From Lentilactobacillus parabuchneri DSM 5707 = NBRC 107865 (GTDB taxonomy: Bacteria; Bacillota; Bacilli; Lactobacillales; Lactobacillaceae), in NCBI RefSeq assembly GCF_001435315.1, contig NZ_AZGK01000006.1, positions 62,001-126,000 on the forward strand: a stretch of 64,000 nt of DNA, in the 5' to 3' direction. Shown here one piece after another: positions 1-64,000 of the stretch. The first letter of the stretch is position 1. Every line of letters starts with the position of its first letter. The notes beneath the pieces are model-generated. The model did not search any database, was not told the origin of the DNA, and saw only the letters and a program-made list of their open reading frames with translations. Made by a program: the position numbers and the translations under genes.

Positions 1-161
1 GAATCAAAAGCTGACACTTTTGCTCCGACCTTTTTTAATTTATTTCAAAAGAAAAAATGAGATAGTTATAAAAGTTGTCTTCATTAATCATTGCGAGCGG
101 TTCCATTGTTGTTATGGTTGGACTGAAAAATTCTTGATGAAGATAAATGGACTTTCGGATT

Positions 162-176
162 AAAACACGAACATTA
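162..176 (+). promoter_or_regulatory. candidate PurR box upstream of the purine permease
   Basis: AAAACACGAACATTA carries the CGAAC core of Gram-positive PurR boxes. The same 15 bases occur on the other strand upstream of guaB (22014-22028). An inverted copy, GTTCGTGTTT, lies at 281-290 in the leader, and guaB also has an inverted ACACGAAC partner near its promoter. Box 1 sits about 50-65 bases upstream of the predicted -10. PurR control is an inference from the motif and from both genes belonging to purine metabolism. Confidence 0.5.
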
Positions 177-204
177 GAAGTAAAAAATCTTAATTATTTA
201 CATA

Positions 205-233
205 TTGATTATTGAGAAGTGAGTGTTTATAAT
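205..233 (+). promoter_or_regulatory. promoter of the purine permease gene
   Basis: TTGATT (205-210), a 17-base spacer and TATAAT (228-233) form a sigma-A type promoter. It would start transcription near 240 and leave a leader of about 90 bases before the ATG at 330. I see no purine riboswitch core in this leader. The rest of 1-330 contains no gene that I can support. Confidence 0.55.
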
Positions 234-329
234 AAGTTCTGACTAGCGATACGAATTATCATATTTTATTTTTAAATATAGTTCGTGTTTCGCTTATTTA
301 AAAACTTTTTCATCAAAAGGAGAGCAATA

Positions 330-1718
330 ATGAAACGTAACCAAAACGGTTTGCTATATGGTCCAGAAGATAAAGTCCCTGTCTTTCAATCAGGTTTACT
401 CGGACTTCAGCACGTCTTAGCCATGGATGTCTATGTGCCGCCCATTATTATTGCAGGCTTGCTGTCAATGAGCCTGGCACAAAAGACCGGCTTTCTTCAA
501 GCCGCGTTTCTCGCTTGTGGAATCGGAACCATCTTACAGACCAAGTACTTCATGAAGCTGCCTGTATCGCAGGGACCATCATTTGTTCCCATTGGGGCTG
601 TTGCTGGTGTTTACCTTGCCAACGGCGCCTCGCATGGCGGCATGGCAACTGTTTTGGGTTCACTGATTGTTGGCGCCATTCTGCTGATTCTTCTGGGCTT
701 ATCAGGAATCTACCAAAAAATTATCAATACACTGGTACCAGCCATCGTTGGTGGGACAATCATCACTTGCGTTGGATTGTCACTGCTTCCTTCAGCTTTG
801 AACGATAATATCTTCAAAGCTGCTGGTAATATTAACCAAAATATTGAAATTGCGGCCATCACAGCTTTTGCGATGCTGGTTGCAATTACCATCGGGCTGC
901 GGGTTCCTCAACTTCAACGGTTGTTCAAGGTCAGTTCAATTATTATTGCATTAGTTGTTGGGACAATTGCCGCATCTATGATGGGCCAGTTTGACTGGTC
1001 GGTTGTAAACGATGCATCTTGGATCAGCCTTCCCCAATTCACTTCTTTACATTACGGCATTCATTTTTCATTGCCTGCTATTTTAACGTTTATCGTCATT
1101 TACATGGTGCTAACGACTGAGACAACCGGTACTTGGTTTGCCATGAGCGCCGTGGTCGATGAAAAAATCAGTAAGAAACAGTGGAACCGCGGAATTATCG
1201 GTGAAGGCCTGAGCTGTCTGTTTGCTGCCCTTCTGGGAACCACACCAATGACCGGTTACTCCACTAACGCTGGCGTTGTGTCGATTACCGGAGTGGCCAG
1301 CCGGCGGGTCTTCGTCTCAGCTGGACTCTGGTTTATCGTTCTTGGCTTCTGCGGAAAATTATCGGCATTTCTTTCGGCTGTTCCCGCAGCGGTTATCGGT
1401 GGTATCTTCTCAATCATCTGTGTCATCATTATGTTAAACGGCTTAAATGTTATCAGAAACTTGGCAACCGATGAAAGTACCATCTATGTATTAGGGATTC
1501 CAATCGTCTTGACCATGGCTGTCATTCTTTTGCCAGCTAAGGTTGTTAGTGAGACTCCTCAAATCATTCAGTATCTGTTGGGTTCCCCTATTACGATTGC
1601 AGCATTAAGCGCCATTATCATTAACCTTGTGATGGGCAACAAGGCAACTTCCGAGGATCGAGTTGAAGACCCAAAAGTCGATAGCATCACAAAAGGCCCG
1701 GTTGTTGAAACCAAATAA
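330..1718 (+). CDS. pbuX: NCS2-family xanthine/uric acid-type permease
   Basis: A 462-residue polytopic membrane protein of the nucleobase:cation symporter-2 family, importing xanthine or a related purine with protons. The family's Gln-His pair in the first helix is present (Q27 H28 in GLQHVLAMD). The NCS2 signature region reads TNAGVVSITGVASRR and is followed by hydrophobic segments to the end. The ATG at 330 is chosen over an in-frame GTG at 285 because it follows a strong AAAGGAGA ribosome site. The gene stands alone between a promoter at 205-233 and a terminator shared with the convergent yagU-like gene. Its upstream 15-mer is identical to one before guaB, so purine-dependent control is likely. 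The exact substrate (xanthine, urate or uracil) cannot be fixed from sequence. Confidence 0.85.
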   Translation: MKRNQNGLLYGPEDKVPVFQSGLLGLQHVLAMDVYVPPIIIAGLLSMSLAQKTGFLQAAFLACGIGTILQTKYFMKLPVSQGPSFVPIGAVAGVYLANGASHGGMATVLGSLIVGAILLILLGLSGIYQKIINTLVPAIVGGTIITCVGLSLLPSALNDNIFKAAGNINQNIEIAAITAFAMLVAITIGLRVPQLQRLFKVSSIIIALVVGTIAASMMGQFDWSVVNDASWISLPQFTSLHYGIHFSLPAILTFIVIYMVLTTETTGTWFAMSAVVDEKISKKQWNRGIIGEGLSCLFAALLGTTPMTGYSTNAGVVSITGVASRRVFVSAGLWFIVLGFCGKLSAFLSAVPAAVIGGIFSIICVIIMLNGLNVIRNLATDESTIYVLGIPIVLTMAVILLPAKVVSETPQIIQYLLGSPITIAALSAIIINLVMGNKATSEDRVEDPKVDSITKGPVVETK

Positions 1719-1730
1719 TAGTGTAAAATA

Positions 1731-1765
1731 AAAGGCCATCCGAATTTTTCTCGGATGACCTTTTT
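1731..1765. terminator. bidirectional terminator between converging genes
   Basis: Stem AAAGGCCATCCGA / TCGGATGACCTTT with one mismatch, an AT-rich loop and T-runs on both sides. It serves the permease (+) and the YagU-like gene (-), which end on either side. Confidence 0.8.
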
Positions 1766-1771
1766 ACGATC

Positions 1772-2269
1772 TTATTTTTTCGTTAATTTGTTATAAACTT
1801 CATCGGCAACCAAGTCGTTTGTCCACATCCAGATCACGTGGCCCAACGCCTCTGAAACATGTTCTTCTGCTGGTTGATTCTTGGCAGAAGGGACCGTTCC
1901 CATTGCAGGCATGATGCCCAAATGAAAGGCGCCCCAAACACCGAGACCAAACAGCGTACCATCCGCCAACTTAATGACCGGCACATAGTGACCTGCCAAG
2001 CTGTAAAACATCGCAAACGACGTCGAGAAGCCAAAATGGATGATATAGCTGACCCACGGCAACTGTTCTCCGGAGTATGTGTAGGTGGCGTGAGTCACAT
2101 TGGCAGGAATACCCGCTTGTTCGAGTAACCGCTGAGGTGGATTGGTTTTATTGCGCTCAGGTGTCCGTGGTGGCAGCACATTTTCCCAGCCCAACTTGAC
2201 TAAGCCTGAAATAACCCCTGCGACGCCCCCGGCAATCAAGGCGGCTTTCCAATTAACTGATTTGCTCAT
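1772..2269 (-). CDS. YagU-family (DUF1440) membrane protein
   Basis: A 165-residue protein resembling E. coli YagU, an inner-membrane protein linked to acid resistance. The N-terminus has a Gly/Ala-rich hydrophobic segment (about residues 8-25) and further apolar stretches follow around 75-95 and 105-125. The start is an ATG preceded by AAAGGGGAT at good spacing. It is monocistronic and converges on the purine permease, sharing its terminator. A role in acid survival would suit a lactic acid bacterium but is inferred only from the family; the biochemical function is unknown. Confidence 0.75.
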   Translation of the reverse strand: MSKSVNWKAALIAGGVAGVISGLVKLGWENVLPPRTPERNKTNPPQRLLEQAGIPANVTHATYTYSGEQLPWVSYIIHFGFSTSFAMFYSLAGHYVPVIKLADGTLFGLGVWGAFHLGIMPAMGTVPSAKNQPAEEHVSEALGHVIWMWTNDLVADEVYNKLTKK

Positions 2270-2504
2270 ATTGATGATCCCCTTTCGGCACTATCGTTGA
2301 TTCCATTATAATCCAACAACCGCCAGTTCACGTATAAAAAGAAATTCGATGCATCCATTTGCAATTTTCGAACTTACCTGTTAAAGTATAGATAATGTAT
2401 TTAGCTTCGAAACAAGGTCCATCGTTCTAATAAGAATGACTCCTTACTTTTCAAGTTTCAAATGCAAAATTTATCGCGCTAAGCGCAACGGAGGTTTCAT
2501 TCTT

Positions 2505-2711
2505 ATGGAACAAGGTACTGTTAAATGGTTTAATGGAGACAAAGGTTACGGTTTTATCACTTTAGAAGACGGCAAGGACGTATTTGTTCACTTCTCAGCT
2601 ATTAATGCTGACGGTTACAAGACCCTTGAAGAGGGCCAACATGTTACCCTTGACGTTGAAGACAGCGATCGTGGCCCACAAGCTGCTAACGTTTCAGTTG
2701 TTACCGACTAA
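2505..2711 (+). CDS. csp: cold-shock protein (single CSD)
   Basis: A 68-residue single cold-shock domain that binds single-stranded RNA/DNA and acts as an RNA chaperone. Both nucleic-acid motifs are intact: RNP1 KGYGFI at residues 13-18 and RNP2 VFVHF at 26-30. The ATG at 2505 is preferred to an in-frame start at 2436 because GGAGG lies just before it and because family members begin MxxGTVKWF. The long untranslated stretch upstream is typical of cold-shock leaders. The gene is followed by a weak hairpin and then a strong bidirectional terminator. Confidence 0.95.
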
Positions 2712-2762
2712 TTAAATCAAAAAATAAATAAGGACTCCTGTGAGGGTCTTTTATTTTTGGAT

Positions 2763-2801
2763 AAAAAGTGCGTCCCAACGAATAGCTGGGACGCACTTTT
2801 T
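2763..2801. terminator. bidirectional terminator, csp / DNA glycosylase
   Basis: A 15-bp stem AAAAAGTGCGTCCCA / TGGGACGCACTTTTT with a 9-base loop. It ends at the stop codon of the converging minus-strand gene. A weaker imperfect hairpin at about 2725-2760 lies between csp and this terminator. Confidence 0.85.
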
Positions 2802-3450
2802 AGTTTATCGTTAACAGCTTTTTGTCAAAGTCTCCCAGGAAACTGTCCTTAAACTGCTGCTTATCCTTCAAATACTTTTTCCCGAACTCATCCAGCAACC
2901 CGTGAAACTCCTGGGCATCCTGATACGTGAACGATTCCGGCAGGATAATGCGTTTCTGCAGCTTGGAATACGTCTTCAGGCCTCTAAATCCCATATATGT
3001 AAATAACGTCCGGGTATACTTGTCCGCGATAAACGCCGGCCGATCAAAAACATACACCAGAAGTGAATCGGCCGTTTCTTCGCCAACCCCTGGCAGCGCC
3101 AACATCGTTTTTCTCAGACCATTTCCGTACTCGGCACTCATTTTGTCAAAATCGCAGTCAAATTGGTCGAACCAAGCTAAAACCGCCCGTAAACTACGAC
3201 TCTTGTTGACATAAAAGCCGCTGGGGCGAATCAACGACTGCAACCGTTCAACTGATAGCTTTAGAATCTGTTTAATATCTAAATCAGTCTCATCCCTCAA
3301 ATTAGTCAGTGCCATATCGACATTGTTCCAATTGGTATTTTGAACCAGAATTGCCCCAATCACAATTTCCATCTTGGAATCGGCGGGCCACCAATATTGC
3401 GGCCCCATTTGGCGGTACATTTCTTGATAGAGTGGAATCGGATTAATCAT
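2800..3450 (-). CDS. HhH-GPD DNA glycosylase, 3-methyladenine glycosylase III-like
   Basis: A 216-residue base-excision repair protein of the endonuclease III superfamily. It has the helix-hairpin-helix LPGVGEETAD (119-128) and the catalytic Asp143 in FIADKYTR. The lysine that makes endonuclease III bifunctional is absent from the HhH helix, and there are no four cysteines for a [4Fe-4S] cluster at the C-terminus. These features fit the MagIII type, a monofunctional alkyl-base glycosylase. The ATG follows a consensus AAAGGAGGT. The gene is alone on its strand. Substrate specificity is inferred. Confidence 0.8.
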   Translation of the reverse strand: MINPIPLYQEMYRQMGPQYWWPADSKMEIVIGAILVQNTNWNNVDMALTNLRDETDLDIKQILKLSVERLQSLIRPSGFYVNKSRSLRAVLAWFDQFDCDFDKMSAEYGNGLRKTMLALPGVGEETADSLLVYVFDRPAFIADKYTRTLFTYMGFRGLKTYSKLQKRIILPESFTYQDAQEFHGLLDEFGKKYLKDKQQFKDSFLGDFDKKLLTIN

Positions 3451-3599
3451 GTACCGGACCTCCTTTTTACGTACTCTTTTATTATACCAATGGCTTACTA
3501 ATAGCCAAGGAATTGTGTCCGCATCACCTCCCCCTGCCTGGTAGCGCTACCATTTCCGATACAGTATACTAAAGTTATTATTATTTATAGGAGGATTTT

Positions 3600-4217
3600 A
3601 TGACTGAACAGGAAAAAATGCTGGCCGGAAAAATTTATGACCCAACCGATCCATTACTGGCGGCACAACAACACAAAGCTCACCGGTTATCTAAACTATA
3701 TAATGATACATTTGATGAAGATACCGATAAACAGGCCAAAATCATTGCTGAAATGCTTCCTAAGGCAGCCAAAGACATTTACCTTCAAGGACCTGTATTC
3801 TTTGATTACGGCATTTACACGACGATTGGTGACCATTTCTATGGCAATGCCAACCTGTCTGTCCTAGACGACTGTCCGGTCACGATTGGCAATAACGTGA
3901 TGTTTGGCCCCAACGTGACGCTGGCAACGCCGATGCATCCTTTGAGATACCAAGATCGAAACATCAAAAGGCGGCCAAATGGTGACGAATACGACGATGA
4001 GTATGCCAAGCCCATCAATATCGGCAACAACTGCTGGATCGCCAGCAACGTCGTCGTCATCGGCGGCGTTACGATTGGCGATGGTTGTGTGATTGGTGCA
4101 GGCAGCGTGGTCACTCGAGACATCCCTGCCAACTCTTTGGCGGTCGGGAACCCTTGTCGCGTTGTTCGGCCAATAACGGATGCCGACGATATTCATTTGA
4201 AAACAGAGTTGTTTTAA
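3600..4217 (+). CDS. maa: sugar O-acetyltransferase, maltose acetyltransferase family
   Basis: A 205-residue acetyl-CoA-dependent transferase of the hexapeptide-repeat (left-handed beta-helix) class. The N-terminal cap MLAGKIYDPTDPLL is typical of Maa/LacA/NodL proteins. The helix repeats run from about residue 66 to 185 (VTIGNNVMFGPNV, INIGNNCWIASNVVVIGGVTIGDGCVIGAGSVV). The probable catalytic His113 is in ATPMHPLR. The ATG is preceded by TAGGAGG. The gene is monocistronic with its own terminator. The physiological sugar acceptor is unknown; detoxification of non-metabolised sugars is the usual proposal. Confidence 0.9.
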   Translation: MTEQEKMLAGKIYDPTDPLLAAQQHKAHRLSKLYNDTFDEDTDKQAKIIAEMLPKAAKDIYLQGPVFFDYGIYTTIGDHFYGNANLSVLDDCPVTIGNNVMFGPNVTLATPMHPLRYQDRNIKRRPNGDEYDDEYAKPINIGNNCWIASNVVVIGGVTIGDGCVIGAGSVVTRDIPANSLAVGNPCRVVRPITDADDIHLKTELF

Positions 4218-4256
4218 TTATCAAAAAGTAGGACAAACAGTATTTTATTTACAGAA

Positions 4257-4310
4257 TTTAAGCCCAGCAATCATTTCTTCGTTATAGAATGATTGCTGGG
4301 CTTAAATTTT
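4257..4310 (+). terminator. terminator of the acetyltransferase gene
   Basis: A perfect 19-bp stem (TTTAAGCCCAGCAATCATT and its complement) with a 12-base loop, ending in TTTT. Confidence 0.8.
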
Positions 4311-4386
4311 GGAGTTAGCCGATTGTTGCATGTATGAGGTAAATAATATAAAACAGCCAGACAAACTCCAACCACATTTTTTATTT

Positions 4387-5883
4387 CTATTTATTTGCTT
4401 GTTTTTTCAACTTGTGCGACTGATAAGTCAAGAACGCCCAAGCAACCAAGCCGAAGAAGATTGGTCCGATAATCGTCCAGAAGGCGTTGACGTAATCGTG
4501 CTGAAGAATTGGTTCGATCGCCGTAAAGCCAATACCGCCAATTAGCACAATCAAGACAATGATTGAAATCGTATCAGTCATCCATTGTTTGGTATAAATT
4601 TCAAAGGGGCGCTCCAATCCCTTCTTGCGTTTGAAGAATGGGAAGGCTGCCACCAAGAAAATGTATGGGAATGAAGTGGAAATATTTCCCATGTTGGTCA
4701 AAATGACATAGAACTGTTTGGCACTTGAACCACCAAAAGTCACAAAGAAAATCAGGACCGCCACGATAACGGCTTGCGTCCACATCGCGAATCCCGGCAT
4801 TCCCTTTTTATTCAATTTGGTCATCTTTTCCGGCCAGAATTTAGGGTTCGAACCCATGATAAATGACTTGAGGGGTGAATAAATCAAAACAAAGAATGAC
4901 CCCATGTAAGCCATAAACATACTTAAACCGGCAAACCGGGCAAAACTAGTCCCCAAAATCGTGCTGGTGGCCGCAGACAGGTGCAGGCTCTGGCCTAAAA
5001 CAACGCCTAAATTGGCCATCAATACATAGGTAATATTCCCCAGGTTAACGTGACCATTGCCAAGAACCGAGTGCCAATTAGCCGTAATTCCCCAAAGAAA
5101 GATTGACAGCGAGTACATCACAGTGATGACCAGCGTTGAAATAATCAATCCTCTTGGAAATGTCTTCTCGGGCTGCTCCATGTTATCAGTCACACCACCA
5201 AGGGTTTCAGTTCCAGCGTATGCGAACACAGCGTAAACCATGAACGAAACAAGTGCAATTGGCGACTGAAAATCAGGATTGGGTGACTGAATGAAGCTAT
5301 GCATCCCAGTTACGGGCTGTGCCAAATGACCTCCGTTTAAAATGAGAATTGTGATACTGGCGATCGCAAAGATAACCGTCAGTAAGGAGACAAAAATCCC
5401 ACCAACTGAAGAAATCTTCGAAATTGAATCCATTCCGCGAACTGCAAACCAGGTAACCGTGATGATCCAAAAAATCGCTAATAACCCAATTGTCTTGGTT
5501 GAACTCAGCCCAAAGAAGCTCCAGGTCTGAGTCGTATCATGACCAAACAGGGTTGTCGCAAACGGAATCCAAACTTTGGAGGCCGTCGACATCATCCAGA
5601 TAATCCATGATGACAGCCAGATAAACGTCCCAATAAAGGCCCACTCTTCGCCAATTGAACCGGCCAGCCAGGAATAAATCCCCCCATGGGCATCTTTGAA
5701 AGTTGAACCATATTCCGCAAACATCATTGCAGTTGGTAATAAGAATAAAATAGCAGCTAACACGTACCAAATAATACTGGCGTAACCCATTTGCTCATAG
5801 GCAACAGTGGTATTTGCAAAACCATAAATCGTGGTAAAAATCATTAAGATCAAACCCACTAAGGTGATTTTTTTCTTCGACAT
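4387..5883 (-). CDS. yjeM: APC-superfamily amino acid permease, YjeM type
   Basis: A 498-residue amino acid/polyamine/organocation transporter with about twelve hydrophobic segments. It aligns by eye along its whole length with E. coli YjeM: the start (SLIGLILMIFT-like), EEGGIYSW-like HGGIYSWLAGSIG, YAGTETLGGVTDNMEQPEKTFPRG, VNLGNITYVLM, SYSPLK-like YSPLKSFIMG and a Lys-rich tail. YjeM is grouped with glutamate/GABA antiporters, but the substrate is not established. The ATG has GGGGAA upstream. A cre site lies 35 bases before the start, so carbon catabolite control is likely. The gene is monocistronic. Confidence 0.85.
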   Translation of the reverse strand: MSKKKITLVGLILMIFTTIYGFANTTVAYEQMGYASIIWYVLAAILFLLPTAMMFAEYGSTFKDAHGGIYSWLAGSIGEEWAFIGTFIWLSSWIIWMMSTASKVWIPFATTLFGHDTTQTWSFFGLSSTKTIGLLAIFWIITVTWFAVRGMDSISKISSVGGIFVSLLTVIFAIASITILILNGGHLAQPVTGMHSFIQSPNPDFQSPIALVSFMVYAVFAYAGTETLGGVTDNMEQPEKTFPRGLIISTLVITVMYSLSIFLWGITANWHSVLGNGHVNLGNITYVLMANLGVVLGQSLHLSAATSTILGTSFARFAGLSMFMAYMGSFFVLIYSPLKSFIMGSNPKFWPEKMTKLNKKGMPGFAMWTQAVIVAVLIFFVTFGGSSAKQFYVILTNMGNISTSFPYIFLVAAFPFFKRKKGLERPFEIYTKQWMTDTISIIVLIVLIGGIGFTAIEPILQHDYVNAFWTIIGPIFFGLVAWAFLTYQSHKLKKQANK

Positions 5884-5917
5884 AATATAGATTCCCCAAT
5901 TTTAGTATTTTAAAAAT

Positions 5918-5931
5918 ATGTAACGCTTTCA
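5918..5931 (-). promoter_or_regulatory. cre (CcpA) site upstream of yjeM
   Basis: On the minus strand TGAAAGCGTTACAT matches the cre consensus TGWAARCGYTWNCW at 13 of 14 positions. The position close to the yjeM start suggests repression by CcpA when preferred sugars are present. Confidence 0.5.
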
Positions 5932-6076
5932 CTTGCTCAAAAACAAACTAAAGAATAGCATTCAAATATTAAAATTGACCAACAATAATCACTGCCTATG
6001 TTAGATCTCCATTAAAATTAGTTCTAATTTGCCTTCTTGAAAAACTAAAGCTGACAAATGCTTCGCCACCCATAAT

Positions 6077-6116
6077 AAAAACCCAATTGCCAGAAACAAC
6101 TGGTAATTGGGCTTTC
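6077..6116 (-). terminator. terminator of gpmA
   Basis: On the minus strand AGCCCAATTaCCAG pairs with CTGGcAATTGGGt, followed by a T-rich tail, 16 bases after the gpmA stop. Confidence 0.75.
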
Positions 6117-6131
6117 TTTGAATGATTCAAT

Positions 6132-6821
6132 TTAGTTCAATTTAGTCTTGCTCAAAACATTCAACTTGTCATCAAAGTCATAGACAACTGGTTCGCCAGT
6201 CGCCATTTCAAGGTTGATAATGTCTTCGTCAGAAATGTTTTCGATATACTTGGAAAGGGCACGCAATGAATTACCATGAGCGGCGATAACCACGTTCTTG
6301 CCGTCAAGCAACTTAGGTGCAATTTGATCTTCCCAGAATGGCATAACTCGTTCGAGAGTCACTTTAAGGTTTTCACCACCAGGGATGATGTGTGGATCAA
6401 GGTTGGCATAACGACGGTCGTGAGCAGCAGAACCTTCGTCATCAGCCTTCAAAAGTGGTGGCAAAACATCGTATGAACGACGCCAGATATGAACCTGTTC
6501 GTCACCGTACTTTTCAGCGGCTTTCTTCTTGTTGTGGCCTTGCAAAGCGCCATAATGACGTTCGTTCAAACGCCATGATTTGATTTCTGGAATCCAAAGT
6601 TGGTCTGAGTATTCCAAAGCATAATGCAGAGTCTTGATTGCACGAGTCAATACAGAAGTGAACGCAAAGTCGAATTCGATGCCGGCTTGTTTGATCAGCT
6701 TACCAGCGTTGATGGCTTGCTTAACGCCTTCTTCGCTCAAATCAACATCAACCCAACCAGTAAATTGGTTAGATAAATTCCATTCACTTTGACCATGACG
6801 AATTAAAACAAGTTTTGCCAA
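6132..6821 (-). CDS. gpmA: 2,3-bisphosphoglycerate-dependent phosphoglycerate mutase
   Basis: A 229-residue cytosolic glycolytic enzyme interconverting 3- and 2-phosphoglycerate through a phosphohistidine. The RHG motif [10 protein letters not shown] places the phosphorylated His at residue 9. The second catalytic His is in [16 protein letters not shown], and [11 protein letters not shown] carries the conserved Glu/Arg/His. The length matches the dPGM family. Translation starts at TTG, with AGAGGT upstream at suitable spacing; no ATG fits. It is monocistronic with its own terminator. A TTG start on a highly expressed glycolytic gene is notable, though TTG starts are common in this window. Confidence 0.95.
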
Positions 6822-6920
6822 TATAATTACCTCTTTCTTTATCTCTATCAGATTGATTTTACACCAAACGGAAAAATTTTTCAGCCTAATTGTGAAACTT
6901 TTATAAAGTGAATCCGTTTT

Positions 6921-7970
6921 CTATGGTTCGCCCTGCTTGTCGGGAAGCTTACCAGACGTGCTGTCATGCTTCTTGACCCCCAAAATGTCAAGGAAGAATG
7001 TAAAGATCGGCACCCCACAGATCAGGCCCCAAATGCCAAAGAAATGTTCGCCGATCAGCAACACCACAAAGGTGTAAAAAATCGGTAGATTGGTCTTTGA
7101 CGCCATAAAGTTGGGGTTGAGCACATAAGCCTCAAAGGCATGAACAATGATAATCGTGATTAACAAATAAAAGACATCGTTGAAGCCACCCACTGAGTAG
7201 CCAATCAGTGACAGTGGAATGAACGAGATAATCACACCGGCGACTGGAATCAAGCTCAAAATGAACACCAACAGTGCCAATGCCGCAAGTTGTGGCAGAT
7301 GCATGAACGCCATCACGATCGTTGTTAAAACAGTGTTGCAGATTGCGATGAAGAATTGAGCTTCAATAACCACCCCGAAGGTTGCGACAAACTTTTTACC
7401 AAAGAAGTAAAGGTCTTGGAAGAACCAGCCAAAATCACTTTCTAAAAATAATCTTGAAAATCGTGTCATCGTTCGTTGCTCAATCGAGAAGAAAAAGCTC
7501 AAGATCATCGATAAGAAAAGGGTGATCCCCATGGTCCCAACTCCGGTGACGTATCTCCAAACCAATGACACCCCATTTTTCATTTGGGCCATAATATTGC
7601 TTTGCTTGATGAACTCGTTGACCCATGCCAAGGTTGTGTCATCAGGCAAATTTTTTGGGTTTGAATAGAAATTGATAATGTCTGTCGTCGTTCGAATCGT
7701 TTGTTCGGCAACTTTTGGAATGTACTTGGTAATCGCAAAATACAGGCCTAGGATGACCAACGCATAAAGAACCGTCACAATCACGCCGGCGGGAATTTTA
7801 ATATGCCGACGAATCGCATTGGTCAATTTGACGACCAACAAACAGAAAATAAACGTTAATAAGACCGTGCTGATCATACTGCGCATCACGTAAATCACAA
7901 AAATAATCACCATCAGGACTGTGAATCTTCTTAGTGCAACGTTATTGATGAATCTCGTCCAAAGTGACAA
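6921..7970 (-). CDS. AI-2E family transporter (PerM/YdiK-like)
   Basis: A 349-residue membrane protein of the AI-2 exporter superfamily. It has N-terminal helices (about 15-35, 40-50, 62-82), a large soluble segment around residues 85-140 and a conserved C-terminal block of helices (FGVVIEAQFFIAICNTVLTTI, LLVFILSLIPVAGVIISFIP, GIWGLICGVPIF). Members move varied substrates such as AI-2 or ions, so the name is only a family label. Translation begins at TTG with AGGGGG upstream. A cre-like sequence lies at 8018-8031 before the promoter. It is monocistronic. Confidence 0.8.
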   Translation of the reverse strand: MSLWTRFINNVALRRFTVLMVIIFVIYVMRSMISTVLLTFIFCLLVVKLTNAIRRHIKIPAGVIVTVLYALVILGLYFAITKYIPKVAEQTIRTTTDIINFYSNPKNLPDDTTLAWVNEFIKQSNIMAQMKNGVSLVWRYVTGVGTMGITLFLSMILSFFFSIEQRTMTRFSRLFLESDFGWFFQDLYFFGKKFVATFGVVIEAQFFIAICNTVLTTIVMAFMHLPQLAALALLVFILSLIPVAGVIISFIPLSLIGYSVGGFNDVFYLLITIIIVHAFEAYVLNPNFMASKTNLPIFYTFVVLLIGEHFFGIWGLICGVPIFTFFLDILGVKKHDSTSGKLPDKQGEP

Positions 7971-8017
7971 ATACCCAACCCCCTTGTTTGGTGCTTAATT
8001 AATTTAATTTTACACTT

Positions 8018-8031
8018 CGAAAGCGTTTCCC
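8018..8031 (-). promoter_or_regulatory. cre-like site upstream of the AI-2E transporter gene
   Basis: CGAAAGCGTTTCCC on the plus strand matches the cre consensus except at its two outer positions. It lies about 50 bases before the TTG start. CcpA control is a weak inference. Confidence 0.35.
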
Positions 8032-8057
8032 CACAAGCATTATTACCTTTGATAATA

Positions 8058-8086
8058 AAATCTCAGAGGTTGCTCGCCCCTGAGAC
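8058..8086 (-). terminator. terminator of the TPR membrane protein gene
   Basis: On the minus strand TCTCAG-G-GG pairs with CC-TCTGAGA around a short loop and is followed by TTTTATT, 14 bases beyond the stop codon. Confidence 0.65.
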
Positions 8087-8099
8087 TTGTGTAATCGTA

Positions 8100-9002
8100 T
8101 TAATACCGTGATTTGACATATTGACCAATTGTTTCGCCTTTTTGATGTGCGCCCTTGATGATATTGCGAACATCTTGGTCACTCATGGCATTGGAGTCAA
8201 CGCCGGCAGCGCTAATCTGTTGTCTAGCCGAATTGATTTGTGCCTGGGTGATCGGCTTGCCGTTCAAATCCTTTTGTTTTTGCGTTACTGTATATTCATT
8301 TGAGCCCTTATAAGCCGCCGCAGCTTTCTTCTCTGCCGAGGTCAGACTGGCACTCTTATTGGATGACACATTTGGATTATTGCTGGTGTTGCTGTCAGAA
8401 TTTGACGAATCAAAATCATTCGAACTGCTGGATGAATTACCACTAATCGCATCGTTATTCTTATTCCGCAGATCTTCTGCCTTCTTCAAAATGTCAGCGT
8501 AGTATTTCTGATGAATTGATTTGTCAGAGAAAATCTTATCCAAAGTACTGTTAGATTCTGTGTACTTGCCCTCACCCGTTTGATCGAGCGCCTGGTCGTA
8601 TATCTTGGTGTAATTGCCAAGGTTCTTTTGAATCCCCTTAATCTTGGTGATTTGCTGTTTGGCGCGATCGGCCAGCAGCTCACTGCCCTTTTTGACGTCA
8701 ACAACTGATTGATATTCACCCTTCGCCTGGCCAAATTTACGCGAGTTAAACAGATCGTTGGCCGCAATAAATGATTGTGTTTGGTTCAACACTTTATTTG
8801 CCTGTTCATCATTTGGTTTACGTTTCAAGGCATTGGTAAACGATGTTTCGGCAGCTGTATAATTTTTATTCGAAATTTGAAGGCGGCCTCGCTTCATAGC
8901 CTGAGCGTAAATGTTCTCGTTTTGGCTATGACGGGCGTACGCGTAACCACCAACCGATGCACCGATCACAATGGCGATTACAATCCAGATCCATTTTTTC
9001 AA
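8100..9002 (-). CDS. membrane-anchored TPR-like protein of unknown function
   Basis: A 300-residue protein with one N-terminal membrane segment (WIWIVIAIVIGASVGGYAY, residues 4-22). The exported part begins with TPR-like helices (about 30-175, e.g. AQAMKRGRLQISNKNYTAAETSFTNAL). A Ser/Asn-rich linker follows (about 190-225). The compact C-terminal part has PITQAQINSARQQISAAGVDSNAMSDQDVRNIIKGA. The TTG start is set by AGGAGGG immediately upstream. TPR repeats normally bind partner proteins, so a scaffold role at the cell surface is possible. I do not recognise a specific family and propose no reaction. Confidence 0.65.
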   Translation of the reverse strand: MKKWIWIVIAIVIGASVGGYAYARHSQNENIYAQAMKRGRLQISNKNYTAAETSFTNALKRKPNDEQANKVLNQTQSFIAANDLFNSRKFGQAKGEYQSVVDVKKGSELLADRAKQQITKIKGIQKNLGNYTKIYDQALDQTGEGKYTESNSTLDKIFSDKSIHQKYYADILKKAEDLRNKNNDAISGNSSSSSNDFDSSNSDSNTSNNPNVSSNKSASLTSAEKKAAAAYKGSNEYTVTQKQKDLNGKPITQAQINSARQQISAAGVDSNAMSDQDVRNIIKGAHQKGETIGQYVKSRY

Positions 9003-9198
9003 ATTGAAGCCCTCCTAATAAAATTTGTTCGCTTTTATTATAACATTTTTCCATAAACGGCATTTCTGAACGCAATCAAATGCAGATAACTTGGAAAGAT
9101 GACGGTTAACATTTATTATAGCAAATGATGGATACAGACTTTAGACCAAATTTTTGTTATCCTAAAGCTAAGAATTTAACTTTGAGAGGAGCTTACAA

Positions 9199-9579
9199 AT
9201 GGCGGACAGTTCAGAAGAGTATATCAAGCAGCACATGTTCGGCAACCCACAGATTAAGCCGGACGAAAAACGCGCATTCCTGGGAAACTTCAGGGAACGG
9301 GTTGCGCTGGCCCTGACGATTGGCCAAATTCAACGACCGGACGTGGGCGAACTGGTAGGGAAGATTTTAAACGACTACCCGGAATATCGGTTGTATATCA
9401 ACGGACGAATGGACCAGGAATTAATTGACCCGTTCATGGACATCGCCATTGAACACAATTACAAGTTCACGGTCCTGGTCCAAAATGGCATGAGGGTCGA
9501 CCAACCGTTGAAGCCGGATGATTTCGGCTTGGTGGTGGCCAACCCACATGAGAAGATTAAGAGAAGGATTGTGTTTTAG
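9199..9579 (+). CDS. YueI-family (DUF1694) protein
   Basis: A 126-residue cytosolic protein resembling B. subtilis YueI. It has the conserved core FLGNFRERVALALTIGQ, a short acidic helix and LYINGRMDQELIDPFMDIA. The function of the family is unknown. The ATG follows GAGGAG at the right spacing. It is monocistronic. Its TAG stop is followed directly by AGAGTGCGGAG, the start of the first hairpin-repeat array in the window, so the repeat probably forms the 3' end of this mRNA. Confidence 0.75.
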   Translation: MADSSEEYIKQHMFGNPQIKPDEKRAFLGNFRERVALALTIGQIQRPDVGELVGKILNDYPEYRLYINGRMDQELIDPFMDIAIEHNYKFTVLVQNGMRVDQPLKPDDFGLVVANPHEKIKRRIVF

Positions 9580-9990
9580 AGAGTGCGGAGCAAACCGGGT
9601 AACTACTAGGCATTTCATGGCCGTCGGAGCATTAATTTGATAACTAGTTTTGACGCTGGGCTTGCGTCGAAGCTAGTTATCGGATTAAGCGGAGGAAGTT
9701 GGTTCGCGGAGCACATTTCGGCTAGGTAACAGAAAACACAGAACAAACATGGTATCAACCCAGAGTGCAACCAGACCCGGGTTGACCCAGGCCTTACATG
9801 TTGGGGTCAGGGTCGTCGGAGCACATTTCAACTCGGAAAGAAGAAACCACAAAACAAGCATCCTCATCAAACCAAAGTGCGACGAGACTCAGGCTTTACA
9901 CGTTAGGGGGTCAGGTTCGCGCCAAGTAGGCTAGACCGCTGCACGTCATTTGCGGTCGTCGGAGCACATTTTTCAGCTAGATGAACCATT
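9580..9990 (+). repeat. hairpin-repeat locus 1: three degenerate units
   Basis: A gene-free stretch with three diverged tandem units, each starting near AGAGTGCGACGAG and ending near GTCGGAGCACATTT (starts near 9580, 9759 and 9865). Unit 1 contains a long hairpin at about 9631-9687 (GATAACTAG and GACGC arms). Units 2 and 3 carry CAGACCCGGG / GACTCAGGC cores instead. Tails such as CTAGGTAACAGAAAACACA match those at 35720 and 43820. The units lie in the same orientation as the preceding gene. The same family occurs at 14.7, 20.5, 35.6, 43.9 and 57.3 kb. Confidence 0.7.
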
Positions 9991-10017
9991 CGCCTCAACT
10001 ATCCTACAAACCAACGC

Positions 10018-10053
10018 AAAAGAGCCAAGGCATTCAATTGCCTCGGCTCTTTT
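10018..10053 (-). terminator. terminator of azlCD
   Basis: AAAAGAGCC-AGGCA pairs with TGCCT-GGCTCTTTT around a short loop; the stem is flanked by A/T runs. Confidence 0.75.
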
Positions 10054-10092
10054 AAATTTTAAAAAATATGTAACGCAACTTTGACGGTTCTC

Positions 10093-10425
10093 TCAAACAA
10101 CCAGCGCCAACAAGAATACCGCTATCAACCCCAGCACCACCGAAAGCGCCATTGAACGTGTCCAGTAGGCAATCGCGATGACAATCACTGCAGCGATCAA
10201 TTCCGGTGCCCGGTTAACAATTGTCACCGTGTACACGGGTGAGATGAATAGGTCTTTAACGACCAGCGCAGTAAATAACGATATCGGCACATACCGCATC
10301 CATTCATTAAACCAGGCAGGAATTTTTCGGGTACGGAAAAACATAAGCGGAATTAAACGTGGTGCGAACGCCACGCAAAAACACCCTAAAATTAGCCAAA
10401 CATGTTGTGTTGTGTTCCATTCCAT
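10093..10425 (-). CDS. azlD: AzlD-family small subunit of branched-chain amino acid exporter
   Basis: A 110-residue hydrophobic protein with about four membrane segments, matching the small subunit of the LIV-E (AzlC/AzlD, BrnF/BrnE) exporter. The conserved core RLIPLMFFRTRKIPAWFNEWMRYVPISLFTALVVKDL is clear. The complex exports leucine, isoleucine, valine and sometimes methionine. The ATG is 11 bases after the azlC stop, and its ribosome site AGGAG overlaps that stop, so the two are translationally coupled. A terminator follows. Confidence 0.88.
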   Translation of the reverse strand: MEWNTTQHVWLILGCFCVAFAPRLIPLMFFRTRKIPAWFNEWMRYVPISLFTALVVKDLFISPVYTVTIVNRAPELIAAVIVIAIAYWTRSMALSVVLGLIAVFLLALVV

Positions 10426-10436
10426 AAAGATAGCTC

Positions 10437-11228
10437 CTAGTCATTCACGTCTTCTTCAGCATCTTCGGGTGACCCAGCCGGGTTCTTCATCGACTTTAGC
10501 CAGCCGCTCTTTGGATTGAACTTGCGAATGGTTGCCTCCACCGCAAACCCAATAAATGAGGCAGCCAGCGTTGATAGTACAAGCCCCAACGTTGATTTGG
10601 TAAGGACCATGAAAAAGGCGGCCAGAAATCCCGACAAAATACAGATGACGATAATCAATCCATTCTTTAACTGCACGACAATCATGTAGATAAATAACGC
10701 CGTTAAGGCAAAATGAACAATTGTCAGGTCAATATTAATCGCACTACCAATCAAACTCCCGATGATATTACTAATCGTCCAAAAGACCAGTGTCATGTGT
10801 TCAACGTGCAGCGCTTCTCGTGGCGTGAACTTTTTATCAGTCGAAAATTTCAAATAATTCAAAGCGTAGTTTTCATCGTTCATCGACGCCGCAAACAGCG
10901 CTGTGAAACCAAGCGACTCGCCATGCAGGTACTTCGAAAGACTGGATCCCAGCAATGCGTAACGAAGTTCTAGAAAAAACATCATCAAGATTACTGAAAG
11001 CATGGGCGCGTTGGTCGCAAGAAGTGATGCAATCAAAAATTGGGCACCCCCAGAAAAGACCATTATGGAAACCATAAGGGTGGTCCAAACGTTAAAGCCG
11101 GAAGCGTGTAGTAAAATACCACACGCCAGGCCAATCGGAATATAACTTAAATCGACAGGCAAAGAAGCATCTAGTATTCTTCGCCAGTATGGAAGCTTCG
11201 CCCTCGATTTTGCTACCGCTTTTCCCAA
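10437..11228 (-). CDS. azlC: AzlC-family large subunit of branched-chain amino acid exporter
   Basis: A 263-residue polytopic protein of the AzlC/BrnF family, the large subunit of the LIV-E exporter. It contains SYIPIGLACGILLHASGF, the conserved MVFSGGAQFLIASLL and ELRYALLGSSLSKYL segments, and a hydrophilic acidic C-terminal tail. Translation starts at TTG with GGAGGA six bases upstream. It forms a two-gene operon with azlD. A perfect inverted repeat CACACAT-6-ATGTGTG at about 11252-11271 in the 5' region may be an operator or a leader hairpin; this is a guess. Confidence 0.88.
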   Translation of the reverse strand: MGKAVAKSRAKLPYWRRILDASLPVDLSYIPIGLACGILLHASGFNVWTTLMVSIMVFSGGAQFLIASLLATNAPMLSVILMMFFLELRYALLGSSLSKYLHGESLGFTALFAASMNDENYALNYLKFSTDKKFTPREALHVEHMTLVFWTISNIIGSLIGSAINIDLTIVHFALTALFIYMIVVQLKNGLIIVICILSGFLAAFFMVLTKSTLGLVLSTLAASFIGFAVEATIRKFNPKSGWLKSMKNPAGSPEDAEEDVND

Positions 11229-11354
11229 AAGGATTCCTCCATTTAAACCTTGTCACACATCCGGAAATGTGTGTAAAAATAATGTAAACACAATTCAGGT
11301 ACAATTATATGGGATTTTCACAAATTAATAAACACCTATTGTCCAATTGGATCA

Positions 11355-12611
11355 TTAAAAAAGTCGCAAGATCGCCCGCCATAAGAGAACGAACGGATTT
11401 GCTTTTTTTATCGACTTGTTAGCGACCATGACAATTTGAGCACCGGATTTTTCGATATATTGCAATCGGTTATTGCCAGCGCTTAGTTGAACCAACCCCA
11501 CTTTAGTGCTTTTCTTAACTGGCGCCTGCACATCGGTCGGCTTTTTGACGTAATGACCATTAATTTGAGTTTGCGAAACCCCATTTTTGACCCAGACCCA
11601 ATGCGTGGACTTGGTCACCGGCAAAACCGTCTCTTGTTTGCCGTCAGGGACCTTGGCCTTACCCACTCCCTTGATGGCTGTATTGGCCTTCAACTTAATG
11701 GGATGCTGCGTTGTGTAGACTGAGCGCATCAACTTTGCCGTCTGGATAAATCTGGCTGGATCAGAGGCACCCTTGTTGCGAGCGCCTAAAACAACTGTGA
11801 TGATGCGATGTTTCCCACTTTGAGTGGCAGAGCCGACAAAGCACGCGCCAGCCTTATCAGAAGTACCGGTCTTTAGACCATCGACTTTGACGCCCTTGGC
11901 AATTGATTTGTCCGCCAACAGCTGATTGTGCCCTGTCATCTGAGTCCCATAAAACGTCCCCGACGATTGGTCCGTAATCTGCGTCACCCGCGGGAAATCC
12001 TGAAGCAGATGCTTGGCTAACAACGCGACATCACTTGCGGAGAGTAAGTTCTCAGCGTTCTTGCTGACGTTTTTAAGGGCCAGCTGGCCGGTGAGCTTGT
12101 TCGTCAACCCCGACGCATTATAAAAATGGCCATCCGTAATTCCGAGCTTCCTAGCCGTCCGGTTCATCATGGCAGCAAACTTTGTTGGCGTCCCGGCAAC
12201 CTTTTGTCCCAATGCCAGCGCGGCCGCATTTGCGGATGCCACCAACGTTGCATTGACCAGCTGGCACACCGAATACGAGTGTCCCGATTTTAACGGAACA
12301 TTGGTTAATTCGGCTGCCGTACTGAGCTTTGCCAATGCAGGTGTAATCTTGACCTTGTCGCTCCAAGCCAACTTCTTCTGGGCAATTTGCTGATGGACAA
12401 TGTAGACCGTCATTAATTTTGAAATCGACGCAATGGCCATTGGCTTGTTGGCGTTTTTCTGATACAAAATCTGGCCGGAATCTGCGTCAATGGCAATTGC
12501 GGACTTCGCGTAAATCGTTGGTCGTTGACTGCGAGCTCCAGCATTGGTGGTTACTCCCAGAACGCAAAAAAAGCCCATTAAGGCTATTAATAATTGTAAA
12601 CGTTGCTTCAT
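11355..12611 (-). CDS. dacA: D-alanyl-D-alanine carboxypeptidase (peptidase S11, DacA/PBP5 type)
   Basis: A 418-residue low-molecular-weight penicillin-binding protein that trims the terminal D-Ala of peptidoglycan stems outside the membrane. It has a signal peptide (1-26, ending NAGA), the catalytic tetrad SISK (Ser62-Lys65), the SAN triad (124-126) and the KTG box (245-247). The C-terminal domain and a basic amphipathic end (PFVLLWRAILRLF) act as membrane anchor. The ATG comes 12 bases after the stop of the histidine kinase gene, whose end overlaps the GAGGAG site. It is thus the third gene of a two-component system operon and is probably one of its targets. Confidence 0.92.
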   Translation of the reverse strand: MKQRLQLLIALMGFFCVLGVTTNAGARSQRPTIYAKSAIAIDADSGQILYQKNANKPMAIASISKLMTVYIVHQQIAQKKLAWSDKVKITPALAKLSTAAELTNVPLKSGHSYSVCQLVNATLVASANAAALALGQKVAGTPTKFAAMMNRTARKLGITDGHFYNASGLTNKLTGQLALKNVSKNAENLLSASDVALLAKHLLQDFPRVTQITDQSSGTFYGTQMTGHNQLLADKSIAKGVKVDGLKTGTSDKAGACFVGSATQSGKHRIITVVLGARNKGASDPARFIQTAKLMRSVYTTQHPIKLKANTAIKGVGKAKVPDGKQETVLPVTKSTHWVWVKNGVSQTQINGHYVKKPTDVQAPVKKSTKVGLVQLSAGNNRLQYIEKSGAQIVMVANKSIKKANPFVLLWRAILRLF

Positions 12612-12623
12612 AAAGGTCTCCTC

Positions 12624-13790
12624 TTATTGGGCAATGGCTTTTTGAATCGGATTTTTCAGCTGATCGCCGTGTTTAGCCGGCAAATGGATGGCGAATGTTG
12701 TAAGTCCCTGATCCGAGCTGACATTAATGTAGCCGCCATGCAGGTCAATGATACTTTGCGCAATCGCCAAACCAAGGCCAGAACCACCAGTATCCTTATT
12801 CCGAGAACTTTCAACACGGTAAAACCGCTCAAAAATCTGATTAAGAGATTTTTTCGGGATCTCCGGACCGTCATTGGCAACGTGAATCACAACTTCTCCC
12901 GGCTGCCCAGTCGCACAACTGAGGTAAATATGGTGGCCACCCTTGCCATATTTAATGGCATTTGAAATTAAGTTATTGAACACCCGGCCAAGCTTTTCCG
13001 CATCAGCTTCAATATACATCGGCTGATCAGTTTCCTGAGCCGAAATGGCCAAGCCACTTTTATCCGCTTCCAATTCAAAACTGGCCACAAGCTGTTCCAT
13101 CATCTGATTAAGGTCAATCTTGCTGATCGACAATGGCGTGCCCGTTTGTTTAACTTTTGTATACTCAAACAAATTGTCAACCAGTGACTTCATTTGCTTG
13201 GCCTTGAGATAGGCGATATCCGCGTATTTCAGCAGGTCTTCTTGGCTATGGTACTGTTTATCACGAATCAGGCCAAGATAGCCCAAAATAGACGTCAGAG
13301 GTGTTCGCAGGTCGTGGCTGACGTTCGTAATCAACTCGTCCTTGGAGCTTTCAATCGCCCGCTCCTCGTCCATGGATTGAATAACACTGTCAACCAGCGC
13401 GTTGATGCTTTCTACAACTGATTGCGTATTGCCTTTCAATTTAAATGGAATTCGGTGATTCAAATGACCGTTGGCGATATAGTGCAGTTCACTGATGATA
13501 TGTCTCAACTGCATTTGGTGATACCGCCTAATGAGCCGCCAGTAAACCACAGCGGCATCAAACAAGATCATCAACACGATAAAAATATTTTCCCAACTCC
13601 AAAGGTGAAGATGGTCAGGCCCGATGATAATTGAGCGCTTGATGATAAAAATGCCATCCCGCAATCCGGGGTTCGTTGAAATAGATTGGTTAATTAAAAC
13701 AATGATTGAAAGGTTGAGCAGCAACAGTAAAATGACTGTCACAACCCCTTCCAAAAAGAGTTCGGTTTTTTCGCGGCCGGTCAGCTTCAC
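12624..13790 (-). CDS. sensor histidine kinase (VanS/PhoR-like) controlling dacA
   Basis: A 388-residue membrane kinase. Two membrane helices (about 14-33 and 68-86) enclose a short extracellular loop of about 35 residues. A HAMP-like linker (88-140), the dimerisation helix with phospho-acceptor His159 (SHDLRTPLTSILGYLGLI) and an ATPase domain with N, G1 and G2 boxes (NLISNAIKYG, SGLGLAIAQSIIDLHGG) follow. The short sensor loop suggests sensing at the membrane, as in cell-envelope stress kinases. The gene lies 29 bases after its response regulator and is coupled to dacA. Cell-wall damage as a signal is inferred from this context. Confidence 0.85.
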   Translation of the reverse strand: MKLTGREKTELFLEGVVTVILLLLLNLSIIVLINQSISTNPGLRDGIFIIKRSIIIGPDHLHLWSWENIFIVLMILFDAAVVYWRLIRRYHQMQLRHIISELHYIANGHLNHRIPFKLKGNTQSVVESINALVDSVIQSMDEERAIESSKDELITNVSHDLRTPLTSILGYLGLIRDKQYHSQEDLLKYADIAYLKAKQMKSLVDNLFEYTKVKQTGTPLSISKIDLNQMMEQLVASFELEADKSGLAISAQETDQPMYIEADAEKLGRVFNNLISNAIKYGKGGHHIYLSCATGQPGEVVIHVANDGPEIPKKSLNQIFERFYRVESSRNKDTGGSGLGLAIAQSIIDLHGGYINVSSDQGLTTFAIHLPAKHGDQLKNPIQKAIAQ

Positions 13791-13819
13791 GTTGCGTTCC
13801 CCCTTAATGACAATTGAAA

Positions 13820-14512
13820 TTAATGTGATTCAATCTTGTAACCAACACCCCAAACGGTTTGAATGACTTTTTCACCGTTGGTTGCTTCTTCAATCTTATC
13901 CCGCAGATGACTGACGTGGACCATAACAGTTTTGGCAGAAACAATACTTTCCTGACGCCAAACCCGCTCAAAAATTTCGTCGGCGGAGAAAACCCGGTTG
14001 GGATGACTTGCCAACAAATACAGAATCCCAAATTCAAGTGCCGTCAGTTGAATCGGCGTGCCGGTAATGGTTTTAACTTCGTGAGAATCCTTGTTAATGG
14101 TGAGTGGTCCGATATCCAACACGTCAGGGGTATCGTTGGTCACATGTTCTTCGGTTCGTCGCAAAAGCGATTTAACCCGGGCCATTACTTCAAGCGGATT
14201 AAATGGTTTGGTAACGTAATCGTCAGCACCACTGATCAAGCCCTGGATTTTGTCCATGTCTTCAGTTTTAGCAGATAAGATGATGATCGGAATTTGAGAA
14301 TCTTTTCGAACTTCCTTGACGACCTCGATTCCGTTCATGCCGGGCATCATAATGTCAAGAATCATCAAACCGATGTCGGATTCAGTCCGAAGACGGGTCA
14401 GTGCTTCTTGACCACTGTAAGCAGAAACTGGCTCGTAGCCTTCATTTCGAATATAAATTTCAAGCAGTTGAGCAATTTCTTTATCATCGTCGACAACTAA
14501 AATTTTCATCAT
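13820..14512 (-). CDS. OmpR/PhoB-family response regulator (VanR-like)
   Basis: A 230-residue DNA-binding regulator. The receiver domain (1-120) has the acidic pair D9/D10, phospho-acceptor Asp53 (LMILDIMMPGMNG) and the SAKTED switch region. The C-terminal winged helix (about 130-228) ends QTVWGVGYKIE. The start is ATGATG behind GAGG; the first ATG is used here. It leads the operon regulator-kinase-dacA. No binding-site repeats could be assigned with confidence in the upstream region. Confidence 0.88.
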   Translation of the reverse strand: MMKILVVDDDKEIAQLLEIYIRNEGYEPVSAYSGQEALTRLRTESDIGLMILDIMMPGMNGIEVVKEVRKDSQIPIIILSAKTEDMDKIQGLISGADDYVTKPFNPLEVMARVKSLLRRTEEHVTNDTPDVLDIGPLTINKDSHEVKTITGTPIQLTALEFGILYLLASHPNRVFSADEIFERVWRQESIVSAKTVMVHVSHLRDKIEEATNGEKVIQTVWGVGYKIESH

Positions 14513-14698
14513 TAATCAACCTCATTATCCTATTTATTTACTATTATTCTAACATTGTTATGCGCTCAAACTTATCAATTAGCATTCAAGTTTGATTCTA
14601 CACTTTTTAACTAATTCGACAACTATCCTTGAAATGCTAATGTAAGGCGATTGCACAACGTTTACAAGGGTAACAGGGGAAGCTTAAAAAAGACTTAA

Positions 14699-14815
14699 GA
14701 GAGCGACGAGCAACGGGTGGTGCGGTTTCTAAGGATAAATGGACAAAAGCCCTGGGTTCGGGCTTTTGTCCATTTATCCTTAGAAGTTAGCACCAGTTGC
14801 GTCGGAGCTTATTTT
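14699..14815 (+). repeat. hairpin-repeat locus 2: one complete unit
   Basis: A single well-preserved copy, AGAGAGCGACGAGCAACGGG to GTTGCGTCGGAGC. Its core is a perfect 26-bp stem starting TTCTAAGGATAAATGG, closed by a short TGGGTTC loop. Outside it pair TGGTGC/GCACCA, GCAAC/GTTGC and CGAC/GTCG, so almost the whole element folds back on itself. It lies between the divergent promoter region of the response regulator and the downstream side of the small His-rich gene. The remainder of 14513-14972 holds a terminator and no gene that I can see. Confidence 0.75.
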
Positions 14816-14911
14816 AGAAGCCGAATCGCCCCTCAATCGAACATAACAAACGTATCCCCTTGCCCCCCAATTTTGAGGATCTTAGAACACAAGCCTTCCA
14901 ACAAGCACCCC

Positions 14912-14941
14912 AACAAAAAAGGCCGAGCAACCGTGCCCGAC
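14912..14941 (-). terminator. terminator of the ohyA / His-rich gene unit
   Basis: On the minus strand GGTCGGGC-ACGGTT-GCTCGGCC followed by TTTTTT, 30 bases after the stop codon of the small gene. Confidence 0.7.
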
Positions 14942-14972
14942 CTCATCACTCTATTTCAAACAATTAAACAAA

Positions 14973-15194
14973 CTAAAATTCATTTTTTAATCCTTCACCA
15001 TCAGTCTTGGTTTCCCTCACAAAAGGGAGGTCGTCAATGTCTTCGAAGGGTTTGAATCGTGAACTTCCGCCATGACCGCCATGACTATGGTAGATATGGT
15101 GAGGCGTGTCAGCCAACATATCTCTTCCGTGCATGCCAACCGCAACGCCTAACCCAAACAAAGTAATGCCACCTAATACACTTCGGACTTTCAT
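14973..15194 (-). CDS. small His-rich membrane-associated protein, unknown function
   Basis: A 73-residue protein with an N-terminal apolar segment rich in Gly (VRSVLGGITLFGLGVAVG) followed by a His/Gly stretch HHIYHSHGGHGG and an acidic C-terminus. The second ATG at 15194 is chosen because AGGAGG sits seven bases before it; the upstream GTG/ATG codons would be too close. The ribosome site overlaps the stop codon of ohyA, so the two are translationally coupled. The His cluster could bind metal, but no family is recognised. A link to fatty-acid handling is suggested only by the neighbour. Confidence 0.6.
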   Translation of the reverse strand: MKVRSVLGGITLFGLGVAVGMHGRDMLADTPHHIYHSHGGHGGSSRFKPFEDIDDLPFVRETKTDGEGLKNEF

Positions 15195-15205
15195 CATCAC
15201 GCCTC

Positions 15206-16975
15206 CTAGATCAGCTTTTGATCTTTCAAGATTTCTTCCAGATAAGTGCCCCTTACATGGTCAATTAATTTTTGAACAACCATCTTTTCCGGAGCCGTCA
15301 GCGGTAATTCCATCAGCGATTTTTCGTCATTCAAGTAATAAATTGAGCTTAAAATTGATCGAACGTCAAACGATGACGCGTAAACCTCCGGAACACCCCT
15401 ATCAACGTTGAACAGCTGATAAACAGCTTCCATTGCGGTTCGGACGGAATACTCGGTCGTAAACACTGTATCCCGCTTGGTTTCCGAAAAGTTACCGATG
15501 AACGCCAGGTTCTTTGAGCCTTCAGGAACAACCAACGGCCGGTCGCCCGCTCTTCTTGGCATGAAGTAAGTGGTGATGTAAGGCATGTGTACCGGAACCG
15601 TGTTGGCATCTTTGGCGATAGATTCAATCTGATCTTCCGGAACCCCAATGTGATACAAGAACTCTTCACAAATTTCAATGCCCGTGCAGTCCGCAATCTT
15701 CTTCTTAATGTAATTACCAGGCAAATCAGAGAATAATCCGTACGTCCAAACGACTAATTCATCTGGCTTTTGTTGGGCAAAGTGTGGCTGCCGACTGACC
15801 GTAAAGCCCATCAGCCAATTTGAATCACGAATCGAAACCGGACCACTAGTAATCAACTGCCCACTGTGGGGTGCTTTCTTGGTAATTCGTTGAATATAAG
15901 GCTCCACTCGATTGTCAGTGAAGGTCGTCGTAGCCGAAATCACCCAGTTAGCCGGTGGAATGTTCTGATAGAACTTCTTGGGATGACCAAATGCGGGATC
16001 CTGCTTGGCCAAATTTTCCCAAAGCTGCCAGGAAGCACCAACCGGATGTTCCTTTGGCGCCGGCTCATCGTTACTGCCATAGGTCGTGCTTTCAGTTATC
16101 GACCCGTTGGTAACGAAAACATAATCTTCTTCACTCAGTTCAATTGTCTTGGGCTCGCCTTTTTCAACGATATCCAAGCTGGTCGCGACCTTTTGGCCAT
16201 TAGAACTGTCAACCACGATGTTATTGACGGTCGTGTCAAACTGGAAACTAACGCCCCGATCTTCCAAATACTTCACTAGTGGCTTGATGAGTGATTCGTA
16301 CTGATTATATTTAGTGAACTTTAAGGACGACATGTTTGGCAAGGTTGCCACATGATGCACAAATCGCATGAGGTAACGGCGCATCTCAATTGCACTGGCC
16401 CACGGTTCGAAGGCAAACATGGTTGACCAGTCCAGCCAGAAATTGGATTTGAAAAATTCATCCGTGAACACATCGTTAATCTTCATATCGGCTAATTGGT
16501 CTTCGGGGGTCATAACGAGCTTTGTGATCTCTTCAATCGCCTTTCGCGACAACGTGAACTTGCCGTCAGTCGGAATCCGTTGACCACGCTTTTCAATGGC
16601 GCGGGCATGAGAAAAGCTCGGATCATCTTTATTCAACCAATAAAATTCGTCGAGCACAGAAATATCGGGATTTTCCAAGCTTGGGATCGAGCGAAACAGA
16701 TCCCACAGAGTCTCAAAATGCGATTCCATTTCCCGGCCGCCACGGACAATATAGCCACGGTTGGTATCATAAATCCCGTCCATACTGCCACCTGGCAGAC
16801 TCAGTTCTTCCAATACATGAATATTCTTCCCAGGTACTTGCGCATCCCGCACCATAAACACGGCAGCTGCCAAGGACGCCAATCCAGAGCCAATCAAATA
16901 AGCAGATTTGTTGTCCACTCCGGCAGGTTTCTTTGGCTTCGCAAACGCTTCGTAATTCCCGTTTGAATAGTACAT
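15206..16975 (-). CDS. ohyA: oleate hydratase (FAD-dependent, myosin-cross-reactive antigen family)
   Basis: A 589-residue enzyme that adds water to the cis-9 double bond of oleic or linoleic acid to give 10-hydroxy fatty acids, a detoxification and membrane-adaptation reaction in lactobacilli. The dinucleotide fold starts at [15 protein letters not shown] (26-40), followed by LPGGSMDG and the family motif [11 protein letters not shown]. The C-terminal region has MPRRAGDRP and [26 protein letters not shown]. Length is typical. The start follows AAAGGAGGGAGC. A palindrome just downstream of a TATAAT lies before the gene. It is co-transcribed with the small His-rich gene. Confidence 0.95.
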
Positions 16976-17003
16976 ATATGCTCCCTCCTTTATGCATACA
17001 CCC

Positions 17004-17028
17004 TGTAACCGTTTACATTGGTATTATA
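17004..17028 (-). promoter_or_regulatory. promoter -10 with overlapping palindromic operator of ohyA
   Basis: On the minus strand TATAAT is followed within six bases by TGTAAACGGTTACA, a near-perfect palindrome that also resembles a cre site with one mismatch. Its place at the transcription start suggests a repressor: CcpA, or a fatty-acid-responsive regulator. I see no convincing -35 box. Confidence 0.45.
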
Positions 17029-17076
17029 AACCCAAATTATCAGGGAGGGTCTGCAGTAGCTTGCCCATTTATAAGA

Positions 17077-17125
17077 AAATAAGTCAGCTTTAGAAGGTCA
17101 AATGCCCTCAAAGCTGACTTATTTT
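17077..17125 (-). terminator. terminator of pncB
   Basis: A 16-bp stem AAAATAAGTCAGCTTT / AAAGCTGACTTATTTT with a 17-base loop, 33 bases past the pncB stop. Confidence 0.8.
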
Positions 17126-17157
17126 CAATCAATGATCCAGTTAAATTTACAAAGCCA

Positions 17158-18591
17158 TTATTCGTTTTCAGCGGCATCCTCCACCAAGCTTTCCTGAAGT
17201 GCGGCCAGCTTAGTCGTGACGTAAACCGGGAACTCGTCAGGATTGATCAAACGCTTAGTCGCTGCTGGGATTTGTGTCAACATCTGCTGACTGTACTTTT
17301 GAATATCAAATACCCCGGGCAACGTTGTCTGAAGCTTTGGACCATCCAAGGCTTGAACTTGAAGTGGCACGGCATCGAATTTTTCGATTCGCTGTTCCCG
17401 TTGCGTTGCCAATGGATTAGCCTTCACAACCGTAATTGGTTGGTCCAGTGACTCATCCGCCAAGGCAATCACGTCGGCAAAGGCGTTTTGCGTTCCTGGA
17501 TAGTACAGTCGATAAACCTGCTTTAACCCTGGCAGGGTCAGCTTTTCACGACTGGCACTGACTTTGATCTTTGGAATCGTCTGGCCGTCCTTGATAACCG
17601 CAGCCAGTTTGTAGACGCCACTCAAAACAGGTGATGAGGCACTGGTGATTAATTTTTCACCAATTCCAAAGTTATCCAGTGGTGCGCCTTCGTGAAGCAG
17701 TGAAGCGACAACGTGCTCATCCAAAGCGTTTGAAGCCGTAATCTTCACTTCAGGTAGACCGGCATCATCCAGCATCTTCCGGGCCGCTTTGGAAAGTTGA
17801 GAAATATCTCCGGAGTCGATTCGAATGCCAACCGGTTGATGACCGGCTGCTTTGAGTTCCTTGAATACCTTGATGGCATTTGGGACACCGGACTTTAAGA
17901 CATCGTAAGTATCAACCAGCAAGGCCGCGTTGTCCGGGTATACCTGGGCCCATTTTTCAAACGAGGTCAATTCATCCGGAAATGATTCAACCCACGCGTG
18001 GGCCATCGTTCCAGCGGACGGAATCCCAAACTTTTCCGCTGCCAATACATTTGAGGTACTCGTGCAACCACCAATAACGGCTGCCCGGGCGCCATATGTG
18101 GCACTATCTGGGCCCTGAGCCCGTCTGGCACCGAATTCCATTACAGGCCGATCACCAGCCGAGTAGGTAATCCTCCGGGCTTTAGTGGCAATCAACGACT
18201 GGTGGTTCAAAATGTTTAGCAGCAAGGTTTCAAATAATTGAGTCTGCAATAACGGCCCTCGGATCGTCAAAAGCGGTTCCCGCGGAAAGACGGGTGTCCC
18301 TTCCGGAATTGCGGAAACTTGACAATCGAATTTAAAATCCAACAGGTCATTCAAAAAATTATCCTGAAACAAGTTCAGAGATCGCAAGTAGTCAACGTCG
18401 CTTTGGTCAAAGTGAAAGTTTTGCAGGGACTTGATTGCCTGCTCCAAACCCGCAGTAATGACAAAACTACCGTTGTCCGGCACTTTTCTGAAGAAGATGT
18501 CAAAAACACCCTGTTCATCATTGATGGTCTGGCGGTACCCATTTGCCATTGAAAATTCGTACAAGTCCGTTAACATTGATAAATTATTCAT
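17158..18591 (-). CDS. pncB: nicotinate phosphoribosyltransferase
   Basis: A 477-residue cytosolic enzyme that makes nicotinate mononucleotide from nicotinate and PRPP, the first step of NAD salvage. It shows the Gram-positive NAPRTase start LTDLYEFSMANGYRQ, the EFGARRAQG motif with the substrate-binding arginines, and GIRIDSGDISQLSKAARKMLDDAG. Length is usual. The ATG is preceded by AGAGGAC. The next gene upstream on the same strand encodes an NrtR-type NAD regulator. A perfect AT-rich palindrome between them (18629-18653) is a good operator candidate. Confidence 0.95.
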   Translation of the reverse strand: MNNLSMLTDLYEFSMANGYRQTINDEQGVFDIFFRKVPDNGSFVITAGLEQAIKSLQNFHFDQSDVDYLRSLNLFQDNFLNDLLDFKFDCQVSAIPEGTPVFPREPLLTIRGPLLQTQLFETLLLNILNHQSLIATKARRITYSAGDRPVMEFGARRAQGPDSATYGARAAVIGGCTSTSNVLAAEKFGIPSAGTMAHAWVESFPDELTSFEKWAQVYPDNAALLVDTYDVLKSGVPNAIKVFKELKAAGHQPVGIRIDSGDISQLSKAARKMLDDAGLPEVKITASNALDEHVVASLLHEGAPLDNFGIGEKLITSASSPVLSGVYKLAAVIKDGQTIPKIKVSASREKLTLPGLKQVYRLYYPGTQNAFADVIALADESLDQPITVVKANPLATQREQRIEKFDAVPLQVQALDGPKLQTTLPGVFDIQKYSQQMLTQIPAATKRLINPDEFPVYVTTKLAALQESLVEDAAENE

Positions 18592-18628
18592 AATAAAGTG
18601 TCCTCTTTCTAAAATTAAGGTCGACTTA

Positions 18629-18653
18629 ACTTTTATTTATTAAAAATAAAAGT
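18629..18653. promoter_or_regulatory. palindrome before pncB, candidate NrtR operator
   Basis: ACTTTTATTT, five bases, AAATAAAAGT: perfect 10-base arms. It lies 38 bases before the pncB start and 50 bases behind the stop of the NrtR-like gene. NrtR proteins repress NAD salvage genes from palindromes at such positions; the match to a known NrtR motif was not checked. A related half, AACTTTTATTC, lies at 18660-18670. Confidence 0.45.
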
Positions 18654-18704
18654 AACGCAAACTTTTATTCTACGTTACAACCACTTGGTCAAAATTTCAA
18701 GAAA

Positions 18705-19478
18705 TTAAGCGATTAAATGTGCTAATTTATAGAGCCGTGCTGGCCGGCCAGGTCCTTTGACTTCCGAAGTGCCGAGGTCGGTAAACAAGTCTTGGTGACT
18801 CTTTTTGAAATTCGAATTGTCAATATCATCTACCGGGGTTTTCAAAAACGGGGAGTAAACCCGACGGGCATCCTTCAAAGTGAATTTTGATCCCAAAATA
18901 AGCAGAACATTTGGCTGATAATCCAGCTTATTGCGGATTCGATCACAAGCAACTTTGAGAATCCATTCGTGATCAAACGCCAGGTGCTTATCCGGATCGG
19001 ATTGATTTTCTGTGACGTTCGCATAGTATGCGCGTTGAACGGGCGTCTGAGTGGTATTAAAAAGCCGCTGATCATTTTCAAATGAATAAGTGGTATCCGT
19101 GTACCCCATTGTAAACCAACGGGCATCAGAGGCCCCATAACCGGCTTTGAGTTGGGGCTTTTCCGGAAGAAATGTCATGTAAGCTAAAGAAAGTGCCCGA
19201 TCTCCGGGTGTCCGTTGGGGATTGGTAAAGGTTGCCAATTGCTCGGTATGGCTGCCGGACAGATCCATGCCAATCTTTTCACGGACGAGTCGTAAGGCGG
19301 CTTCTTCGGCGCTTTCCTGAGCACGCATAAAAGTTTCCGGAAGCGCCCAGTACCCGTTGAATGGATGATTGTCGCGCTTAACCAACAAAATATTCACCCG
19401 GTTGGTGGTATGGTCAAAGCTCCAGATTAAATTTGTAATTGTAATAAACGGCCGTTCGAGAATCGTTTGTATCGCCAA
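18705..19478 (-). CDS. nrtR: NrtR-type Nudix-domain transcriptional regulator
   Basis: A 257-residue protein with an N-terminal Nudix fold (about 10-145) and a C-terminal winged-helix part (about 165-257). This is the layout of NrtR, which senses ADP-ribose and controls NAD genes. The Nudix box is degenerate: where hydrolases have the REUxEExGU glutamates it reads RLVREKIGM, so it probably binds rather than cleaves its ligand. The C-terminus has LTLKDARRVYSPF-like FTLKDARRVYSPFL and GPGRPARLYKL, typical for NrtR. TTG start with GGAGG upstream. The adjacent pncB is the likely target. Confidence 0.8.
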   Translation of the reverse strand: MAIQTILERPFITITNLIWSFDHTTNRVNILLVKRDNHPFNGYWALPETFMRAQESAEEAALRLVREKIGMDLSGSHTEQLATFTNPQRTPGDRALSLAYMTFLPEKPQLKAGYGASDARWFTMGYTDTTYSFENDQRLFNTTQTPVQRAYYANVTENQSDPDKHLAFDHEWILKVACDRIRNKLDYQPNVLLILGSKFTLKDARRVYSPFLKTPVDDIDNSNFKKSHQDLFTDLGTSEVKGPGRPARLYKLAHLIA

Positions 19479-19586
19479 CGTATCTGCCTCCCACTGTGGT
19501 GCTTTGCGACTGCACTCACAAATTATGATACTCCTAATTATGCCAGAAAATCACGTCCAGAACCAATTTATGAATAAACTTTAGGC

Positions 19587-20336
19587 TTATTCACTTAAGT
19601 CGGCCATCATGGCCAAAATCCGGTTGGTTTGAATCGCAATTTCAATTAAAGTTGTGGGCCCCTTGAGGTGTTCTGAATCGTGGCTGGCAGTTGGACCAAG
19701 GGCCAAGCTTTTATCAAAAGAACGCTTAATTCTAACATCAAGAACCGGGTCATAGATGCGTTTTCGGCGACTTCCAATTGAAATTCTGTCCGGTGAAGAG
19801 GCGTATAACCGCTGAACAGCCACCGTATCAACTTTTTGAATGCTGTAAAACCGGTTTGCCGCATACATCACGCTCGCTCTTCCAGGGTTATGATTTAAGC
19901 CAATTGCGTGTCCCAGTTCATGCTCGGCCACGTTGACCCATTCAAAATTGGCATAGTGAAAACTTTTTAAGGTCTGATTGTTAATGTCACACTCGGCCTT
20001 GGCAATATATCCTTGATTATCGACGGTCAAATAAGTCATTCCGGTATAACTGCCGCCAATCGCTGACGTCACCTTGGCAGTTACTTGTGCGTCGGTGCCA
20101 TTGGCAAGTTGAAACGTAAACACCCCGGTCCGGTTCCAAGCTTGAATCGCACTTAGCCAAATCGACCGATACTTTGCCGGTACCTTTGAAACGTCAATGG
20201 TCGCGGTATTCGATTGAAATCGGGCCGACCCATAAGGCGTAATCGGCGTACTGGCAGACGCAGAGACATCCCCGCAAGTTGCAAGGAAAACAAGTGCGAA
20301 GATGACCACCATTAAATTTTTCATCCACTTAGACAT
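19587..20336 (-). CDS. secreted matrixin-family zinc metalloprotease
   Basis: A 249-residue exported protein. The N-terminus is a signal peptide (about 1-28, cleavage near SASA; the Cys21 lacks a proper lipobox). The catalytic site HELGHAIGLNH holds zinc ligands His139, His143 and His149 with Glu140 as base; Met157 in ASVMY fits the Met-turn. An RRKR-containing stretch follows the catalytic domain. Small matrixins of this kind are common in lactobacilli, but their targets are unknown. The gene is monocistronic. Residue 5 is an alternative start. Confidence 0.8.
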   Translation of the reverse strand: MSKWMKNLMVVIFALVFLATCGDVSASASTPITPYGSARFQSNTATIDVSKVPAKYRSIWLSAIQAWNRTGVFTFQLANGTDAQVTAKVTSAIGGSYTGMTYLTVDNQGYIAKAECDINNQTLKSFHYANFEWVNVAEHELGHAIGLNHNPGRASVMYAANRFYSIQKVDTVAVQRLYASSPDRISIGSRRKRIYDPVLDVRIKRSFDKSLALGPTASHDSEHLKGPTTLIEIAIQTNRILAMMADLSE

Positions 20337-20454
20337 CGGCTCACTTCCCGAAGAATGACATTCAATGACTAATTTCGTCTATATTATATTACTTTTGTAT
20401 TATCGTGACGACTATTTGGCTGGCGGACTTTGTTTCTTGGGTGATGTCAGTTTA

Positions 20455-20582
20455 TCTAGTAAATGTGCTCCGACGCAACAGATGCTAACTTCTAAGAAGA
20501 ATTTAAGCGAAGCCCCAAGTTCAGGGACTTCGCTTAAATCCTTCTTAGAAATCGCATCACCCGTTGCTCGTCGCACTCTCAA
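20455..20582 (-). repeat. hairpin-repeat locus 3: one complete unit
   Basis: On the minus strand it runs from AGAGTGCGACGAGCAACGGG to GTTGCGTCGGAGCACATTT. The core stem TTCTAAGAAG-ATTTAAGCGAAG-CCC pairs with its complement apart from two mismatches and shares no sequence with the core of locus 2, while the outer parts are nearly identical. It lies directly behind the guaB terminator, in the orientation of guaB. Confidence 0.75.
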
Positions 20583-20589
20583 AATAAAA

Positions 20590-20622
20590 ACAGGTCGATC
20601 ACCTCATGGTCATCAACCTGCA
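20590..20622 (-). terminator. terminator of guaB
   Basis: On the minus strand CAGGTTGAT and ATCGACCTG pair (one wobble) around a loop and are followed by TTTTTATTTT. Confidence 0.7.
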
Positions 20623-20636
20623 CATTTATATCTCAA

Positions 20637-21788
<1,152 letters not shown>

Positions 21789-21929
21789 CTATCTCGCTCC
21801 TTTTAAATGTTGATTGCCTAATAACTTATCATTTTCATTTTCAATAATCAACGCATCTTGATGGATTCTAATGCGTCTCTCATAAAAAATTGAAAAGCTG
21901 TTCGACAAACTGTTTATGAAATTGTATTG

Positions 21930-22028
21930 ATTATACACGAACTTTTTGAATAAATAAAGGGACGTGCTTCATATTTTTTCGTCCTTTCTCAAATTTATTT
22001 CAAGTTATCAGATTAATGTTCGTGTTTT
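21930..22028 (-). promoter_or_regulatory. guaB promoter region with two purine-box copies
   Basis: On the minus strand TATAAT lies at 21930-21935. AAAACACGAACATTA (22014-22028) lies upstream of it, identical to the box at 162-176. An inverted GTTCGTGT (21935-21942) abuts the -10. The rest of 21789-22048 has no gene that I can support. Confidence 0.5.
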
Positions 22029-22048
22029 GCTGGCAAATCATCAAAAAA

Positions 22049-22090
22049 ATAAGGCCGTTTCAAACATCATTTCGTTTGAAAAGCCTTATT
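22049..22090 (-). terminator. terminator of the DUF1129 gene
   Basis: On the minus strand AATAAGGC-TTTCAAAC pairs with GTTTGAAA-GCCTTATT and is followed by seven Ts. Confidence 0.8.
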
Positions 22091-22110
22091 ATTCAATGCT
22101 TAAGGTGAAT

Positions 22111-22851
22111 TTAGAAGACACCACCGGTAATATTGTAGTGGCGCTTGACGTAAAAACTACCAACTCCGGAAAGAACGCCCAAAACAATATAGACGTATGG
22201 GCTGAGTACCGGATTTAATACTGGTGGCAAAATTGATGAGACTGTAAAGATTCCCATCCAAACTGCCAGGAATAAAATCACCAGAATGATTCGAATCCAG
22301 ATTGAGTAGCGATGTTGGATATTGGGTGCAAACATCATGGTGACAATCGGAATTCCCAGTCCAGCGACGGCAGCACTAATAAAGATCCCAGTTATGCCCA
22401 TCATTGGCTGTGCGCCACCCTTGGTTGGCAGGAAGTAAATGATCCCATACATCAAGAAGAAGATGGTCAAAAATAAGATCGCGTTATAGCCCGCATTCTT
22501 CCAGTAGTCCCGCTTAGGGTCAGCCGGCCGTGCAGGTGGATGAACTGTATTTTCAACCTTTTGATCAACTGTCCCCCACATATTACGCGCTGTTTTGCCG
22601 GACTTCTGCCCTTCCAGCAGCTCTTGGACCATTGTTTGAACGGCCTCGTTCTTTTTATCAGCCGACAACTTAGTTGACCCAAGTGCCTGATTAAATTTAA
22701 ACATATAGTCCGCATTTCGCTTGGTTAGCCCAATGTTATCAAATTGGGAATGGACGATTTTGGCCGCATGATCCCGATCCTGATGCACCTGAGCGTTTTT
22801 TTCGCGCGCTTTTGCGTTAGCGTTGCGCTTCGTTTCATCATTGCTACTCAC
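22111..22851 (-). CDS. DUF1129-family membrane protein
   Basis: A 246-residue protein with a soluble, charged N-terminal half and four hydrophobic segments in the C-terminal half (about 122-142, 150-175, 187-207, 218-236). This layout is that of the Firmicute DUF1129 family, whose function is unknown. The GTG at 22851 is preferred to an in-frame GTG nine bases earlier because GAGGAG is then at normal spacing. It follows ychF on the same strand and ends in a strong terminator, closing the rsmG-parAB-DUF951-ychF gene series. Confidence 0.75.
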   Translation of the reverse strand: MSSNDETKRNANAKAREKNAQVHQDRDHAAKIVHSQFDNIGLTKRNADYMFKFNQALGSTKLSADKKNEAVQTMVQELLEGQKSGKTARNMWGTVDQKVENTVHPPARPADPKRDYWKNAGYNAILFLTIFFLMYGIIYFLPTKGGAQPMMGITGIFISAAVAGLGIPIVTMMFAPNIQHRYSIWIRIILVILFLAVWMGIFTVSSILPPVLNPVLSPYVYIVLGVLSGVGSFYVKRHYNITGGVF

Positions 22852-22878
22852 TAGCTTCACTCCTCTTAAATTAACGTA

Positions 22879-23979
22879 TTAGACGTTAAATCTGAACTCA
22901 ACAATATCGCCATCTTGCATGACGTAGTCTTTTCCCTCAAGCCGCAGCTTACCGGCTTCCTTAACGGCAGCGGGTGTCTTTAGTTGGTCGAGGTCATCAA
23001 ATGCCATCACTTCAGCACGGATAAATCCACGTTCGAAGTCTGAATGGATGATCCCAGCTGCTTGTGGTGCCTTAGTTCCTTCTTTAAAGGTCCAGGCACG
23101 TGTTTCTTTACCGCCTGCAGTGAAGAAGGTTTGCAGGCCCAAAAGCTTGTATGAGGCGCGGATAAGCCGATTTAAGCCGGGTTCCTTAACACCTTCGGCA
23201 TCAAGAAACTCCGCTTTTTCATCATCATCCAACTGGGCGATTTCTTCTTCAGGGCCTGCAGCAACCGCAATCGCTTCGGCACCCTCTTTTTCGGCAAAAG
23301 CCTTGATTTCTGGGAAGTACTTTGAATTCTCGGGATCAGCCATATCGTCTTCGGCAATGTTGGCCACGTAAAGAACCGGCTTGCTGGTCAATAAGAATAG
23401 ACCTTTAACGATTTTTTGCTCATCATCAGTAAATTCAATTTGGCGAACCGAACCGCCGTCTTCCAAGACCGGCTTAATCTTTTCAAGCACGGCCAATTCC
23501 GCTTTGGCTTCCTTGTCATTGCCCTTAGCTGCTCGTTGAACCTTGCCCAGACGCTTATTAACCGAATCAAGGTCAGCAATCCCCAATTCAAGGTTGATTG
23601 TTTCGATGTCGTCAAGTGGATCCACTTTCCCTGAAACCGTGGTGATGTTGTCGTCATCGAATGCCCGGACAACGTGGACAATCGCGTCAACTTGACGGAT
23701 ATTTTCCAAGAACTTGTTTCCAAGTCCCTCACCCTTGCTGGCACCCTTAACGATTCCAGCAATGTCGGTAAATTCAAAGGTCGTTGGAACCACCTTTTTG
23801 GCTGGGATTAATTCTTGAATCCGGTCGAGCCGCTTATCGGGAACTTCAACCATCCCAACATTTGGATCAATCGTGGCGAACGGATAGTTGGCCATTTCAG
23901 CTCCGGCCTTGGTAATGGCGTTAAATAATGTTGATTTACCAACGTTTGGCAAGCCAACGATTCCTGCAGTTAAAGACAT
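22879..23979 (-). CDS. ychF: YchF/Ola1-type redox-regulated ATPase
   Basis: A 366-residue Obg-related P-loop ATPase that associates with ribosomes and takes part in stress responses. G1 is GLPNVGKST, G3 DIAGIVKGASKGEGLGNKFL, and in place of the G4 NKxD it has NIAED, which explains the preference for ATP. The C-terminal TGS-like domain ends YVMQDGDIVEFRFNV. The ATG at 23979 is chosen over a TTG nine bases upstream because it gives the conserved start MSLTAGIVGLPNVGKS. It lies between DUF951 and DUF1129. Confidence 0.95.
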   Translation of the reverse strand: MSLTAGIVGLPNVGKSTLFNAITKAGAEMANYPFATIDPNVGMVEVPDKRLDRIQELIPAKKVVPTTFEFTDIAGIVKGASKGEGLGNKFLENIRQVDAIVHVVRAFDDDNITTVSGKVDPLDDIETINLELGIADLDSVNKRLGKVQRAAKGNDKEAKAELAVLEKIKPVLEDGGSVRQIEFTDDEQKIVKGLFLLTSKPVLYVANIAEDDMADPENSKYFPEIKAFAEKEGAEAIAVAAGPEEEIAQLDDDEKAEFLDAEGVKEPGLNRLIRASYKLLGLQTFFTAGGKETRAWTFKEGTKAPQAAGIIHSDFERGFIRAEVMAFDDLDQLKTPAAVKEAGKLRLEGKDYVMQDGDIVEFRFNV

Positions 23980-24002
23980 AACAAACAACGCTTCTTTCTG
24001 AT

Positions 24003-24188
24003 TTATTTTTCAGCTTTTTCAAGTATCTTTTTTAATTTATGGTCAAATTCACGGCGGGGCATCATCACGATGTGGCCGCAGCCGGTGCATTGGATCTTAA
24101 TGTCGGCGCCCATCCGGATAATCTGCCAGCGATTGGTACCGCATGGATGGGGCTTTTTCATTTCAACGAGGTCGTTTAATTCATACAT
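24003..24188 (-). CDS. DUF951-family small protein
   Basis: A 61-residue protein with the family pattern MKKPHPCGTNRWQIIRMGADIKIQCTGCGHIVMMPRREF. The single Cys before the core and the CxxC pair could bind zinc. Such proteins usually lie next to ychF and parB in Firmicutes, as here, but the function is unknown. The ATG follows AGGAG. Confidence 0.85.
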   Translation of the reverse strand: MYELNDLVEMKKPHPCGTNRWQIIRMGADIKIQCTGCGHIVMMPRREFDHKLKKILEKAEK

Positions 24189-24260
24189 GTTAAGACTCCT
24201 TTCTGTATATAACAGCTATACAGACAACGTGCAGCGGTTGGATCAATTTGGGCCAGCGAC

Positions 24261-25145
24261 TTAATCCAAGTCGACGCCAAACATTTCCAAGATTCGGTTC
24301 AAATCATCGGTTGAAGCATACTCGATTTCAATCTTTCCCTTCCCCTTCTTGCGAGAAGAGTTCACGATCGAAACCGGAGTGCCGAACTTCTCCTGAAGCT
24401 GGCCTTCAGAGGCCCTGACAAATGGGGACTTGCGCGGAGTCTTCTTCTTTTTGGCCGACTTGGTCCCATTAATCTTGGCAGCCGCTTCTTCCAACTGGCG
24501 CACCGTCAACGATTCTTTGACAGATTTACGGGCCAGCTTGATTAATTCCTGCTTGTTGTTAACGGACAGCAGCGTTCTGGCCTGACCCATCGACAACTGT
24601 TTGTCTTCCAACATCTTTTTAACTTCGGTTGGCAAGCCGAGGATCCGCAAATAATTTGCAATATATGGCCGACTCTTGCCTAATCTGGCCGCAACTTGCG
24701 CCTGAGTTAAATCCAAGCGACTCATCAGCATGTTATATGCTTCAGCCTCTTCAAGAGTGGTCAAATCCTCACGCTGTAAATTTTCCATCACAGCGATTTC
24801 CATCATCTGTTCTTCGTTTACGTTTCGAATGATGGCAGGGATGGTTTCTTGTTTGGCAATCTTTGACGCTCGCAATCGTCGTTCACCGGTCAACAGTTCA
24901 AATGCCTGTACTTCTGGATCGGGCTGGCGAACGATGATTGGCTGGAAGACGCCGGAATTTTTAATTGAGTGCGCTAAATCCTCCAGTGCTTTTTGGTCAA
25001 ATCGATGCCGGGGTTGATACGGGTTGGGCTTGACGGAGCTGACCTTTAAGTCAACCACGTCTTCCTTACTGGTATCAACGTTATTGTCCTGAAACAATGC
25101 TTCAATTCCCTTGCCAAGGCCGGTTAATTTTTTCTTATTCGCCAT
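24261..25145 (-). CDS. parB: chromosome-partitioning protein ParB (Spo0J)
   Basis: A 294-residue CTP-dependent DNA clamp that loads at parS sites. It has an N-terminal ParA-interaction end (KKKLTGLGKGIEALF), a CTPase domain with NPYQPRHRF (57-65) and the GERRLRAS motif, the HTH (LTQAQVAARLGKSRPYIANYLRIL) and a C-terminal dimerisation part. A Lys-rich linker of about 40 residues precedes the latter. The ATG overlaps the end of parA by 11 bases, so the genes are coupled. No noc gene is seen next to it. Confidence 0.95.
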   Translation of the reverse strand: MANKKKLTGLGKGIEALFQDNNVDTSKEDVVDLKVSSVKPNPYQPRHRFDQKALEDLAHSIKNSGVFQPIIVRQPDPEVQAFELLTGERRLRASKIAKQETIPAIIRNVNEEQMMEIAVMENLQREDLTTLEEAEAYNMLMSRLDLTQAQVAARLGKSRPYIANYLRILGLPTEVKKMLEDKQLSMGQARTLLSVNNKQELIKLARKSVKESLTVRQLEEAAAKINGTKSAKKKKTPRKSPFVRASEGQLQEKFGTPVSIVNSSRKKGKGKIEIEYASTDDLNRILEMFGVDLD

Positions 25146-25902
25146 GATTTGCCAGCACCTCTTTCGCCAAATTCATATACTTCTCGGCACCCTTTGACTT
25201 AGGGGCATAATCCATGATTGGCAGACCATAACTTGGTGCTTCCGATAAGCGGACGTTCCGCGGAATAATTGTGTCATAAACCTCATCTTTGAAGAACTTA
25301 CGAACTTCGGTGTTCACCTGTTCACCCAAATTGGTACGGGCATCGAACATCGTTAACAGCACGCCTTCGATCTTCAAATTTGGATTGAAGTGCTTCTTAA
25401 CCAACTGAATGGTATTTAACAATTGGCTTAACCCCTCCAAAGCATAGTACTCACTTTGGACCGGAATTAAGATTGAGTTACTGGCAGTGAAAGCATTGAT
25501 GGTAATCAAACCAAGCGAAGGTGGACAATCAATCAAGACAAAATCGTATTGATCTTTGACGACATCCAGGGCCGCCTTTAATCGGGTCTCACGGGCCATT
25601 TGTGGTGTTAATTCGATCTCGGCGCCAGACAGTTGAATCGTTGCCGGCACAATGTCCAACCCATCATGGGCAGTGTGCACGATGGTTTCGGCAATCGGTT
25701 CTTCGTTGACCAAAACATCGTAAATATCTTTTTTAATGTCCGCTTTGGACACACCGACGCCACTGGTTGCGTTACCTTGCGCATCTGCATCGACCAAGAG
25801 AATCTTCTTGCCCAACGAGGCCATGCCTGCACCCAGGTTAACGGCAGTGGTGGTCTTGCCAACACCGCCCTTTTGATTGGCAAGTGCGATTACATATGTC
25901 AT
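25135..25902 (-). CDS. parA: chromosome-partitioning ATPase ParA (Soj)
   Basis: A 255-residue deviant Walker ATPase that binds nucleoid DNA with ATP and works with ParB in chromosome segregation and initiation control. The deviant Walker A is KGGVGKTTT (11-19) with the signature lysine; VLIDCPPSLG is Walker B. Length is usual. The start follows GGGGGG. It lies 13 bases after rsmG and overlaps parB. The gene order rsmG-parA-parB is the one found close to oriC in Firmicutes. Confidence 0.95.
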   Translation of the reverse strand: MTYVIALANQKGGVGKTTTAVNLGAGMASLGKKILLVDADAQGNATSGVGVSKADIKKDIYDVLVNEEPIAETIVHTAHDGLDIVPATIQLSGAEIELTPQMARETRLKAALDVVKDQYDFVLIDCPPSLGLITINAFTASNSILIPVQSEYYALEGLSQLLNTIQLVKKHFNPNLKIEGVLLTMFDARTNLGEQVNTEVRKFFKDEVYDTIIPRNVRLSEAPSYGLPIMDYAPKSKGAEKYMNLAKEVLANHGE

Positions 25903-25915
25903 CTGTTATCCCCCC

Positions 25916-26653
25916 TTATCGTTTGATTTGATCCAATGGTTCTTTGCTTGGTGTTCCAGGCTTTCTCGGATACTTTTTGGGTGTATCTTTGACTTTATCA
26001 ATCACAATAATGTGACGTTTCTCTTCAGAAATGGGCAGTGCAAATTCATCATCGGCCGAAATTTGTCCGCCTAGTAGTTGAATGGCACTTTTTGCGTCCT
26101 TTAACTCATCTTCTGCTTTGGCTGCCTTTAAAGCGACCATTTTGCCGCCGACTTTGACCAGTGGCAGGCACAGTTCACTCAAAACAGTCAGACGTGCGAC
26201 TGCCCGAGCGGTTACGAGATCGTATTGTTGTCGGTGTTCGGAACGTTTGCCGCCAAACTCTTCGGCGCGCGCATGAAATAAGGAAACATCGGTTAATTGC
26301 AGTCTTTCGACAAGCTGTTGCAAGAAATTAATCCGTTTGTTTAAGGAATCAACGATCGTGACTTTGAGCTGTGGAAATAAGATTTTTAGCGGCAACGACG
26401 GAAATCCGGCGCCCGCACCGACATCACAAATGGTTAACGGCGCAGTTTTAATCTGTGAAACAAAAAAGGCCGGGGTGATGGAATCATAGAAATGTTTGAG
26501 ATACACGTCGGACTTTTCTGTTATCGTGGTTAAATTAACGTGCTCGTTAACTTCCACTAACAGCTTAAAATAGGCATCGAATTGATCCATCTGCTGATCC
26601 GAGACTTCGATACCTTGATCTAAAAGCGCGTTTTTAAATTGATCGTTGTTCAT
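25916..26653 (-). CDS. rsmG: 16S rRNA (guanine-N7) methyltransferase G
   Basis: A 245-residue SAM-dependent enzyme that methylates G527 in 16S rRNA. SAM-binding motif I is [16 protein letters not shown], followed by [14 protein letters not shown] and the ARAEEFG and TARAVARL segments. Residues near the N-terminus ([23 protein letters not shown]) are family-typical. The ATG is preceded by AGGAGAAG. It begins the rsmG-parA-parB-DUF951-ychF series; a GTGAAACA/TGTTTCAC everted repeat lies just upstream. Confidence 0.95.
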
Positions 26654-26672
26654 GATTAACTTCTCCTGATGT

Positions 26673-26691
26673 GTGAAACAATCTGTTTCAC
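26673..26691. promoter_or_regulatory. everted parS-like half-sites upstream of rsmG
   Basis: GTGAAACA, three bases, TGTTTCAC. A canonical parS has the two halves in the opposite order (TGTTTCAC then GTGAAACA). The right half extends to TGTTTCACGT, 10 bases of parS. It may be a ParB-related site, an operator or a degenerate remnant. Apart from this and the terminator at 26911, the interval 26654-27020 shows no gene. Confidence 0.3.
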
Positions 26692-26910
26692 GTCTTATTA
26701 TACTTTACCCTAAAATGGCTTGACTGACAAGGCATTCACGGACATTAATTCACTACACACATTTTTCATTTTAACATGTTTAAGGGCACTCTGGATACTG
26801 GTGAACGGATTTGATTAAATGAACGGAATTTTTAATTTGAAGTTGATCACAATGATCCTGTGCGGTTAAAAATGCCGTTGTCAGATCAAGCTGCGTGACG
26901 ACTCCTCAGC

Positions 26911-26947
26911 AAAAAAGCAACCAGCTGAATTGTCTGATTGCTTTTTT
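26911..26947 (-). terminator. terminator after the 43-residue ORF
   Basis: AAAAAAGCAA / TTGCTTTTTT ten-base stem with an inner imperfect CAG-CTG pairing. It lies about 75 bases behind the stop of the small minus-strand ORF. Confidence 0.6.
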
Positions 26948-27020
26948 GCATATGCATAGATGATTGATTTTATTCTAGCCAAAGTTTTAATCATGATTCA
27001 ACCACAATATAATCAACAAT

Positions 27021-27152
27021 CTATTCGCCAAGGTACATATAAAGCATCGAAATCATGCCATAGATCCGAACTGTTGACTGCTTTTCTTCCGCTCGTTTTT
27101 CCTTAACCAATTCTTGATAAAGGGTTTGATTCTCATTCGAAGTGTTTTGCAT
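27021..27152 (-). CDS. small protein of 43 residues, unknown
   Basis: A short ORF with a very good ribosome site (GGGAGG, eight bases, ATG) and a downstream terminator. The peptide begins MQNTSNENQTLYQELVKEKR and ends in an apolar MISMLYMYLG stretch. It is mostly predicted helix, with a charged middle and a hydrophobic end that could touch a membrane. It does not belong to a family that I recognise. It lies alone between pepT and rsmG. Confidence 0.5.
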   Translation of the reverse strand: MQNTSNENQTLYQELVKEKRAEEKQSTVRIYGMISMLYMYLGE

Positions 27153-27228
27153 CTCAGTAACCTCCCTCAATCTTCATGATACACCTAATAGGTACTGGTA
27201 AACGAATATTATTTGACTTTGACCCCAA

Positions 27229-27266
27229 TAAAAAAGCAGCTGATATATATCATATATCGGCTGCTT
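27229..27266 (-). terminator. terminator of oppA-pepT
   Basis: On the minus strand AAGCAGC-GATATAT pairs with ATATATC-GCTGCTT, followed by TTTTTT, 12 bases past the pepT stop. Confidence 0.8.
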
Positions 27267-27277
27267 AAATAAAATGT

Positions 27278-28564
27278 TCAATGTAACTTAATAGGTTTCT
27301 CGTCTCTCTTTCGAAATTGGCGTACATGTTCCTTAACAATTTCAGTCACAACTTGAGCAGCTAATGTCATTGCTTCGGTGCTGACATACTCATATGGGCC
27401 ATGAAAATTATCGCCACCATTGAATAAATTAGGGGTTGGAATTCCTTTGGCTGTAATGGCATTTCCGTCAGTTCCACCTCTAAATGGTGTGATATTTGGC
27501 TTAATATTGAGTCGACGATAAACATCCAAGACCAAATTGACAATATATGGGTACTTTCTAATTGTGTCCCCAATATTTCGGTACTGTTCGTTGATTTGTA
27601 AGACAATTCTCGGCGAGTCAAACCGTGAGTTGATATCGTCGACAATCCTCTGAAGAAGAGCCAAGTTTGCGTGATACTTACGAGTATCAAACTCCCGAAT
27701 AATTAAATTAATATGGGCTTTGGCAATTGTCGCATTCATATCGGTAACTAAGATAAAGCCTTGATGACCACTACTCTTTTCCGCCACTTCATCCTTCGGT
27801 AGAGCACTGATAATTTCATTTGCAAGTGTTACTGCATTGACCATCAAGCCAAAAGCATTTCCAGGATGAACTGCAGTGCCCTTAATGTCTATTTGGGCTT
27901 CAGAGGCGTTGAAGGTCTCAGCTTCAATTTGTCCAGGTTGTCCATTATCTAGTGTATAGGCAAATTCAGTTCCAAATTTTTCTGCGGGAAATCGTTTGGC
28001 CCCCCTACCGATTTCTTCGTCTGGACCAAATGCCACTTTAACTTCTCCGTGTTCCACTTCTGGATGCTCAAGAAAGTAGTTGAGTGCCCCGAAGATTGCA
28101 GCAACTCCCGCCTTGTCATCAGCCCCAAGTAATGTTGTACCATCAGTTGTAATCACTCTCTGACCAACATAATTTTTTAAAAGCGGAAATTCCTTAGGGC
28201 TTAAAATAATGTGCTCTTTTTTATTCAGCACGATATCTCTACCATCATAATCCTGATGGATTTGTGGTTTAACATTTTCAGCATTAAAATCGGCTGTATC
28301 CATATGAGCAATGAACCCGATGGGGCTCAGATCCTTGTCGGAATTGCTTGGCAATGTGCCAAGGACATATGAATTTTCAGGTTCATATTCAGCATCTTCT
28401 ATTCCAATATTTTGAAGATCACTCAATATCGTCTTTGCAAGTTTGACCTGTCCAACCGTGGTTGGCACGGTATGGCTGTTCGCATCAGATCTTGTGTTCA
28501 CCTTTGCATATTTGATAAATAATGTTTCGATCAATTTACTGTCAAAGTCACTTGTTTTACTCAA
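27278..28564 (-). CDS. pepT: peptidase T (tripeptide aminopeptidase, M20B)
   Basis: A cytosolic zinc peptidase of 428 residues that removes the N-terminal residue of tripeptides. The M20 metal site is complete: HMDTAD, TLLGADDKAGVAAI and PDEEIGRGAK, then GTAVHPG and the C-terminal FRGGTDGNAI. The TTG at 28564 is chosen because AGGTGG precedes it; a GTG nine bases upstream directly follows the oppA stop and has no ribosome site. It is therefore translationally coupled to oppA, giving one unit that imports peptides and then cleaves them, controlled by the T-box upstream. Confidence 0.93.
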   Translation of the reverse strand: MSKTSDFDSKLIETLFIKYAKVNTRSDANSHTVPTTVGQVKLAKTILSDLQNIGIEDAEYEPENSYVLGTLPSNSDKDLSPIGFIAHMDTADFNAENVKPQIHQDYDGRDIVLNKKEHIILSPKEFPLLKNYVGQRVITTDGTTLLGADDKAGVAAIFGALNYFLEHPEVEHGEVKVAFGPDEEIGRGAKRFPAEKFGTEFAYTLDNGQPGQIEAETFNASEAQIDIKGTAVHPGNAFGLMVNAVTLANEIISALPKDEVAEKSSGHQGFILVTDMNATIAKAHINLIIREFDTRKYHANLALLQRIVDDINSRFDSPRIVLQINEQYRNIGDTIRKYPYIVNLVLDVYRRLNIKPNITPFRGGTDGNAITAKGIPTPNLFNGGDNFHGPYEYVSTEAMTLAAQVVTEIVKEHVRQFRKRDEKPIKLH

Positions 28565-28573
28565 TTTATCCAC

Positions 28574-30223
28574 CTACTTTGCGATATACGTTGTTTTCCA
28601 GTCATAAGGAACTCCAGCTGGATTGTATACAACATTCTTAACATTCGTCCTGAGCAACTGTGACTTCGCCACTTGATAAAGCGGAATCGTTCCCTGGTCG
28701 TTCATTAAAGTCTTTTCAGCTTCAACCAAATTGTTCCAGCGTTTTACTGGTTGGTTTCCAAATTTATTTTCTGACTGGTCAAGTAGCTGATCGTACTTGG
28801 AACTGTCGTAGCCGCTGGTGTTGTAACTTGAGCCTTTTTCAAAAACATCCAAGAAATTGATTGGATCTGCAAATACTGATTGCCATGTTTGCACCGTAAT
28901 TTGATAATCCTTGTCGGCCTGTTTAGAAATGAGTTGGACAAACGGAATTGATTGAACTTGAATCTTAACTCCGGGTAGTTTTTGTAAATCTGCTTGGATA
29001 AATTCAGCAGCATCTTTACTGCTATCAGTGTCAGAAGTCAATAAGGTAACATGCAGCTGATTAACTCCTGTTTGCTTATATCCCTTTTGTAACAATTTCT
29101 TGGCTCGGCTTAAATCATAAGTAACTGCACCTTTCACATACGCTTCTTTATCAAATGCCTCCCCGGTTTTTGGATTACTTCCCATTTTCGAAGGAACAAA
29201 TCCCTTGAGGGGAACCGAACCATCTTGTAAAACATCCTTTGTCAACTGACTCCTGTTAATTGCTAAGGAAAAAGCTCGGCGGATATTGAAGTTTTTAAAT
29301 GCCTTTACTTTGTTTTGGTTCAAGTCCAATCGGGTTGTTGCGGTTGGCAATCGCTTTACAAAGTTGGGATTGTGTTGATTGTTCTTAACTTGCTGCCCAC
29401 TAAGCAATGTTGCATCAGTCTTCTTAGCAGTAAACAAGTTATAACTGGTCGTTGTGTCTTCTGAAACGAGCTCATTAATCTTATTCAGATGAACGGCTTT
29501 CTTATCCCAGTAGGAATCATTCTTTGTCAAAGTCCATGACTTACTGGTTCCACTCCATTTTGTAAGTTTGAATGGACCATCTGAAACCGTGTATTTAGAT
29601 GCAGTTCCATACTTATTTCCAAGCTTGTTAACGACTTTCTGATTCATTGGGAAGAACAATGGCCATGCTAACAATTTTTTGAAATATGTAACTGGCTTGG
29701 TCAAAGTAACCTCTAGTTTATAATTGCCATCTGCTTTTATTCCAAGGGAGCTCACTGGTTTTTTACCAGAATTAATATCTTCAGCGTTCTTAACCTGGAA
29801 GAAATAAAAAGCATCCTGCGAAGCGGTTTTTGGAGCGACTGTTCGTTGCCACGAATAAACAAAATCCTTCGCAGTCACCGGATCACCATTAGTCCATTTG
29901 ACACCTTTTCTAAGATTAAATGTGTAATGCCTTCCGTTATCTGTGATTATCGTATTCGTTGCCAATGCTCCTTTTGGCGTGCCATTCTTATCCAAACGAT
30001 AAAGACCTTCCTGGGTGTTCATCAGTACATCGAAGCTCAAAGTATCAGTTGCTTTTGAAATATCCGCAGTTGCCAGTGCTGTATTCTCAGTCCAATTCAA
30101 CGTCTGAGTCTTAGCATATTTACTGTTTCCCAAACTATCGGTTTGGGATGACTTCCCACATCCCGCTAAGATAAAGATTGCTCCAAGTACGGTTAAAACT
30201 ACGCTTACTCTTTTCAAATTCAT
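28574..30223 (-). CDS. oppA: oligopeptide ABC transporter substrate-binding lipoprotein (OppA family), T-box controlled
   Basis: A 549-residue extracellular lipoprotein of the SBP_bac_5 family. The lipobox is LAGC at residues 19-22 (ILAGCGKSS). Family segments are NWTENTALATADISKATDTLSFDVLMNTQEGLYRL, RKGVKWTNGDPVTAKDFVYSWQR and SLAINRSQL. No permease or ATPase gene is adjacent, so it must use a transporter encoded elsewhere. A 280-base T-box leader with a probable Met specifier precedes it, and pepT follows at the stop codon. Supply of methionine from peptides is the likely purpose. Confidence 0.9.
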   Translation of the reverse strand: MNLKRVSVVLTVLGAIFILAGCGKSSQTDSLGNSKYAKTQTLNWTENTALATADISKATDTLSFDVLMNTQEGLYRLDKNGTPKGALATNTIITDNGRHYTFNLRKGVKWTNGDPVTAKDFVYSWQRTVAPKTASQDAFYFFQVKNAEDINSGKKPVSSLGIKADGNYKLEVTLTKPVTYFKKLLAWPLFFPMNQKVVNKLGNKYGTASKYTVSDGPFKLTKWSGTSKSWTLTKNDSYWDKKAVHLNKINELVSEDTTTSYNLFTAKKTDATLLSGQQVKNNQHNPNFVKRLPTATTRLDLNQNKVKAFKNFNIRRAFSLAINRSQLTKDVLQDGSVPLKGFVPSKMGSNPKTGEAFDKEAYVKGAVTYDLSRAKKLLQKGYKQTGVNQLHVTLLTSDTDSSKDAAEFIQADLQKLPGVKIQVQSIPFVQLISKQADKDYQITVQTWQSVFADPINFLDVFEKGSSYNTSGYDSSKYDQLLDQSENKFGNQPVKRWNNLVEAEKTLMNDQGTIPLYQVAKSQLLRTNVKNVVYNPAGVPYDWKTTYIAK

Positions 30224-30329
30224 AAATTAGTCCCTCCGGATTCTTATACCAGTTTCATCAATCACAATTACATATAATTCCAACATCTGGTATTTCATAA
30301 GATCATCCCCTTTTTAAGTAAGAGAAAAC

Positions 30330-30609
30330 AAAAATAGCGTCCCTCAGCCCACTTTCTGGACTAAGGGACGCTTTGCGCGCGTTACCACCCTATATTCGTG
30401 TATCAAAAATACACCTCGACAGTACCATATGAAATCGATACCCGGCAAAATAACGTTTGCTATCCGATCAACGGCATTCACCATTAACCTGCTCAGAGCT
30501 CATCTTCATTATTTTACAATCAGGCCTCTCACCCTGTAGCCTTTCTCTTTAGAGTGTAAAAAATAACTACTCTTCTCTTCATCGCATTTTCTCATGTAAT
30601 TCTAATGTC
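30330..30609 (-). promoter_or_regulatory. T-box riboswitch 1, probable Met specifier (ATG)
   Basis: The leader of oppA-pepT. The T-box sequence GGGTGGTAACGCG (30378-30390) precedes a strong terminator (30334-30373, AGCGTCCCTTAGTCC stem, TTTTTG). Stem I has GATGAAGAG, AGAGTAG and, on the 3' side, TGAAGATGAGCTCTGAGC. Aligned with T-box 2, the specifier reads ATG (30501-30503) followed by a purine. The T-box bases TGGT pair with a tRNA whose discriminator is A, as in tRNA-Met, and argue against the alternative GAT reading, since tRNA-Asp has G there. The codon call is an inference; the T-box itself is clear. Confidence 0.88.
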
Positions 30610-30615
30610 AGTCTT

Positions 30616-30644
30616 ATTATGCCAATGATTAGTAATTGTGTCAA
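30616..30644 (-). promoter_or_regulatory. promoter of the T-box 1 transcript
   Basis: On the minus strand TTGACA, 17 bases, CATAAT: a consensus -35 and a near-consensus -10. Confidence 0.7.
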
Positions 30645-30775
30645 GACATAAACTAAGTTTCGTTACACACAAATACCTCTGTACAGTTTTGATATTCTGA
30701 AAGGGAATGTTCCCTCGTCACATAATACAAGTAAAACTGAGTTGATGGCATACGATAACTCACTGATCATCAACA

Positions 30776-30806
30776 AAAAAGCAACCAGATCAAATATCCG
30801 GTTGCC
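30776..30806 (-). terminator. terminator of the nucleoside operon
   Basis: On the minus strand GCAACCGGAT-ATTT-GATCTGGTTGC (one wobble) followed by TTTTTT, 20 bases after the hydrolase stop. Confidence 0.8.
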
Positions 30807-30825
30807 ACTCTAGAAATAATTTAAT

Positions 30826-31743
30826 TTACAGATCAATCTTAGAAACTTCATCCAAGAACCACTTATTAAATGCGTCGGCGTCTATGTCCACGCAGACATT
30901 CGCATTGGTCTTGCCGTCGTGATAAGCACCACGGATGTCGCCGACCGTTTCGCCAATCGCTGGGCCATCTGTAATGATATCAATCCACATTTTCTTCGTG
31001 GTAATGGCTTCTGGGTGCAGCAGGTAGAAAATGGTGTTTACATCATGCATAGCGATCCCATTAGAGCTGTTATCACCATCATGAATGATAATGTCATGGA
31101 GCATCTTGCCGGTCTCATTCATGTGTTCGAGCTTGCTGAGTGAGTCCGGTGTCAACAAGGCCTTCATGGTGATGTCCAACCCAACCATGGTGATCGGAAT
31201 ACCTGAATTGTACATAATTCGAGCCGCATCCGGATCGGTGAAGACGTTGAATTCAGCTGCAGAGGTCATGTTGCCTTTGCCAAGAGACCCGCCCATCGCA
31301 ACGATTCGTTCGATATGGTCCTTGACCTCTGGGTATTCACTGAACAGCAACGCAATGTTGGTGTATGACCCGGTTGGCACCAAGGTGATCTTTTCGTCAC
31401 TGCTCATGATCGTGTCGTGCAGAGCTTCAACGGCCGTCTTGTCCAAAGGCTTTGGCAGGTCTTCAGGAAAATCATAGCCGGGCATCCCCGATTCACCATG
31501 AATTCTGGCAGCATCTTCAAATTCCTTGATCAATGGCTGTTTTGCCCCAGCAGCAACCGGCACCTGCTTGTTAAAGAAACGGACAATCTTTTGGGCATTC
31601 TTGGTTGTCTTATCAACCGTTACGTTTCCAGCAACACTGGTAATTAATTTCACGTCAATTTCAGGGTCGTTGAGCGCCATAGTTAAAGCAGCAGCGTCAT
31701 CGATTCCTGGATCAGTATCCATAATAATTTTAATGGTCATCAT
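30826..31743 (-). CDS. rihC: ribonucleoside hydrolase (RihA/B/C, IUNH family)
   Basis: A 305-residue cytosolic enzyme that hydrolyses nucleosides to base and ribose. The calcium-binding motif DTDPGIDDA stands at the N-terminus, with VPTGSYTNIALL, AMGGSLGKGNMTSAAEFNVFTDPDAARI and the late active-site part GIAMHDVNTIFYLLHPE. The ATG at 31743 follows AAAGGATTTT; an in-frame start 69 bases upstream lacks a ribosome site. It is the last gene of the nucleoside operon and would release bases for salvage. Base specificity cannot be told from sequence. Confidence 0.88.
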   Translation of the reverse strand: MMTIKIIMDTDPGIDDAAALTMALNDPEIDVKLITSVAGNVTVDKTTKNAQKIVRFFNKQVPVAAGAKQPLIKEFEDAARIHGESGMPGYDFPEDLPKPLDKTAVEALHDTIMSSDEKITLVPTGSYTNIALLFSEYPEVKDHIERIVAMGGSLGKGNMTSAAEFNVFTDPDAARIMYNSGIPITMVGLDITMKALLTPDSLSKLEHMNETGKMLHDIIIHDGDNSSNGIAMHDVNTIFYLLHPEAITTKKMWIDIITDGPAIGETVGDIRGAYHDGKTNANVCVDIDADAFNKWFLDEVSKIDL

Positions 31744-31832
31744 AAAATCCTTTCCGTACAGTATTTTAAATATCAACCGCTTACAATTAGTTCTTAACAA
31801 GAAGCGAACCACAACGTTCGCCCCTGCTATCT

Positions 31833-33146
31833 CTATAATAAGGCACTGAGCACCAAATCACACAAAAATAAAAATCCAAGTACATAAGTTGCCATCGTCA
31901 ATTCCCGTTGCCGCCCCGCCGCAATCTTTAACAGTGGGTACGCCACGAAGCCAAACGCCAAACCAGTTGAAATACTACTGGTAAATGGGATGAGGACAAC
32001 GATCAAAAACGCAGGGAACCAATCGGAAAAATCATACATATTAATCCGACTTAACTGATTCATCATCAATGCCCCGGTAATGATAATGACGGGGGCAATC
32101 GCCGCCTGTGGCACAAAGGCCAGAAGCGGAATGAAGAACAGTGAAACGGCAAACATTAAACCGGCAACAATCGATGTCAACCCAGTCCGGCCACCACTTT
32201 CAATGGCCGAGGCACTTTCGGCAGCCGCCACCGTTGGGCTGGTACCAAGAATCCCGGATAAGAAGCTGGTGACAGAGCTGGCTTGAAATGCTTTCCGAAA
32301 TTTTTGGGGATTTGGCATAATTCCTTCCAGCAATCCCATGGATTCAAAGACTAAAATCATTGTCATGGAGAAAACCGCGAGAATAAATGGAATGCTCAAC
32401 ACGTTACTGAGATCACCTTTGGCAACAATGTTGGCATACTTGCCAATATCTCCGATCCCAACTGACGGTGCCACTTGGTCCTTGATACCAAAAGCAATCC
32501 CAACAATCGATGTCACCAGAATCCCGATAAAAAAGCCACCGGTAATATTTCTGACGAATAAGAACAGTGTCAGTAACAGTCCAAACAATGCCAATAAAGT
32601 GGCTGGCTTGGTCAAATCGCCCAACGCCAGAATTGAATTCGTCCCCTGACGGATAAGCTGGGCCTTTTCAAGCCCAATTTCCACCAGGAATAAGCCGATT
32701 CCAGCGGTGATCCCCGCTTTTAAGGTGTCCGGGATTCCCTTTGCCAATACATCACTCAGCTTGGTAAACGCAATGATGACATAGATCACACTGGAAACAA
32801 TTGAGATTCCCAGCGCTTCCTGCCAGGATAGGCCCATCGCGACAACCACCGTGTAGGTGAAAAACGCGTTGACCCCCATCCCCGGCGTCAGAATCACAGG
32901 TGCATTGGCCCAAAAGCCCATGATCAAACAGCCGATAAACGAAGAAATAATTGTCGCAAACACACTTAAATCAGTGGGAATACCGGCATCTTTTAAGATC
33001 ATTGGATTCACAATGATGATGTAAGAAATCGCAAAAAAGCCAGTAATTCCGGCGATGATTTCACGTTTGACGATCGCTTTATCGCGTACAGCGTCACGAA
33101 GCCGCAGCTTATTGGCTACGGCTTCTTCTCTTTGTAACTTGTCCAA
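31833..33146 (-). CDS. NCS2-family nucleobase permease, AzgA/PbuG (adenine-guanine-hypoxanthine) type
   Basis: A 437-residue polytopic protein of the AzgA branch of NCS2. It has REIIAGITGFFAISYIIIVNPMILKDAG at the start, ILTPGMGVNAFFTYTVV, GIPDTLKAGITAGIGLFLVEIGL and SAIESGGRTGLTSIVAG. These proteins import adenine, guanine or hypoxanthine with protons. Translation begins at TTG with a weak TTAGGT upstream. It lies 30 bases after nupC and before rihC. Import or release of bases matches the hydrolase next to it. Confidence 0.87.
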   Translation of the reverse strand: MDKLQREEAVANKLRLRDAVRDKAIVKREIIAGITGFFAISYIIIVNPMILKDAGIPTDLSVFATIISSFIGCLIMGFWANAPVILTPGMGVNAFFTYTVVVAMGLSWQEALGISIVSSVIYVIIAFTKLSDVLAKGIPDTLKAGITAGIGLFLVEIGLEKAQLIRQGTNSILALGDLTKPATLLALFGLLLTLFLFVRNITGGFFIGILVTSIVGIAFGIKDQVAPSVGIGDIGKYANIVAKGDLSNVLSIPFILAVFSMTMILVFESMGLLEGIMPNPQKFRKAFQASSVTSFLSGILGTSPTVAAAESASAIESGGRTGLTSIVAGLMFAVSLFFIPLLAFVPQAAIAPVIIITGALMMNQLSRINMYDFSDWFPAFLIVVLIPFTSSISTGLAFGFVAYPLLKIAAGRQRELTMATYVLGFLFLCDLVLSALL

Positions 33147-33175
33147 AAATAAAACCTAACTTTCTTGTTACGTGT

Positions 33176-34453
33176 TTACCAAACGAACAGACCAACGATT
33201 CCGGCAGACATCAAGGATACCAAGATACCTGAGAGAAGCATGGTTCCAACGTTTTTACTGATCAAATCATTCTTTTCCTTGTCAACCAAGCCCTTGAAGG
33301 CACCGATAATCATACCGGTGGTTGAGAAGTTGGCGAATGATGTGATGAAGACAGTTAATTGTGCTTGGTAGTGAGCTGGGAAGATGCTGGGGTTGTTGAT
33401 CGTTCCGGCGATCTTTCCCATAACAACGAATTCATTGGTAACCAACTTCATACCCATGAATTGTGCGAACTGGAATGCGTGGCTAACATCCAGACCCATC
33501 AACCATGCAAATGGGAACATGATGATTCCTAGAATATGTTCCAATGACAGCCATGGGTTGAATAATGCCAAAATCTTGTCAATCAAAGCAGCCAAAGCAA
33601 CGAAGGCGATAACGTTGGCAGCAATGATTAAGATCAAACGACCGGCACCAAGAATTGAGTCGCCAAGAAATGAGAAGTATGGTTCGCGTTTCCCATTTGC
33701 TTGAACATCGCCGGCTTCAACAGCGGCTTCGCTTGAACCTGAACCGCCCATTTTGGCAACCGTATCTTCTTCAGGCGTTACCTTAACGGGGTTCAACATA
33801 CTGGTAATAATCAGGGCGTTTAAAACGTTCAATGGAACGGCAGTCAAAACAAATTGACCTGGAACCATTTGCGTATAAGCACCGATGATTGAAGCAGTGA
33901 CACAAGACATGGACATCAGAGCCAAAGTCAAGTTACGCTTTGCGGACATTTGCTTTAATTGAAGTGATGAAACGGCAAGTGCTTCAGTGTTACCTAAGAA
34001 CATCATTTCAACGGCAAAGAATGATTCGAACTTTGGAGCGCCGGTAACAAATGAAAGTGCACGGCCGACCCATTTGATAATCCATGGCAATACTCCGATA
34101 TATGTAAGAGTATCAAACAATGGAACAATCATTAAGATTGGCAGTAAGGCACTGGTCACAAAGTTCATTGATTTGGCAGTTCCACCAAATTGTGGCGTTA
34201 CCCAGTTTGGCAAGGCAAAATTAATTCCTTGATAGGCAACTTGAACCAACCAGTTGAATCCATCGGCAGCGGCCTTAACGGCGTCACGGCCCCAGGCAAA
34301 ACTCGTCAAAATCCATGCAAGCACAAGGTTAATGACTAAAACGACCCCAACGGAACGCCAGTTGATACCTTTTTTGTTATTTGAAAACAAGTAGGCAATT
34401 CCAAGGTATACGGCAACACCCAGGATATTAACCAGCAAATATGATAATTGCAT
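33176..34453 (-). CDS. nupC: CNT-family nucleoside transporter (NupC type)
   Basis: A 425-residue concentrative nucleoside transporter. It shows the N-terminal helix YLLVNILGVAVYLGIAYLFSNNKKGINWR, the core PILMIVPLFDTLTYIGVLPWIIKWVG, FFAVEMMFLGNTEALAVSSLQLKQMS, NEFVVMGKIAG and the terminal SFANFSTTGMIIGAFKGLVDKEK that are characteristic of CNT proteins. It uses a proton or sodium gradient. It is the second gene of the nucleoside operon, 122 bases after the phosphopentomutase-like gene. Purine or pyrimidine preference is unclear. Confidence 0.9.
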   Translation of the reverse strand: MQLSYLLVNILGVAVYLGIAYLFSNNKKGINWRSVGVVLVINLVLAWILTSFAWGRDAVKAAADGFNWLVQVAYQGINFALPNWVTPQFGGTAKSMNFVTSALLPILMIVPLFDTLTYIGVLPWIIKWVGRALSFVTGAPKFESFFAVEMMFLGNTEALAVSSLQLKQMSAKRNLTLALMSMSCVTASIIGAYTQMVPGQFVLTAVPLNVLNALIITSMLNPVKVTPEEDTVAKMGGSGSSEAAVEAGDVQANGKREPYFSFLGDSILGAGRLILIIAANVIAFVALAALIDKILALFNPWLSLEHILGIIMFPFAWLMGLDVSHAFQFAQFMGMKLVTNEFVVMGKIAGTINNPSIFPAHYQAQLTVFITSFANFSTTGMIIGAFKGLVDKEKNDLISKNVGTMLLSGILVSLMSAGIVGLFVW

Positions 34454-34577
34454 ATTCTGAAATCCTCTTTTCTAAATTTGAATGACAATAATTGCTAAAC
34501 AATAATAAAGCTTGTCAGCTATCCCCCTCTATGATGGATTGGTTTTAAAATTGAAACCCAGAATAATAAACGATGAA

Positions 34578-35408
34578 TTAACTTAATTCATCTAAGAAGC
34601 TGTGGCCAACGGATTCGTCCGATGGCTCGACGCCAAATATTTGGGCTGTGGTTGCCCCAATATCGGCCAGTGTCCGGCGAATGCCAAGCGACTTTCCCTC
34701 AGGCTTGGCAGGCATGTAGGCAATCAGTGGTAAATACTCGCGAGTTGGGACAACGTCTACTGTTGGATCGTTGGCAAAGGTTGACGTAATCATCAGCAAA
34801 TCTGTGCTGTACAACTCCCGCATCAAACGAGAAAGGTGCTGATCAACCACGTTTAAAACATCGATGCATCCCTTCCCATCAGCTTCCAAAGCCTTTTGCT
34901 GCAAATCCAACAGCCTAAAGTAAAGCAGACCGTTGTTTGGCGCAATAACCTGTTGGTGAAGCTCATTAAATCCAGCTTCATCCGAGTTAACCGGGATGAT
35001 CTGAGCCATGTTTTGATTAGACAGATAGCTCAGATAATTGGTAATCAAGATCGAATTAACACCAAGAAGTGCGACAATCGAGTCAATGACATTGGTCGTC
35101 CGGATATCAGTCTGGTAATCAAACATTTCCCGCAGACCGCTCAATGCAACATTGTTCTGACTCTTGAGACGAATTTTGCCATAATAGCCAATTGGGGCCT
35201 CAACTGGTGGGAGGCCAACGACTGGATCGTTGGACCGAATATTCCCAAGTCCGAGGCGGCTCAGTGCCGGCAACGCAAAGTTGGGGTCGGCAAACCTGGC
35301 AATATGGCCAAGCGTGTCGGCGCCAACGGAGTTAAACCGATTGGCGTCACTGGCTTCCCCGATCCCCAGTCCAGCAAAGTCAATTACAATTACCCGACGA
35401 AAGTCCAT
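34578..35408 (-). CDS. degenerate phosphopentomutase (DeoB) homologue, probably not catalytic
   Basis: A 276-residue alkaline-phosphatase-superfamily protein that follows DeoB at both ends: VIVIDFAGLGIGEASDANRFNSVGADTLGHIA and LGIRRTLADIGATTAQIFGVE. It is about 110 residues shorter, in the region of the cap domain. Key sites are lost. The Thr-bearing GKDTTTGHWE reads NNVALSGLRE (85-94), the metal motif TADHGNDPT reads TSTFANDPT (208-216), and the His before TRE is Pro221. The frame is open and the fold-defining parts are kept, so it is not an obvious decaying pseudogene. It opens the nucleoside operon, where a true DeoB would use ribose phosphate. Confidence 0.75.
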   Translation of the reverse strand: MDFRRVIVIDFAGLGIGEASDANRFNSVGADTLGHIARFADPNFALPALSRLGLGNIRSNDPVVGLPPVEAPIGYYGKIRLKSQNNVALSGLREMFDYQTDIRTTNVIDSIVALLGVNSILITNYLSYLSNQNMAQIIPVNSDEAGFNELHQQVIAPNNGLLYFRLLDLQQKALEADGKGCIDVLNVVDQHLSRLMRELYSTDLLMITSTFANDPTVDVVPTREYLPLIAYMPAKPEGKSLGIRRTLADIGATTAQIFGVEPSDESVGHSFLDELS

Positions 35409-35536
35409 CAGAAACTTCCTTTCCAGATTAAATAAAGCTTTAGAAAAAAATAATCTATGTGAATAGAATACCGCATTCAGGAAACACCTGTAAATAAAAA
35501 TCGAGAAATGACAATAAGTAATACGGTTTACTATAC

Positions 35537-35555
35537 TGATTGCGCTTTCATTATA
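35537..35555 (-). promoter_or_regulatory. cre site and -10 of the nucleoside operon
   Basis: On the minus strand TGAAAGCGCAATCA (35537-35550) matches cre at 13 of 14 positions and begins at the last base of TATAAT (35550-35555). An alternative promoter, TTGATA-18-TATAGT, would enclose the cre. In both cases CcpA binding would block the promoter. Confidence 0.55.
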
Positions 35556-35590
35556 TCAAAGCAGATCGGGTACGTAAATAGGAAATTTGG

Positions 35591-36130
35591 AAGAGTGTGA
35601 CGAGACCCGGTTAGACTCCGGAGCACAAGTTAAAAGGCTTAGTGATGAACGAATCGTTCGTCGCTGAGCCTTTTGGCTTGTGTAGTAGGAGTCTGGGTCG
35701 TCGGAACACGTTTTCCACTAGGTAAGAGAGGAAACACAAAACGACAATTTACACCAAATTTGAAAGAGTGTGACGAGCAACGGGTGATGCGGTTTCTAAG
35801 GTAACTTTGGTTTAAACCCCGTTTTTGGGTTTGAAACAAAGTTACCTTAGAAGTTAGCATCAGTTGCGTCGGAACACGTTTCCACTAGGCAAAAGAGGAA
35901 ACGCAAAGCGAAAATTTACACCGAGTTTGAAAGAGTGTGACGAGTGACGAGCAACGCGTGATGCGGTTTCTAAGGTAACTTTGGTTTAAACCCTGCCTTT
36001 GGGTTTGATTCAAAGTTAGCTTAGAAGTTAGCATCAGGCCCGTCGTCCACAGGACTTTTGTGGTCGTCTCCGAGTAGGCTAGACACTGCACTTCGTTTGT
36101 GGTCGTCGGAACACGTTCCACTAGGTAAAA
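35591..36130 (+). repeat. hairpin-repeat locus 4: tandem array of three units
   Basis: Three tandem units of about 170-200 bases start at 35591, 35765 and 35931, each with AGAGTGTGACGAG and ending GTCGGAACACGTTTCC, then a tail like CACTAGGTAAGAGAGGAAAC. Units 2 and 3 share the CTAAGGTAACTTTGG core hairpin. Unit 1 has an unrelated core (AAAAGGCTTAG / CTGAGCCTTTT, with ACCCGGTTAGACTCC / GGAGTCTGGGT outside). Unit 3 carries an extra CTAGACACTGCACTTCG block also present at 43860 and, diverged, at 9930. The long ORFs here are by-products of the repeats. Confidence 0.8.
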
Positions 36131-36141
36131 AAAGAAAACAC

Positions 36142-36190
36142 AAAAAAATAGGATTTAAACTCGCTTTGAAACTGCAAGTCTAAATCCTAT
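36142..36190 (-). terminator. terminator of the candidate long RNA
   Basis: On the minus strand ATAGGATTTA-ACT pairs with AGT-TAAATCCTAT across a 15-base loop and is followed by TTTTTTT. Confidence 0.8.
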
Positions 36191-36754
36191 ACGGAAGGGA
36201 ACTTTGGGGTTAATACCCACTTTACTAATAACTTAATGTCTTATCGCCTCAATCTAACTATTTGTTGATCCAACTGCCGCAAACTTTAATCATTTTCACG
36301 TTTTTACTTTATTGATAAATTTGCCGTGTGACCAACATTCGGTGCTGCGTGAAACTATACTACTTGGAACAACTGCTTGGAACATTAAATCTTGGTACGT
36401 GGTACTTGAAACTGTGAATCATTGGAACTTTCATCAACTTGATATCACATCAATTTGATATTCGATTGAATCTCTCAGATCCACTACAAGTGACCTCTGT
36501 ACATAACCCTTTTCAATTACTCCATCAGGTTTTCAATAGCGAATCATCGAACTCATATCTGAACATTTGTGATTCATAACATTATATTCAAACACTTAAT
36601 CACCTGAATTAACCTTCTGTTATTTTAACCTGTAACAATTTGAAACTCTTTGAATCGTTGAAACAATCGGCTAAATAAAACATCTATCGAACTTCCATGC
36701 TTCTAAATGAATCGTGAACCTCAAACTCTTAAAACTTAAAATAAACAACTATGC

Positions 36755-36770
36755 GTTCTACACGTGAAAC
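36755..36770. promoter_or_regulatory. parS-like sequence
   Basis: TTCTACACGTGAAACA agrees with parS (TGTTTCACGTGAAACA) at 13 of 16 positions, with the half CACGTGAAACA-type core ACGTGAAACA intact. It lies inside the candidate RNA unit, about 10 kb from parAB. It could be a weak ParB site or chance. Confidence 0.25.
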
Positions 36771-36893
36771 ATTTGAAAATAATCCTGTGACATTACAACA
36801 TATGAATCTAGGATCAGAGAACATTCAAAGCAGGTTGGAAACCCCTGGCACTTCGAACTTCCTTTCCCTTCCTTGACTATATAATATCATATC

Positions 36894-36907
36894 TGGAAGC
36901 GTTTGCA
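36894..36907. promoter_or_regulatory. cre site at the promoter of the candidate long RNA
   Basis: TGGAAGCGTTTGCA matches the cre consensus at 13 of 14 positions. It overlaps the proposed -35 (TTGCAA) of the minus-strand unit and lies just below a TATAAT at 36911-36916. Catabolite control is inferred. Confidence 0.45.
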
Positions 36908-36968
36908 AGTATTATATCTGCTTTTTCTAAATTTATTTCGGAACGTTACATTGACAACTATTTGGGCA

Positions 36969-37007
36969 TTAAAAAAGCATGCCCAACTCATCGGTTGTCA
37001 TGCTTTT
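36969..37007 (-). terminator. terminator of the surface protein gene
   Basis: On the minus strand AAAAAGCATG and CATGCTTTTTT pair, with CAAC/GTTG inside, directly after the stop codon. Confidence 0.8.
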
Positions 37008-37012
37008 TGAGC

Positions 37013-38050
37013 TTATTTAAATAAAAACTTCAATGGATCAAACGCAATAAATGTGATGCCGGCAACTGCGATAATCGCAATCGTAATCACAATTGGCAGT
37101 GTCTCTGAAATTGCTGTGGAATCATGCTCTGAGTATTTGACGTGTTTAACCGGGGTTGTCAAAGTGACCTTGTGACCACTGGTCGTTGTAATTTTACCAG
37201 GGGTCTTAGCTGATCTCAGCACGTGCTTATAAATCGAATTGGAAAACGCGTTGAACGTCAACAACTTAGTCTTGTTCTTACCTGCAACGACGGTTTGTTT
37301 TGTCACCTTGGGATCGCTTTTTTTAACGGTCTCGGCAAACGTCCCACCAGAAATATCATTTGGACTCGGCTTGCGCTCAATGACCGACTGATCAGGGGGA
37401 ATCAATCCATCATCAGGTTCGGTTGCGGCTGAGGATGCGGTTTGAGAAGTTGCTTGGTCTGACGTCTCTGAATCAGTTGCTGGAACAACCTTGTCTACAA
37501 CCGTCTTGACGGCTTTATCGACAGCCGAGTCATCGGCAACCGACGTATCCGTATTAACGTCTGTGATTGGTTCCGTTGGCGTGTCAGAATCCGCTGAGGT
37601 GTCTTTTGCATCGGTGTCTTTAGTATCTGTTTCATTTGCAGAAGATTGGTCCGAACTAGACGCTGTACTTCCTGTCATCTGAGCTGAATCTTTGTCAGTG
37701 TTCGATGTGTCGGCCGTCTGATCAGTTGAGGCATCGGTGTTTGAATCATCTTTATTAGTACTAGGATCCACCTGATTGTTCTTCGCATCCCCATATGATG
37801 TTGTGACATCTTTTTCATCATTTCCGGAAGATGTGGTGGTAGCCTTTGAATCTTGCACTTGGGCAGCAACACTATCCCCCGAAGTGCTGTCCGCTGCAGT
37901 AGGCTTCACTGTCACGGAAGATTCAACTGTCTTTGCCGTCGATTGTATTGTATCCGTTGTATCTGCATTAGCCTGTGAACTAACCCCAAAGCTGCCAAAG
38001 ACCAACAGCGAGAATAACAGTGTTAACCTGTATTTTGATTTCGTATTCAT
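37013..38050 (-). CDS. Ser/Thr/Asp-rich cell-surface protein with C-terminal membrane anchor
   Basis: A 345-residue exported protein. It has a signal peptide (cleavage near ANA|DTTD), a long low-complexity, acidic Ser/Thr/Asp/Gln region (about 35-225), a short more ordered part with VVAGKNKTKLLTFNAFSNSIYKHVLRSAKT, and a C-terminal helix LPIVITIAIIAVAGITFIAF followed by a few basic residues. There is no LPxTG motif, so it is anchored by the helix and not by sortase. The ATG at 38050 is set by GGGGGAG. It may act as a wall-spanning stalk; no family is recognised. Confidence 0.6.
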   Translation of the reverse strand: MNTKSKYRLTLLFSLLVFGSFGVSSQANADTTDTIQSTAKTVESSVTVKPTAADSTSGDSVAAQVQDSKATTTSSGNDEKDVTTSYGDAKNNQVDPSTNKDDSNTDASTDQTADTSNTDKDSAQMTGSTASSSDQSSANETDTKDTDAKDTSADSDTPTEPITDVNTDTSVADDSAVDKAVKTVVDKVVPATDSETSDQATSQTASSAATEPDDGLIPPDQSVIERKPSPNDISGGTFAETVKKSDPKVTKQTVVAGKNKTKLLTFNAFSNSIYKHVLRSAKTPGKITTTSGHKVTLTTPVKHVKYSEHDSTAISETLPIVITIAIIAVAGITFIAFDPLKFLFK

Positions 38051-38248
38051 TTGTCGACTCCCCCACAATTACTCGCTTATCAAATGATACTGATTAAATA
38101 ATACTTACTAGATGTAATCATAATTGATTTAGTAAAATTTAGCAAGACGCCAGCAAAGACTTTACCCGAGTGTAAGCGGCATGTAAGGGTTTCGTAACAA
38201 TAGCATGCTAAAGTAATATATGATTCAATAATATGAGGAGATAATGAT

Positions 38249-39454
38249 ATGAATAAACGATATTACATAGCGATCGTTGCGACTGCCGCATTGGGGATGG
38301 CAGTTTCGATGGCGCCGGCTAGTGCCGCGACGACGACTCCAACGACACCAACATCAACGTCTTCATCAAGTACGTCCACTAAAACAACTAAAAGTACCAA
38401 AGATAAGACACAAGAGGAAACACCGGCAGCGACTCTCGTTTCCTCGGAAAGCTACGACCAGCCACTTCCCTATCATTTAAAGGGTGGCTACGTTTACACG
38501 ACTTCCGGCTTAAATAAAACCTTGGGCGCTGCTAAAGACTTTGCCAAAATAACCTGGTATGCTTATAAGAAAGCTGTCATTGACCGTTAGGCCCAGGGCA
38601 AAGGCAACTCTGTTTGGTACTACGTCAAGAGTGGTTCCGGCAAACAATCAGGCTGGGTCTGGCGCGGCAATCTACAGGATATTTCGGAAGGAACCTTTAA
38701 TATCGCAATGAAAAATAGTGACTACTTCAAATCAGACAAAATCATTACCATGGGTGACTCAATCACCGCCGGCTATGATGGCTACGAAACCCTCGACGCC
38801 GGCTACCCAACTTGGTTAGCCCGATACTTGAACGCCAAAGTTGATAACGCTGCATATAACGGCGCCTTTCTCTGTGATGCCGGCGATATGTCGACGCCAG
38901 GCGACCTCGGCACGACCGTCAACGATACCAATTTTGCCAAATATAACGTGGCAACGATTGCTTATGGAACCAACGACTACGGCCACACCGATTCAACTCT
39001 GGACCAAATCAAGGTCACCTTGGATACCAACATCAAGAAAATGAAGGCTGAAAATAAGAATTTGATTATTTACGGTATTTTGCCATTAACCCGTTATGAC
39101 AATAATCAAAATTCCGATGATGTGACTGGCCAAGGTGGTTACACCATGAACGAGTTGCGCAGCGCCGAAGCAGAAGTTTATCAAGCAAACGACGTCCCAT
39201 ACCTTAATTGGCAGGATGTTGATCCCAACTTGATCACCGATGCCAACCATATCGACCGCTTCAACGACGGCCGTCTACATCCTGCTGCCAAGACTTATCA
39301 GTTGATGGCCAGAGATATTGCCAAATTCATGATCAGCAATTTCCCACAAGATCAAATCAAGAAGACAACTTCAACCAAGAAAACAACCAAGTCGACTACA
39401 AAAACCACAGCGACTAAGAAAACCACTGCAACAAAAGCAACAAGTAACTATTAA
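38249..39454 (+). pseudogene. secreted SGNH/GDSL hydrolase interrupted by an in-frame amber stop
   Basis: One reading frame from 38249 to 39454 is broken only by TAG at 38588-38590. The first part (113 residues) has a signal peptide, a Thr/Ser-rich linker and the beginning of an SH3-like wall-binding domain. After the stop the frame continues through WYYVKSGSGKQSGWVWRGNL and an SGNH hydrolase domain with GDSITAGYDG, YGTNDYG and the catalytic DGRLHPAAK, then a Lys/Thr tail. The second part could restart at 38708 (ATG), but no ribosome site or signal peptide is seen there, so the exported enzyme is probably lost unless the stop is read through. RBS GAGGAGA precedes 38249. Confidence 0.75.
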
Positions 39455-39459
39455 TTTCT

Positions 39460-39504
39460 ATAAGAAAAGACATGTCCTGAAACTGAGGACATGTCTTTTC
39501 TTAT
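39460..39504. terminator. bidirectional terminator, SGNH gene / NlpC-P60 gene
   Basis: An 18-bp perfect stem ATAAGAAAAGACATGTCC with a 9-base loop and A/T runs on both sides. Confidence 0.85.
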
Positions 39505-39512
39505 CAACATTT

Positions 39513-40556
39513 TTAAATAAATGGCCGAACAATTCCAGCGATATCTGAGCGTTGACTGTTTCGAATCGGCTGGACCATGATTCTTGGCGGCCAGCTTTCA
39601 ATCACCCGATTGTGTCCTAAATAAATGGCCACGTGCCAAATCACGTGCGTGCCCGGTTGATAATAAAATACCAGGTCACCGCGTTGGCGTTTGGCATACG
39701 CAATGTGCTTGAACTTCTTAGCTGCCCATAAATTTCGTGAGTTCCATTCGTTTCCTGGGTAGGCATGATGAATCGAACTGGTTGGTAAGGGATTGATACC
39801 ACCCGCATAAAGCGCCTGCATCACCAAGCCGGAACAATCCGTCCCATACTTTGGACTCGATGACGATCCAACAAGATAGGGATTCCCCATGTAGCGATAA
39901 GCTTGATGAATCATCGCCGCAATATGCGCCTGACGCCCATTCCATGCATGGGCCTTCAGTGGTGCAATGTAGCGATCAATACTTGTCCAGGCGTTTTTTG
40001 AGAAGCCCATTTTCAACCAAGTCTGTTCGTTGACGTTTCCCGTCACTTTTAAATGGTGGCGGCGTTGAAATCTTTTAACAGCATTGTAGGTTGCCTGGTT
40101 GTATTTGTCATAGCCGGTAAAGGTCCCCATTTTGCGCATAATGTACCAAGTTTTAATCCCTTCAAAATGCCGTTTAACCGTGTAGCCGACTTGTCCGTGA
40201 GGCTTAATTTGATGATATTGAACCTGATAATATTGTTTCGGATTCTGGTAGCCGGAAGTCTTGACGACAAATCGTTTGTTTGCGGTCACGTATTTGCCGG
40301 TATTGGTCTTTAAAACAGGCGCGTGCCCATCTAACGTGACGACTTTGGTAATTTTGGCAAAGTGGTCGGCACTGACCTTCTGATCCGGATGAAGTTTTGC
40401 GGGATCTCGGTAATAGGTAACTGCCCGCTTTGTTTTGATAATTTTGGGATTGGTTGTGTAGTAGTCCGTGCTGGCCTGGGTCGTCATGCCGGTCAGCGCA
40501 AACACTAAAATAAATGTGGCGCTGATCATGGCAACTAGTTGCTTGTAATTTTTCAT
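39513..40556 (-). CDS. secreted NlpC/P60 peptidoglycan endopeptidase with peptidoglycan-binding domain
   Basis: A 347-residue exported enzyme. A signal peptide (about 1-29) is followed by SH3-like stretches (AVTYYRDPAKL, then about 60-140), a peptidoglycan-binding helix bundle (FTGYDKYNQATYNAVKRFQRRHHLKVTGNVNEQTWLKMG) and a C-terminal NlpC/P60 domain. The catalytic Cys is in YGTDCSGLVMQ and the His in VIWHVAIYLG. It cuts gamma-D-Glu-diamino acid bonds of stem peptides. It lies 20 bases after the C39 peptidase gene on the same strand, so the two are likely co-transcribed. Confidence 0.85.
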   Translation of the reverse strand: MKNYKQLVAMISATFILVFALTGMTTQASTDYYTTNPKIIKTKRAVTYYRDPAKLHPDQKVSADHFAKITKVVTLDGHAPVLKTNTGKYVTANKRFVVKTSGYQNPKQYYQVQYHQIKPHGQVGYTVKRHFEGIKTWYIMRKMGTFTGYDKYNQATYNAVKRFQRRHHLKVTGNVNEQTWLKMGFSKNAWTSIDRYIAPLKAHAWNGRQAHIAAMIHQAYRYMGNPYLVGSSSSPKYGTDCSGLVMQALYAGGINPLPTSSIHHAYPGNEWNSRNLWAAKKFKHIAYAKRQRGDLVFYYQPGTHVIWHVAIYLGHNRVIESWPPRIMVQPIRNSQRSDIAGIVRPFI

Positions 40557-40575
40557 TTCAACATTCTCCTATTTG

Positions 40576-41403
40576 TTAATAACTCAGGGCTCGATAGCCA
40601 TCCCTTGATCGATGGTACTGCATGGTTGAAATTTTCATGCTGGTCTTTTTCTTCGTCCACGGGTCGTTATAGTAAAAGCGGGTTTTGGAAAATCCAGATA
40701 TGGTGATGGCGTGATTGACAAAGCCGTCGACATTATTCAACCAAACGACGACCGGCCGTTGGTTGGTAATTTGTTGCTTAATGGCGGCAGTGGTTGCGCC
40801 CGTCATATTTTTGGCGCTGCCGACTTGACGTTTGACTACCTTCATCAACCCACGTGGGTACACATACCAGCCGGTTGGGCTGTACGGACTACCGACAAAT
40901 CCTTTGTTGGGGTTGCGGCTGCGAGGGACCTGCTTAGCCAACTGCATCTTAGTGACTTTCGACCCGGCAAAATTGAGCATCATCGTGGTTGCCACAATTT
41001 CACACCCCGTTGGCAGTTCAGGCCTTTGCGCGATCAGTGGAACATTCAACCAGCGATAGGAATTGTCCGTCGCGTTCTCGTGGACCCAGCCTGTAAACTG
41101 GTGATAGGTAAACTTCAACCACGTGGCATTACCAACATTTTCCTGTTGAGTAATATGAACTTTTTGATGCCGAAATTCATTGGCGTGGGCAATTGGCTGA
41201 ATATTTTCAGCAGACGTTTTCCAACCACCAGACTTATACACACCGTAATTATGTTTCGGTGTGCTTTTAATTCGTGTGTAAAAATTGCTGTCCTTTAGGC
41301 TGGTAACATCCTGATAATTGGTATCCGCGCTCGCGGAGGGGCCGCTTACCCCCATCAAAATCCCCAGGACGATAAACGCGATCAAACAAGTTAGACGCTT
41401 CAT
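40576..41403 (-). CDS. secreted C39-like cysteine peptidase with SH3-type wall domain
   Basis: A 275-residue exported protein. After the signal peptide (about 1-27, PSASA) comes an SH3-like domain (FYTRIKSTPKHNYGVYKSGGW to FTGWVHENA), then a papain-like C39_2 domain with Cys in LPTGCEIVATTMMLNF, His in VNHAITISGF and Asp in YYNDPW. The family includes peptidases acting at the cell wall; the substrate is unknown. The ATG at 41403 follows AAAGGA; the in-frame TTG six bases before is too near the site. It heads a two-gene unit with the NlpC/P60 gene. Confidence 0.75.
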   Translation of the reverse strand: MKRLTCLIAFIVLGILMGVSGPSASADTNYQDVTSLKDSNFYTRIKSTPKHNYGVYKSGGWKTSAENIQPIAHANEFRHQKVHITQQENVGNATWLKFTYHQFTGWVHENATDNSYRWLNVPLIAQRPELPTGCEIVATTMMLNFAGSKVTKMQLAKQVPRSRNPNKGFVGSPYSPTGWYVYPRGLMKVVKRQVGSAKNMTGATTAAIKQQITNQRPVVVWLNNVDGFVNHAITISGFSKTRFYYNDPWTKKKTSMKISTMQYHRSRDGYRALSY

Positions 41404-41532
41404 GAGCAATCCTTTCTATGTATAAGATAAATTTTATTATACTATCTTTTTGTCAATTTTTACATGACACTTTACTAAAATTGATATCCCATTCTTGATT
41501 TTATATAACAACCAGTGCGAAATTAATCATAA

Positions 41533-41660
41533 GTAAAAAACACGCGACCCGAAATTAATCGGATCGCGTGTTTATTTTTAATCGCCTGAAAGACATATGC
41601 TTGAAGTATGCCTTCCACCCAGCGATTTATTCGTTACCTGTGTGCAACTACAAATCATAT
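41533..41660 (-). ncRNA. S-layer intergenic RNA element, copy 1 (diverged)
   Basis: It follows the S-layer gene that ends at 41778. On the minus strand a stem with loop CTTCAAGCA (arms AAGGCATA / TATGTCTTT) is followed by the terminator hairpin AACACGCGA-CCGATTAATTTCGG-TCGCGTGTT. The two loops and the phrase TTTGTAGTTGCA agree with copies 2 and 3, while the stems differ. The middle hairpin of the other copies is decayed here. The rest of 41404-41777 has an AGTGATT/AATCACT stem and no gene. Confidence 0.5.
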
Positions 41661-41777
41661 TGACGGAACTAGTGATTCCATAAAGCGGACGGCCAAATCA
41701 CTTTGGTCGACATTACATATTAAGTTTGTAGAGCTGGAATTGGTAAAAATATGAATCATGTTAAAGCTTATCAAAGA

Positions 41778-43391
41778 TTACTTAGCAATGTAATCAGTGT
41801 TGGCATTAGCATTAGTTTCTTGTGCGGGAAGTGGCAATGTAGTAGTGAATCTCTGCATTACAACTTTAACAGTAGCACCCTTAGTCTGCAAATCGGCGTT
41901 ATTAGCCTTAGTTGCTTGACCATCAAATACGTAGAAGTAACGTTGAGTACCATTGTTAAGTGATTGACCAAAGAATCCAGTCTTAGGAAGACCAGTAGTT
42001 TTCCCAGTTGTTGGATCAGTCAATTGACCTGCGGATGCAGTATAAGAATTTGTAGCATCCTTAAATTGATTAATGAACTGGGCGTTAGCATTATTACCTA
42101 AATCGTAATCATCAAAGTATTTAGATACATTGAATGTTGATGGTGTCGTCTTAGTATCAGGAAGTGCTTTTGATTGTTGGTCAGCAGTCATTGCTGGATA
42201 ACCATAAGCAAAATCACTTGCTGAAAGAGCTGCGATTGAAGAACCTGAAGTTGTTTCATAGTAGAAAGCAACCTTTGTTTGTGCAGCAGTTGGCGTAACA
42301 TCAACAGTCAAAGTATCGCCAAACTTAGCACCAGTAATAACTGGACTAATGGTCAAATTAGAAGCATTGCTGGCAACTGACTTACCATCAGTAGTCTTAA
42401 ATGTATAACCCGAAGGTGCACCGGTGTTTACGAGGTATTGAGTCAGGCTGTAACCAGCATTGTTAACCAAAGCATTGACAGCATTACCTTGCTTGGTACC
42501 AGTAGAAGCGGTAGTCCAAGTATTAGTCTTATCTAAGACCTTACCAGTAGTCGCATCACGATAAGCGATCTTGACACTAGTATCAGCGTTAAACGTATCA
42601 ACTGGTGTTGCTGGAGTAGCTTGCTTCAAGCCGCTGTAAAGAATCCAGCCATTAGCTTTGCTGTTGGCAGCATCGGTCGCTTCGATCTTAACCCACAAGT
42701 CGCCTTCACGGGTCCGAGTTGTTTCATCGGTAACCTTGAATGTTGCGTCCTTGTATGGTGTTGAGTCGGTAATGACACGGCCCTTCTTGTATTGAGTCCA
42801 TGCAGGATAAGTGTATGTGACTTCAGTGCCGTCATTTGTGGTACCAGGATTTGCGATCTTGTAAGTTGCGGCCTTTTGAGTTGCACTCAAGCCAGTTGTT
42901 TGACCTTGGGTGTTAATTGAGGCACTTGAATTTACAGATGAGCTGGTATCAGCATTTGCAGCTGGTGCAGTGGTAGTGTTGTACTGTTCAACACCGCCGC
43001 CAAATACACCAGAAGTCTTACCACCATAGATCCAGCCACGGTATGCGCCATCAAATGACACAATCTTGTAGTAAACTGATCCACGGTTTGTTGTTGCAAC
43101 ACGGTAGGCACGAACGTTGTGTTGTGAGCTCTTTGAGTTTGCGAAACTGCTTAATACAGCCTTGCTTGCCTTAACTCGGGCACCACGTAATGTACCTGCT
43201 TTAGTATACAAAGCGCTCTTACCGGTGAAGTTAACGTTGCGAGACGTTGCATCCCCACCAAGTGCTTTGTTAGAAGTAACTTTCGCATATGACTTTGCGC
43301 TTGCTTGAGTAGCATTTGCAGTACCGACTGCGGCAACAAGGCCAAGTGCGGCAACCCCTACGAAAAGTGACTTTTTCAAAGTATTTTTCAA
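41778..43391 (-). CDS. S-layer protein, subfamily A paralogue 1
   Basis: A 537-residue exported protein related to the S-layer proteins of the buchneri group (SlpB/SlpH). It has a signal peptide (1-33, ending TQASA), two SH3-like wall-binding repeats (about 34-140, with [18 protein letters not shown] and RGWIYGGK; and about 165-260, with [17 protein letters not shown]), then a MucBP-like segment [17 protein letters not shown] and a C-terminal assembly region. The TTG at 43391 is chosen because GGAGGA lies seven bases before it; the upstream in-frame TTG overlaps that site. It is flanked by RNA element copies 1 and 2. Confidence 0.85.
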   Translation of the reverse strand: MKNTLKKSLFVGVAALGLVAAVGTANATQASAKSYAKVTSNKALGGDATSRNVNFTGKSALYTKAGTLRGARVKASKAVLSSFANSKSSQHNVRAYRVATTNRGSVYYKIVSFDGAYRGWIYGGKTSGVFGGGVEQYNTTTAPAANADTSSSVNSSASINTQGQTTGLSATQKAATYKIANPGTTNDGTEVTYTYPAWTQYKKGRVITDSTPYKDATFKVTDETTRTREGDLWVKIEATDAANSKANGWILYSGLKQATPATPVDTFNADTSVKIAYRDATTGKVLDKTNTWTTASTGTKQGNAVNALVNNAGYSLTQYLVNTGAPSGYTFKTTDGKSVASNASNLTISPVITGAKFGDTLTVDVTPTAAQTKVAFYYETTSGSSIAALSASDFAYGYPAMTADQQSKALPDTKTTPSTFNVSKYFDDYDLGNNANAQFINQFKDATNSYTASAGQLTDPTTGKTTGLPKTGFFGQSLNNGTQRYFYVFDGQATKANNADLQTKGATVKVVMQRFTTTLPLPAQETNANANTDYIAK

Positions 43392-43536
43392 ATTACATTC
43401 CTCCAATATGTTAAAGATTAGGACAAGTATAACGCACTCAGATATAAAAGCGATCTTAAGCTTTTAATAAGTTAGAGTGCTTAACCAACCTTTTTTAGTA
43501 TAGCATCTTTTAAGGGTCGTCCACAAAGGTTTGCAA

Positions 43537-43737
43537 TTAAAAAACGGTCCGAAATTAATCGGACCGTTAGTAAAACCTTTATTCATGAAGAAATGAGCTT
43601 GAAGCATTTCGTCACTGTTGCATAAGCCGCTTGATTGCTTATGCAACGACAAAATTTTCATCATATTGGATTGGAGATAATGATTAACACAAAAGGAGGG
43701 CAGACAATGACTTTGTCTGAATCCCCCCTCTTGGACT
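43537..43737 (-). ncRNA. S-layer intergenic RNA element, copy 2
   Basis: On the minus strand four hairpins follow each other: GGGGG..CAGACA / TGTCTG.CCTCC; TTGCATAAGC / GCTTATGCAA with loop AATCAAGCG; GAAATG / CATTTC with loop CTTCAAGCT; and a terminator AACGGTCCG / CGGACCGTT with loop ATTAATTT. It lies downstream of the S-layer gene at 44079-45698 and upstream of the one at 41778. It contains no ORF that I can support. Confidence 0.55.
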
Positions 43738-43814
43738 CGTTTGAAGAATATCATATTGAATCTTTGCATACGATGCTGGCGTATGCGGACGTACATCGTG
43801 CTTTGTAGTTTTTT

Positions 43815-44082
43815 GCTTTTACCTAGTGGAAAACGTGCTTCGACGACCACAAACGAAGTGCAGTGTCTAGTCCTGTGGACGACGCAACTGATGCTAGTCG
43901 CACTTGCGTGGTTTTACCTTAGCAAAAATGTAACTTTGGTTTTTTTGCTTTTACCTAGTGGAAAACGTGCTCCGACGCAACTGACACTGCGATCTAAGCC
44001 ACTTTGATTCAAATCCAAACCCAGGATTTCAATCAAAGCGACCTTAGCTCTCCGTGTCAAACCGTTGCTAGTCGCACTCTAC
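43815..44082 (-). repeat. hairpin-repeat locus 5: two units fused to the end of an S-layer gene
   Basis: Unit 1 (44082 down to about 43951) begins AGAGTGCGACTAGCAACGG; the TAG stop of the S-layer gene lies in its first bases. Its core stem CTAAGGTCGCTTTGATT differs from all others but is self-complementary, and it ends GTTGCGTCGGAGCACGTTTTCC. Unit 2 (about 43906-43815) has the CTAGACACTGCACTTCG block and ends GTCGTCGAAGCACGTTTTCC. Between and behind them are copies of the tail CACTAGGTAAAAGCAAAAAA. Confidence 0.75.
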
Positions 44083-45698
44083 TTTGACACATAATCCGTA
44101 TTCGCATTCAAATCAGAGTTTAAGCTGTTTGGCGTTGTGTTGGTTGTGTATCGATCAAACACAAGGGTCACGCTTGAACCGTTTGCCAAAGTTGATGCAT
44201 TGGCTGCAAGAGTCTTGGTTGGGTTGTATACGTAGAAGTAATGTGCAGTGGCAGTCGATGTCGACTTAGTTGAGTCAATTTGACCAAAGAAGCCGGTTAA
44301 GCCCGTCGTCGTTACTTCGTTACCATTAATATCCCAAATATCACTGTTTCTGTAAATAGTTTGAACACTATTAGATGAACTGGTGCTGTTCAATGCCTTG
44401 GTAAATTTACCGTTGGCACCAAAGTAATCAGAAACCGTAAACGTTCCGTTAGTAGCGCCGCCAGCTGGCAGTGCATCTTCTTGTGCAGAAGCCGTCAATG
44501 CTGGGAAGCCATATAAGAAGTCACTCGATGATAATGATGAGTTGGCCGTTCCAGTGGTTCCGGCAACATCAAACTTAACTTTGGTTTGTGAAGCAACAGG
44601 TGTTACATCAACCGTCAAAGTTGAGCCGAATTTAGCGCTGGAAAGTGCAGGCGTAACCGTCACGTTACTTCCATCTGATGCAAGATCTTTACTATCAGTG
44701 GTATCAATCTTATATCCAGAAGGTGCGCCTTCACTGTAAATGTACTTACCAATAGTTAAGCCCTTTGCGTTCGTGTAGCTGGCTGCACTGCCGCCCTCCT
44801 TGGTACCAGTAGCTGAAGTAGTCCAAGTGTTGGTGGTGCTCAATGTCTTACCAGTTGAAGTATCACGATAAGCAATCTTGACACTGGTGTCAGCGTCAAA
44901 AGTGGTTGTTGGTGTCGTTGAAACAGTCTTCAAACCACTGTATTTAATCCAGCCATTTGCTTTGCTGTTAGCTGAATCAGTTGCTTCGATTTTAACCCAG
45001 AGGTCGCCTTCACGAGTCCGAGTTGTTTCGTCTGTAACCTTGAAGGTCGCGTCCTTGTATGGGGTCGAGTCGGTAATCACACGGCCTTGCTTATATTGTG
45101 TCCAGGCAGGATACGTATAAGTAACTTCCGTGCCATCATTAGCGGTTCCTGGTGTGGCAATCTTGTAAGTAGCCGCCTTTTGTGCAGCAGTCAAAGCAGT
45201 CGTTTGAGTTGCTTGTGCAGAGTCGGTTGAGTATGAAGATGCAGATGATGACGTGCTGCTTGCGGCAGCTGGGTCAGTCGTTGTGTTATAGGACTTCACC
45301 CCGCCAGCAAATGCAGTCGTTGACTTACCACCGTAAATCCAGCCGCGATACGTGCCGTCGTATGAAACGATCTTGTAGTAGACGGATCCTCGATTGGTTG
45401 TGGCCACTCGATAAGCACGCCAGTTCTTCTTACTGCTGGTTGAATCAGCTAAATTAGCCAGCGTGTTCTTAGTCGCAACCGTTTTAGCACCTTTCAAAGT
45501 TCCAGCCTTTGTGTAGAGCGCATTGGTTCCGTTCACGTTGACATTTCGTGAAGTCGCAGCCGTGGTTAACGCCTTATTGGATGTGACCTTCGCGTATGAC
45601 TTGGCACTTGCTGAAGTCGCATTAGCAGTCCCGGCAATCGCAACAAAACTCAAAGCCGCAATTCCTGTATAAATCGATCTTTTTAGATTTTTATTCAA
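44079..45698 (-). CDS. S-layer protein, subfamily A paralogue 2
   Basis: A 539-residue exported protein with the same plan as the neighbour: signal peptide, SH3-like repeat 1 ([23 protein letters not shown].. [16 protein letters not shown]), a Ser/Ala linker, repeat 2 ([31 protein letters not shown]), [18 protein letters not shown] and a diverged C-terminal region. Repeat 2 is nearly identical in protein to the other two subfamily A members. TTG start with GGAGGAATAGAA upstream. The stop codon lies inside a hairpin-repeat unit, which suggests that insertion of the repeat fixed the present C-terminus [12 protein letters not shown]. Confidence 0.85.
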
Positions 45699-45902
45699 TT
45701 TCTATTCCTCCTTAACAAAGAATACATTTAGTATAACCTGTTATAGGAACATTGACATTACGGTACTCATACAAATTTCTTAAGTTGTTTCAGCAATGTG
45801 ACATGAATAAAACAATCCAACAAAAGTGCATAGATATTCTTAAATTGTTGTATATTTAAGGTCCAGTTAAGGTGCCCAATGTAGAGTCTAAATCTTTTTA
45901 TC

Positions 45903-46092
45903 GAAAAAGGCGGATCGAATTTAATCGACCCGCCTTTAAAGACTACCTTTATAAAAGCAGCAAGTTTGAAGTACTGCTTTCACTCGCATAAACCGCTTGA
46001 TTGAATATGCGACTACAAATCATTTATATATTGGATGAAACTTTGGAAAACTAAAGGAGGTCGGGCAAGCTCCCTTGTCCGAACCCCCTTTA
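45903..46092 (-). ncRNA. S-layer intergenic RNA element, copy 3
   Basis: It has the same four-hairpin order as copy 2: AGGGGGTTCGG.CAA / TTG.CCG.CCTCCT; TCGCATA / TATGCGA with loop including AATCAAGCG; AAAGCAG / CTGCTTT with loop around CTTCAAACT; terminator GGCGG.TCGA / TCGA.CCGCC with loop TTAAAT. It follows the S-layer gene at 46160-47737. Compared with copy 2 the stems have changed on both sides while loops 2 and 3 are kept. Confidence 0.55.
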
Positions 46093-46159
46093 TTTACTTG
46101 TAGAGCTGTGCTGTTATGCAACTTGAAACAAATGTGCTTTTAGGAAAGTGTTATCTATA

Positions 46160-47737
46160 TTATTGTGCAATGTAATCAGTGTTTGCCTTAGTGTCCTTAG
46201 TTGCTTCACCAGGTAATTGAGTATTAGTGGTGTAACGTTGGAGAACAACTTTAACGGTTGCACCCTTTGATTGGGAAGCAGCGTTGTTAGCAAGTGTGTC
46301 CTTTGAGTTAAATACATAGAAGTAACGTTGGTTACCGTTGTTCAATGATTGGCCAAAGAAACCAACTTTTGTCGTCCCGTTCTTTGCGGTACCGGCAACG
46401 TTTGCTAAAGTTCCTTTATTGGCAGTGGCGTGATTAACAGCCTCATTGAAGGCCTTAGCAAATTTACCATTACTGCTTCCGGCTTCACCGAATAACGTCG
46501 TCAAATCAAATGAGGTATCAGTTGACTTGCCAAGTGCAGTAACCTGAGCGTCAGGGGTCAATGCGGGGTAACCGAATGCAAAGTCGCTTGACTTCAAAGC
46601 GGTCAATGCGCCACCTTCAGCATCTTCAGAGTAGAAGGATACTTTTAAAGCAGCCTTGGCAGCTGGTGTGACATCAACCGTTAAGGTGTCGCCAAATTTA
46701 GCAGTGGCGACATCTGGCGTGATGTTCTTGTTGCTGGCAAAGGAATATCCTGATGGTGCCTCTAATTGCTTGTTGATATAGTCAGCCAAGCTGTACCCAC
46801 CATTGTTAACCAAGCTGGCAACCGAATCGCCCTGCTTAGTTCCAGTTGAAGCCGTCGTCCAAGTGGCCGTCTTGTCTAAAGTCTTTCCGGTTGTTGTATC
46901 ACGGAAAGCAACCTTAACACTCTTGCTGGCATCAAAGTCAGTTGAAGGTGTAGTTGACGTCTTGGCTAAGCCGCTGTACTTGATCCAACCATTTGCTTTG
47001 CTGTTCTTTGAGTCGGTTGCTTCAATCTTAACCCATAAGTCACCTTCACGGGTCCGAGTGGTTTCGTCGGTAACCTTGAAAGTTGCGTCCTTATATGGGG
47101 TTGAGTCGGTGATTACCCGACCCTTTTTGTATTGGGTCCATGCAGGGAATGTGTAAGTGACTTGAGTGCCGTCATTTGAAGTTCCTACAGTGGCAATTTT
47201 GTAAGTTGCAGCTTTTTGATCAGCAGTTAAGCCATTAGTTTGGACGGTTGTGCTGGATGAAGCTGATGATGCTGATGAACCTGAAGTCGTCGTATCAGTG
47301 GTTGCTGCAGGAGCAGTCGTTGTGCTGTATGATTCAACACCACCACCAAATGTGGATGCTGACTTGCCGCCATAAATCCAGCCACGGTATTGGCCGTCAA
47401 ATGAAACGACTTTGTAGTAGACTGAACCGCGGTTAGTCGTTGCGACACGGTAAGCACGTACATTGTGTTCAGAAGATTGGCTGTCGCCAAAAGTTCCTAA
47501 AGTAGTTTTACCTGCAACAACTTTAGCGCCTTTTACTGTACCTGCTTTAGTGTATAAAGCAGCGTTTCCAGTAAAGTTAACGTTACGAGTTGTGGCATCA
47601 CCAGATAAAGCCTTGTTAGAGGTTACCTTGGCGTATGTTTTTGCACTTGCTTGTGTGGCATTAACAGTTCCAGCAACAGCAACGAAGCTTAGAGCAGTAA
47701 GTCCCACAAAAAGTGACTTTTTCAAAGTGTTCTTCAA
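46160..47737 (-). CDS. S-layer protein, subfamily A paralogue 3
   Basis: A 525-residue exported protein with signal peptide (1-33, TQASA), two SH3-like repeats, the segment [21 protein letters not shown] and a C-terminal region ending [19 protein letters not shown]. The last part resembles paralogue 1 ([14 protein letters not shown] versus KVVMQRFTTTLPLP). TTG start with GGAGGAATAGAA, the same ribosome site and spacing as in the other two subfamily A genes. The upstream region (47738-48108) holds an AT-rich inverted repeat and the neighbour's terminator. RNA element copy 3 follows. Probably the three arose by tandem duplication. Confidence 0.85.
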
Positions 47738-47939
47738 ATTCTATTCCTCCAATTGTGTAACAAATAGTCATCTAGTTTGAGCGCGCTAAACGAGAAGTGA
47801 AATCATATTACTAAAAATTAGCAAAGCAGAGCAATTAATTTAGTAATTTTTCACTGCTAAAAGATTATCACAGATGTGAAGGAAAATGTATAAATTGAGG
47901 AAATGTTCATAGAAAAGTCACATTTATACGGACAAATAA

Positions 47940-47981
47940 ATACGTCTTATCCCTTTATCATCAATGGGTAAGACGTATTAC
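47940..47981 (-). terminator. terminator of the S-layer gene at 48109
   Basis: On the minus strand AATACGTCTTACCCA and its complement TGGGATAAGACGTATT-like arm pair with one bulge, ending in a T-rich tail. Confidence 0.65.
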
Positions 47982-48108
47982 TTATTAAAATTGCGAATTT
48001 TAAATGTGCATATTTTGTGTATAAAGTGTGAAGATTTTGTGAAGATTGGGGTTTTAGTAAAGTTGTAACGTTGTACTTGCTTTAAGACGGTGGTTTAACC
48101 GTGTCAAG

Positions 48109-49977
48109 TTAATTCTGAGCTGGTTGTTTAGGCTGCTGTTGTGGTGCCGACATAATATAATAAACTGTTGTCTCATCACCAAATTTCCCGGCGTTCACTT
48201 TTGATTGGTCTAAACTAAATGTTACATAATAATATGATACGGTAGCACCTTTTCCTTTTCCCAAACTAGTCAATTGTGGATACAGTGGGGATGTAAGTGT
48301 ATTAAAGTTATCAATTAAATAACCACTCAAATCACCCTTTGTAAATTCGGCACCAGACTTGCCTTTGAAGCCATCGATAGCCGTTAAATTTGATTGAAAT
48401 TTCTTAACGGCAGCATTTTTAAAATCATCATTAATTTTTGAAAGTGCTTTCTTACCCTTATCGTTTGTATTTGTCAATTGCTTTAAAATATCGGTAATAT
48501 CAGATACTTTAGATGAATGTAGGTCTGCAGCACTCATGGAAACTTCATTGCCGTCCTTTGTTACTATAAGATCAACTGAAGTGTCATCATAATCCGCATT
48601 AATTGGTGACAAAGCTTGGGCATCCTTCACATCCGTGTCATTACTTGCGATCGACATTGGAATAATTTTACTGGACACATCCTGATCGACAACTGTCGGA
48701 TTGACAACGACGTTCACTTGGCCACCAAATACCCCCGTTGAAATTGACTGAATCTGAGTCGCATTTAAGCCACTTTTGGCCAGTGAAAATGTTGAATTGG
48801 TTAAAAGGCTGGAGATCTTTGTGGTAATATCACTTTTTTCTCCATCACTTAGGGTTCCGATAACCGACCCTTTCGTCGCGCCATTTCTTACCCAATCAAA
48901 ACTTTTAATCAGCTTACCGTCAGTTGTTGTCAAATTAATTCGTACAGCATTATCAGCAACTTTGTCCGCTAAATTAACTGTGATCGTAACCGTACTACCA
49001 AAAGTAGTTTGGGCTAGCTGAGTTATCTGACTTAGTGTCAATGCAGCTAAATTGTAGTCCGTTCCACTGAGCAGACTTTGAATTTTAGTTGTAACTGCTG
49101 ACTGGTCAGTTGAATCCAATGACCATTGACCATTGACGTTAGTACCGAAGATTGCACCTTTTAAGCCACCTACACGTGGATAATCAAATGAACTTACTGC
49201 TTTTCCTGAAGCATCCACCAAATTAACGCGAATGGCGTTATCTGGAACTTGATTTACAGTCGGAACCTGACTCAACCCGCTAAGCAAAATCCAGCCTGTT
49301 GCCGGAGAGTTAACATTATTTGGGTCATAAATGTGGACCCACTGATCGTTTTCACGCGTCCGAATGCCGACTTGGTTGATTCTAAAGTTGGTGTTGGCAT
49401 ACATACTTGAATCAGTGATTGCCCGGCCAACCTTGTATTGCGTCCATGATGGTTCCTTATAAGTCACGGACTTACCATCATTTCGAGTACCTGGTGTTGT
49501 AATTCGATACATCGCGTTCTGTTGATCGGCGCTCAACGCTGACATCCCTTGATTGATAAATGTTGAATAGCGTTTCAAGCCGCCACCAAAGTAGCCGGTA
49601 CTTTTCCCACTATAAATCCAACCACGGTACATCCCATCAAATGTGACGACTTTATAATAAACAGAGCCCCGACTGGTAACGGCCACTCGATAAGCACGGA
49701 CGTTACTTCTAGAATCGCTGGAAATAGCCAACCCCCTCAAAGTTGACTTGGTTGCAACGACCCTTGCGCCTTTCAAAGTACCGACTTTGGTATACAAAGC
49801 TTTCTTCCCGGTAAAGCTAACATTACGACTGCTCTCCGGGATTGTTAACTTGTCATTGCTGGCGATTTTGGCATACGTTTTTGCACTCGTGTCCTGCGCG
49901 TGCTGTACCCCTACTCCAACGGTGAATCCTAACACTGCGACGCTCAAAAAGATGGATCTCTTTACCCTCAAATTCAT
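48109..49977 (-). CDS. S-layer protein, subfamily B paralogue 1
   Basis: A 622-residue exported protein. The N-terminal half has the same signal peptide and two SH3-like wall repeats as subfamily A (SRNVSFTGKKALYTKVGTLKGARVV; GIRTRENDQWVHIYDPN). The C-terminal half differs: two modules of about 85 residues start VPDNAIRVNLVDASGKAVSSFDY and VADNAVRINLTTTDGKLIKSFDW, each with Ala-rich ITQLAQTTFGS-type ends, followed by a unique domain. ATG start behind GAGGAG. Its own terminator lies at 47940. It is divergent from the nuclease gene. Confidence 0.82.
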   Translation of the reverse strand: MNLRVKRSIFLSVAVLGFTVGVGVQHAQDTSAKTYAKIASNDKLTIPESSRNVSFTGKKALYTKVGTLKGARVVATKSTLRGLAISSDSRSNVRAYRVAVTSRGSVYYKVVTFDGMYRGWIYSGKSTGYFGGGLKRYSTFINQGMSALSADQQNAMYRITTPGTRNDGKSVTYKEPSWTQYKVGRAITDSSMYANTNFRINQVGIRTRENDQWVHIYDPNNVNSPATGWILLSGLSQVPTVNQVPDNAIRVNLVDASGKAVSSFDYPRVGGLKGAIFGTNVNGQWSLDSTDQSAVTTKIQSLLSGTDYNLAALTLSQITQLAQTTFGSTVTITVNLADKVADNAVRINLTTTDGKLIKSFDWVRNGATKGSVIGTLSDGEKSDITTKISSLLTNSTFSLAKSGLNATQIQSISTGVFGGQVNVVVNPTVVDQDVSSKIIPMSIASNDTDVKDAQALSPINADYDDTSVDLIVTKDGNEVSMSAADLHSSKVSDITDILKQLTNTNDKGKKALSKINDDFKNAAVKKFQSNLTAIDGFKGKSGAEFTKGDLSGYLIDNFNTLTSPLYPQLTSLGKGKGATVSYYYVTFSLDQSKVNAGKFGDETTVYYIMSAPQQQPKQPAQN

Positions 49978-50177
49978 GAAATACTCCTCAAAAATATTAT
50001 TTGTGACTCCTACGATTTTACATTAGTTGAGGGTGGTATTCCATCTATTTTAAGAATTAATTCACAAAAATGCCCGGGACCATAGATATACGAAATTTCA
50101 GATTATTATCTCCAACCAATTAATGATAAAATAAAAAATGTGCATTAGATCACAGCAATTATTTGAGGAGTGAAGTT

Positions 50178-51044
50178 ATGAAGAAGATCATCTACTGTTT
50201 CTTGTTAACGGTCATGATGGTTGGCGGCGTCAGCTACTCGCAACCAACGACAACGTCAGCAGCCACATACGTTTACACGACCCGAACCGGGAAACATTAT
50301 TTCTATCATCGGCACAACCGGGGATTGAATCGCGCCAAGAAAGTTTATCGCGTTAAGCTTTCAACTGCCAGGAAACGTGGATTGACATTGGCAAAGACCG
50401 ACTACAATCCACACAAGAAAACGACCACTCGAAAGAAGGCCAACCGCGCCCGGAAGAAGGCGGCAAGCACAAGCAGTAAGCCGATTCGAGTCAATGGTAA
50501 GCAAATTGTGATCATTAATCACAATCGGCCGAAGTTTTCCAAGAGTACCCTTTCCCGTCGACACGGTGCTTGGCAGAAGTACGGCAATCTTGATTTCTTG
50601 AATCGGGCGACAACCGCCAATGCATTGCTAAACAAGAAATTAATGCCAACTGGGGAAAGAGAGCCGCTCTACTTTGACCCAACCGGCTGGCACAACAAGC
50701 GCATCAAGGGTGGCTGGCTGTATAACCGCTGTCATCTAATCGGCTATCAGTTGACCGGGCAAAACAATAATCCGAAGAACCTGATCACCGGAACCCGGTC
50801 GCTGAACACGCCAAGTATGCTGCGGTACGAAAATCAAGTTGCCTATTACCTCCGCGGAAGCTACAAGCACTACATCCGTTACCAGGTAAGACCTGTATTT
50901 AAAGGCAACGATTTGCTGGCAAGCGGCGTTCAAATGCAGGGTAAATCAATTGGCAGCAACAAAGTTCACTTCAACATTTATATCAAAAACATTCAAGCAG
51001 GCGTCAAAATTAATTACAAGACTGGTACCAGTCGCGTCGGTTAA
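50178..51044 (+). CDS. secreted DNA/RNA non-specific endonuclease (EndA-like)
   Basis: A 288-residue exported nuclease. The signal peptide (about 1-27) leads into a basic Arg/Lys/Thr-rich region (about 30-110) and a beta-beta-alpha-metal nuclease domain with NRCHLIGYQLTGQNNNPKNLITGTRSLN; the general-base His is in RCHLIGY and a metal-binding Asn in NNNPKNL. Related EndA/SDA-type enzymes degrade extracellular DNA or process DNA during uptake. The ATG at 50178 follows GAGGAGTG. It is monocistronic, divergent from an S-layer gene, with a terminator at 51059. Confidence 0.82.
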   Translation: MKKIIYCFLLTVMMVGGVSYSQPTTTSAATYVYTTRTGKHYFYHRHNRGLNRAKKVYRVKLSTARKRGLTLAKTDYNPHKKTTTRKKANRARKKAASTSSKPIRVNGKQIVIINHNRPKFSKSTLSRRHGAWQKYGNLDFLNRATTANALLNKKLMPTGEREPLYFDPTGWHNKRIKGGWLYNRCHLIGYQLTGQNNNPKNLITGTRSLNTPSMLRYENQVAYYLRGSYKHYIRYQVRPVFKGNDLLASGVQMQGKSIGSNKVHFNIYIKNIQAGVKINYKTGTSRVG

Positions 51045-51058
51045 TTGACATTGAATGA

Positions 51059-51096
51059 AAACAGGGCATCCCTTGGTTAGGGTGCCCTGTTGTTTT
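51059..51096 (+). terminator. terminator of the nuclease gene
   Basis: AACAGGGCA-CC and GG-TGCCCTGTT pair around a short loop, followed by GTTTTG. Confidence 0.75.
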
Positions 51097-51291
51097 GTCT
51101 TATTTTCATTGATATGAATCATGTTCCCTTTTGCTGAACTATTAGTTAATGAATTCTCTCAATCTTGTTGACTCATATATATTAAGTCGGATCTGTTGGA
51201 CTCGGGGATTTTTGTTATACCGAATTGATTTAGTAAAGTTTCTTCACATTCATCTGTGTTGTGGCACGTTAACATGTCGCCAAGTACAGTA

Positions 51292-51329
51292 AAAAGTAAG
51301 GCCATTTCATATGACCTTACTTTTTGAAT
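51292..51329 (-). terminator. terminator of the S-layer gene at 51349
   Basis: On the minus strand AAAAAGTAAGG-CAT and ATG-CCTTACTTTTT pair. A 62-codon ORF over this hairpin is not considered real. Confidence 0.8.
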
Positions 51330-51348
51330 ATTAACATCCAAGTTCATT

Positions 51349-53277
51349 CTATTTACTTAATCCATCATACGTATAATATGCTTTAACAGGATTCCCATAC
51401 GTTCCACTATCAGCCTTATATGCACTGAATGTATATTGAACCCACTCGTTAGTGTCTTTAACTGGGGCTTTTTCAATGTCTCCATCTGGACTAAAGACTG
51501 GTATTTTAACTGACTTTAATGTCTTTAACGCAGAATTATTTACATATCCTGTTGCAGTGTCTTCAGTAAACGCAGCTCCGGGAGTTCCACTAAATTCGTC
51601 AAAGTTCAAACCAGTCGAAATGAATTGTGATTTAGCTTGATCAACAAATTTTTCGGAGATACCGTCATAAGCGGCCTTCCGAACTGCATCATCCTTAATA
51701 CCACTTAAGAAGTTAGTTAACAAATCTTTCCCATTAGGGTCTGCTAATTGAGCTGCCGTCACGTTAAAGGTCCGATTCGTCGGCGTTGCAGCTCCAGTAA
51801 CAGTTGGGTTTTCAACAAATTTGTCTTGGGTTACTTCGCTCGGAATTGAATACCCATTTGGAGTGTTACTATACACCCCGGAAACTCCTTTAAGGGCCGT
51901 AAGTGTCTTATCGTCTGAATCCTTTTGCTTACCATATGGGGTAATGGTACTTATCCCATTCGACACCGGCACCACATTCAGATAAACCTGCCCACCATAT
52001 TGTCCGCGGGCAATCGTATCGATTTGGCTGGTACTCAGTGTGTTACCGCCGGAAAGCTGGTAGCCTGAGTTTGCCAGTGCTGTCGTGATTTGGCTTTGAA
52101 TGGTTGCTTTGTCGCCATCGCTTAACGTCCAGTTGGTGCTGCCGCTGACCGCAGATCCGACCGTTGTTCCCTTGGTTGCGCCGCCTTTAACAAAATCAAT
52201 TGTCTTCAGCGATGTGCCATCAGGTTTACGGAAATTAATTCGCAGTGCGTTGTCAGCAATGTTAGTCACGGCATTCACCGAGATATTCACAGAACTACCA
52301 AAATTAGTCTGGGCAATCTGGGCAATTTGAGCAGTCGTCAACATATCCAACGTGTAACTGGTTCCGTTCAATGCATCCCGAATTTGATTCAAGATACTTG
52401 CCCGGTCAGACATACTGATTGTCCAGTTACCGTTATCGCTGTACCCAAAGTTAGTTCCCTTCTTGGCACCATCACGAGTGACTGTGATGGATTTAATCAC
52501 CTTACTATTGTCCTTTGGATCGACCAAATTAATTTGGATTGCGTTGTCGGCAACCGGTGCTTCAGTCTGCTTCAAGCCGCTGTATAAAATCCAGCCGTTC
52601 GCAGGCGAATTGGCGTTTGTGGTATCCGTGATGTGAACCCATTGGTCGCCTTCACGCGTCCGTGTTCCCACTTGATCAATCTTAAATGTGCTGTTGGCAT
52701 ATGGGCTGGAATCCGTAATCGCCCGGCCAACCTTGTATTGCGTCCATGCCGGCTGTTTGTAGGTCACAGTCTTGCCGTCATTAGCAGTCCCAGGGCTGGC
52801 AATCTTGTATGTGGCCTTCTGTTGCGCATCAGTCAAGCTGGACAGGTTCTGGTTTTTAAATGTGTCAAATGCGGTGATCCCGCCGCCAAATACTGATTGA
52901 ACCTTACCACCGTAAATCCAGCCACGATAGGCACCGTCGTAAGTGACTACCTTATAATAAACCGATCCACGATTAGTTGTCGCTACCCGATAAGCCCGCA
53001 CGTTATTCTGTGAGCTTTTGGAATTAGCGATCTTCTTCACGGTGGTTGTCGATGCGACCTTCTTGGCACCTCTTAATGTACCTGCCTTAGTGTAGAGGGC
53101 ATTTGAGCCGGTAAAGTTAACGTTCCGACTGGTTGGGGTGCTGGTCATCTTGTGATTTGACGTTACCCGCGCATAACTCTTGGCGTTTGCTGATTGGGCT
53201 GTGGCGGTTCCCGCAGCTGCAACAAATCCTAAAGCAACTAATGACACGAATAATGATTTCTTGAGATTAGACGTCAT
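51349..53277 (-). CDS. S-layer protein, subfamily B paralogue 2
   Basis: The longest paralogue, 642 residues. It has a signal peptide (SANA), SH3-like repeat 1 ([25 protein letters not shown]), repeat 2 (KIDQVGTRTREGDQWVHITDTTNANSPANGWILYSGL), two NAIQINLVDPKDNSKVIKS- and NALRINFRKPDGTSLKT-type modules with ILNQIRDALNGTSYTLDMLTTAQIAQIAQTNFGS, and a C-terminal domain beginning STITPYGKQKDS. It starts at ATG behind GGAGGAGTAC. Together with 54571 it is the closest pair of subfamily B. Confidence 0.85.
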   Translation of the reverse strand: MTSNLKKSLFVSLVALGFVAAAGTATAQSANAKSYARVTSNHKMTSTPTSRNVNFTGSNALYTKAGTLRGAKKVASTTTVKKIANSKSSQNNVRAYRVATTNRGSVYYKVVTYDGAYRGWIYGGKVQSVFGGGITAFDTFKNQNLSSLTDAQQKATYKIASPGTANDGKTVTYKQPAWTQYKVGRAITDSSPYANSTFKIDQVGTRTREGDQWVHITDTTNANSPANGWILYSGLKQTEAPVADNAIQINLVDPKDNSKVIKSITVTRDGAKKGTNFGYSDNGNWTISMSDRASILNQIRDALNGTSYTLDMLTTAQIAQIAQTNFGSSVNISVNAVTNIADNALRINFRKPDGTSLKTIDFVKGGATKGTTVGSAVSGSTNWTLSDGDKATIQSQITTALANSGYQLSGGNTLSTSQIDTIARGQYGGQVYLNVVPVSNGISTITPYGKQKDSDDKTLTALKGVSGVYSNTPNGYSIPSEVTQDKFVENPTVTGAATPTNRTFNVTAAQLADPNGKDLLTNFLSGIKDDAVRKAAYDGISEKFVDQAKSQFISTGLNFDEFSGTPGAAFTEDTATGYVNNSALKTLKSVKIPVFSPDGDIEKAPVKDTNEWVQYTFSAYKADSGTYGNPVKAYYTYDGLSK

Positions 53278-53484
53278 AAAAGTACTCCTCCTTTACAAAA
53301 CTTAACAAATATCTACTCCTTGGGTACATTTTCATTATAAAGGACCTATACTTTCGAACTCAATTTTAAACTCTGGAATCAAATGACTTTCAATTTTGAT
53401 TCTCCAGACACTCATTCACCACTTGACTTTTAGCCGGTTTCCTCGTTTAATACAGATGTACAAATAACTTAATTAATCATTTTG

Positions 53485-53556
53485 TGGTCTGGGGTGCTGA
53501 AAAGCTGAGACAAACCCATGGAACCTGACGCAGTTAGTACTGCCGTAGGGAGACCA
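53485..53556 (+). promoter_or_regulatory. TPP (THI-box) riboswitch
   Basis: P1 is TGGTCT / AGACCA. Between them lie GGGGTGCTG, GCTGAGA, ACCCATGGAACCTGA and CAGTTAGTACTGCCGTAGGG, the conserved pieces of the thiamine pyrophosphate aptamer. A strong terminator hairpin follows at 53590-53621, so it should shut off tenA by premature termination when TPP is abundant. Confidence 0.93.
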
Positions 53557-53589
53557 TTTTAGTCAATCAGTTTCTGTGAAAACGACTGA

Positions 53590-53621
53590 AAGCCCACTTT
53601 GAATTTCAAGGTGGGCTTTTT
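53590..53621 (+). terminator. riboswitch-controlled terminator before tenA
   Basis: AAGCCCAC-TTGAA and TTCAA-GTGGGCTT pair, followed by TTTAAT. It is the expression platform of the TPP riboswitch. Confidence 0.85.
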
Positions 53622-53722
53622 AATGTCATTGGTTTGACGACCCCTGAGCAAAATGGTGGGAAAGGAGCGGTGGTTTGTTGTCGTCTGTTACCATATTTTG
53701 AAATTCAATCAGGAGGACTATT

Positions 53723-54406
53723 TTGAAAACTTCAAGGACTTTTACCAACCAAATGCATGAACTTGCTCAGCCACTTTGGCTTCAAAGTGTCAATCATCCA
53801 TTCATCAAGCAATTAATCTCTGGTGAACTGCCAATGTCAACGTTCCGCTATTATCTTCTTCAAGACCGCTACTATCTCAGTGAATTCGGCAAGCTCCACA
53901 ACCTGATTGCGGAACAAATGGACGACCCCGTCGCCATCGACTTTCTTAGAAAAGGTGCTGCGGGCTTAAAAAACGGTGAAATTGCTGTCCGTAAAGGCTT
54001 CTTCACCCAACTGAACATCACCAAAGAAGAGATTGCCCTCACCCCGATCGCACCAACGGCATACAACTACGTCAACCACATGTACGCCGCTCTTTACCGC
54101 GGGACGCCGCAACGGGCAATTTCCGCACTGCTCCCCTGCTACTGGTTGTATAACGAGATTGGCAAGGCGATCATTTCGCAAGGTTCCCCAGTTTCGCTTT
54201 ACCAACAGTGGATTGAAACCTATGACAGTGAGGGCTACACCGACAGTGTCAACCAAATGATCAACTTGACCAACCTCGCTGCCAGCCAAGTCGATGACGC
54301 TGAACGCCAACAAATGACCGACGTGTTCATTAAAAGTAGCGCTTACGAATTGGGGTATTGGCAGATGTCGTTGAAGCATGAGGATTGGGATGCGTTGACG
54401 AGATAA
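53723..54406 (+). CDS. tenA: thiaminase II / aminopyrimidine aminohydrolase (TenA)
   Basis: A 227-residue cytosolic all-helical enzyme that converts formylamino- or amino-pyrimidine degradation products of thiamine into HMP for salvage. Family marks are the N-terminal HPFIKQLISGELPMSTFRYYLLQDRYYL, the active-site Cys in ISALLPCYWLYNEIG and the C-terminal Glu in SAYELGYWQMSL. It starts at TTG with AGGAGGA upstream. It is alone behind a TPP riboswitch and between two S-layer genes; no other thiamine gene is in the window. Confidence 0.93.
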   Translation: MKTSRTFTNQMHELAQPLWLQSVNHPFIKQLISGELPMSTFRYYLLQDRYYLSEFGKLHNLIAEQMDDPVAIDFLRKGAAGLKNGEIAVRKGFFTQLNITKEEIALTPIAPTAYNYVNHMYAALYRGTPQRAISALLPCYWLYNEIGKAIISQGSPVSLYQQWIETYDSEGYTDSVNQMINLTNLAASQVDDAERQQMTDVFIKSSAYELGYWQMSLKHEDWDALTR

Positions 54407-54435
54407 AATATTATAAATTAATAAATCTGTACATC

Positions 54436-54492
54436 AAAAAGTGACTCGCACCTTTGCTAGTAATAGCGACTATTGGTTGAGAGTCACTTTTT
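54436..54492 (+). terminator. terminator of tenA
   Basis: A 12-bp stem AAAAAGTGACTC / GAGTCACTTTTT with a long loop that can form a second small hairpin. Confidence 0.65.
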
Positions 54493-54525
54493 ATCGTTAA
54501 TTCCCATAGGACTCAAAAAGCGAGC

Positions 54526-54554
54526 CTACCCGTACAGGCGACTCGCTAAAAAAC
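54526..54554 (-). terminator. terminator of the S-layer gene at 54571
   Basis: On the minus strand AGCGAG-CGCCT and AGGC-CTCGCT pair around GTACGGGT, followed by TTTTTG. Confidence 0.7.
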
Positions 54555-54570
54555 AGTGAAGCAAACTTTA

Positions 54571-56475
54571 TTACTTGTTTGTAGATGTTACTTCGGGAAT
54601 TTTATTGAATGGAGATGCGTCATAAACAACCTTTGCTGGGTCCCCATAGGTTCCCGTTATAGCTCCTCCAGTGTTAACAATGTCAAATGAATAAGTTATA
54701 TTTGAAATTGTTGGATCCTGAACTTTATTCTGACCGTCCAGTGAAAATACGGGGAAGTTTGGTGAATGAATGTACCACAGATTATTTACTAAGAGTGACC
54801 CAGTTAGATCCGTAATGCCCCATTTACTGCCACTTTGACCTTTAAAGCCATTGAAGTTCAAATTGCTTAAAGCATATTCTTGAATTGCTGCATCGTAAAT
54901 TGCTTTATTCACTCCATTAACAGCTTCTATTGCCTTATTTTGTGCAGATGTTCCAGTTTCCGATCCAACTGCATGAGTAACAATATTCTGTACAAAAGCA
55001 GTAGTCAAATTACCAGGAACGTCATTGAAAGGCTTATCAGGATTGTTAGGATCAGCTAACTCAATCTTGGTTGTCACACTTGACCCACTCACAGGATGGA
55101 GTGGACTGCTTTGATTGAGAGAAAATACATATGGAGTAATGGTACTCGTCGCACTACTTACCGGCACAACATTAATATAAACCTGTCCACCGTAAGTTCC
55201 ACGAGCAATGGCATCCATTTGTGTACTGTTCAAAGTATTACTATTAGTATTCAACTGGAAGTTAGTCCCACTTAAAGCGGAATTGATTTGAGATTCCATG
55301 GAACTCTGATCACCCGAATATAATGACCAAAGTGTATTACCACTTGCAGAGAGTCCAACATTACTACCTTTAGCAACGCCACTCTTGGACCAGTCAGTAT
55401 ACTTAAGAATCGTTCCATCAGGCTTTACAAGGTTGATCCGAACGGCATTATCAGCAATATTAGCAATCTTATTAGCGACCAAATTAGTCGAACTGCCAAA
55501 GTTGGTCTGAGCGATTTGTGCAATTTGGGCTGTGGTCAAGCTATCAAGACTGTAGTTCGTGCCGCTAAGCGCTGCTCGAATTTGATTTTGGATGCTTGCC
55601 AAGTCAGATTGACTAATCGTCCAACCACCATTTGAATAGTACCCGAAGTTAGTGCCTTTCGTTGCACCACTTCTGGTAATCGTGACGGATTTAACGATTG
55701 TTGAATTATTGCTTGGATCGACCAAATTAATTTGAATGGCGTTATCGGCAACCGGTGCTTGTGCCTGTGTCAATCCACTCATTAAGATCCAGCCATTAGC
55801 TGGTGAGTTGGCGTTGTTAACGTCATAGATGTGAACCCACTGATCGTTTTCACGAGTCCGAGTTCCAACTTGGTCAATCTTGAAGATGGTGCTTGCGTAA
55901 GGTGTTGAATCGGTAATTGCCCGGCCAACCTTGTATTGTGTCCATGCAGGTTGCTTGTAAGTGACGGTCGTGCCATTATTTGCAGTCCCTGGGTTGGCAA
56001 TCTTGTAGGTTGCACTTTGTTGCGCAGCAGTTAACGTCGATAAGCCTTGGTTTTTAAACGTGGTGTACTGGGTAACTCCCCCAGCAATACTTGCAACGCT
56101 CTTGCCACCGTAAATCCAGCCACGGTATGCACCATCATAAGTAACTACCTTATAATAAACCGATCCCCGGTTAGTCACGGCTACTTGGTATGCCCGGACG
56201 TTGTTCGTCGAAGACTGAGAATTCTTAATTTTGTTAAGCGTTGTCCTTGAAGCAACGACTCTGGCACCCTTCAACGTACCAGCCTTGTTATACAGAGCAT
56301 TGGAACCAGTAAAATTAACGTTTCGGTTCTGTGGTAACGTTGTCATTTTTTCATTTGAAATGACATGTGCATAGGTTTTCGCACTTGCAGTTTGTGCATT
56401 GACAGTCCCTGCGACTGCGATAAAGCCTAATGCAGCTAATGATACAAATAAGGACCTTTTAAGATCAAATCTCAT
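54571..56475 (-). CDS. S-layer protein, subfamily B paralogue 3
   Basis: A 634-residue exported protein of the same plan as 51349: signal peptide (QTASA), two SH3-like repeats ([46 protein letters not shown]), two NAIQINLVDPSNNSTIVKS- and NAVRINLVKPDGTILKY-type modules and a C-terminal domain starting STITPYVFSLNQ. The ATG at 56475 is set by AGGAGGGG; the frame stays open 28 codons further upstream but those have no ribosome site. The C-terminal domain differs from the other members. Confidence 0.85.
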   Translation of the reverse strand: MRFDLKRSLFVSLAALGFIAVAGTVNAQTASAKTYAHVISNEKMTTLPQNRNVNFTGSNALYNKAGTLKGARVVASRTTLNKIKNSQSSTNNVRAYQVAVTNRGSVYYKVVTYDGAYRGWIYGGKSVASIAGGVTQYTTFKNQGLSTLTAAQQSATYKIANPGTANNGTTVTYKQPAWTQYKVGRAITDSTPYASTIFKIDQVGTRTRENDQWVHIYDVNNANSPANGWILMSGLTQAQAPVADNAIQINLVDPSNNSTIVKSVTITRSGATKGTNFGYYSNGGWTISQSDLASIQNQIRAALSGTNYSLDSLTTAQIAQIAQTNFGSSTNLVANKIANIADNAVRINLVKPDGTILKYTDWSKSGVAKGSNVGLSASGNTLWSLYSGDQSSMESQINSALSGTNFQLNTNSNTLNSTQMDAIARGTYGGQVYINVVPVSSATSTITPYVFSLNQSSPLHPVSGSSVTTKIELADPNNPDKPFNDVPGNLTTAFVQNIVTHAVGSETGTSAQNKAIEAVNGVNKAIYDAAIQEYALSNLNFNGFKGQSGSKWGITDLTGSLLVNNLWYIHSPNFPVFSLDGQNKVQDPTISNITYSFDIVNTGGAITGTYGDPAKVVYDASPFNKIPEVTSTNK

Positions 56476-56609
56476 TTGAAACCCCTCCTTGAATAAACCC
56501 AATAATATCTTAATTCCTCGATCACTTCTTATTATATATGAGTAATATAGGGGGTTCAAGAAAAGACTTTTTAATTAAATGAATCTGTTAACAATTCTGT
56601 TATAGCAAG

Positions 56610-57242
56610 CTATCGGTAAAGCTGAAGGGCCCTGCCGTTTAGCGGCTGAATGTCTCGGTTATCCTTACCAAAATGTTCTCTAAACCAGCCGACTTGTTCG
56701 GCGTTTAGAGTAAATTCCGGATTTGTGATTACCAGCCATTCGACCCCTTCGGTCAGCGGTGGTGTCGTCAGCGAACCCAGATAGTGGATCCCCACCGGAT
56801 ACCAGGGCGCCCAATCGCCGATACTCAATTCAATCGGCTCGGTCGTACCAGCCTCATAGTTGTCGATGATTTGTTGAAACTTGGGATTTCGCGTTTCCCC
56901 TTCAGAAATCATCAACGCCACGACACACAACTGGCCAATCACATTTTGGTGAACCAAATGAATTTCCAGTGGGAAACGTTTGCCATCCACCACGTGTTCA
57001 GATGGCGAATGAAAATGTACTTGAACAAAATCAAACGTCCGGCCAAAAATCTCAGCGTTTCCAGTTCCCCGTAACCGGATGGTCGTACCGTCGTCAACTT
57101 CTTGATGTAATTTGTAGTCATCGAGCACGTGATACTGCATCTGAGTTTTAACAGCCTTTAGGTTATCTGTCTTAATTTCGATTGGTGACTGCAGCTCCCC
57201 GAAGCCGTTTGGCCAATCTTGTTGTTTTGCGTAATCAAGCAT
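56610..57242 (-). CDS. cah: alpha-carbonic anhydrase
   Basis: A 210-residue zinc enzyme interconverting CO2 and bicarbonate. The zinc ligands are the two His in VQVHFHSPSEH and the His in EIHLVHQN; QSPIEI near the N-terminus and LGSLTTPPLTEGVEWLV later are family motifs. No signal peptide is seen, so it is probably cytoplasmic, unlike many bacterial alpha-type enzymes. It is monocistronic between two S-layer genes and unrelated to them. Bicarbonate supply for carboxylation reactions is the usual role in lactobacilli. Confidence 0.9.
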   Translation of the reverse strand: MLDYAKQQDWPNGFGELQSPIEIKTDNLKAVKTQMQYHVLDDYKLHQEVDDGTTIRLRGTGNAEIFGRTFDFVQVHFHSPSEHVVDGKRFPLEIHLVHQNVIGQLCVVALMISEGETRNPKFQQIIDNYEAGTTEPIELSIGDWAPWYPVGIHYLGSLTTPPLTEGVEWLVITNPEFTLNAEQVGWFREHFGKDNRDIQPLNGRALQLYR

Positions 57243-57287
57243 AGAATTGTTCCTCCCCCAATTGTATTCAGTCCCTATTTTACGCTA

Positions 57288-57370
57288 CTTGGAGACGACA
57301 AAAAAGCCACCATTTGAGGTGACTTTTTTGCTTGTGCAGTATGAGTCTAACCAAGTCTCGTCACACTGTC
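57288..57370 (-). repeat. hairpin-repeat locus 6: partial unit acting as terminator
   Basis: On the minus strand it starts ACAGTGTGACGAGACTTGG right after the stop of the S-layer gene and continues GTTAGACTC as in unit 1 of locus 4. The core is replaced by a terminator hairpin, AAAAAAGTCACC / GGTGGCTTTTTT, and it ends GTCGTCTCCAAGTAG. The family's constant 3' end is missing. Confidence 0.65.
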
Positions 57371-58960
57371 TTAATCATAAAAACTGTAGAACACATTAAC
57401 CGGCTGCCCAATCGTTCCGTTTGAAGCTGAGTTTGCAGTGTAATTAATCGTGTTCCAGACAACTTGAATCGAGCCGCCACCAGATGCTGGTACCACAAAT
57501 TCAGGGTACTTCGGTGATTGCAGGGTCAAGAGGCTTGGATTACTGCGGACGTAACTCATCAGCTGATCGCTGGTAAAGGTTGAACCCGTGGCTGCACTGC
57601 CATTAGTGAAGTTCAAGCCGGATGGTGCAACGTATTGCCCTTCAGCGGCCGTCTTGAAGCTGGCGTTTAGGCCTTTAAGATAAGATGGACCGTAGTTATC
57701 CTTATCATTTGTATAGGCCTTAGTCATCGCATTCAAAATCGTCTGTTGCTGTGCTTGGGTGAAGTTATTGAAATCACTGGCTGACAAGTAACCGGTTTGG
57801 TTACCGTCAGAATTTGGATTACTGTCCACAAAGTTGCCGCCAGCGTTAACAATTCCGTTATTTACCGCGGCCAAAGCATGCGTGCCGGCACTGTTGTTAT
57901 TAGTGTTGGTTGCGTATGGCGTGATTGTGCTGTAAGCCGTATTGACTGAGGTGCTGACAACTGGAATGTTAACTGAGCCCGTTCCAAATTGTGCAGCGGC
58001 TAATGCGGCCCGTTCAACCGTCGTCAACTGACTGCTGTCCAGCTTATAGCCAGTGTTGGCCAAGCCAGCGTTAATCTGGTTAAGGATGTCGTTTGCAGTT
58101 GCATCAGTCAACGTCCAGAGGCCGGATGTTTGTGAGTAGCTGCCTAAAGTCGTCCCTTTGGTTGCATTTTGAACCGCATAATCAACCGTCTTAACGGTCT
58201 TGCCGTTTTGGTCATTCAAATTAATTCGGATGGCGTTATCGGCTTGTTGGGTTTGAACGGGCGTCAAGCTGCTGAGCTTAATCCAGCCGTTGGCAACCGT
58301 ATTGGCTGGCGTGGTTGAAACAACGTGAACCCAAGTGTCATTGACACCTTCACGAGTTCGATAGCCACTTTGGTCAATCTTAAACGTTGCATTGGCGTAA
58401 GGCGTCGAATCCGTGATTGTCTTCCCAACTTTGTACTGGGTATATTGCGGTGCGTCCCAGGTTACGGAATCGTCACCAGTTCCCGGAGTGGTGATCTTGT
58501 ATGTTGTCAATTGTGGGTTAACGCCCATAACGGTTGATGTAAATGTCGTGTAAGGCGCAATCCCACCGGCAAAGTTACTGGTGCTCTTGCCACCGTAAAT
58601 CCAACCACGGAAGTTCTGATCAAATGAAACAACCTTATAGTAAACAGAACCGCGGTTCGTGGTTGCCACCCGGTATACCCGGAAATTGGCAGTCGAAACG
58701 TTGGCGTTGGCTAAATTGCTGACAGTCGATTTGGAAGCAACCACTCGAGCACCCCGCAACGTACCAGCCTTGTTGTATAGAGCATTGGTACCTGTCATGG
58801 TGACGTTTCGAGTCGTTGGATCGGAATTTAATACGGAATTCATGGTCACTTTAGCATAGGTTTTGGCGCTGGCAGTTTGTCCGGTTGCGACGCCGGCAGC
58901 TGACACAAGCCCCAAAGCGGCCATTGAGATAAATAATGACTTCTTTAAACTCATTTTCAT
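57371..58960 (-). CDS. S-layer protein, subfamily B paralogue 4
   Basis: A 529-residue exported protein. It has a signal peptide (QTASA), SH3-like repeat 1 ([41 protein letters not shown]) and repeat 2 with a one-residue insertion (GYRTREGVNDTWVHVVST). Only one NAIRINLNDQNGKTVKTVDY module is present, against two in the other subfamily B members, then a C-terminal domain beginning STITPYATNTNNN. ATG behind AGGAGGGG. A partial hairpin-repeat lies directly behind the stop codon. Confidence 0.85.
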   Translation of the reverse strand: MKMSLKKSLFISMAALGLVSAAGVATGQTASAKTYAKVTMNSVLNSDPTTRNVTMTGTNALYNKAGTLRGARVVASKSTVSNLANANVSTANFRVYRVATTNRGSVYYKVVSFDQNFRGWIYGGKSTSNFAGGIAPYTTFTSTVMGVNPQLTTYKITTPGTGDDSVTWDAPQYTQYKVGKTITDSTPYANATFKIDQSGYRTREGVNDTWVHVVSTTPANTVANGWIKLSSLTPVQTQQADNAIRINLNDQNGKTVKTVDYAVQNATKGTTLGSYSQTSGLWTLTDATANDILNQINAGLANTGYKLDSSQLTTVERAALAAAQFGTGSVNIPVVSTSVNTAYSTITPYATNTNNNSAGTHALAAVNNGIVNAGGNFVDSNPNSDGNQTGYLSASDFNNFTQAQQQTILNAMTKAYTNDKDNYGPSYLKGLNASFKTAAEGQYVAPSGLNFTNGSAATGSTFTSDQLMSYVRSNPSLLTLQSPKYPEFVVPASGGGSIQVVWNTINYTANSASNGTIGQPVNVFYSFYD

Positions 58961-59064
58961 AATACGATCCCCTCCTAATATGAAATCCTTTGTTACATCT
59001 TTATTCTAACGCTTACCCGTAGGTCCGTGTAGAATATGCCCTTTCGATCGTTCCAAAAGACCCC

Positions 59065-59100
59065 CGTTCCAGTGCAACCAGAGCGGGGATCAAACATGCG
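59065..59100 (-). terminator. terminator behind the S-layer fragment
   Basis: On the minus strand CCCCG-TC-GG and CC-CGGGG pair imperfectly, followed by TCTTTTGG, about 10 bases after the stop of the S-layer remnant. Confidence 0.5.
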
Positions 59101-59110
59101 AGATTAGTGA

Positions 59111-59288
59111 TTATTGGTTAGTAACGGTGCCAGTTGCAGTTAAGCCATCAAGCTTAATCCAGCCATTGGCAACAGTGTATGCAGGTTCAGTTGCAACGAT
59201 GTATACCCACGTGTCGCCTTCTTGGGTACGGGTTCCGATTCGGTCAAGACGGAATCGGGCAGGACCATAGTTACTTGTGTTATCATCT
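59111..59288 (-). pseudogene. S-layer SH3-repeat fragment (subfamily B-like)
   Basis: In a frame different from the overlapping amidohydrolase ORF, this stretch encodes NYGPARFRLDRIGTRTQEGD followed by TWVYIVATEPAYTVANGWIK and LDGLTATG before TAA (59111-59113). It corresponds to the end of SH3-like repeat 2 of the S-layer proteins (RTREGDQWVHI, ANGWILYSGL) and has no start of its own. It is a remnant joined to the 5' part of an amidohydrolase gene by recombination. Confidence 0.75.
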
Positions 59289-59811
59289 TAATGACTCTGG
59301 CACCGTTCTTCAGTGCTGTCCGGACCGCTTTACGCATTTCATCGGGTGAGTCAGTTAGATAAGCCATGTGCGGGCCGTCCCCGTGGCCACCAGTCATCGA
59401 CATTGCTTTGCCGGACGGTTGGAGTTCAGGCACGTGCTTGAGCACCCCTGCTGCCTGGAGCCGTTTTAATTTGATATCCGTGTCGTAGGCATCCCCACAC
59501 TCACGGACATAAGTCACCCCGGACTTGAGCAGTTGTCTTAAATGCTCCAGTGCGTAGAAGGCCGATTCAGCTTCCGAAGTATCAAAGCCGCCGTCAAATT
59601 TATCCGGATGCGACGTCAAATGTGAATGAACGTTGAACAATCCCGGCATCACGAAGCGGCCGTTGAGGTTGACTTCTTCGTCCGCGTTTGGTGTGTTGCC
59701 AGTCCCACGATCCACTAATTTGCCATCCTCAACAACAAACCAGGCATTGGCCTCATTCTCGGGGTTGCGGCCATCAAATAATGAAAAGTTATGAAATAGT
59801 GTTTTAGTCAT
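59140..59811 (-). pseudogene. truncated amidohydrolase fused to S-layer DNA
   Basis: About 180 residues are a normal amidohydrolase start: a beta domain, metal site MPGLFNVHSHLTSHP, GVTYVRECGDAYD, the loop MTGGHGDG and NGARVIKMI. A complete enzyme would have about 400 residues with further metal His/Asp sites. At about 59288 the homology stops and the frame runs on into S-layer DNA out of frame, ending after some 45 unrelated residues. The product lacks half the barrel and cannot be active. The ATG at 59811 follows GGAGGAAC and lies just behind oppA2, so it was the second gene of that unit. Confidence 0.8.
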
Positions 59812-59826
59812 CTTTAGTTCCTCCAA

Positions 59827-61425
59827 TTATTTCCAGTAAGCGTATTGATATTGTGCGTCTTGAATCAATGAATACTTGAGGCCACCGACCTTTTTGCTGA
59901 TCAAATTAGCTTGGGCTGGCTGATACAGTGGGACGTAATCCATGTTTTGAACCAACTGCTTGTCTGCTTCGGCCAATTTGTCATAGCGGGCCTGGCCACT
60001 CAAATCATTTGACTGGTTGAGCAATGTATCGAGCTTAGCGTCCTTCAAATGCGTGAAATTAACCTGGTTGCTTGATGCGGCCAGTCCGGTAAAGTCGGAT
60101 GAATCCAACCAGTTGGTGCTCCAGCCGGTCAGGTTCATGTCAAAGGTGCCGGCAAAATCGCGGGCGACGTGTTGGGCATGTGGAATGGACGTTACGGTGA
60201 CTTTCAGGCCGTCAAACGCTTTTTGGGCCGCTGCCTGTATGTATTCACCCACGTGCTTATCTTCATCGGTATCGTCAGTCAATAGGTTCAATGTGACATT
60301 TTTCTTGCCGGTTTCCTTCAGATAAGCCTTCCAATAAGTTTTCGCCTGGTCGACATTATATGGTAGCAAGTTGCCGACTTGTTCGGCCATATCCTTGCCA
60401 GTCGCCGGATCGGTTTGGTCATTTCGCGGCACAGCACTCAAGGCTGGCTTGGAGCCATCTTGAAGCACACTGTCCGTCAATGTTTTCCGGTTGATAACCA
60501 GTGACATCGCTTTTCTCAGGTTCATCGAATTGGTCTTTTCTCGCTTACTATTGAAGTAAAGGTAATTCAAGCGACCGGTCAAATGCGTGTGCATCTCCGG
60601 ATCATCCTTGTTTTGGCGGACATACTGGCCAGTGACAGAAGTGACATCGACCTTGCCACCCTTAAACAAGTTAACTGAGGTATTTTGATCCTTGGCAACG
60701 GTGACGTTCACCTTGGCAATCTTGACGCCTTTTGCGTTGTAATAGTAAGGGTTCTTGACGTAGTGCCAGGAAGAATTGCTGCCGGTCCAGCCAACTAATT
60801 TGTATGGGCCGTTATAAACCGACGTTTCGGCGTTGGTACCAAACTTCTTGCCGTATTTCTTCACGGCTGCCGCATTAACTGGTAAATACTTAGTCGCAAC
60901 CAAGCCGTTAAAGTATGGCACTGGCCGGCTCAATTGAATCTGAAGCTTATGGGCGTTCAGGGCTTTAACCCCCAGCTTGTCCGGTGAGAGCTTACCGGAT
61001 TGAACGCCGGCAAAATTCTTAAAACTATCGTAGATGCTGGCAAATTGCGCTTTGGTCTTCGGGTCAACTGTCCGTCTGAATGACGTGACAAAATCGTTGG
61101 CAGTCACTGGCTTGCCATTGCTCCACTTGGCGTCTTTTCTTAACGTAAACGTGTATGTCTTGCCGCCATTGGTGGGCTTAACGACTTTGGTTGCCATCCC
61201 TGCAACCAACTTGTTGTCGCCGTTATATTTATAGAGGCCTTCCATCGTCTGGTTAATCAGGCTCGCGCTGTTGGTGTCGTACGACGTGTTGGGATCAACG
61301 GTTGCCGGTTCGTCCGGTAAGGTGACGTTTAACGCCTTGTGGTGACTTGCTGAACTGCTGCCGCACGCAGATAGCGTGACGCTCATGAGTAGTGCCATTG
61401 ATAGTACAACTAATTTATGTTTCAT
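59827..61425 (-). CDS. oppA: oligopeptide ABC transporter substrate-binding lipoprotein (OppA family) 2, T-box controlled
   Basis: A 532-residue lipoprotein with lipobox LSAC (18-21). Family segments are NVTLPDEPATVDPNTSYDTNSASLINQTMEGLYKY, RKDAKWSNGKPVTANDFVTSFRR and MSLVINRKTL. It is a paralogue of the protein at 28574, with the same architecture but clearly diverged. The ATG follows AGGAGG. It stands behind a second T-box with a probable Ile specifier and has no permease or ATPase gene nearby. The next gene of the unit is the broken amidohydrolase. Confidence 0.9.
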   Translation of the reverse strand: MKHKLVVLSMALLMSVTLSACGSSSASHHKALNVTLPDEPATVDPNTSYDTNSASLINQTMEGLYKYNGDNKLVAGMATKVVKPTNGGKTYTFTLRKDAKWSNGKPVTANDFVTSFRRTVDPKTKAQFASIYDSFKNFAGVQSGKLSPDKLGVKALNAHKLQIQLSRPVPYFNGLVATKYLPVNAAAVKKYGKKFGTNAETSVYNGPYKLVGWTGSNSSWHYVKNPYYYNAKGVKIAKVNVTVAKDQNTSVNLFKGGKVDVTSVTGQYVRQNKDDPEMHTHLTGRLNYLYFNSKREKTNSMNLRKAMSLVINRKTLTDSVLQDGSKPALSAVPRNDQTDPATGKDMAEQVGNLLPYNVDQAKTYWKAYLKETGKKNVTLNLLTDDTDEDKHVGEYIQAAAQKAFDGLKVTVTSIPHAQHVARDFAGTFDMNLTGWSTNWLDSSDFTGLAASSNQVNFTHLKDAKLDTLLNQSNDLSGQARYDKLAEADKQLVQNMDYVPLYQPAQANLISKKVGGLKYSLIQDAQYQYAYWK

Positions 61426-61493
61426 ATTAAAAGCCTCCTAGTTTAAGTTAAGAATTGATGAGAAATCCTGCTGACGGCCGTGCCGATGACAAC

Positions 61494-61830
61494 TAAAAAA
61501 GCGCCTTTTTCGAAGAGTTATTCTTCGAAAAGGGCGCTTTTGCGCGGTACCACCTTTGTTTGCTTAAACAAGCCTCATACAAACGGCAACATGTCCTAGA
61601 CACGTCATCCGCCTGGCTAGGATCCAGGGGAAAAACGCGTCATGTTGCGATTTGCCGCATTCTTAACGGTTGCGTACCGGTGATTGCTTACTACATTCAG
61701 CCCACAGCTCAGAAGTGATTTTCACAATCATCCCTTCGTCCCCGCTCTCACTGATCCGGGTTCGCTTTACGAAATAGATAGTTGCTACTTTCTTCGTCAA
61801 CACTTTTGAATTTCTCATCTTTTCTTAATG
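61494..61830 (-). promoter_or_regulatory. T-box riboswitch 2, probable Ile specifier (ATC)
   Basis: The leader of oppA2. The T-box AGGTGGTACCGCG (61543-61554 core) is followed by a very strong terminator (61494-61540, AAAGCGCC.TTTTCGAAGA stem). Stem I shows GACGAAG, AAGTAGC and TGTGAAAATCACTTCTGAGC. In the same alignment as T-box 1 the specifier is ATC (61717-61719), followed by A. TGGT again needs a tRNA with discriminator A, as tRNA-Ile has, whereas the alternative AAT (Asn) would pair with G73. The T-box call is firm and the codon inferred. Confidence 0.88.
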
Positions 61831-61836
61831 ATTATT

Positions 61837-61866
61837 ACAATACTCCTCATAATAGGGTGCTGTCAA
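61837..61866 (-). promoter_or_regulatory. promoter of the T-box 2 transcript
   Basis: TTGACA, 18 bases, TATTGT on the minus strand. Confidence 0.5.
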
Positions 61867-62009
61867 CAACCAAATAAAAATTCGCTGAATTGATTTCACT
61901 ACCAACAACCAGCTAGGAAAAAATTTTATGTACAGCCACTGACAAAGCCAGCGGCCGAGCGGGTTGATAATGCTTGAATCAGCCTCGCCGAGATGGAGAA
62001 ATGGGGGTG

Positions 62010-62114
62010 ATGCCAATGCTTATTATATTCGGTGAGGTAAGACCAACCTGCCAGTATCGAGATTATAGCACGGTTGATGGAAACGGTGTCAACCAAACAA
62101 CTTTATCAAAATAA
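62010..62114 (+). CDS. possible 34-codon ORF, toxin-like remnant (doubtful)
   Basis: The peptide starts MPMLIIFGEVRP and then loses any apolar character. GGGGG lies close upstream and a second ATG (62016) is at good spacing. The start recalls short holin-like type I toxins of lactobacilli, and a hairpin with GGTTGAT / ATCAGCC arms lies just before (about 61957-61985). The ORF is probably decayed or not translated. The rest of 61867-62226 shows an imperfect minus-strand hairpin near 62115-62155 and no other gene. Confidence 0.2.
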   Translation: MPMLIIFGEVRPTCQYRDYSTVDGNGVNQTTLSK

Positions 62115-62226
62115 AAGCCAAGCGATTCTCCCATCTCTTGGGAAAACGGCTTGCAAGTTAAGTAAATGATTAACCGTGCAGTTAGAAAGCTCAGTTATCT
62201 AAAAAATATATCTTTATACTATTTAT

Positions 62227-63387
62227 CTATTCAATCACGTGGCTCGTTGGCATGTAAATCGGTTCGCGCTTCATCGCCCGATCGATTGCTTCTTCAATTG
62301 CCAACGGACTATTCGTGTTCGTTGTTGCGACAAATTTATTCATGTCGCGGGCGTTGGAAATTGCTTTATTAGCGGTATTGTGGCTGACTGAATTTAACAT
62401 CACAATCACAATATCGGCGTGTTTAACGGCCGTCAGGAGATTACCTTCCATCCCCTTGCCCGACACTTTTTCATCATACATTAATAATTCTTTACCATGA
62501 TGCGCATCAATCACTTCTTGAGCCACCGAACGATGACTTCCGTAACCACACATGAGGACTTTTTTATTCGTTAAATCATAGTCCATGTTCGGCTGGAACG
62601 CCTTCACCTTGGTATCGCCCTTTTCAACGTACGCTGAATGCGGCTTGGTGATGGTGTCGTCTGTTTCGGGCTCATCGGTATCATATTTCCAGGTGACGCG
62701 GGCTTCATTAGATTCGTTTGACGTGTAATAGGCCAATTCGATTAGATCACCCTCGCTCACGTGGTTTCGCCGAACGTCATCTTCGTCCAGCTTAATCGTG
62801 GTGGGTTCGCCATGCATTAATAGTGGTTCATGATTATAATCATACTTTGCGACTAAAGTACCGTCTTCTGCGCTTTCAACAATCGCCTTTTCTCTAACAA
62901 TATTAGGTTCCGGGTCAGCACTGACATCGACGATCGTCACTTGCGGTAATCTGCCAGTATAGTTTTTGTAGTTCGCTGGATCCGGATTCAAAACAGCCAT
63001 ATCGCCGCCATGAATGCCTAACTTGCGGACCATTGATTCAGAATAATACTGCGGTCCGATCGACGCCCCGATTAATTTTCGTTCAACCTTATATTTGTTC
63101 TGCGGTCGGCTGGCTTTTTTACTGGTAGGACGGGCCTTGGTTGAAATAACTTTGAATAACTCTTCAGCAGGTTTGGATTCTTCAGCTGGCTTTGGTACTT
63201 CTTCAGAAGCCGGTTGAGTCTGCTTACTCACTTCGGGTGTCGACGTTTCATCATCGGCGCTCAACTCGTGGGCGTATTTACTAATTGTTTCAATTGCCTT
63301 GGTTGCTAACTCAAAATTATCGTCGTTAACGTGTTTTAAAATGTTCTCAATATCTGCACAATAAGTGTTTGATTTTAATTTACTCAT
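62227..63387 (-). CDS. DUF2325 domain protein
   Basis: A 386-residue cytosolic protein. The first 60 residues are helical, then comes a Pro/Glu/Ser/Lys-rich linker (about 48-100), a beta-rich middle (about 105-265, with GPQYYSESMVRKLGIHGGDMAVLNP) and the C-terminal DUF2325 domain (about 280-386: KVLMCGYGSHRSVAQEVIDAHHGKEL, VIVMLNSVSHNTANKAISNARDMNKFVATTNTNSP). The Rossmann-like DUF2325 is widespread in Firmicutes, sometimes next to defence or repair genes, with no settled function. ATG behind AAGGAGAATG. No partner gene is adjacent. Confidence 0.75.
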   Translation of the reverse strand: MSKLKSNTYCADIENILKHVNDDNFELATKAIETISKYAHELSADDETSTPEVSKQTQPASEEVPKPAEESKPAEELFKVISTKARPTSKKASRPQNKYKVERKLIGASIGPQYYSESMVRKLGIHGGDMAVLNPDPANYKNYTGRLPQVTIVDVSADPEPNIVREKAIVESAEDGTLVAKYDYNHEPLLMHGEPTTIKLDEDDVRRNHVSEGDLIELAYYTSNESNEARVTWKYDTDEPETDDTITKPHSAYVEKGDTKVKAFQPNMDYDLTNKKVLMCGYGSHRSVAQEVIDAHHGKELLMYDEKVSGKGMEGNLLTAVKHADIVIVMLNSVSHNTANKAISNARDMNKFVATTNTNSPLAIEEAIDRAMKREPIYMPTSHVIE

Positions 63388-63553
63388 CGCATTCTCCTTA
63401 TGTTCCTAGGTTTGTAATGCGCATTCTGACTGCAACATGCTGATCATCTCCTTTGCTAATAGGTTACCACGTGTCGAGAAAAATGGAATGGTTTTGACTA
63501 AAATTTCTTGTCTGGGAATTGTAGACATGCCGAAATGTGTCGATTTCCGTAGC

Positions 63554-63582
63554 AAAAAAGCTAACCAATAATGGCTAGCTTC
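63554..63582 (-). terminator. terminator of the edge gene
   Basis: On the minus strand GCTA-CCAA-type stem (GCTAGCCATTATTGGTTAGC) followed by TTTTTT, 17 bases after the stop. Confidence 0.7.
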
Positions 63583-63598
63583 ATGAGTCTGACACTTA

Positions 63599-64000
63599 TT
63601 AATTTTGACGGGTCTTAAATCCATCCCCGTACGCCAGCAGATAAACGGTTCGTTCGCTGACCCCCGGAGCCACTTGGGTATCGATTCGTAAGTTCGCGAT
63701 TCCGTTTAAATTCAAACTAACCGCCGTACTATACAACTTTTCAATCAGCTTCTCCGTAACAACTTTTAGACCGTCACCCGGATTGCCGACGGCTTCGGCA
63801 TAGACCGCGCTGGCCAGCGCCCCGTCAGCCGGAATCGAACCCGTTGAAATGACAACTTGCTCAGCCAATTGGCGTTCCTCAGCGCTGATGTCTAATCCCG
63901 CCAATACGTCGGTAAACTGGCCGCTGTGTTTTAACAGCGGCTTTTTGTCGGCATCGGTCAGCTTGGTTCCACATTTCAAGCAAAAATTGGCATTGGCATC
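63599..64000 (-). CDS. zinc-ribbon protein, 5' end outside the window
   Basis: The frame is open to the window edge, so the start is not visible. The first visible residues NANFCLKCGTKLTDADKKP form the second half of a zinc ribbon (CxxCG). The remaining part, about 110 residues, has ISTGSIPADGALASAVYAEAVG and NLRIDTQVAPGVSERTVYLLAYGDGF. This recalls the YbjQ/UPF0145 type of small putative heavy-metal-binding domain, but the likeness is weak. A terminator follows the stop. Confidence 0.6.
   Translation of the reverse strand, partial: DANANFCLKCGTKLTDADKKPLLKHSGQFTDVLAGLDISAEERQLAEQVVISTGSIPADGALASAVYAEAVGNPGDGLKVVTEKLIEKLYSTAVSLNLNGIANLRIDTQVAPGVSERTVYLLAYGDGFKTRQN

Follow-up and report, generated by a model that had tools for sequence, protein, structure and literature searches.

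A long stretch bounded by a promoter and a terminator lies on the minus strand of the Lentilactobacillus parabuchneri window (the whole stretch of 64,000 nucleotides that was analysed), and raises the question of whether it encodes an independent structured RNA and what such an RNA could do. Genome comparison gave good support to an uncatalogued RNA gene of 500–750 nt in three genera of lactobacilli, with a fold that appears to have been kept by evolution. The best overall explanation, to which we assign a probability of about 65%, is a stand-alone, cre-controlled, large structured non-coding RNA that would act in trans in a switch to nucleoside or pentose use, its role being suggested by its neighbours and its predicted control.

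Promoter, cre site and terminator of the predicted RNA gene

The gene and its control elements are as follows.
36142..36878, minus strand: predicted RNA gene, about 737 nt, placed by promoter and terminator positions, homologues in three genera and a fold z of −3.2
36881..36908, minus strand: extended −10 promoter, TTGCAA-16-TATTAT, kept across an alignment of 21 Lentilactobacillus loci
36894..36907, minus strand: cre site TGCAAACGCTTCCA, which overlaps the −35 box
36142..36190, minus strand: intrinsic terminator (inverted repeat I4), 17-bp stem followed by T7

The first-pass annotation had described this promoter, and it is indeed there, with the −35 box TTGCAA at 36903-36908, a spacing of 16 nt and the −10 box TATTAT at 36881-36886 preceded by TG, which would put the transcription start near 36876-36878; the region is AT-rich and contains 11 promoter-like sites versus 3.7 in shuffles, i.e. 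such sites are common there. The cre site reported to overlap it is likewise present, with its score of 13/14 corrected to 14/14 against the cre consensus TGNAANCGNWNNCA. At the other end, the terminator that had been called strong has a stem with 88% complementarity and a 9-nt loop, and the automated terminator scan made no call at the RNA 3′-end because it permits loops of at most 8. The longest same-strand ORF within the gene has 31 codons, in agreement with the earlier statement that none of 60 codons occurs. The 737-nt RNA folded better than 20/20 of its dinucleotide shuffles, and comparable tests yielded z −2.4 for the homologue of L. brevis (1/100 shuffles as good) and z −3.1 for a Secundilactobacillus homologue (0/20 as good). 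The 737-nt fold and the recurrence of promoter, cre, end pairing and terminator in homologues are together more than chance.

Homologues were compared in a set of 57 distinct sequences, selected for having the cre-bearing promoter, the core and the end helix at once; four loci lacking a readable 5′-end (L009, L097, L100 and L113) were left out of it, rows L009 and L015 having been dropped earlier, in alignment work. A strict cre match was found in 53 of the 57 and 13 of 14 positions in the remaining four, with the 14-mer at the same distance before the start in all 57, a looser cre pattern having belonged to the selection of this set; 5′-ends aligned without the cre filter show the same placement. 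A conserved cre over the promoter, the sequence mark of the CcpA regulon, is thus found here. Lactic acid bacteria offer a parallel in their 6S RNA, where a cre covering the −35 region is regarded as inhibitory and where, in L. lactis, the RNA rises about 3-fold without CcpA (excerpts of PMC8414754). By analogy, the RNA gene would apparently be switched off by CcpA when a good sugar is present: judging from its position, CcpA on the cre site would cover the −35 box and block transcription under preferred sugar.

Distribution, covariation and coding potential in three genera

A DNA search of the genus Lentilactobacillus found the locus in 22/24 genomes, counting the source genome; conservation was highest in the promoter/5′ block and the 3′ block. 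The 3′ core of 21 loci (alignment A1) was built into a covariance model, R1, which at E 0.001 found 39/397 genomes of the family; all 39 belong to Lentilactobacillus, Levilactobacillus or Secundilactobacillus and match over the full model. A second model, R2, built from 41 sequences, matched 58/397 strongly, with E-values no worse than 2.6e-7: 21 Lentilactobacillus, 24 Levilactobacillus and 13 Secundilactobacillus genomes. The 3′-core model matched 21/24 Lentilactobacillus genomes, and genus-level searches matched 35/35 of Levilactobacillus, L. brevis among them, and 13/15 of Secundilactobacillus. Among the 397 family genomes, no convincing match fell outside these genera: 13 further weak R2 matches (E 0.003–0.05) are taken as chance, and the core motif is absent from the three of these 13 that were inspected (L089-L091), as well as from a weak match of the order-wide search (G425, L077). 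That search of 295 genomes gave only one other strong score, in another family (G530, E 2.7e-7), which has no GAGGCGAT, cre or end helix, resembles by eye the complement of a protein gene and was rejected as a false positive, so that R2 E-values are not conservative. A degenerate DNA pattern, derived from the three genera and little informative on diverged relatives elsewhere, found 38 stretches in the named genome collection: 14 in Lentilactobacillus, 12 in Levilactobacillus, 9 in Secundilactobacillus, two in Lactobacillus sp. records that carry Levilactobacillus-type sequence, and one in Rhodothermales, which was taken as chance.

The gene occurs in one copy per genome, with two genomes having two. 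Two Lentilactobacillus (G012, G020) and two Secundilactobacillus genomes (G042, G078) gave no model match, and in G001 (L075) all of the RNA except some 115 nt is gone, the core included, while the promoter and the downstream phosphopentomutase-like gene, first in the operon described below, are kept; given these five genomes, the RNA is dispensable in places. In genomes that gave no RNA match, the sequence before the phosphopentomutase-like gene showed no diverged RNA (13 such stretches were fetched and 12, all but the 268-base L152, searched for core motif and cre, with the last 950 nt viewed); the GGCGAT-type strings of L154 and L157 lie within ORFs, and one cre-like site was seen in L151. 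There was no sign of a mobile origin in the sequences searched: a narrow RNA-core pattern had 0 matches in viral contigs, and blastn with the window's own RNA sequence as query gave nothing at E 1e-5 among plasmids and phages.

The conserved parts of the fold, as placed in the window, are as follows.
36864..36872, minus strand: P1 5′ arm GGAAGGGAA, pairing with 36193-36201
36827..36846, minus strand: P2 5′ arms AGGGGTT and CCTGCTTT, from RNAalifold of 22 Lentilactobacillus sequences
36264..36336, minus strand: 3′ core stem, outer GTTGGTC/GATCAAC and inner GCAAAT/GTTTGC, 13 pairs, all of them changed on both sides in at least one sequence
36234..36250, minus strand: conserved GAGGCGATAAGACATTA, within which GAGGCGAT is invariant
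36206..36223, minus strand: P2 3′ arms AAAGTGGG and AACCCC, from the same RNAalifold
36193..36201, minus strand: P1 3′ arm TTCCCTTCC, exact complement of 36864-36872

The 9-bp end complement, noticed earlier from the letters, is exact, and an end-to-end complement run of at least 9 arose in 3/5000 mononucleotide shuffles. Over the 57 distinct homologues, 448/456 P1 pairs were standard, with compensatory changes across genera on both sides at 4/8 positions, namely G-C to A-U at pairs 1, 5 and 6 and A-U to U-A at pair 3. The Watson-Crick run between a locus’s own ends averaged 7.9 nt over 40 loci (lowest 5, in the bulged L011), and ends mixed across genera gave mean runs of 4.1–5.6 nt with single combinations up to 8; cross-genus P1 combinations are still 88.9% standard, only some positions differing. 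Judged by these compensated changes, the P1 end pairing is real. Homologues keeping neither end pairing nor terminator, which had been named as telling against the gene, were not what we found: the pairing is compensated, and a terminator-like hairpin with a T-run follows P1 in 56 of the 57, L023 having no recognisable one there.

As to the 3′ core, GAGGCGAT is present in 41/41 model-aligned rows, which are model matches not chosen by the motif. In alignment A3 (41 rows, fitted to the structure, which it so favours), the 16 tested pairs were 93.7% standard versus 28.7–52.4% when the partner was slid by 1–3 columns, two-sided changes occurred at 14/16 pairs, and covariation reached 0.543 versus 0.212 in shuffles, with 0/500 shuffles attaining the observed value. 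The GGG/CCC hairpin, helix 4, is the weak part: each of its pairs has 11 gaps, and one has 9 cells that do not pair. In a held-out test, with both halves taken from the same structure-informed alignment, the structure from half of the clusters paired 83.3–92.1% of cells in the unseen half versus 33.3–49.7% when slid, and column shuffles reached means of 80.4–90.5%, i.e. an excess of only 1–3 points; two-sided-change cells numbered 20–47 versus shuffle means of 4.7–21.7, above the top of 200 shuffles in 6/6 tests.

Genus-by-genus folding returned P1 and a long-range helix P2 in all three genera, P2 joining a 5′ stretch to the stretch after GAGGCGAU. It reads GGGGTT/AACCCC with CCTGCTTT/AAAGTGGG in the window, GATTTCCGTTTTG/CGAAACGGGAATT in Levilactobacillus and CCCGTTTTGTAGAT/GTTTACGAAACGGG in Secundilactobacillus; no two-sided changes occurred within either of the latter two genera, and their equivalence as one helix across the three is inferred from position. 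A further helix, P1b, adjoins P1 in the Levi- and Secundilactobacillus foldings, and the central domains differ between genera and are covered by separate alignments. In the alignments, P1 and the core are shown to be supported by covariation, as the proposed check on related genomes had sought, and P2 by recurrence in three genera. With its own promoter, its own terminator and a conserved fold, the locus has what marks an independent non-coding RNA gene, and comparative genomics strongly supports the view first proposed from the letters, i.e. an independent long structured RNA gene whose fold would be under selection and whose conserved promoter is overlapped by a cre.

In Levilactobacillus homologues (e.g. 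L081 and L083), the pre-terminator 3′ arm reads ATCACAACCTCCTTTC or near it. We take this to be much like the 16S rRNA 3′-end (GGATCACCTCCTTTC), possibly by coincidence.

With regard to a small-peptide messenger, a dual-function RNA or the remnant of a gene in decay, a survey of ORFs with 15 codons or more did find shared ones. All 22 Levilactobacillus sequences have an ORF of 22–24 codons running from ATGAGGCGAT across P2, P1 and the terminator start; it encodes a basic peptide (M-R-R-L-...-L-L-S-...), and the length differences among its three classes are multiples of three. Further ORFs are shared by 12/13 Secundilactobacillus sequences (17–22 codons, at the 3′-end) and 14/22 Lentilactobacillus sequences (18–20 codons, mid-RNA). 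No ORF is common to the three genera, however, and Lenti- and Secundilactobacillus usually have TTG AGG CGA and then a stop where the Levilactobacillus ORF starts (by eye). That ORF has no third-position bias (variable sites 14/11/12, 2/5/6 and 1/2/2 by codon position in the three length classes) and, by reading, no clear Shine-Dalgarno upstream, and the base pairs evolve by compensation. The shared ORFs are read as by-products of RNA conservation, which is not proof against a peptide; a coding explanation of any of these kinds is improbable.

The nucleoside operon and the proposed mode of action

The first-pass finding did not include a linkage to a nucleoside operon, which in the window follows the RNA gene on the same strand.
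35583..36144, no strand assigned: spacer from the RNA terminator to the operon, with hairpin-bearing repeat copies (families D1-D4, I1, I2)
35465..35550, minus strand: the operon's own promoter-like region, comprising TTTACA-18-TATTCT (35494-35465) and the cre TGAAAGCGCAATCA (35537-35550)
34578..35408, minus strand: short metalloenzyme, 276 aa (Pfam PF01676), phosphopentomutase-like on our reading of the sequence
33176..34453, minus strand: NupC-type nucleoside transporter (Pfam PF07662/PF01773)
31833..33146, minus strand: permease of the NCS2 xanthine/uracil family (Pfam PF00860)
30826..31812, minus strand: nucleoside hydrolase (Pfam PF01156)

In the window and 20 flanking stretches chosen to span the three genera, with operon genes assigned by Pfam in the window and by blastp cluster elsewhere, the NupC, NCS2 permease and nucleoside hydrolase genes lie downstream on the same strand in 20/21 places, and the short phosphopentomutase-like gene leads the operon in 16/21 (the ORF finder gave none in L133, L137, L144, L146 and L148). 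Small ORFs stand between RNA and operon in L130, L132 and L134, the upstream neighbours of the RNA vary by genus, and the phosphopentomutase-like gene is also present in other genera, there with no match to the RNA. In L. buchneri CD034, nupC, a xanthine/uracil permease and rihB have consecutive locus numbers and were jointly down-regulated in one comparison, according to excerpts of PMC4521753.

Such synteny would suit a giant cis-acting leader that senses a metabolite or protein and whose terminator sets read-through into the operon. Some riboswitch-terminator designs place the closing helix directly before the terminator, and P1 ends just there. Against a leader, the distance from terminator to next called ORF is 24–733 nt in the 21 places (the 24 of L135 probably reflecting an over-long ORF call), and hairpin repeats fill the window's spacer; the window operon has its own promoter-like sites and cre, and promoter-like sequences were read by eye before the operon in other loci too. 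Moreover, both second copies lie away from the operon, that of G007 (L137, the one exception to the linkage), whose next gene is convergent, and that of G005 (L163, judged from the ORF list only). These two copies argue for an independent, trans-acting RNA, and we consider the leader unlikely. Two observations support action in trans, namely that copies exist apart from the operon and that the window operon is preceded by promoter-like sites and a cre; the strict synteny counts against it.

In the preferred, trans-acting explanation, lifting of repression would lead to an RNA of 500–750 nt ending at its own terminator, which would close via P1 and P2 and so hold the peripheral domains and the conserved 3′ core with GAGGCGAU. 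The folded RNA would act in trans, with a complex of RNA and protein as its likeliest form and an RNA-only assembly as the next choice, and could serve the switch to nucleoside or pentose use, a role proposed because its gene mostly neighbours the nucleoside operon, which has its own cre in the window. The wider proposal of a new large-RNA class in three genera, linking carbon catabolite control to nucleoside use via a folded machine in trans with a GAGGCGAU core, is tentative and falls slightly short of an even chance. The RNA would bring with it a predicted on/off switch (preferred versus poor sugar) and a predicted pathway (nucleosides); it was found in each of the 35 Levilactobacillus genomes searched and in the majority of those of the other two genera, so its function is testable in food bacteria, in which members with a missing or broken RNA are natural comparisons and G001 a ready-made comparison strain.

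Several other elements were observed in these surroundings. The spacer repeats are imperfect copies of a strong hairpin with borders GTGACGAG and CGTCGGAACACGTT, and may resemble the cruciform supermotifs of L. plantarum (excerpts of PMC5643018). A short element, CCTTGGCAGGGG, occurs in L056, L057, L132, L134, L144-L148, L150, L151, L153, L154, L157, L159, L161 and L162, also in genera without a large-RNA match; in loci read by eye, a −10-like box immediately precedes it and terminator-like hairpins follow, all ahead of the nucleoside operon. Six of its loci gave two sub-threshold Rfam matches, neither at the element, which is a candidate small RNA or attenuated leader. A stretch GGAATCAAT...CTCCAAAC(A/T)AGAA...TTGATTCAT with complementary borders, conserved in Levilactobacillus and two Secundilactobacillus, lies upstream of the RNA in L078, L082 and L088 and is also found in L150 and L151; in L078 it had no Rfam match up to E 1. 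Elsewhere in the window, a T-box leader (30361-30591, minus strand), preceding an oligopeptide-binding-type protein gene (PF00496), and a TPP riboswitch (53480-53568, plus strand) scored above gathering.

Comparison with known structured RNAs

The RNA locus matched no family of Rfam 15 when the whole library was applied to the window, to a sub-threshold scan of the region and to 8 homologous loci. The recommended check against GOLLD and ROOL found neither. ROOL (RF03087) was absent from the gathering matches of the window, from 12 sub-threshold region matches up to E 5 and from the 8 homologous loci; its model had no match in the own genome either, in a search in which no control genome matched and which by itself therefore says little. 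GOLLD and OLE, whose models we take to belong to the Rfam 15 library, had no match in the whole-library scans. The 6S RNA (RF00013) matched neither in the region nor, at E 0.001 or below, genome-wide, the Lactococcus lactis control being matched. In the retrieved portions of the open-licence PMC literature, no description of the RNA was recognised, and the main-text portions of the L. buchneri CD034 RNA-seq paper (PMC4521753) do not contain "non-coding", "intergenic", "sRNA" or "ncRNA".

Few large structured bacterial RNAs are known, and the function of most is open; RNA-only assemblies are known for three other large ones (excerpts of PMC12286853). An assembly of the GOLLD/ROOL/OLE sort, with copies forming an oligomer or cage, would fit the similar size, the paired ends, the long-range helices and the single copy in all but two genomes with two, and has against it that no homology to an Rfam model was found. 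As a special case of trans action it overlaps the best explanation; on its own it has a low probability.

Set beside known systems, the predicted RNA is like T-box and riboswitch leaders in being a structured RNA that ends in a terminator upstream of an operon, but it is far larger, the window operon has its own promoter-like sites, and second copies are detached. With the 6S RNA of lactic acid bacteria it has in common that a non-coding RNA is thought to be repressed by CcpA via a cre over the −35 region (excerpts of PMC8414754). At about 737 nt, it differs from 6S RNA, which has about 200 nt. The lncRNA of the Lactobacillus salivarius megaplasmid is presumably a ROOL. It is described in excerpts of PMC5643018 as about 500–600 nt, non-coding and extensively folded by prediction, and in all of this, as in its occurrence in lactobacilli, the predicted RNA is like it. 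Unlike ROOL and this lncRNA, the RNA here has no Rfam match, stands beside a nucleoside operon and has a promoter with predicted cre control, and the window's RNA is unmatched in the phage and plasmid sets. It shares with GOLLD and OLE the character of a large, ornate bacterial RNA with long-range helices (as characterised in excerpts of PMC12286853), whereas it matches no Rfam family. GOLLD and ROOL are at most of the same broad kind as the RNA described here.
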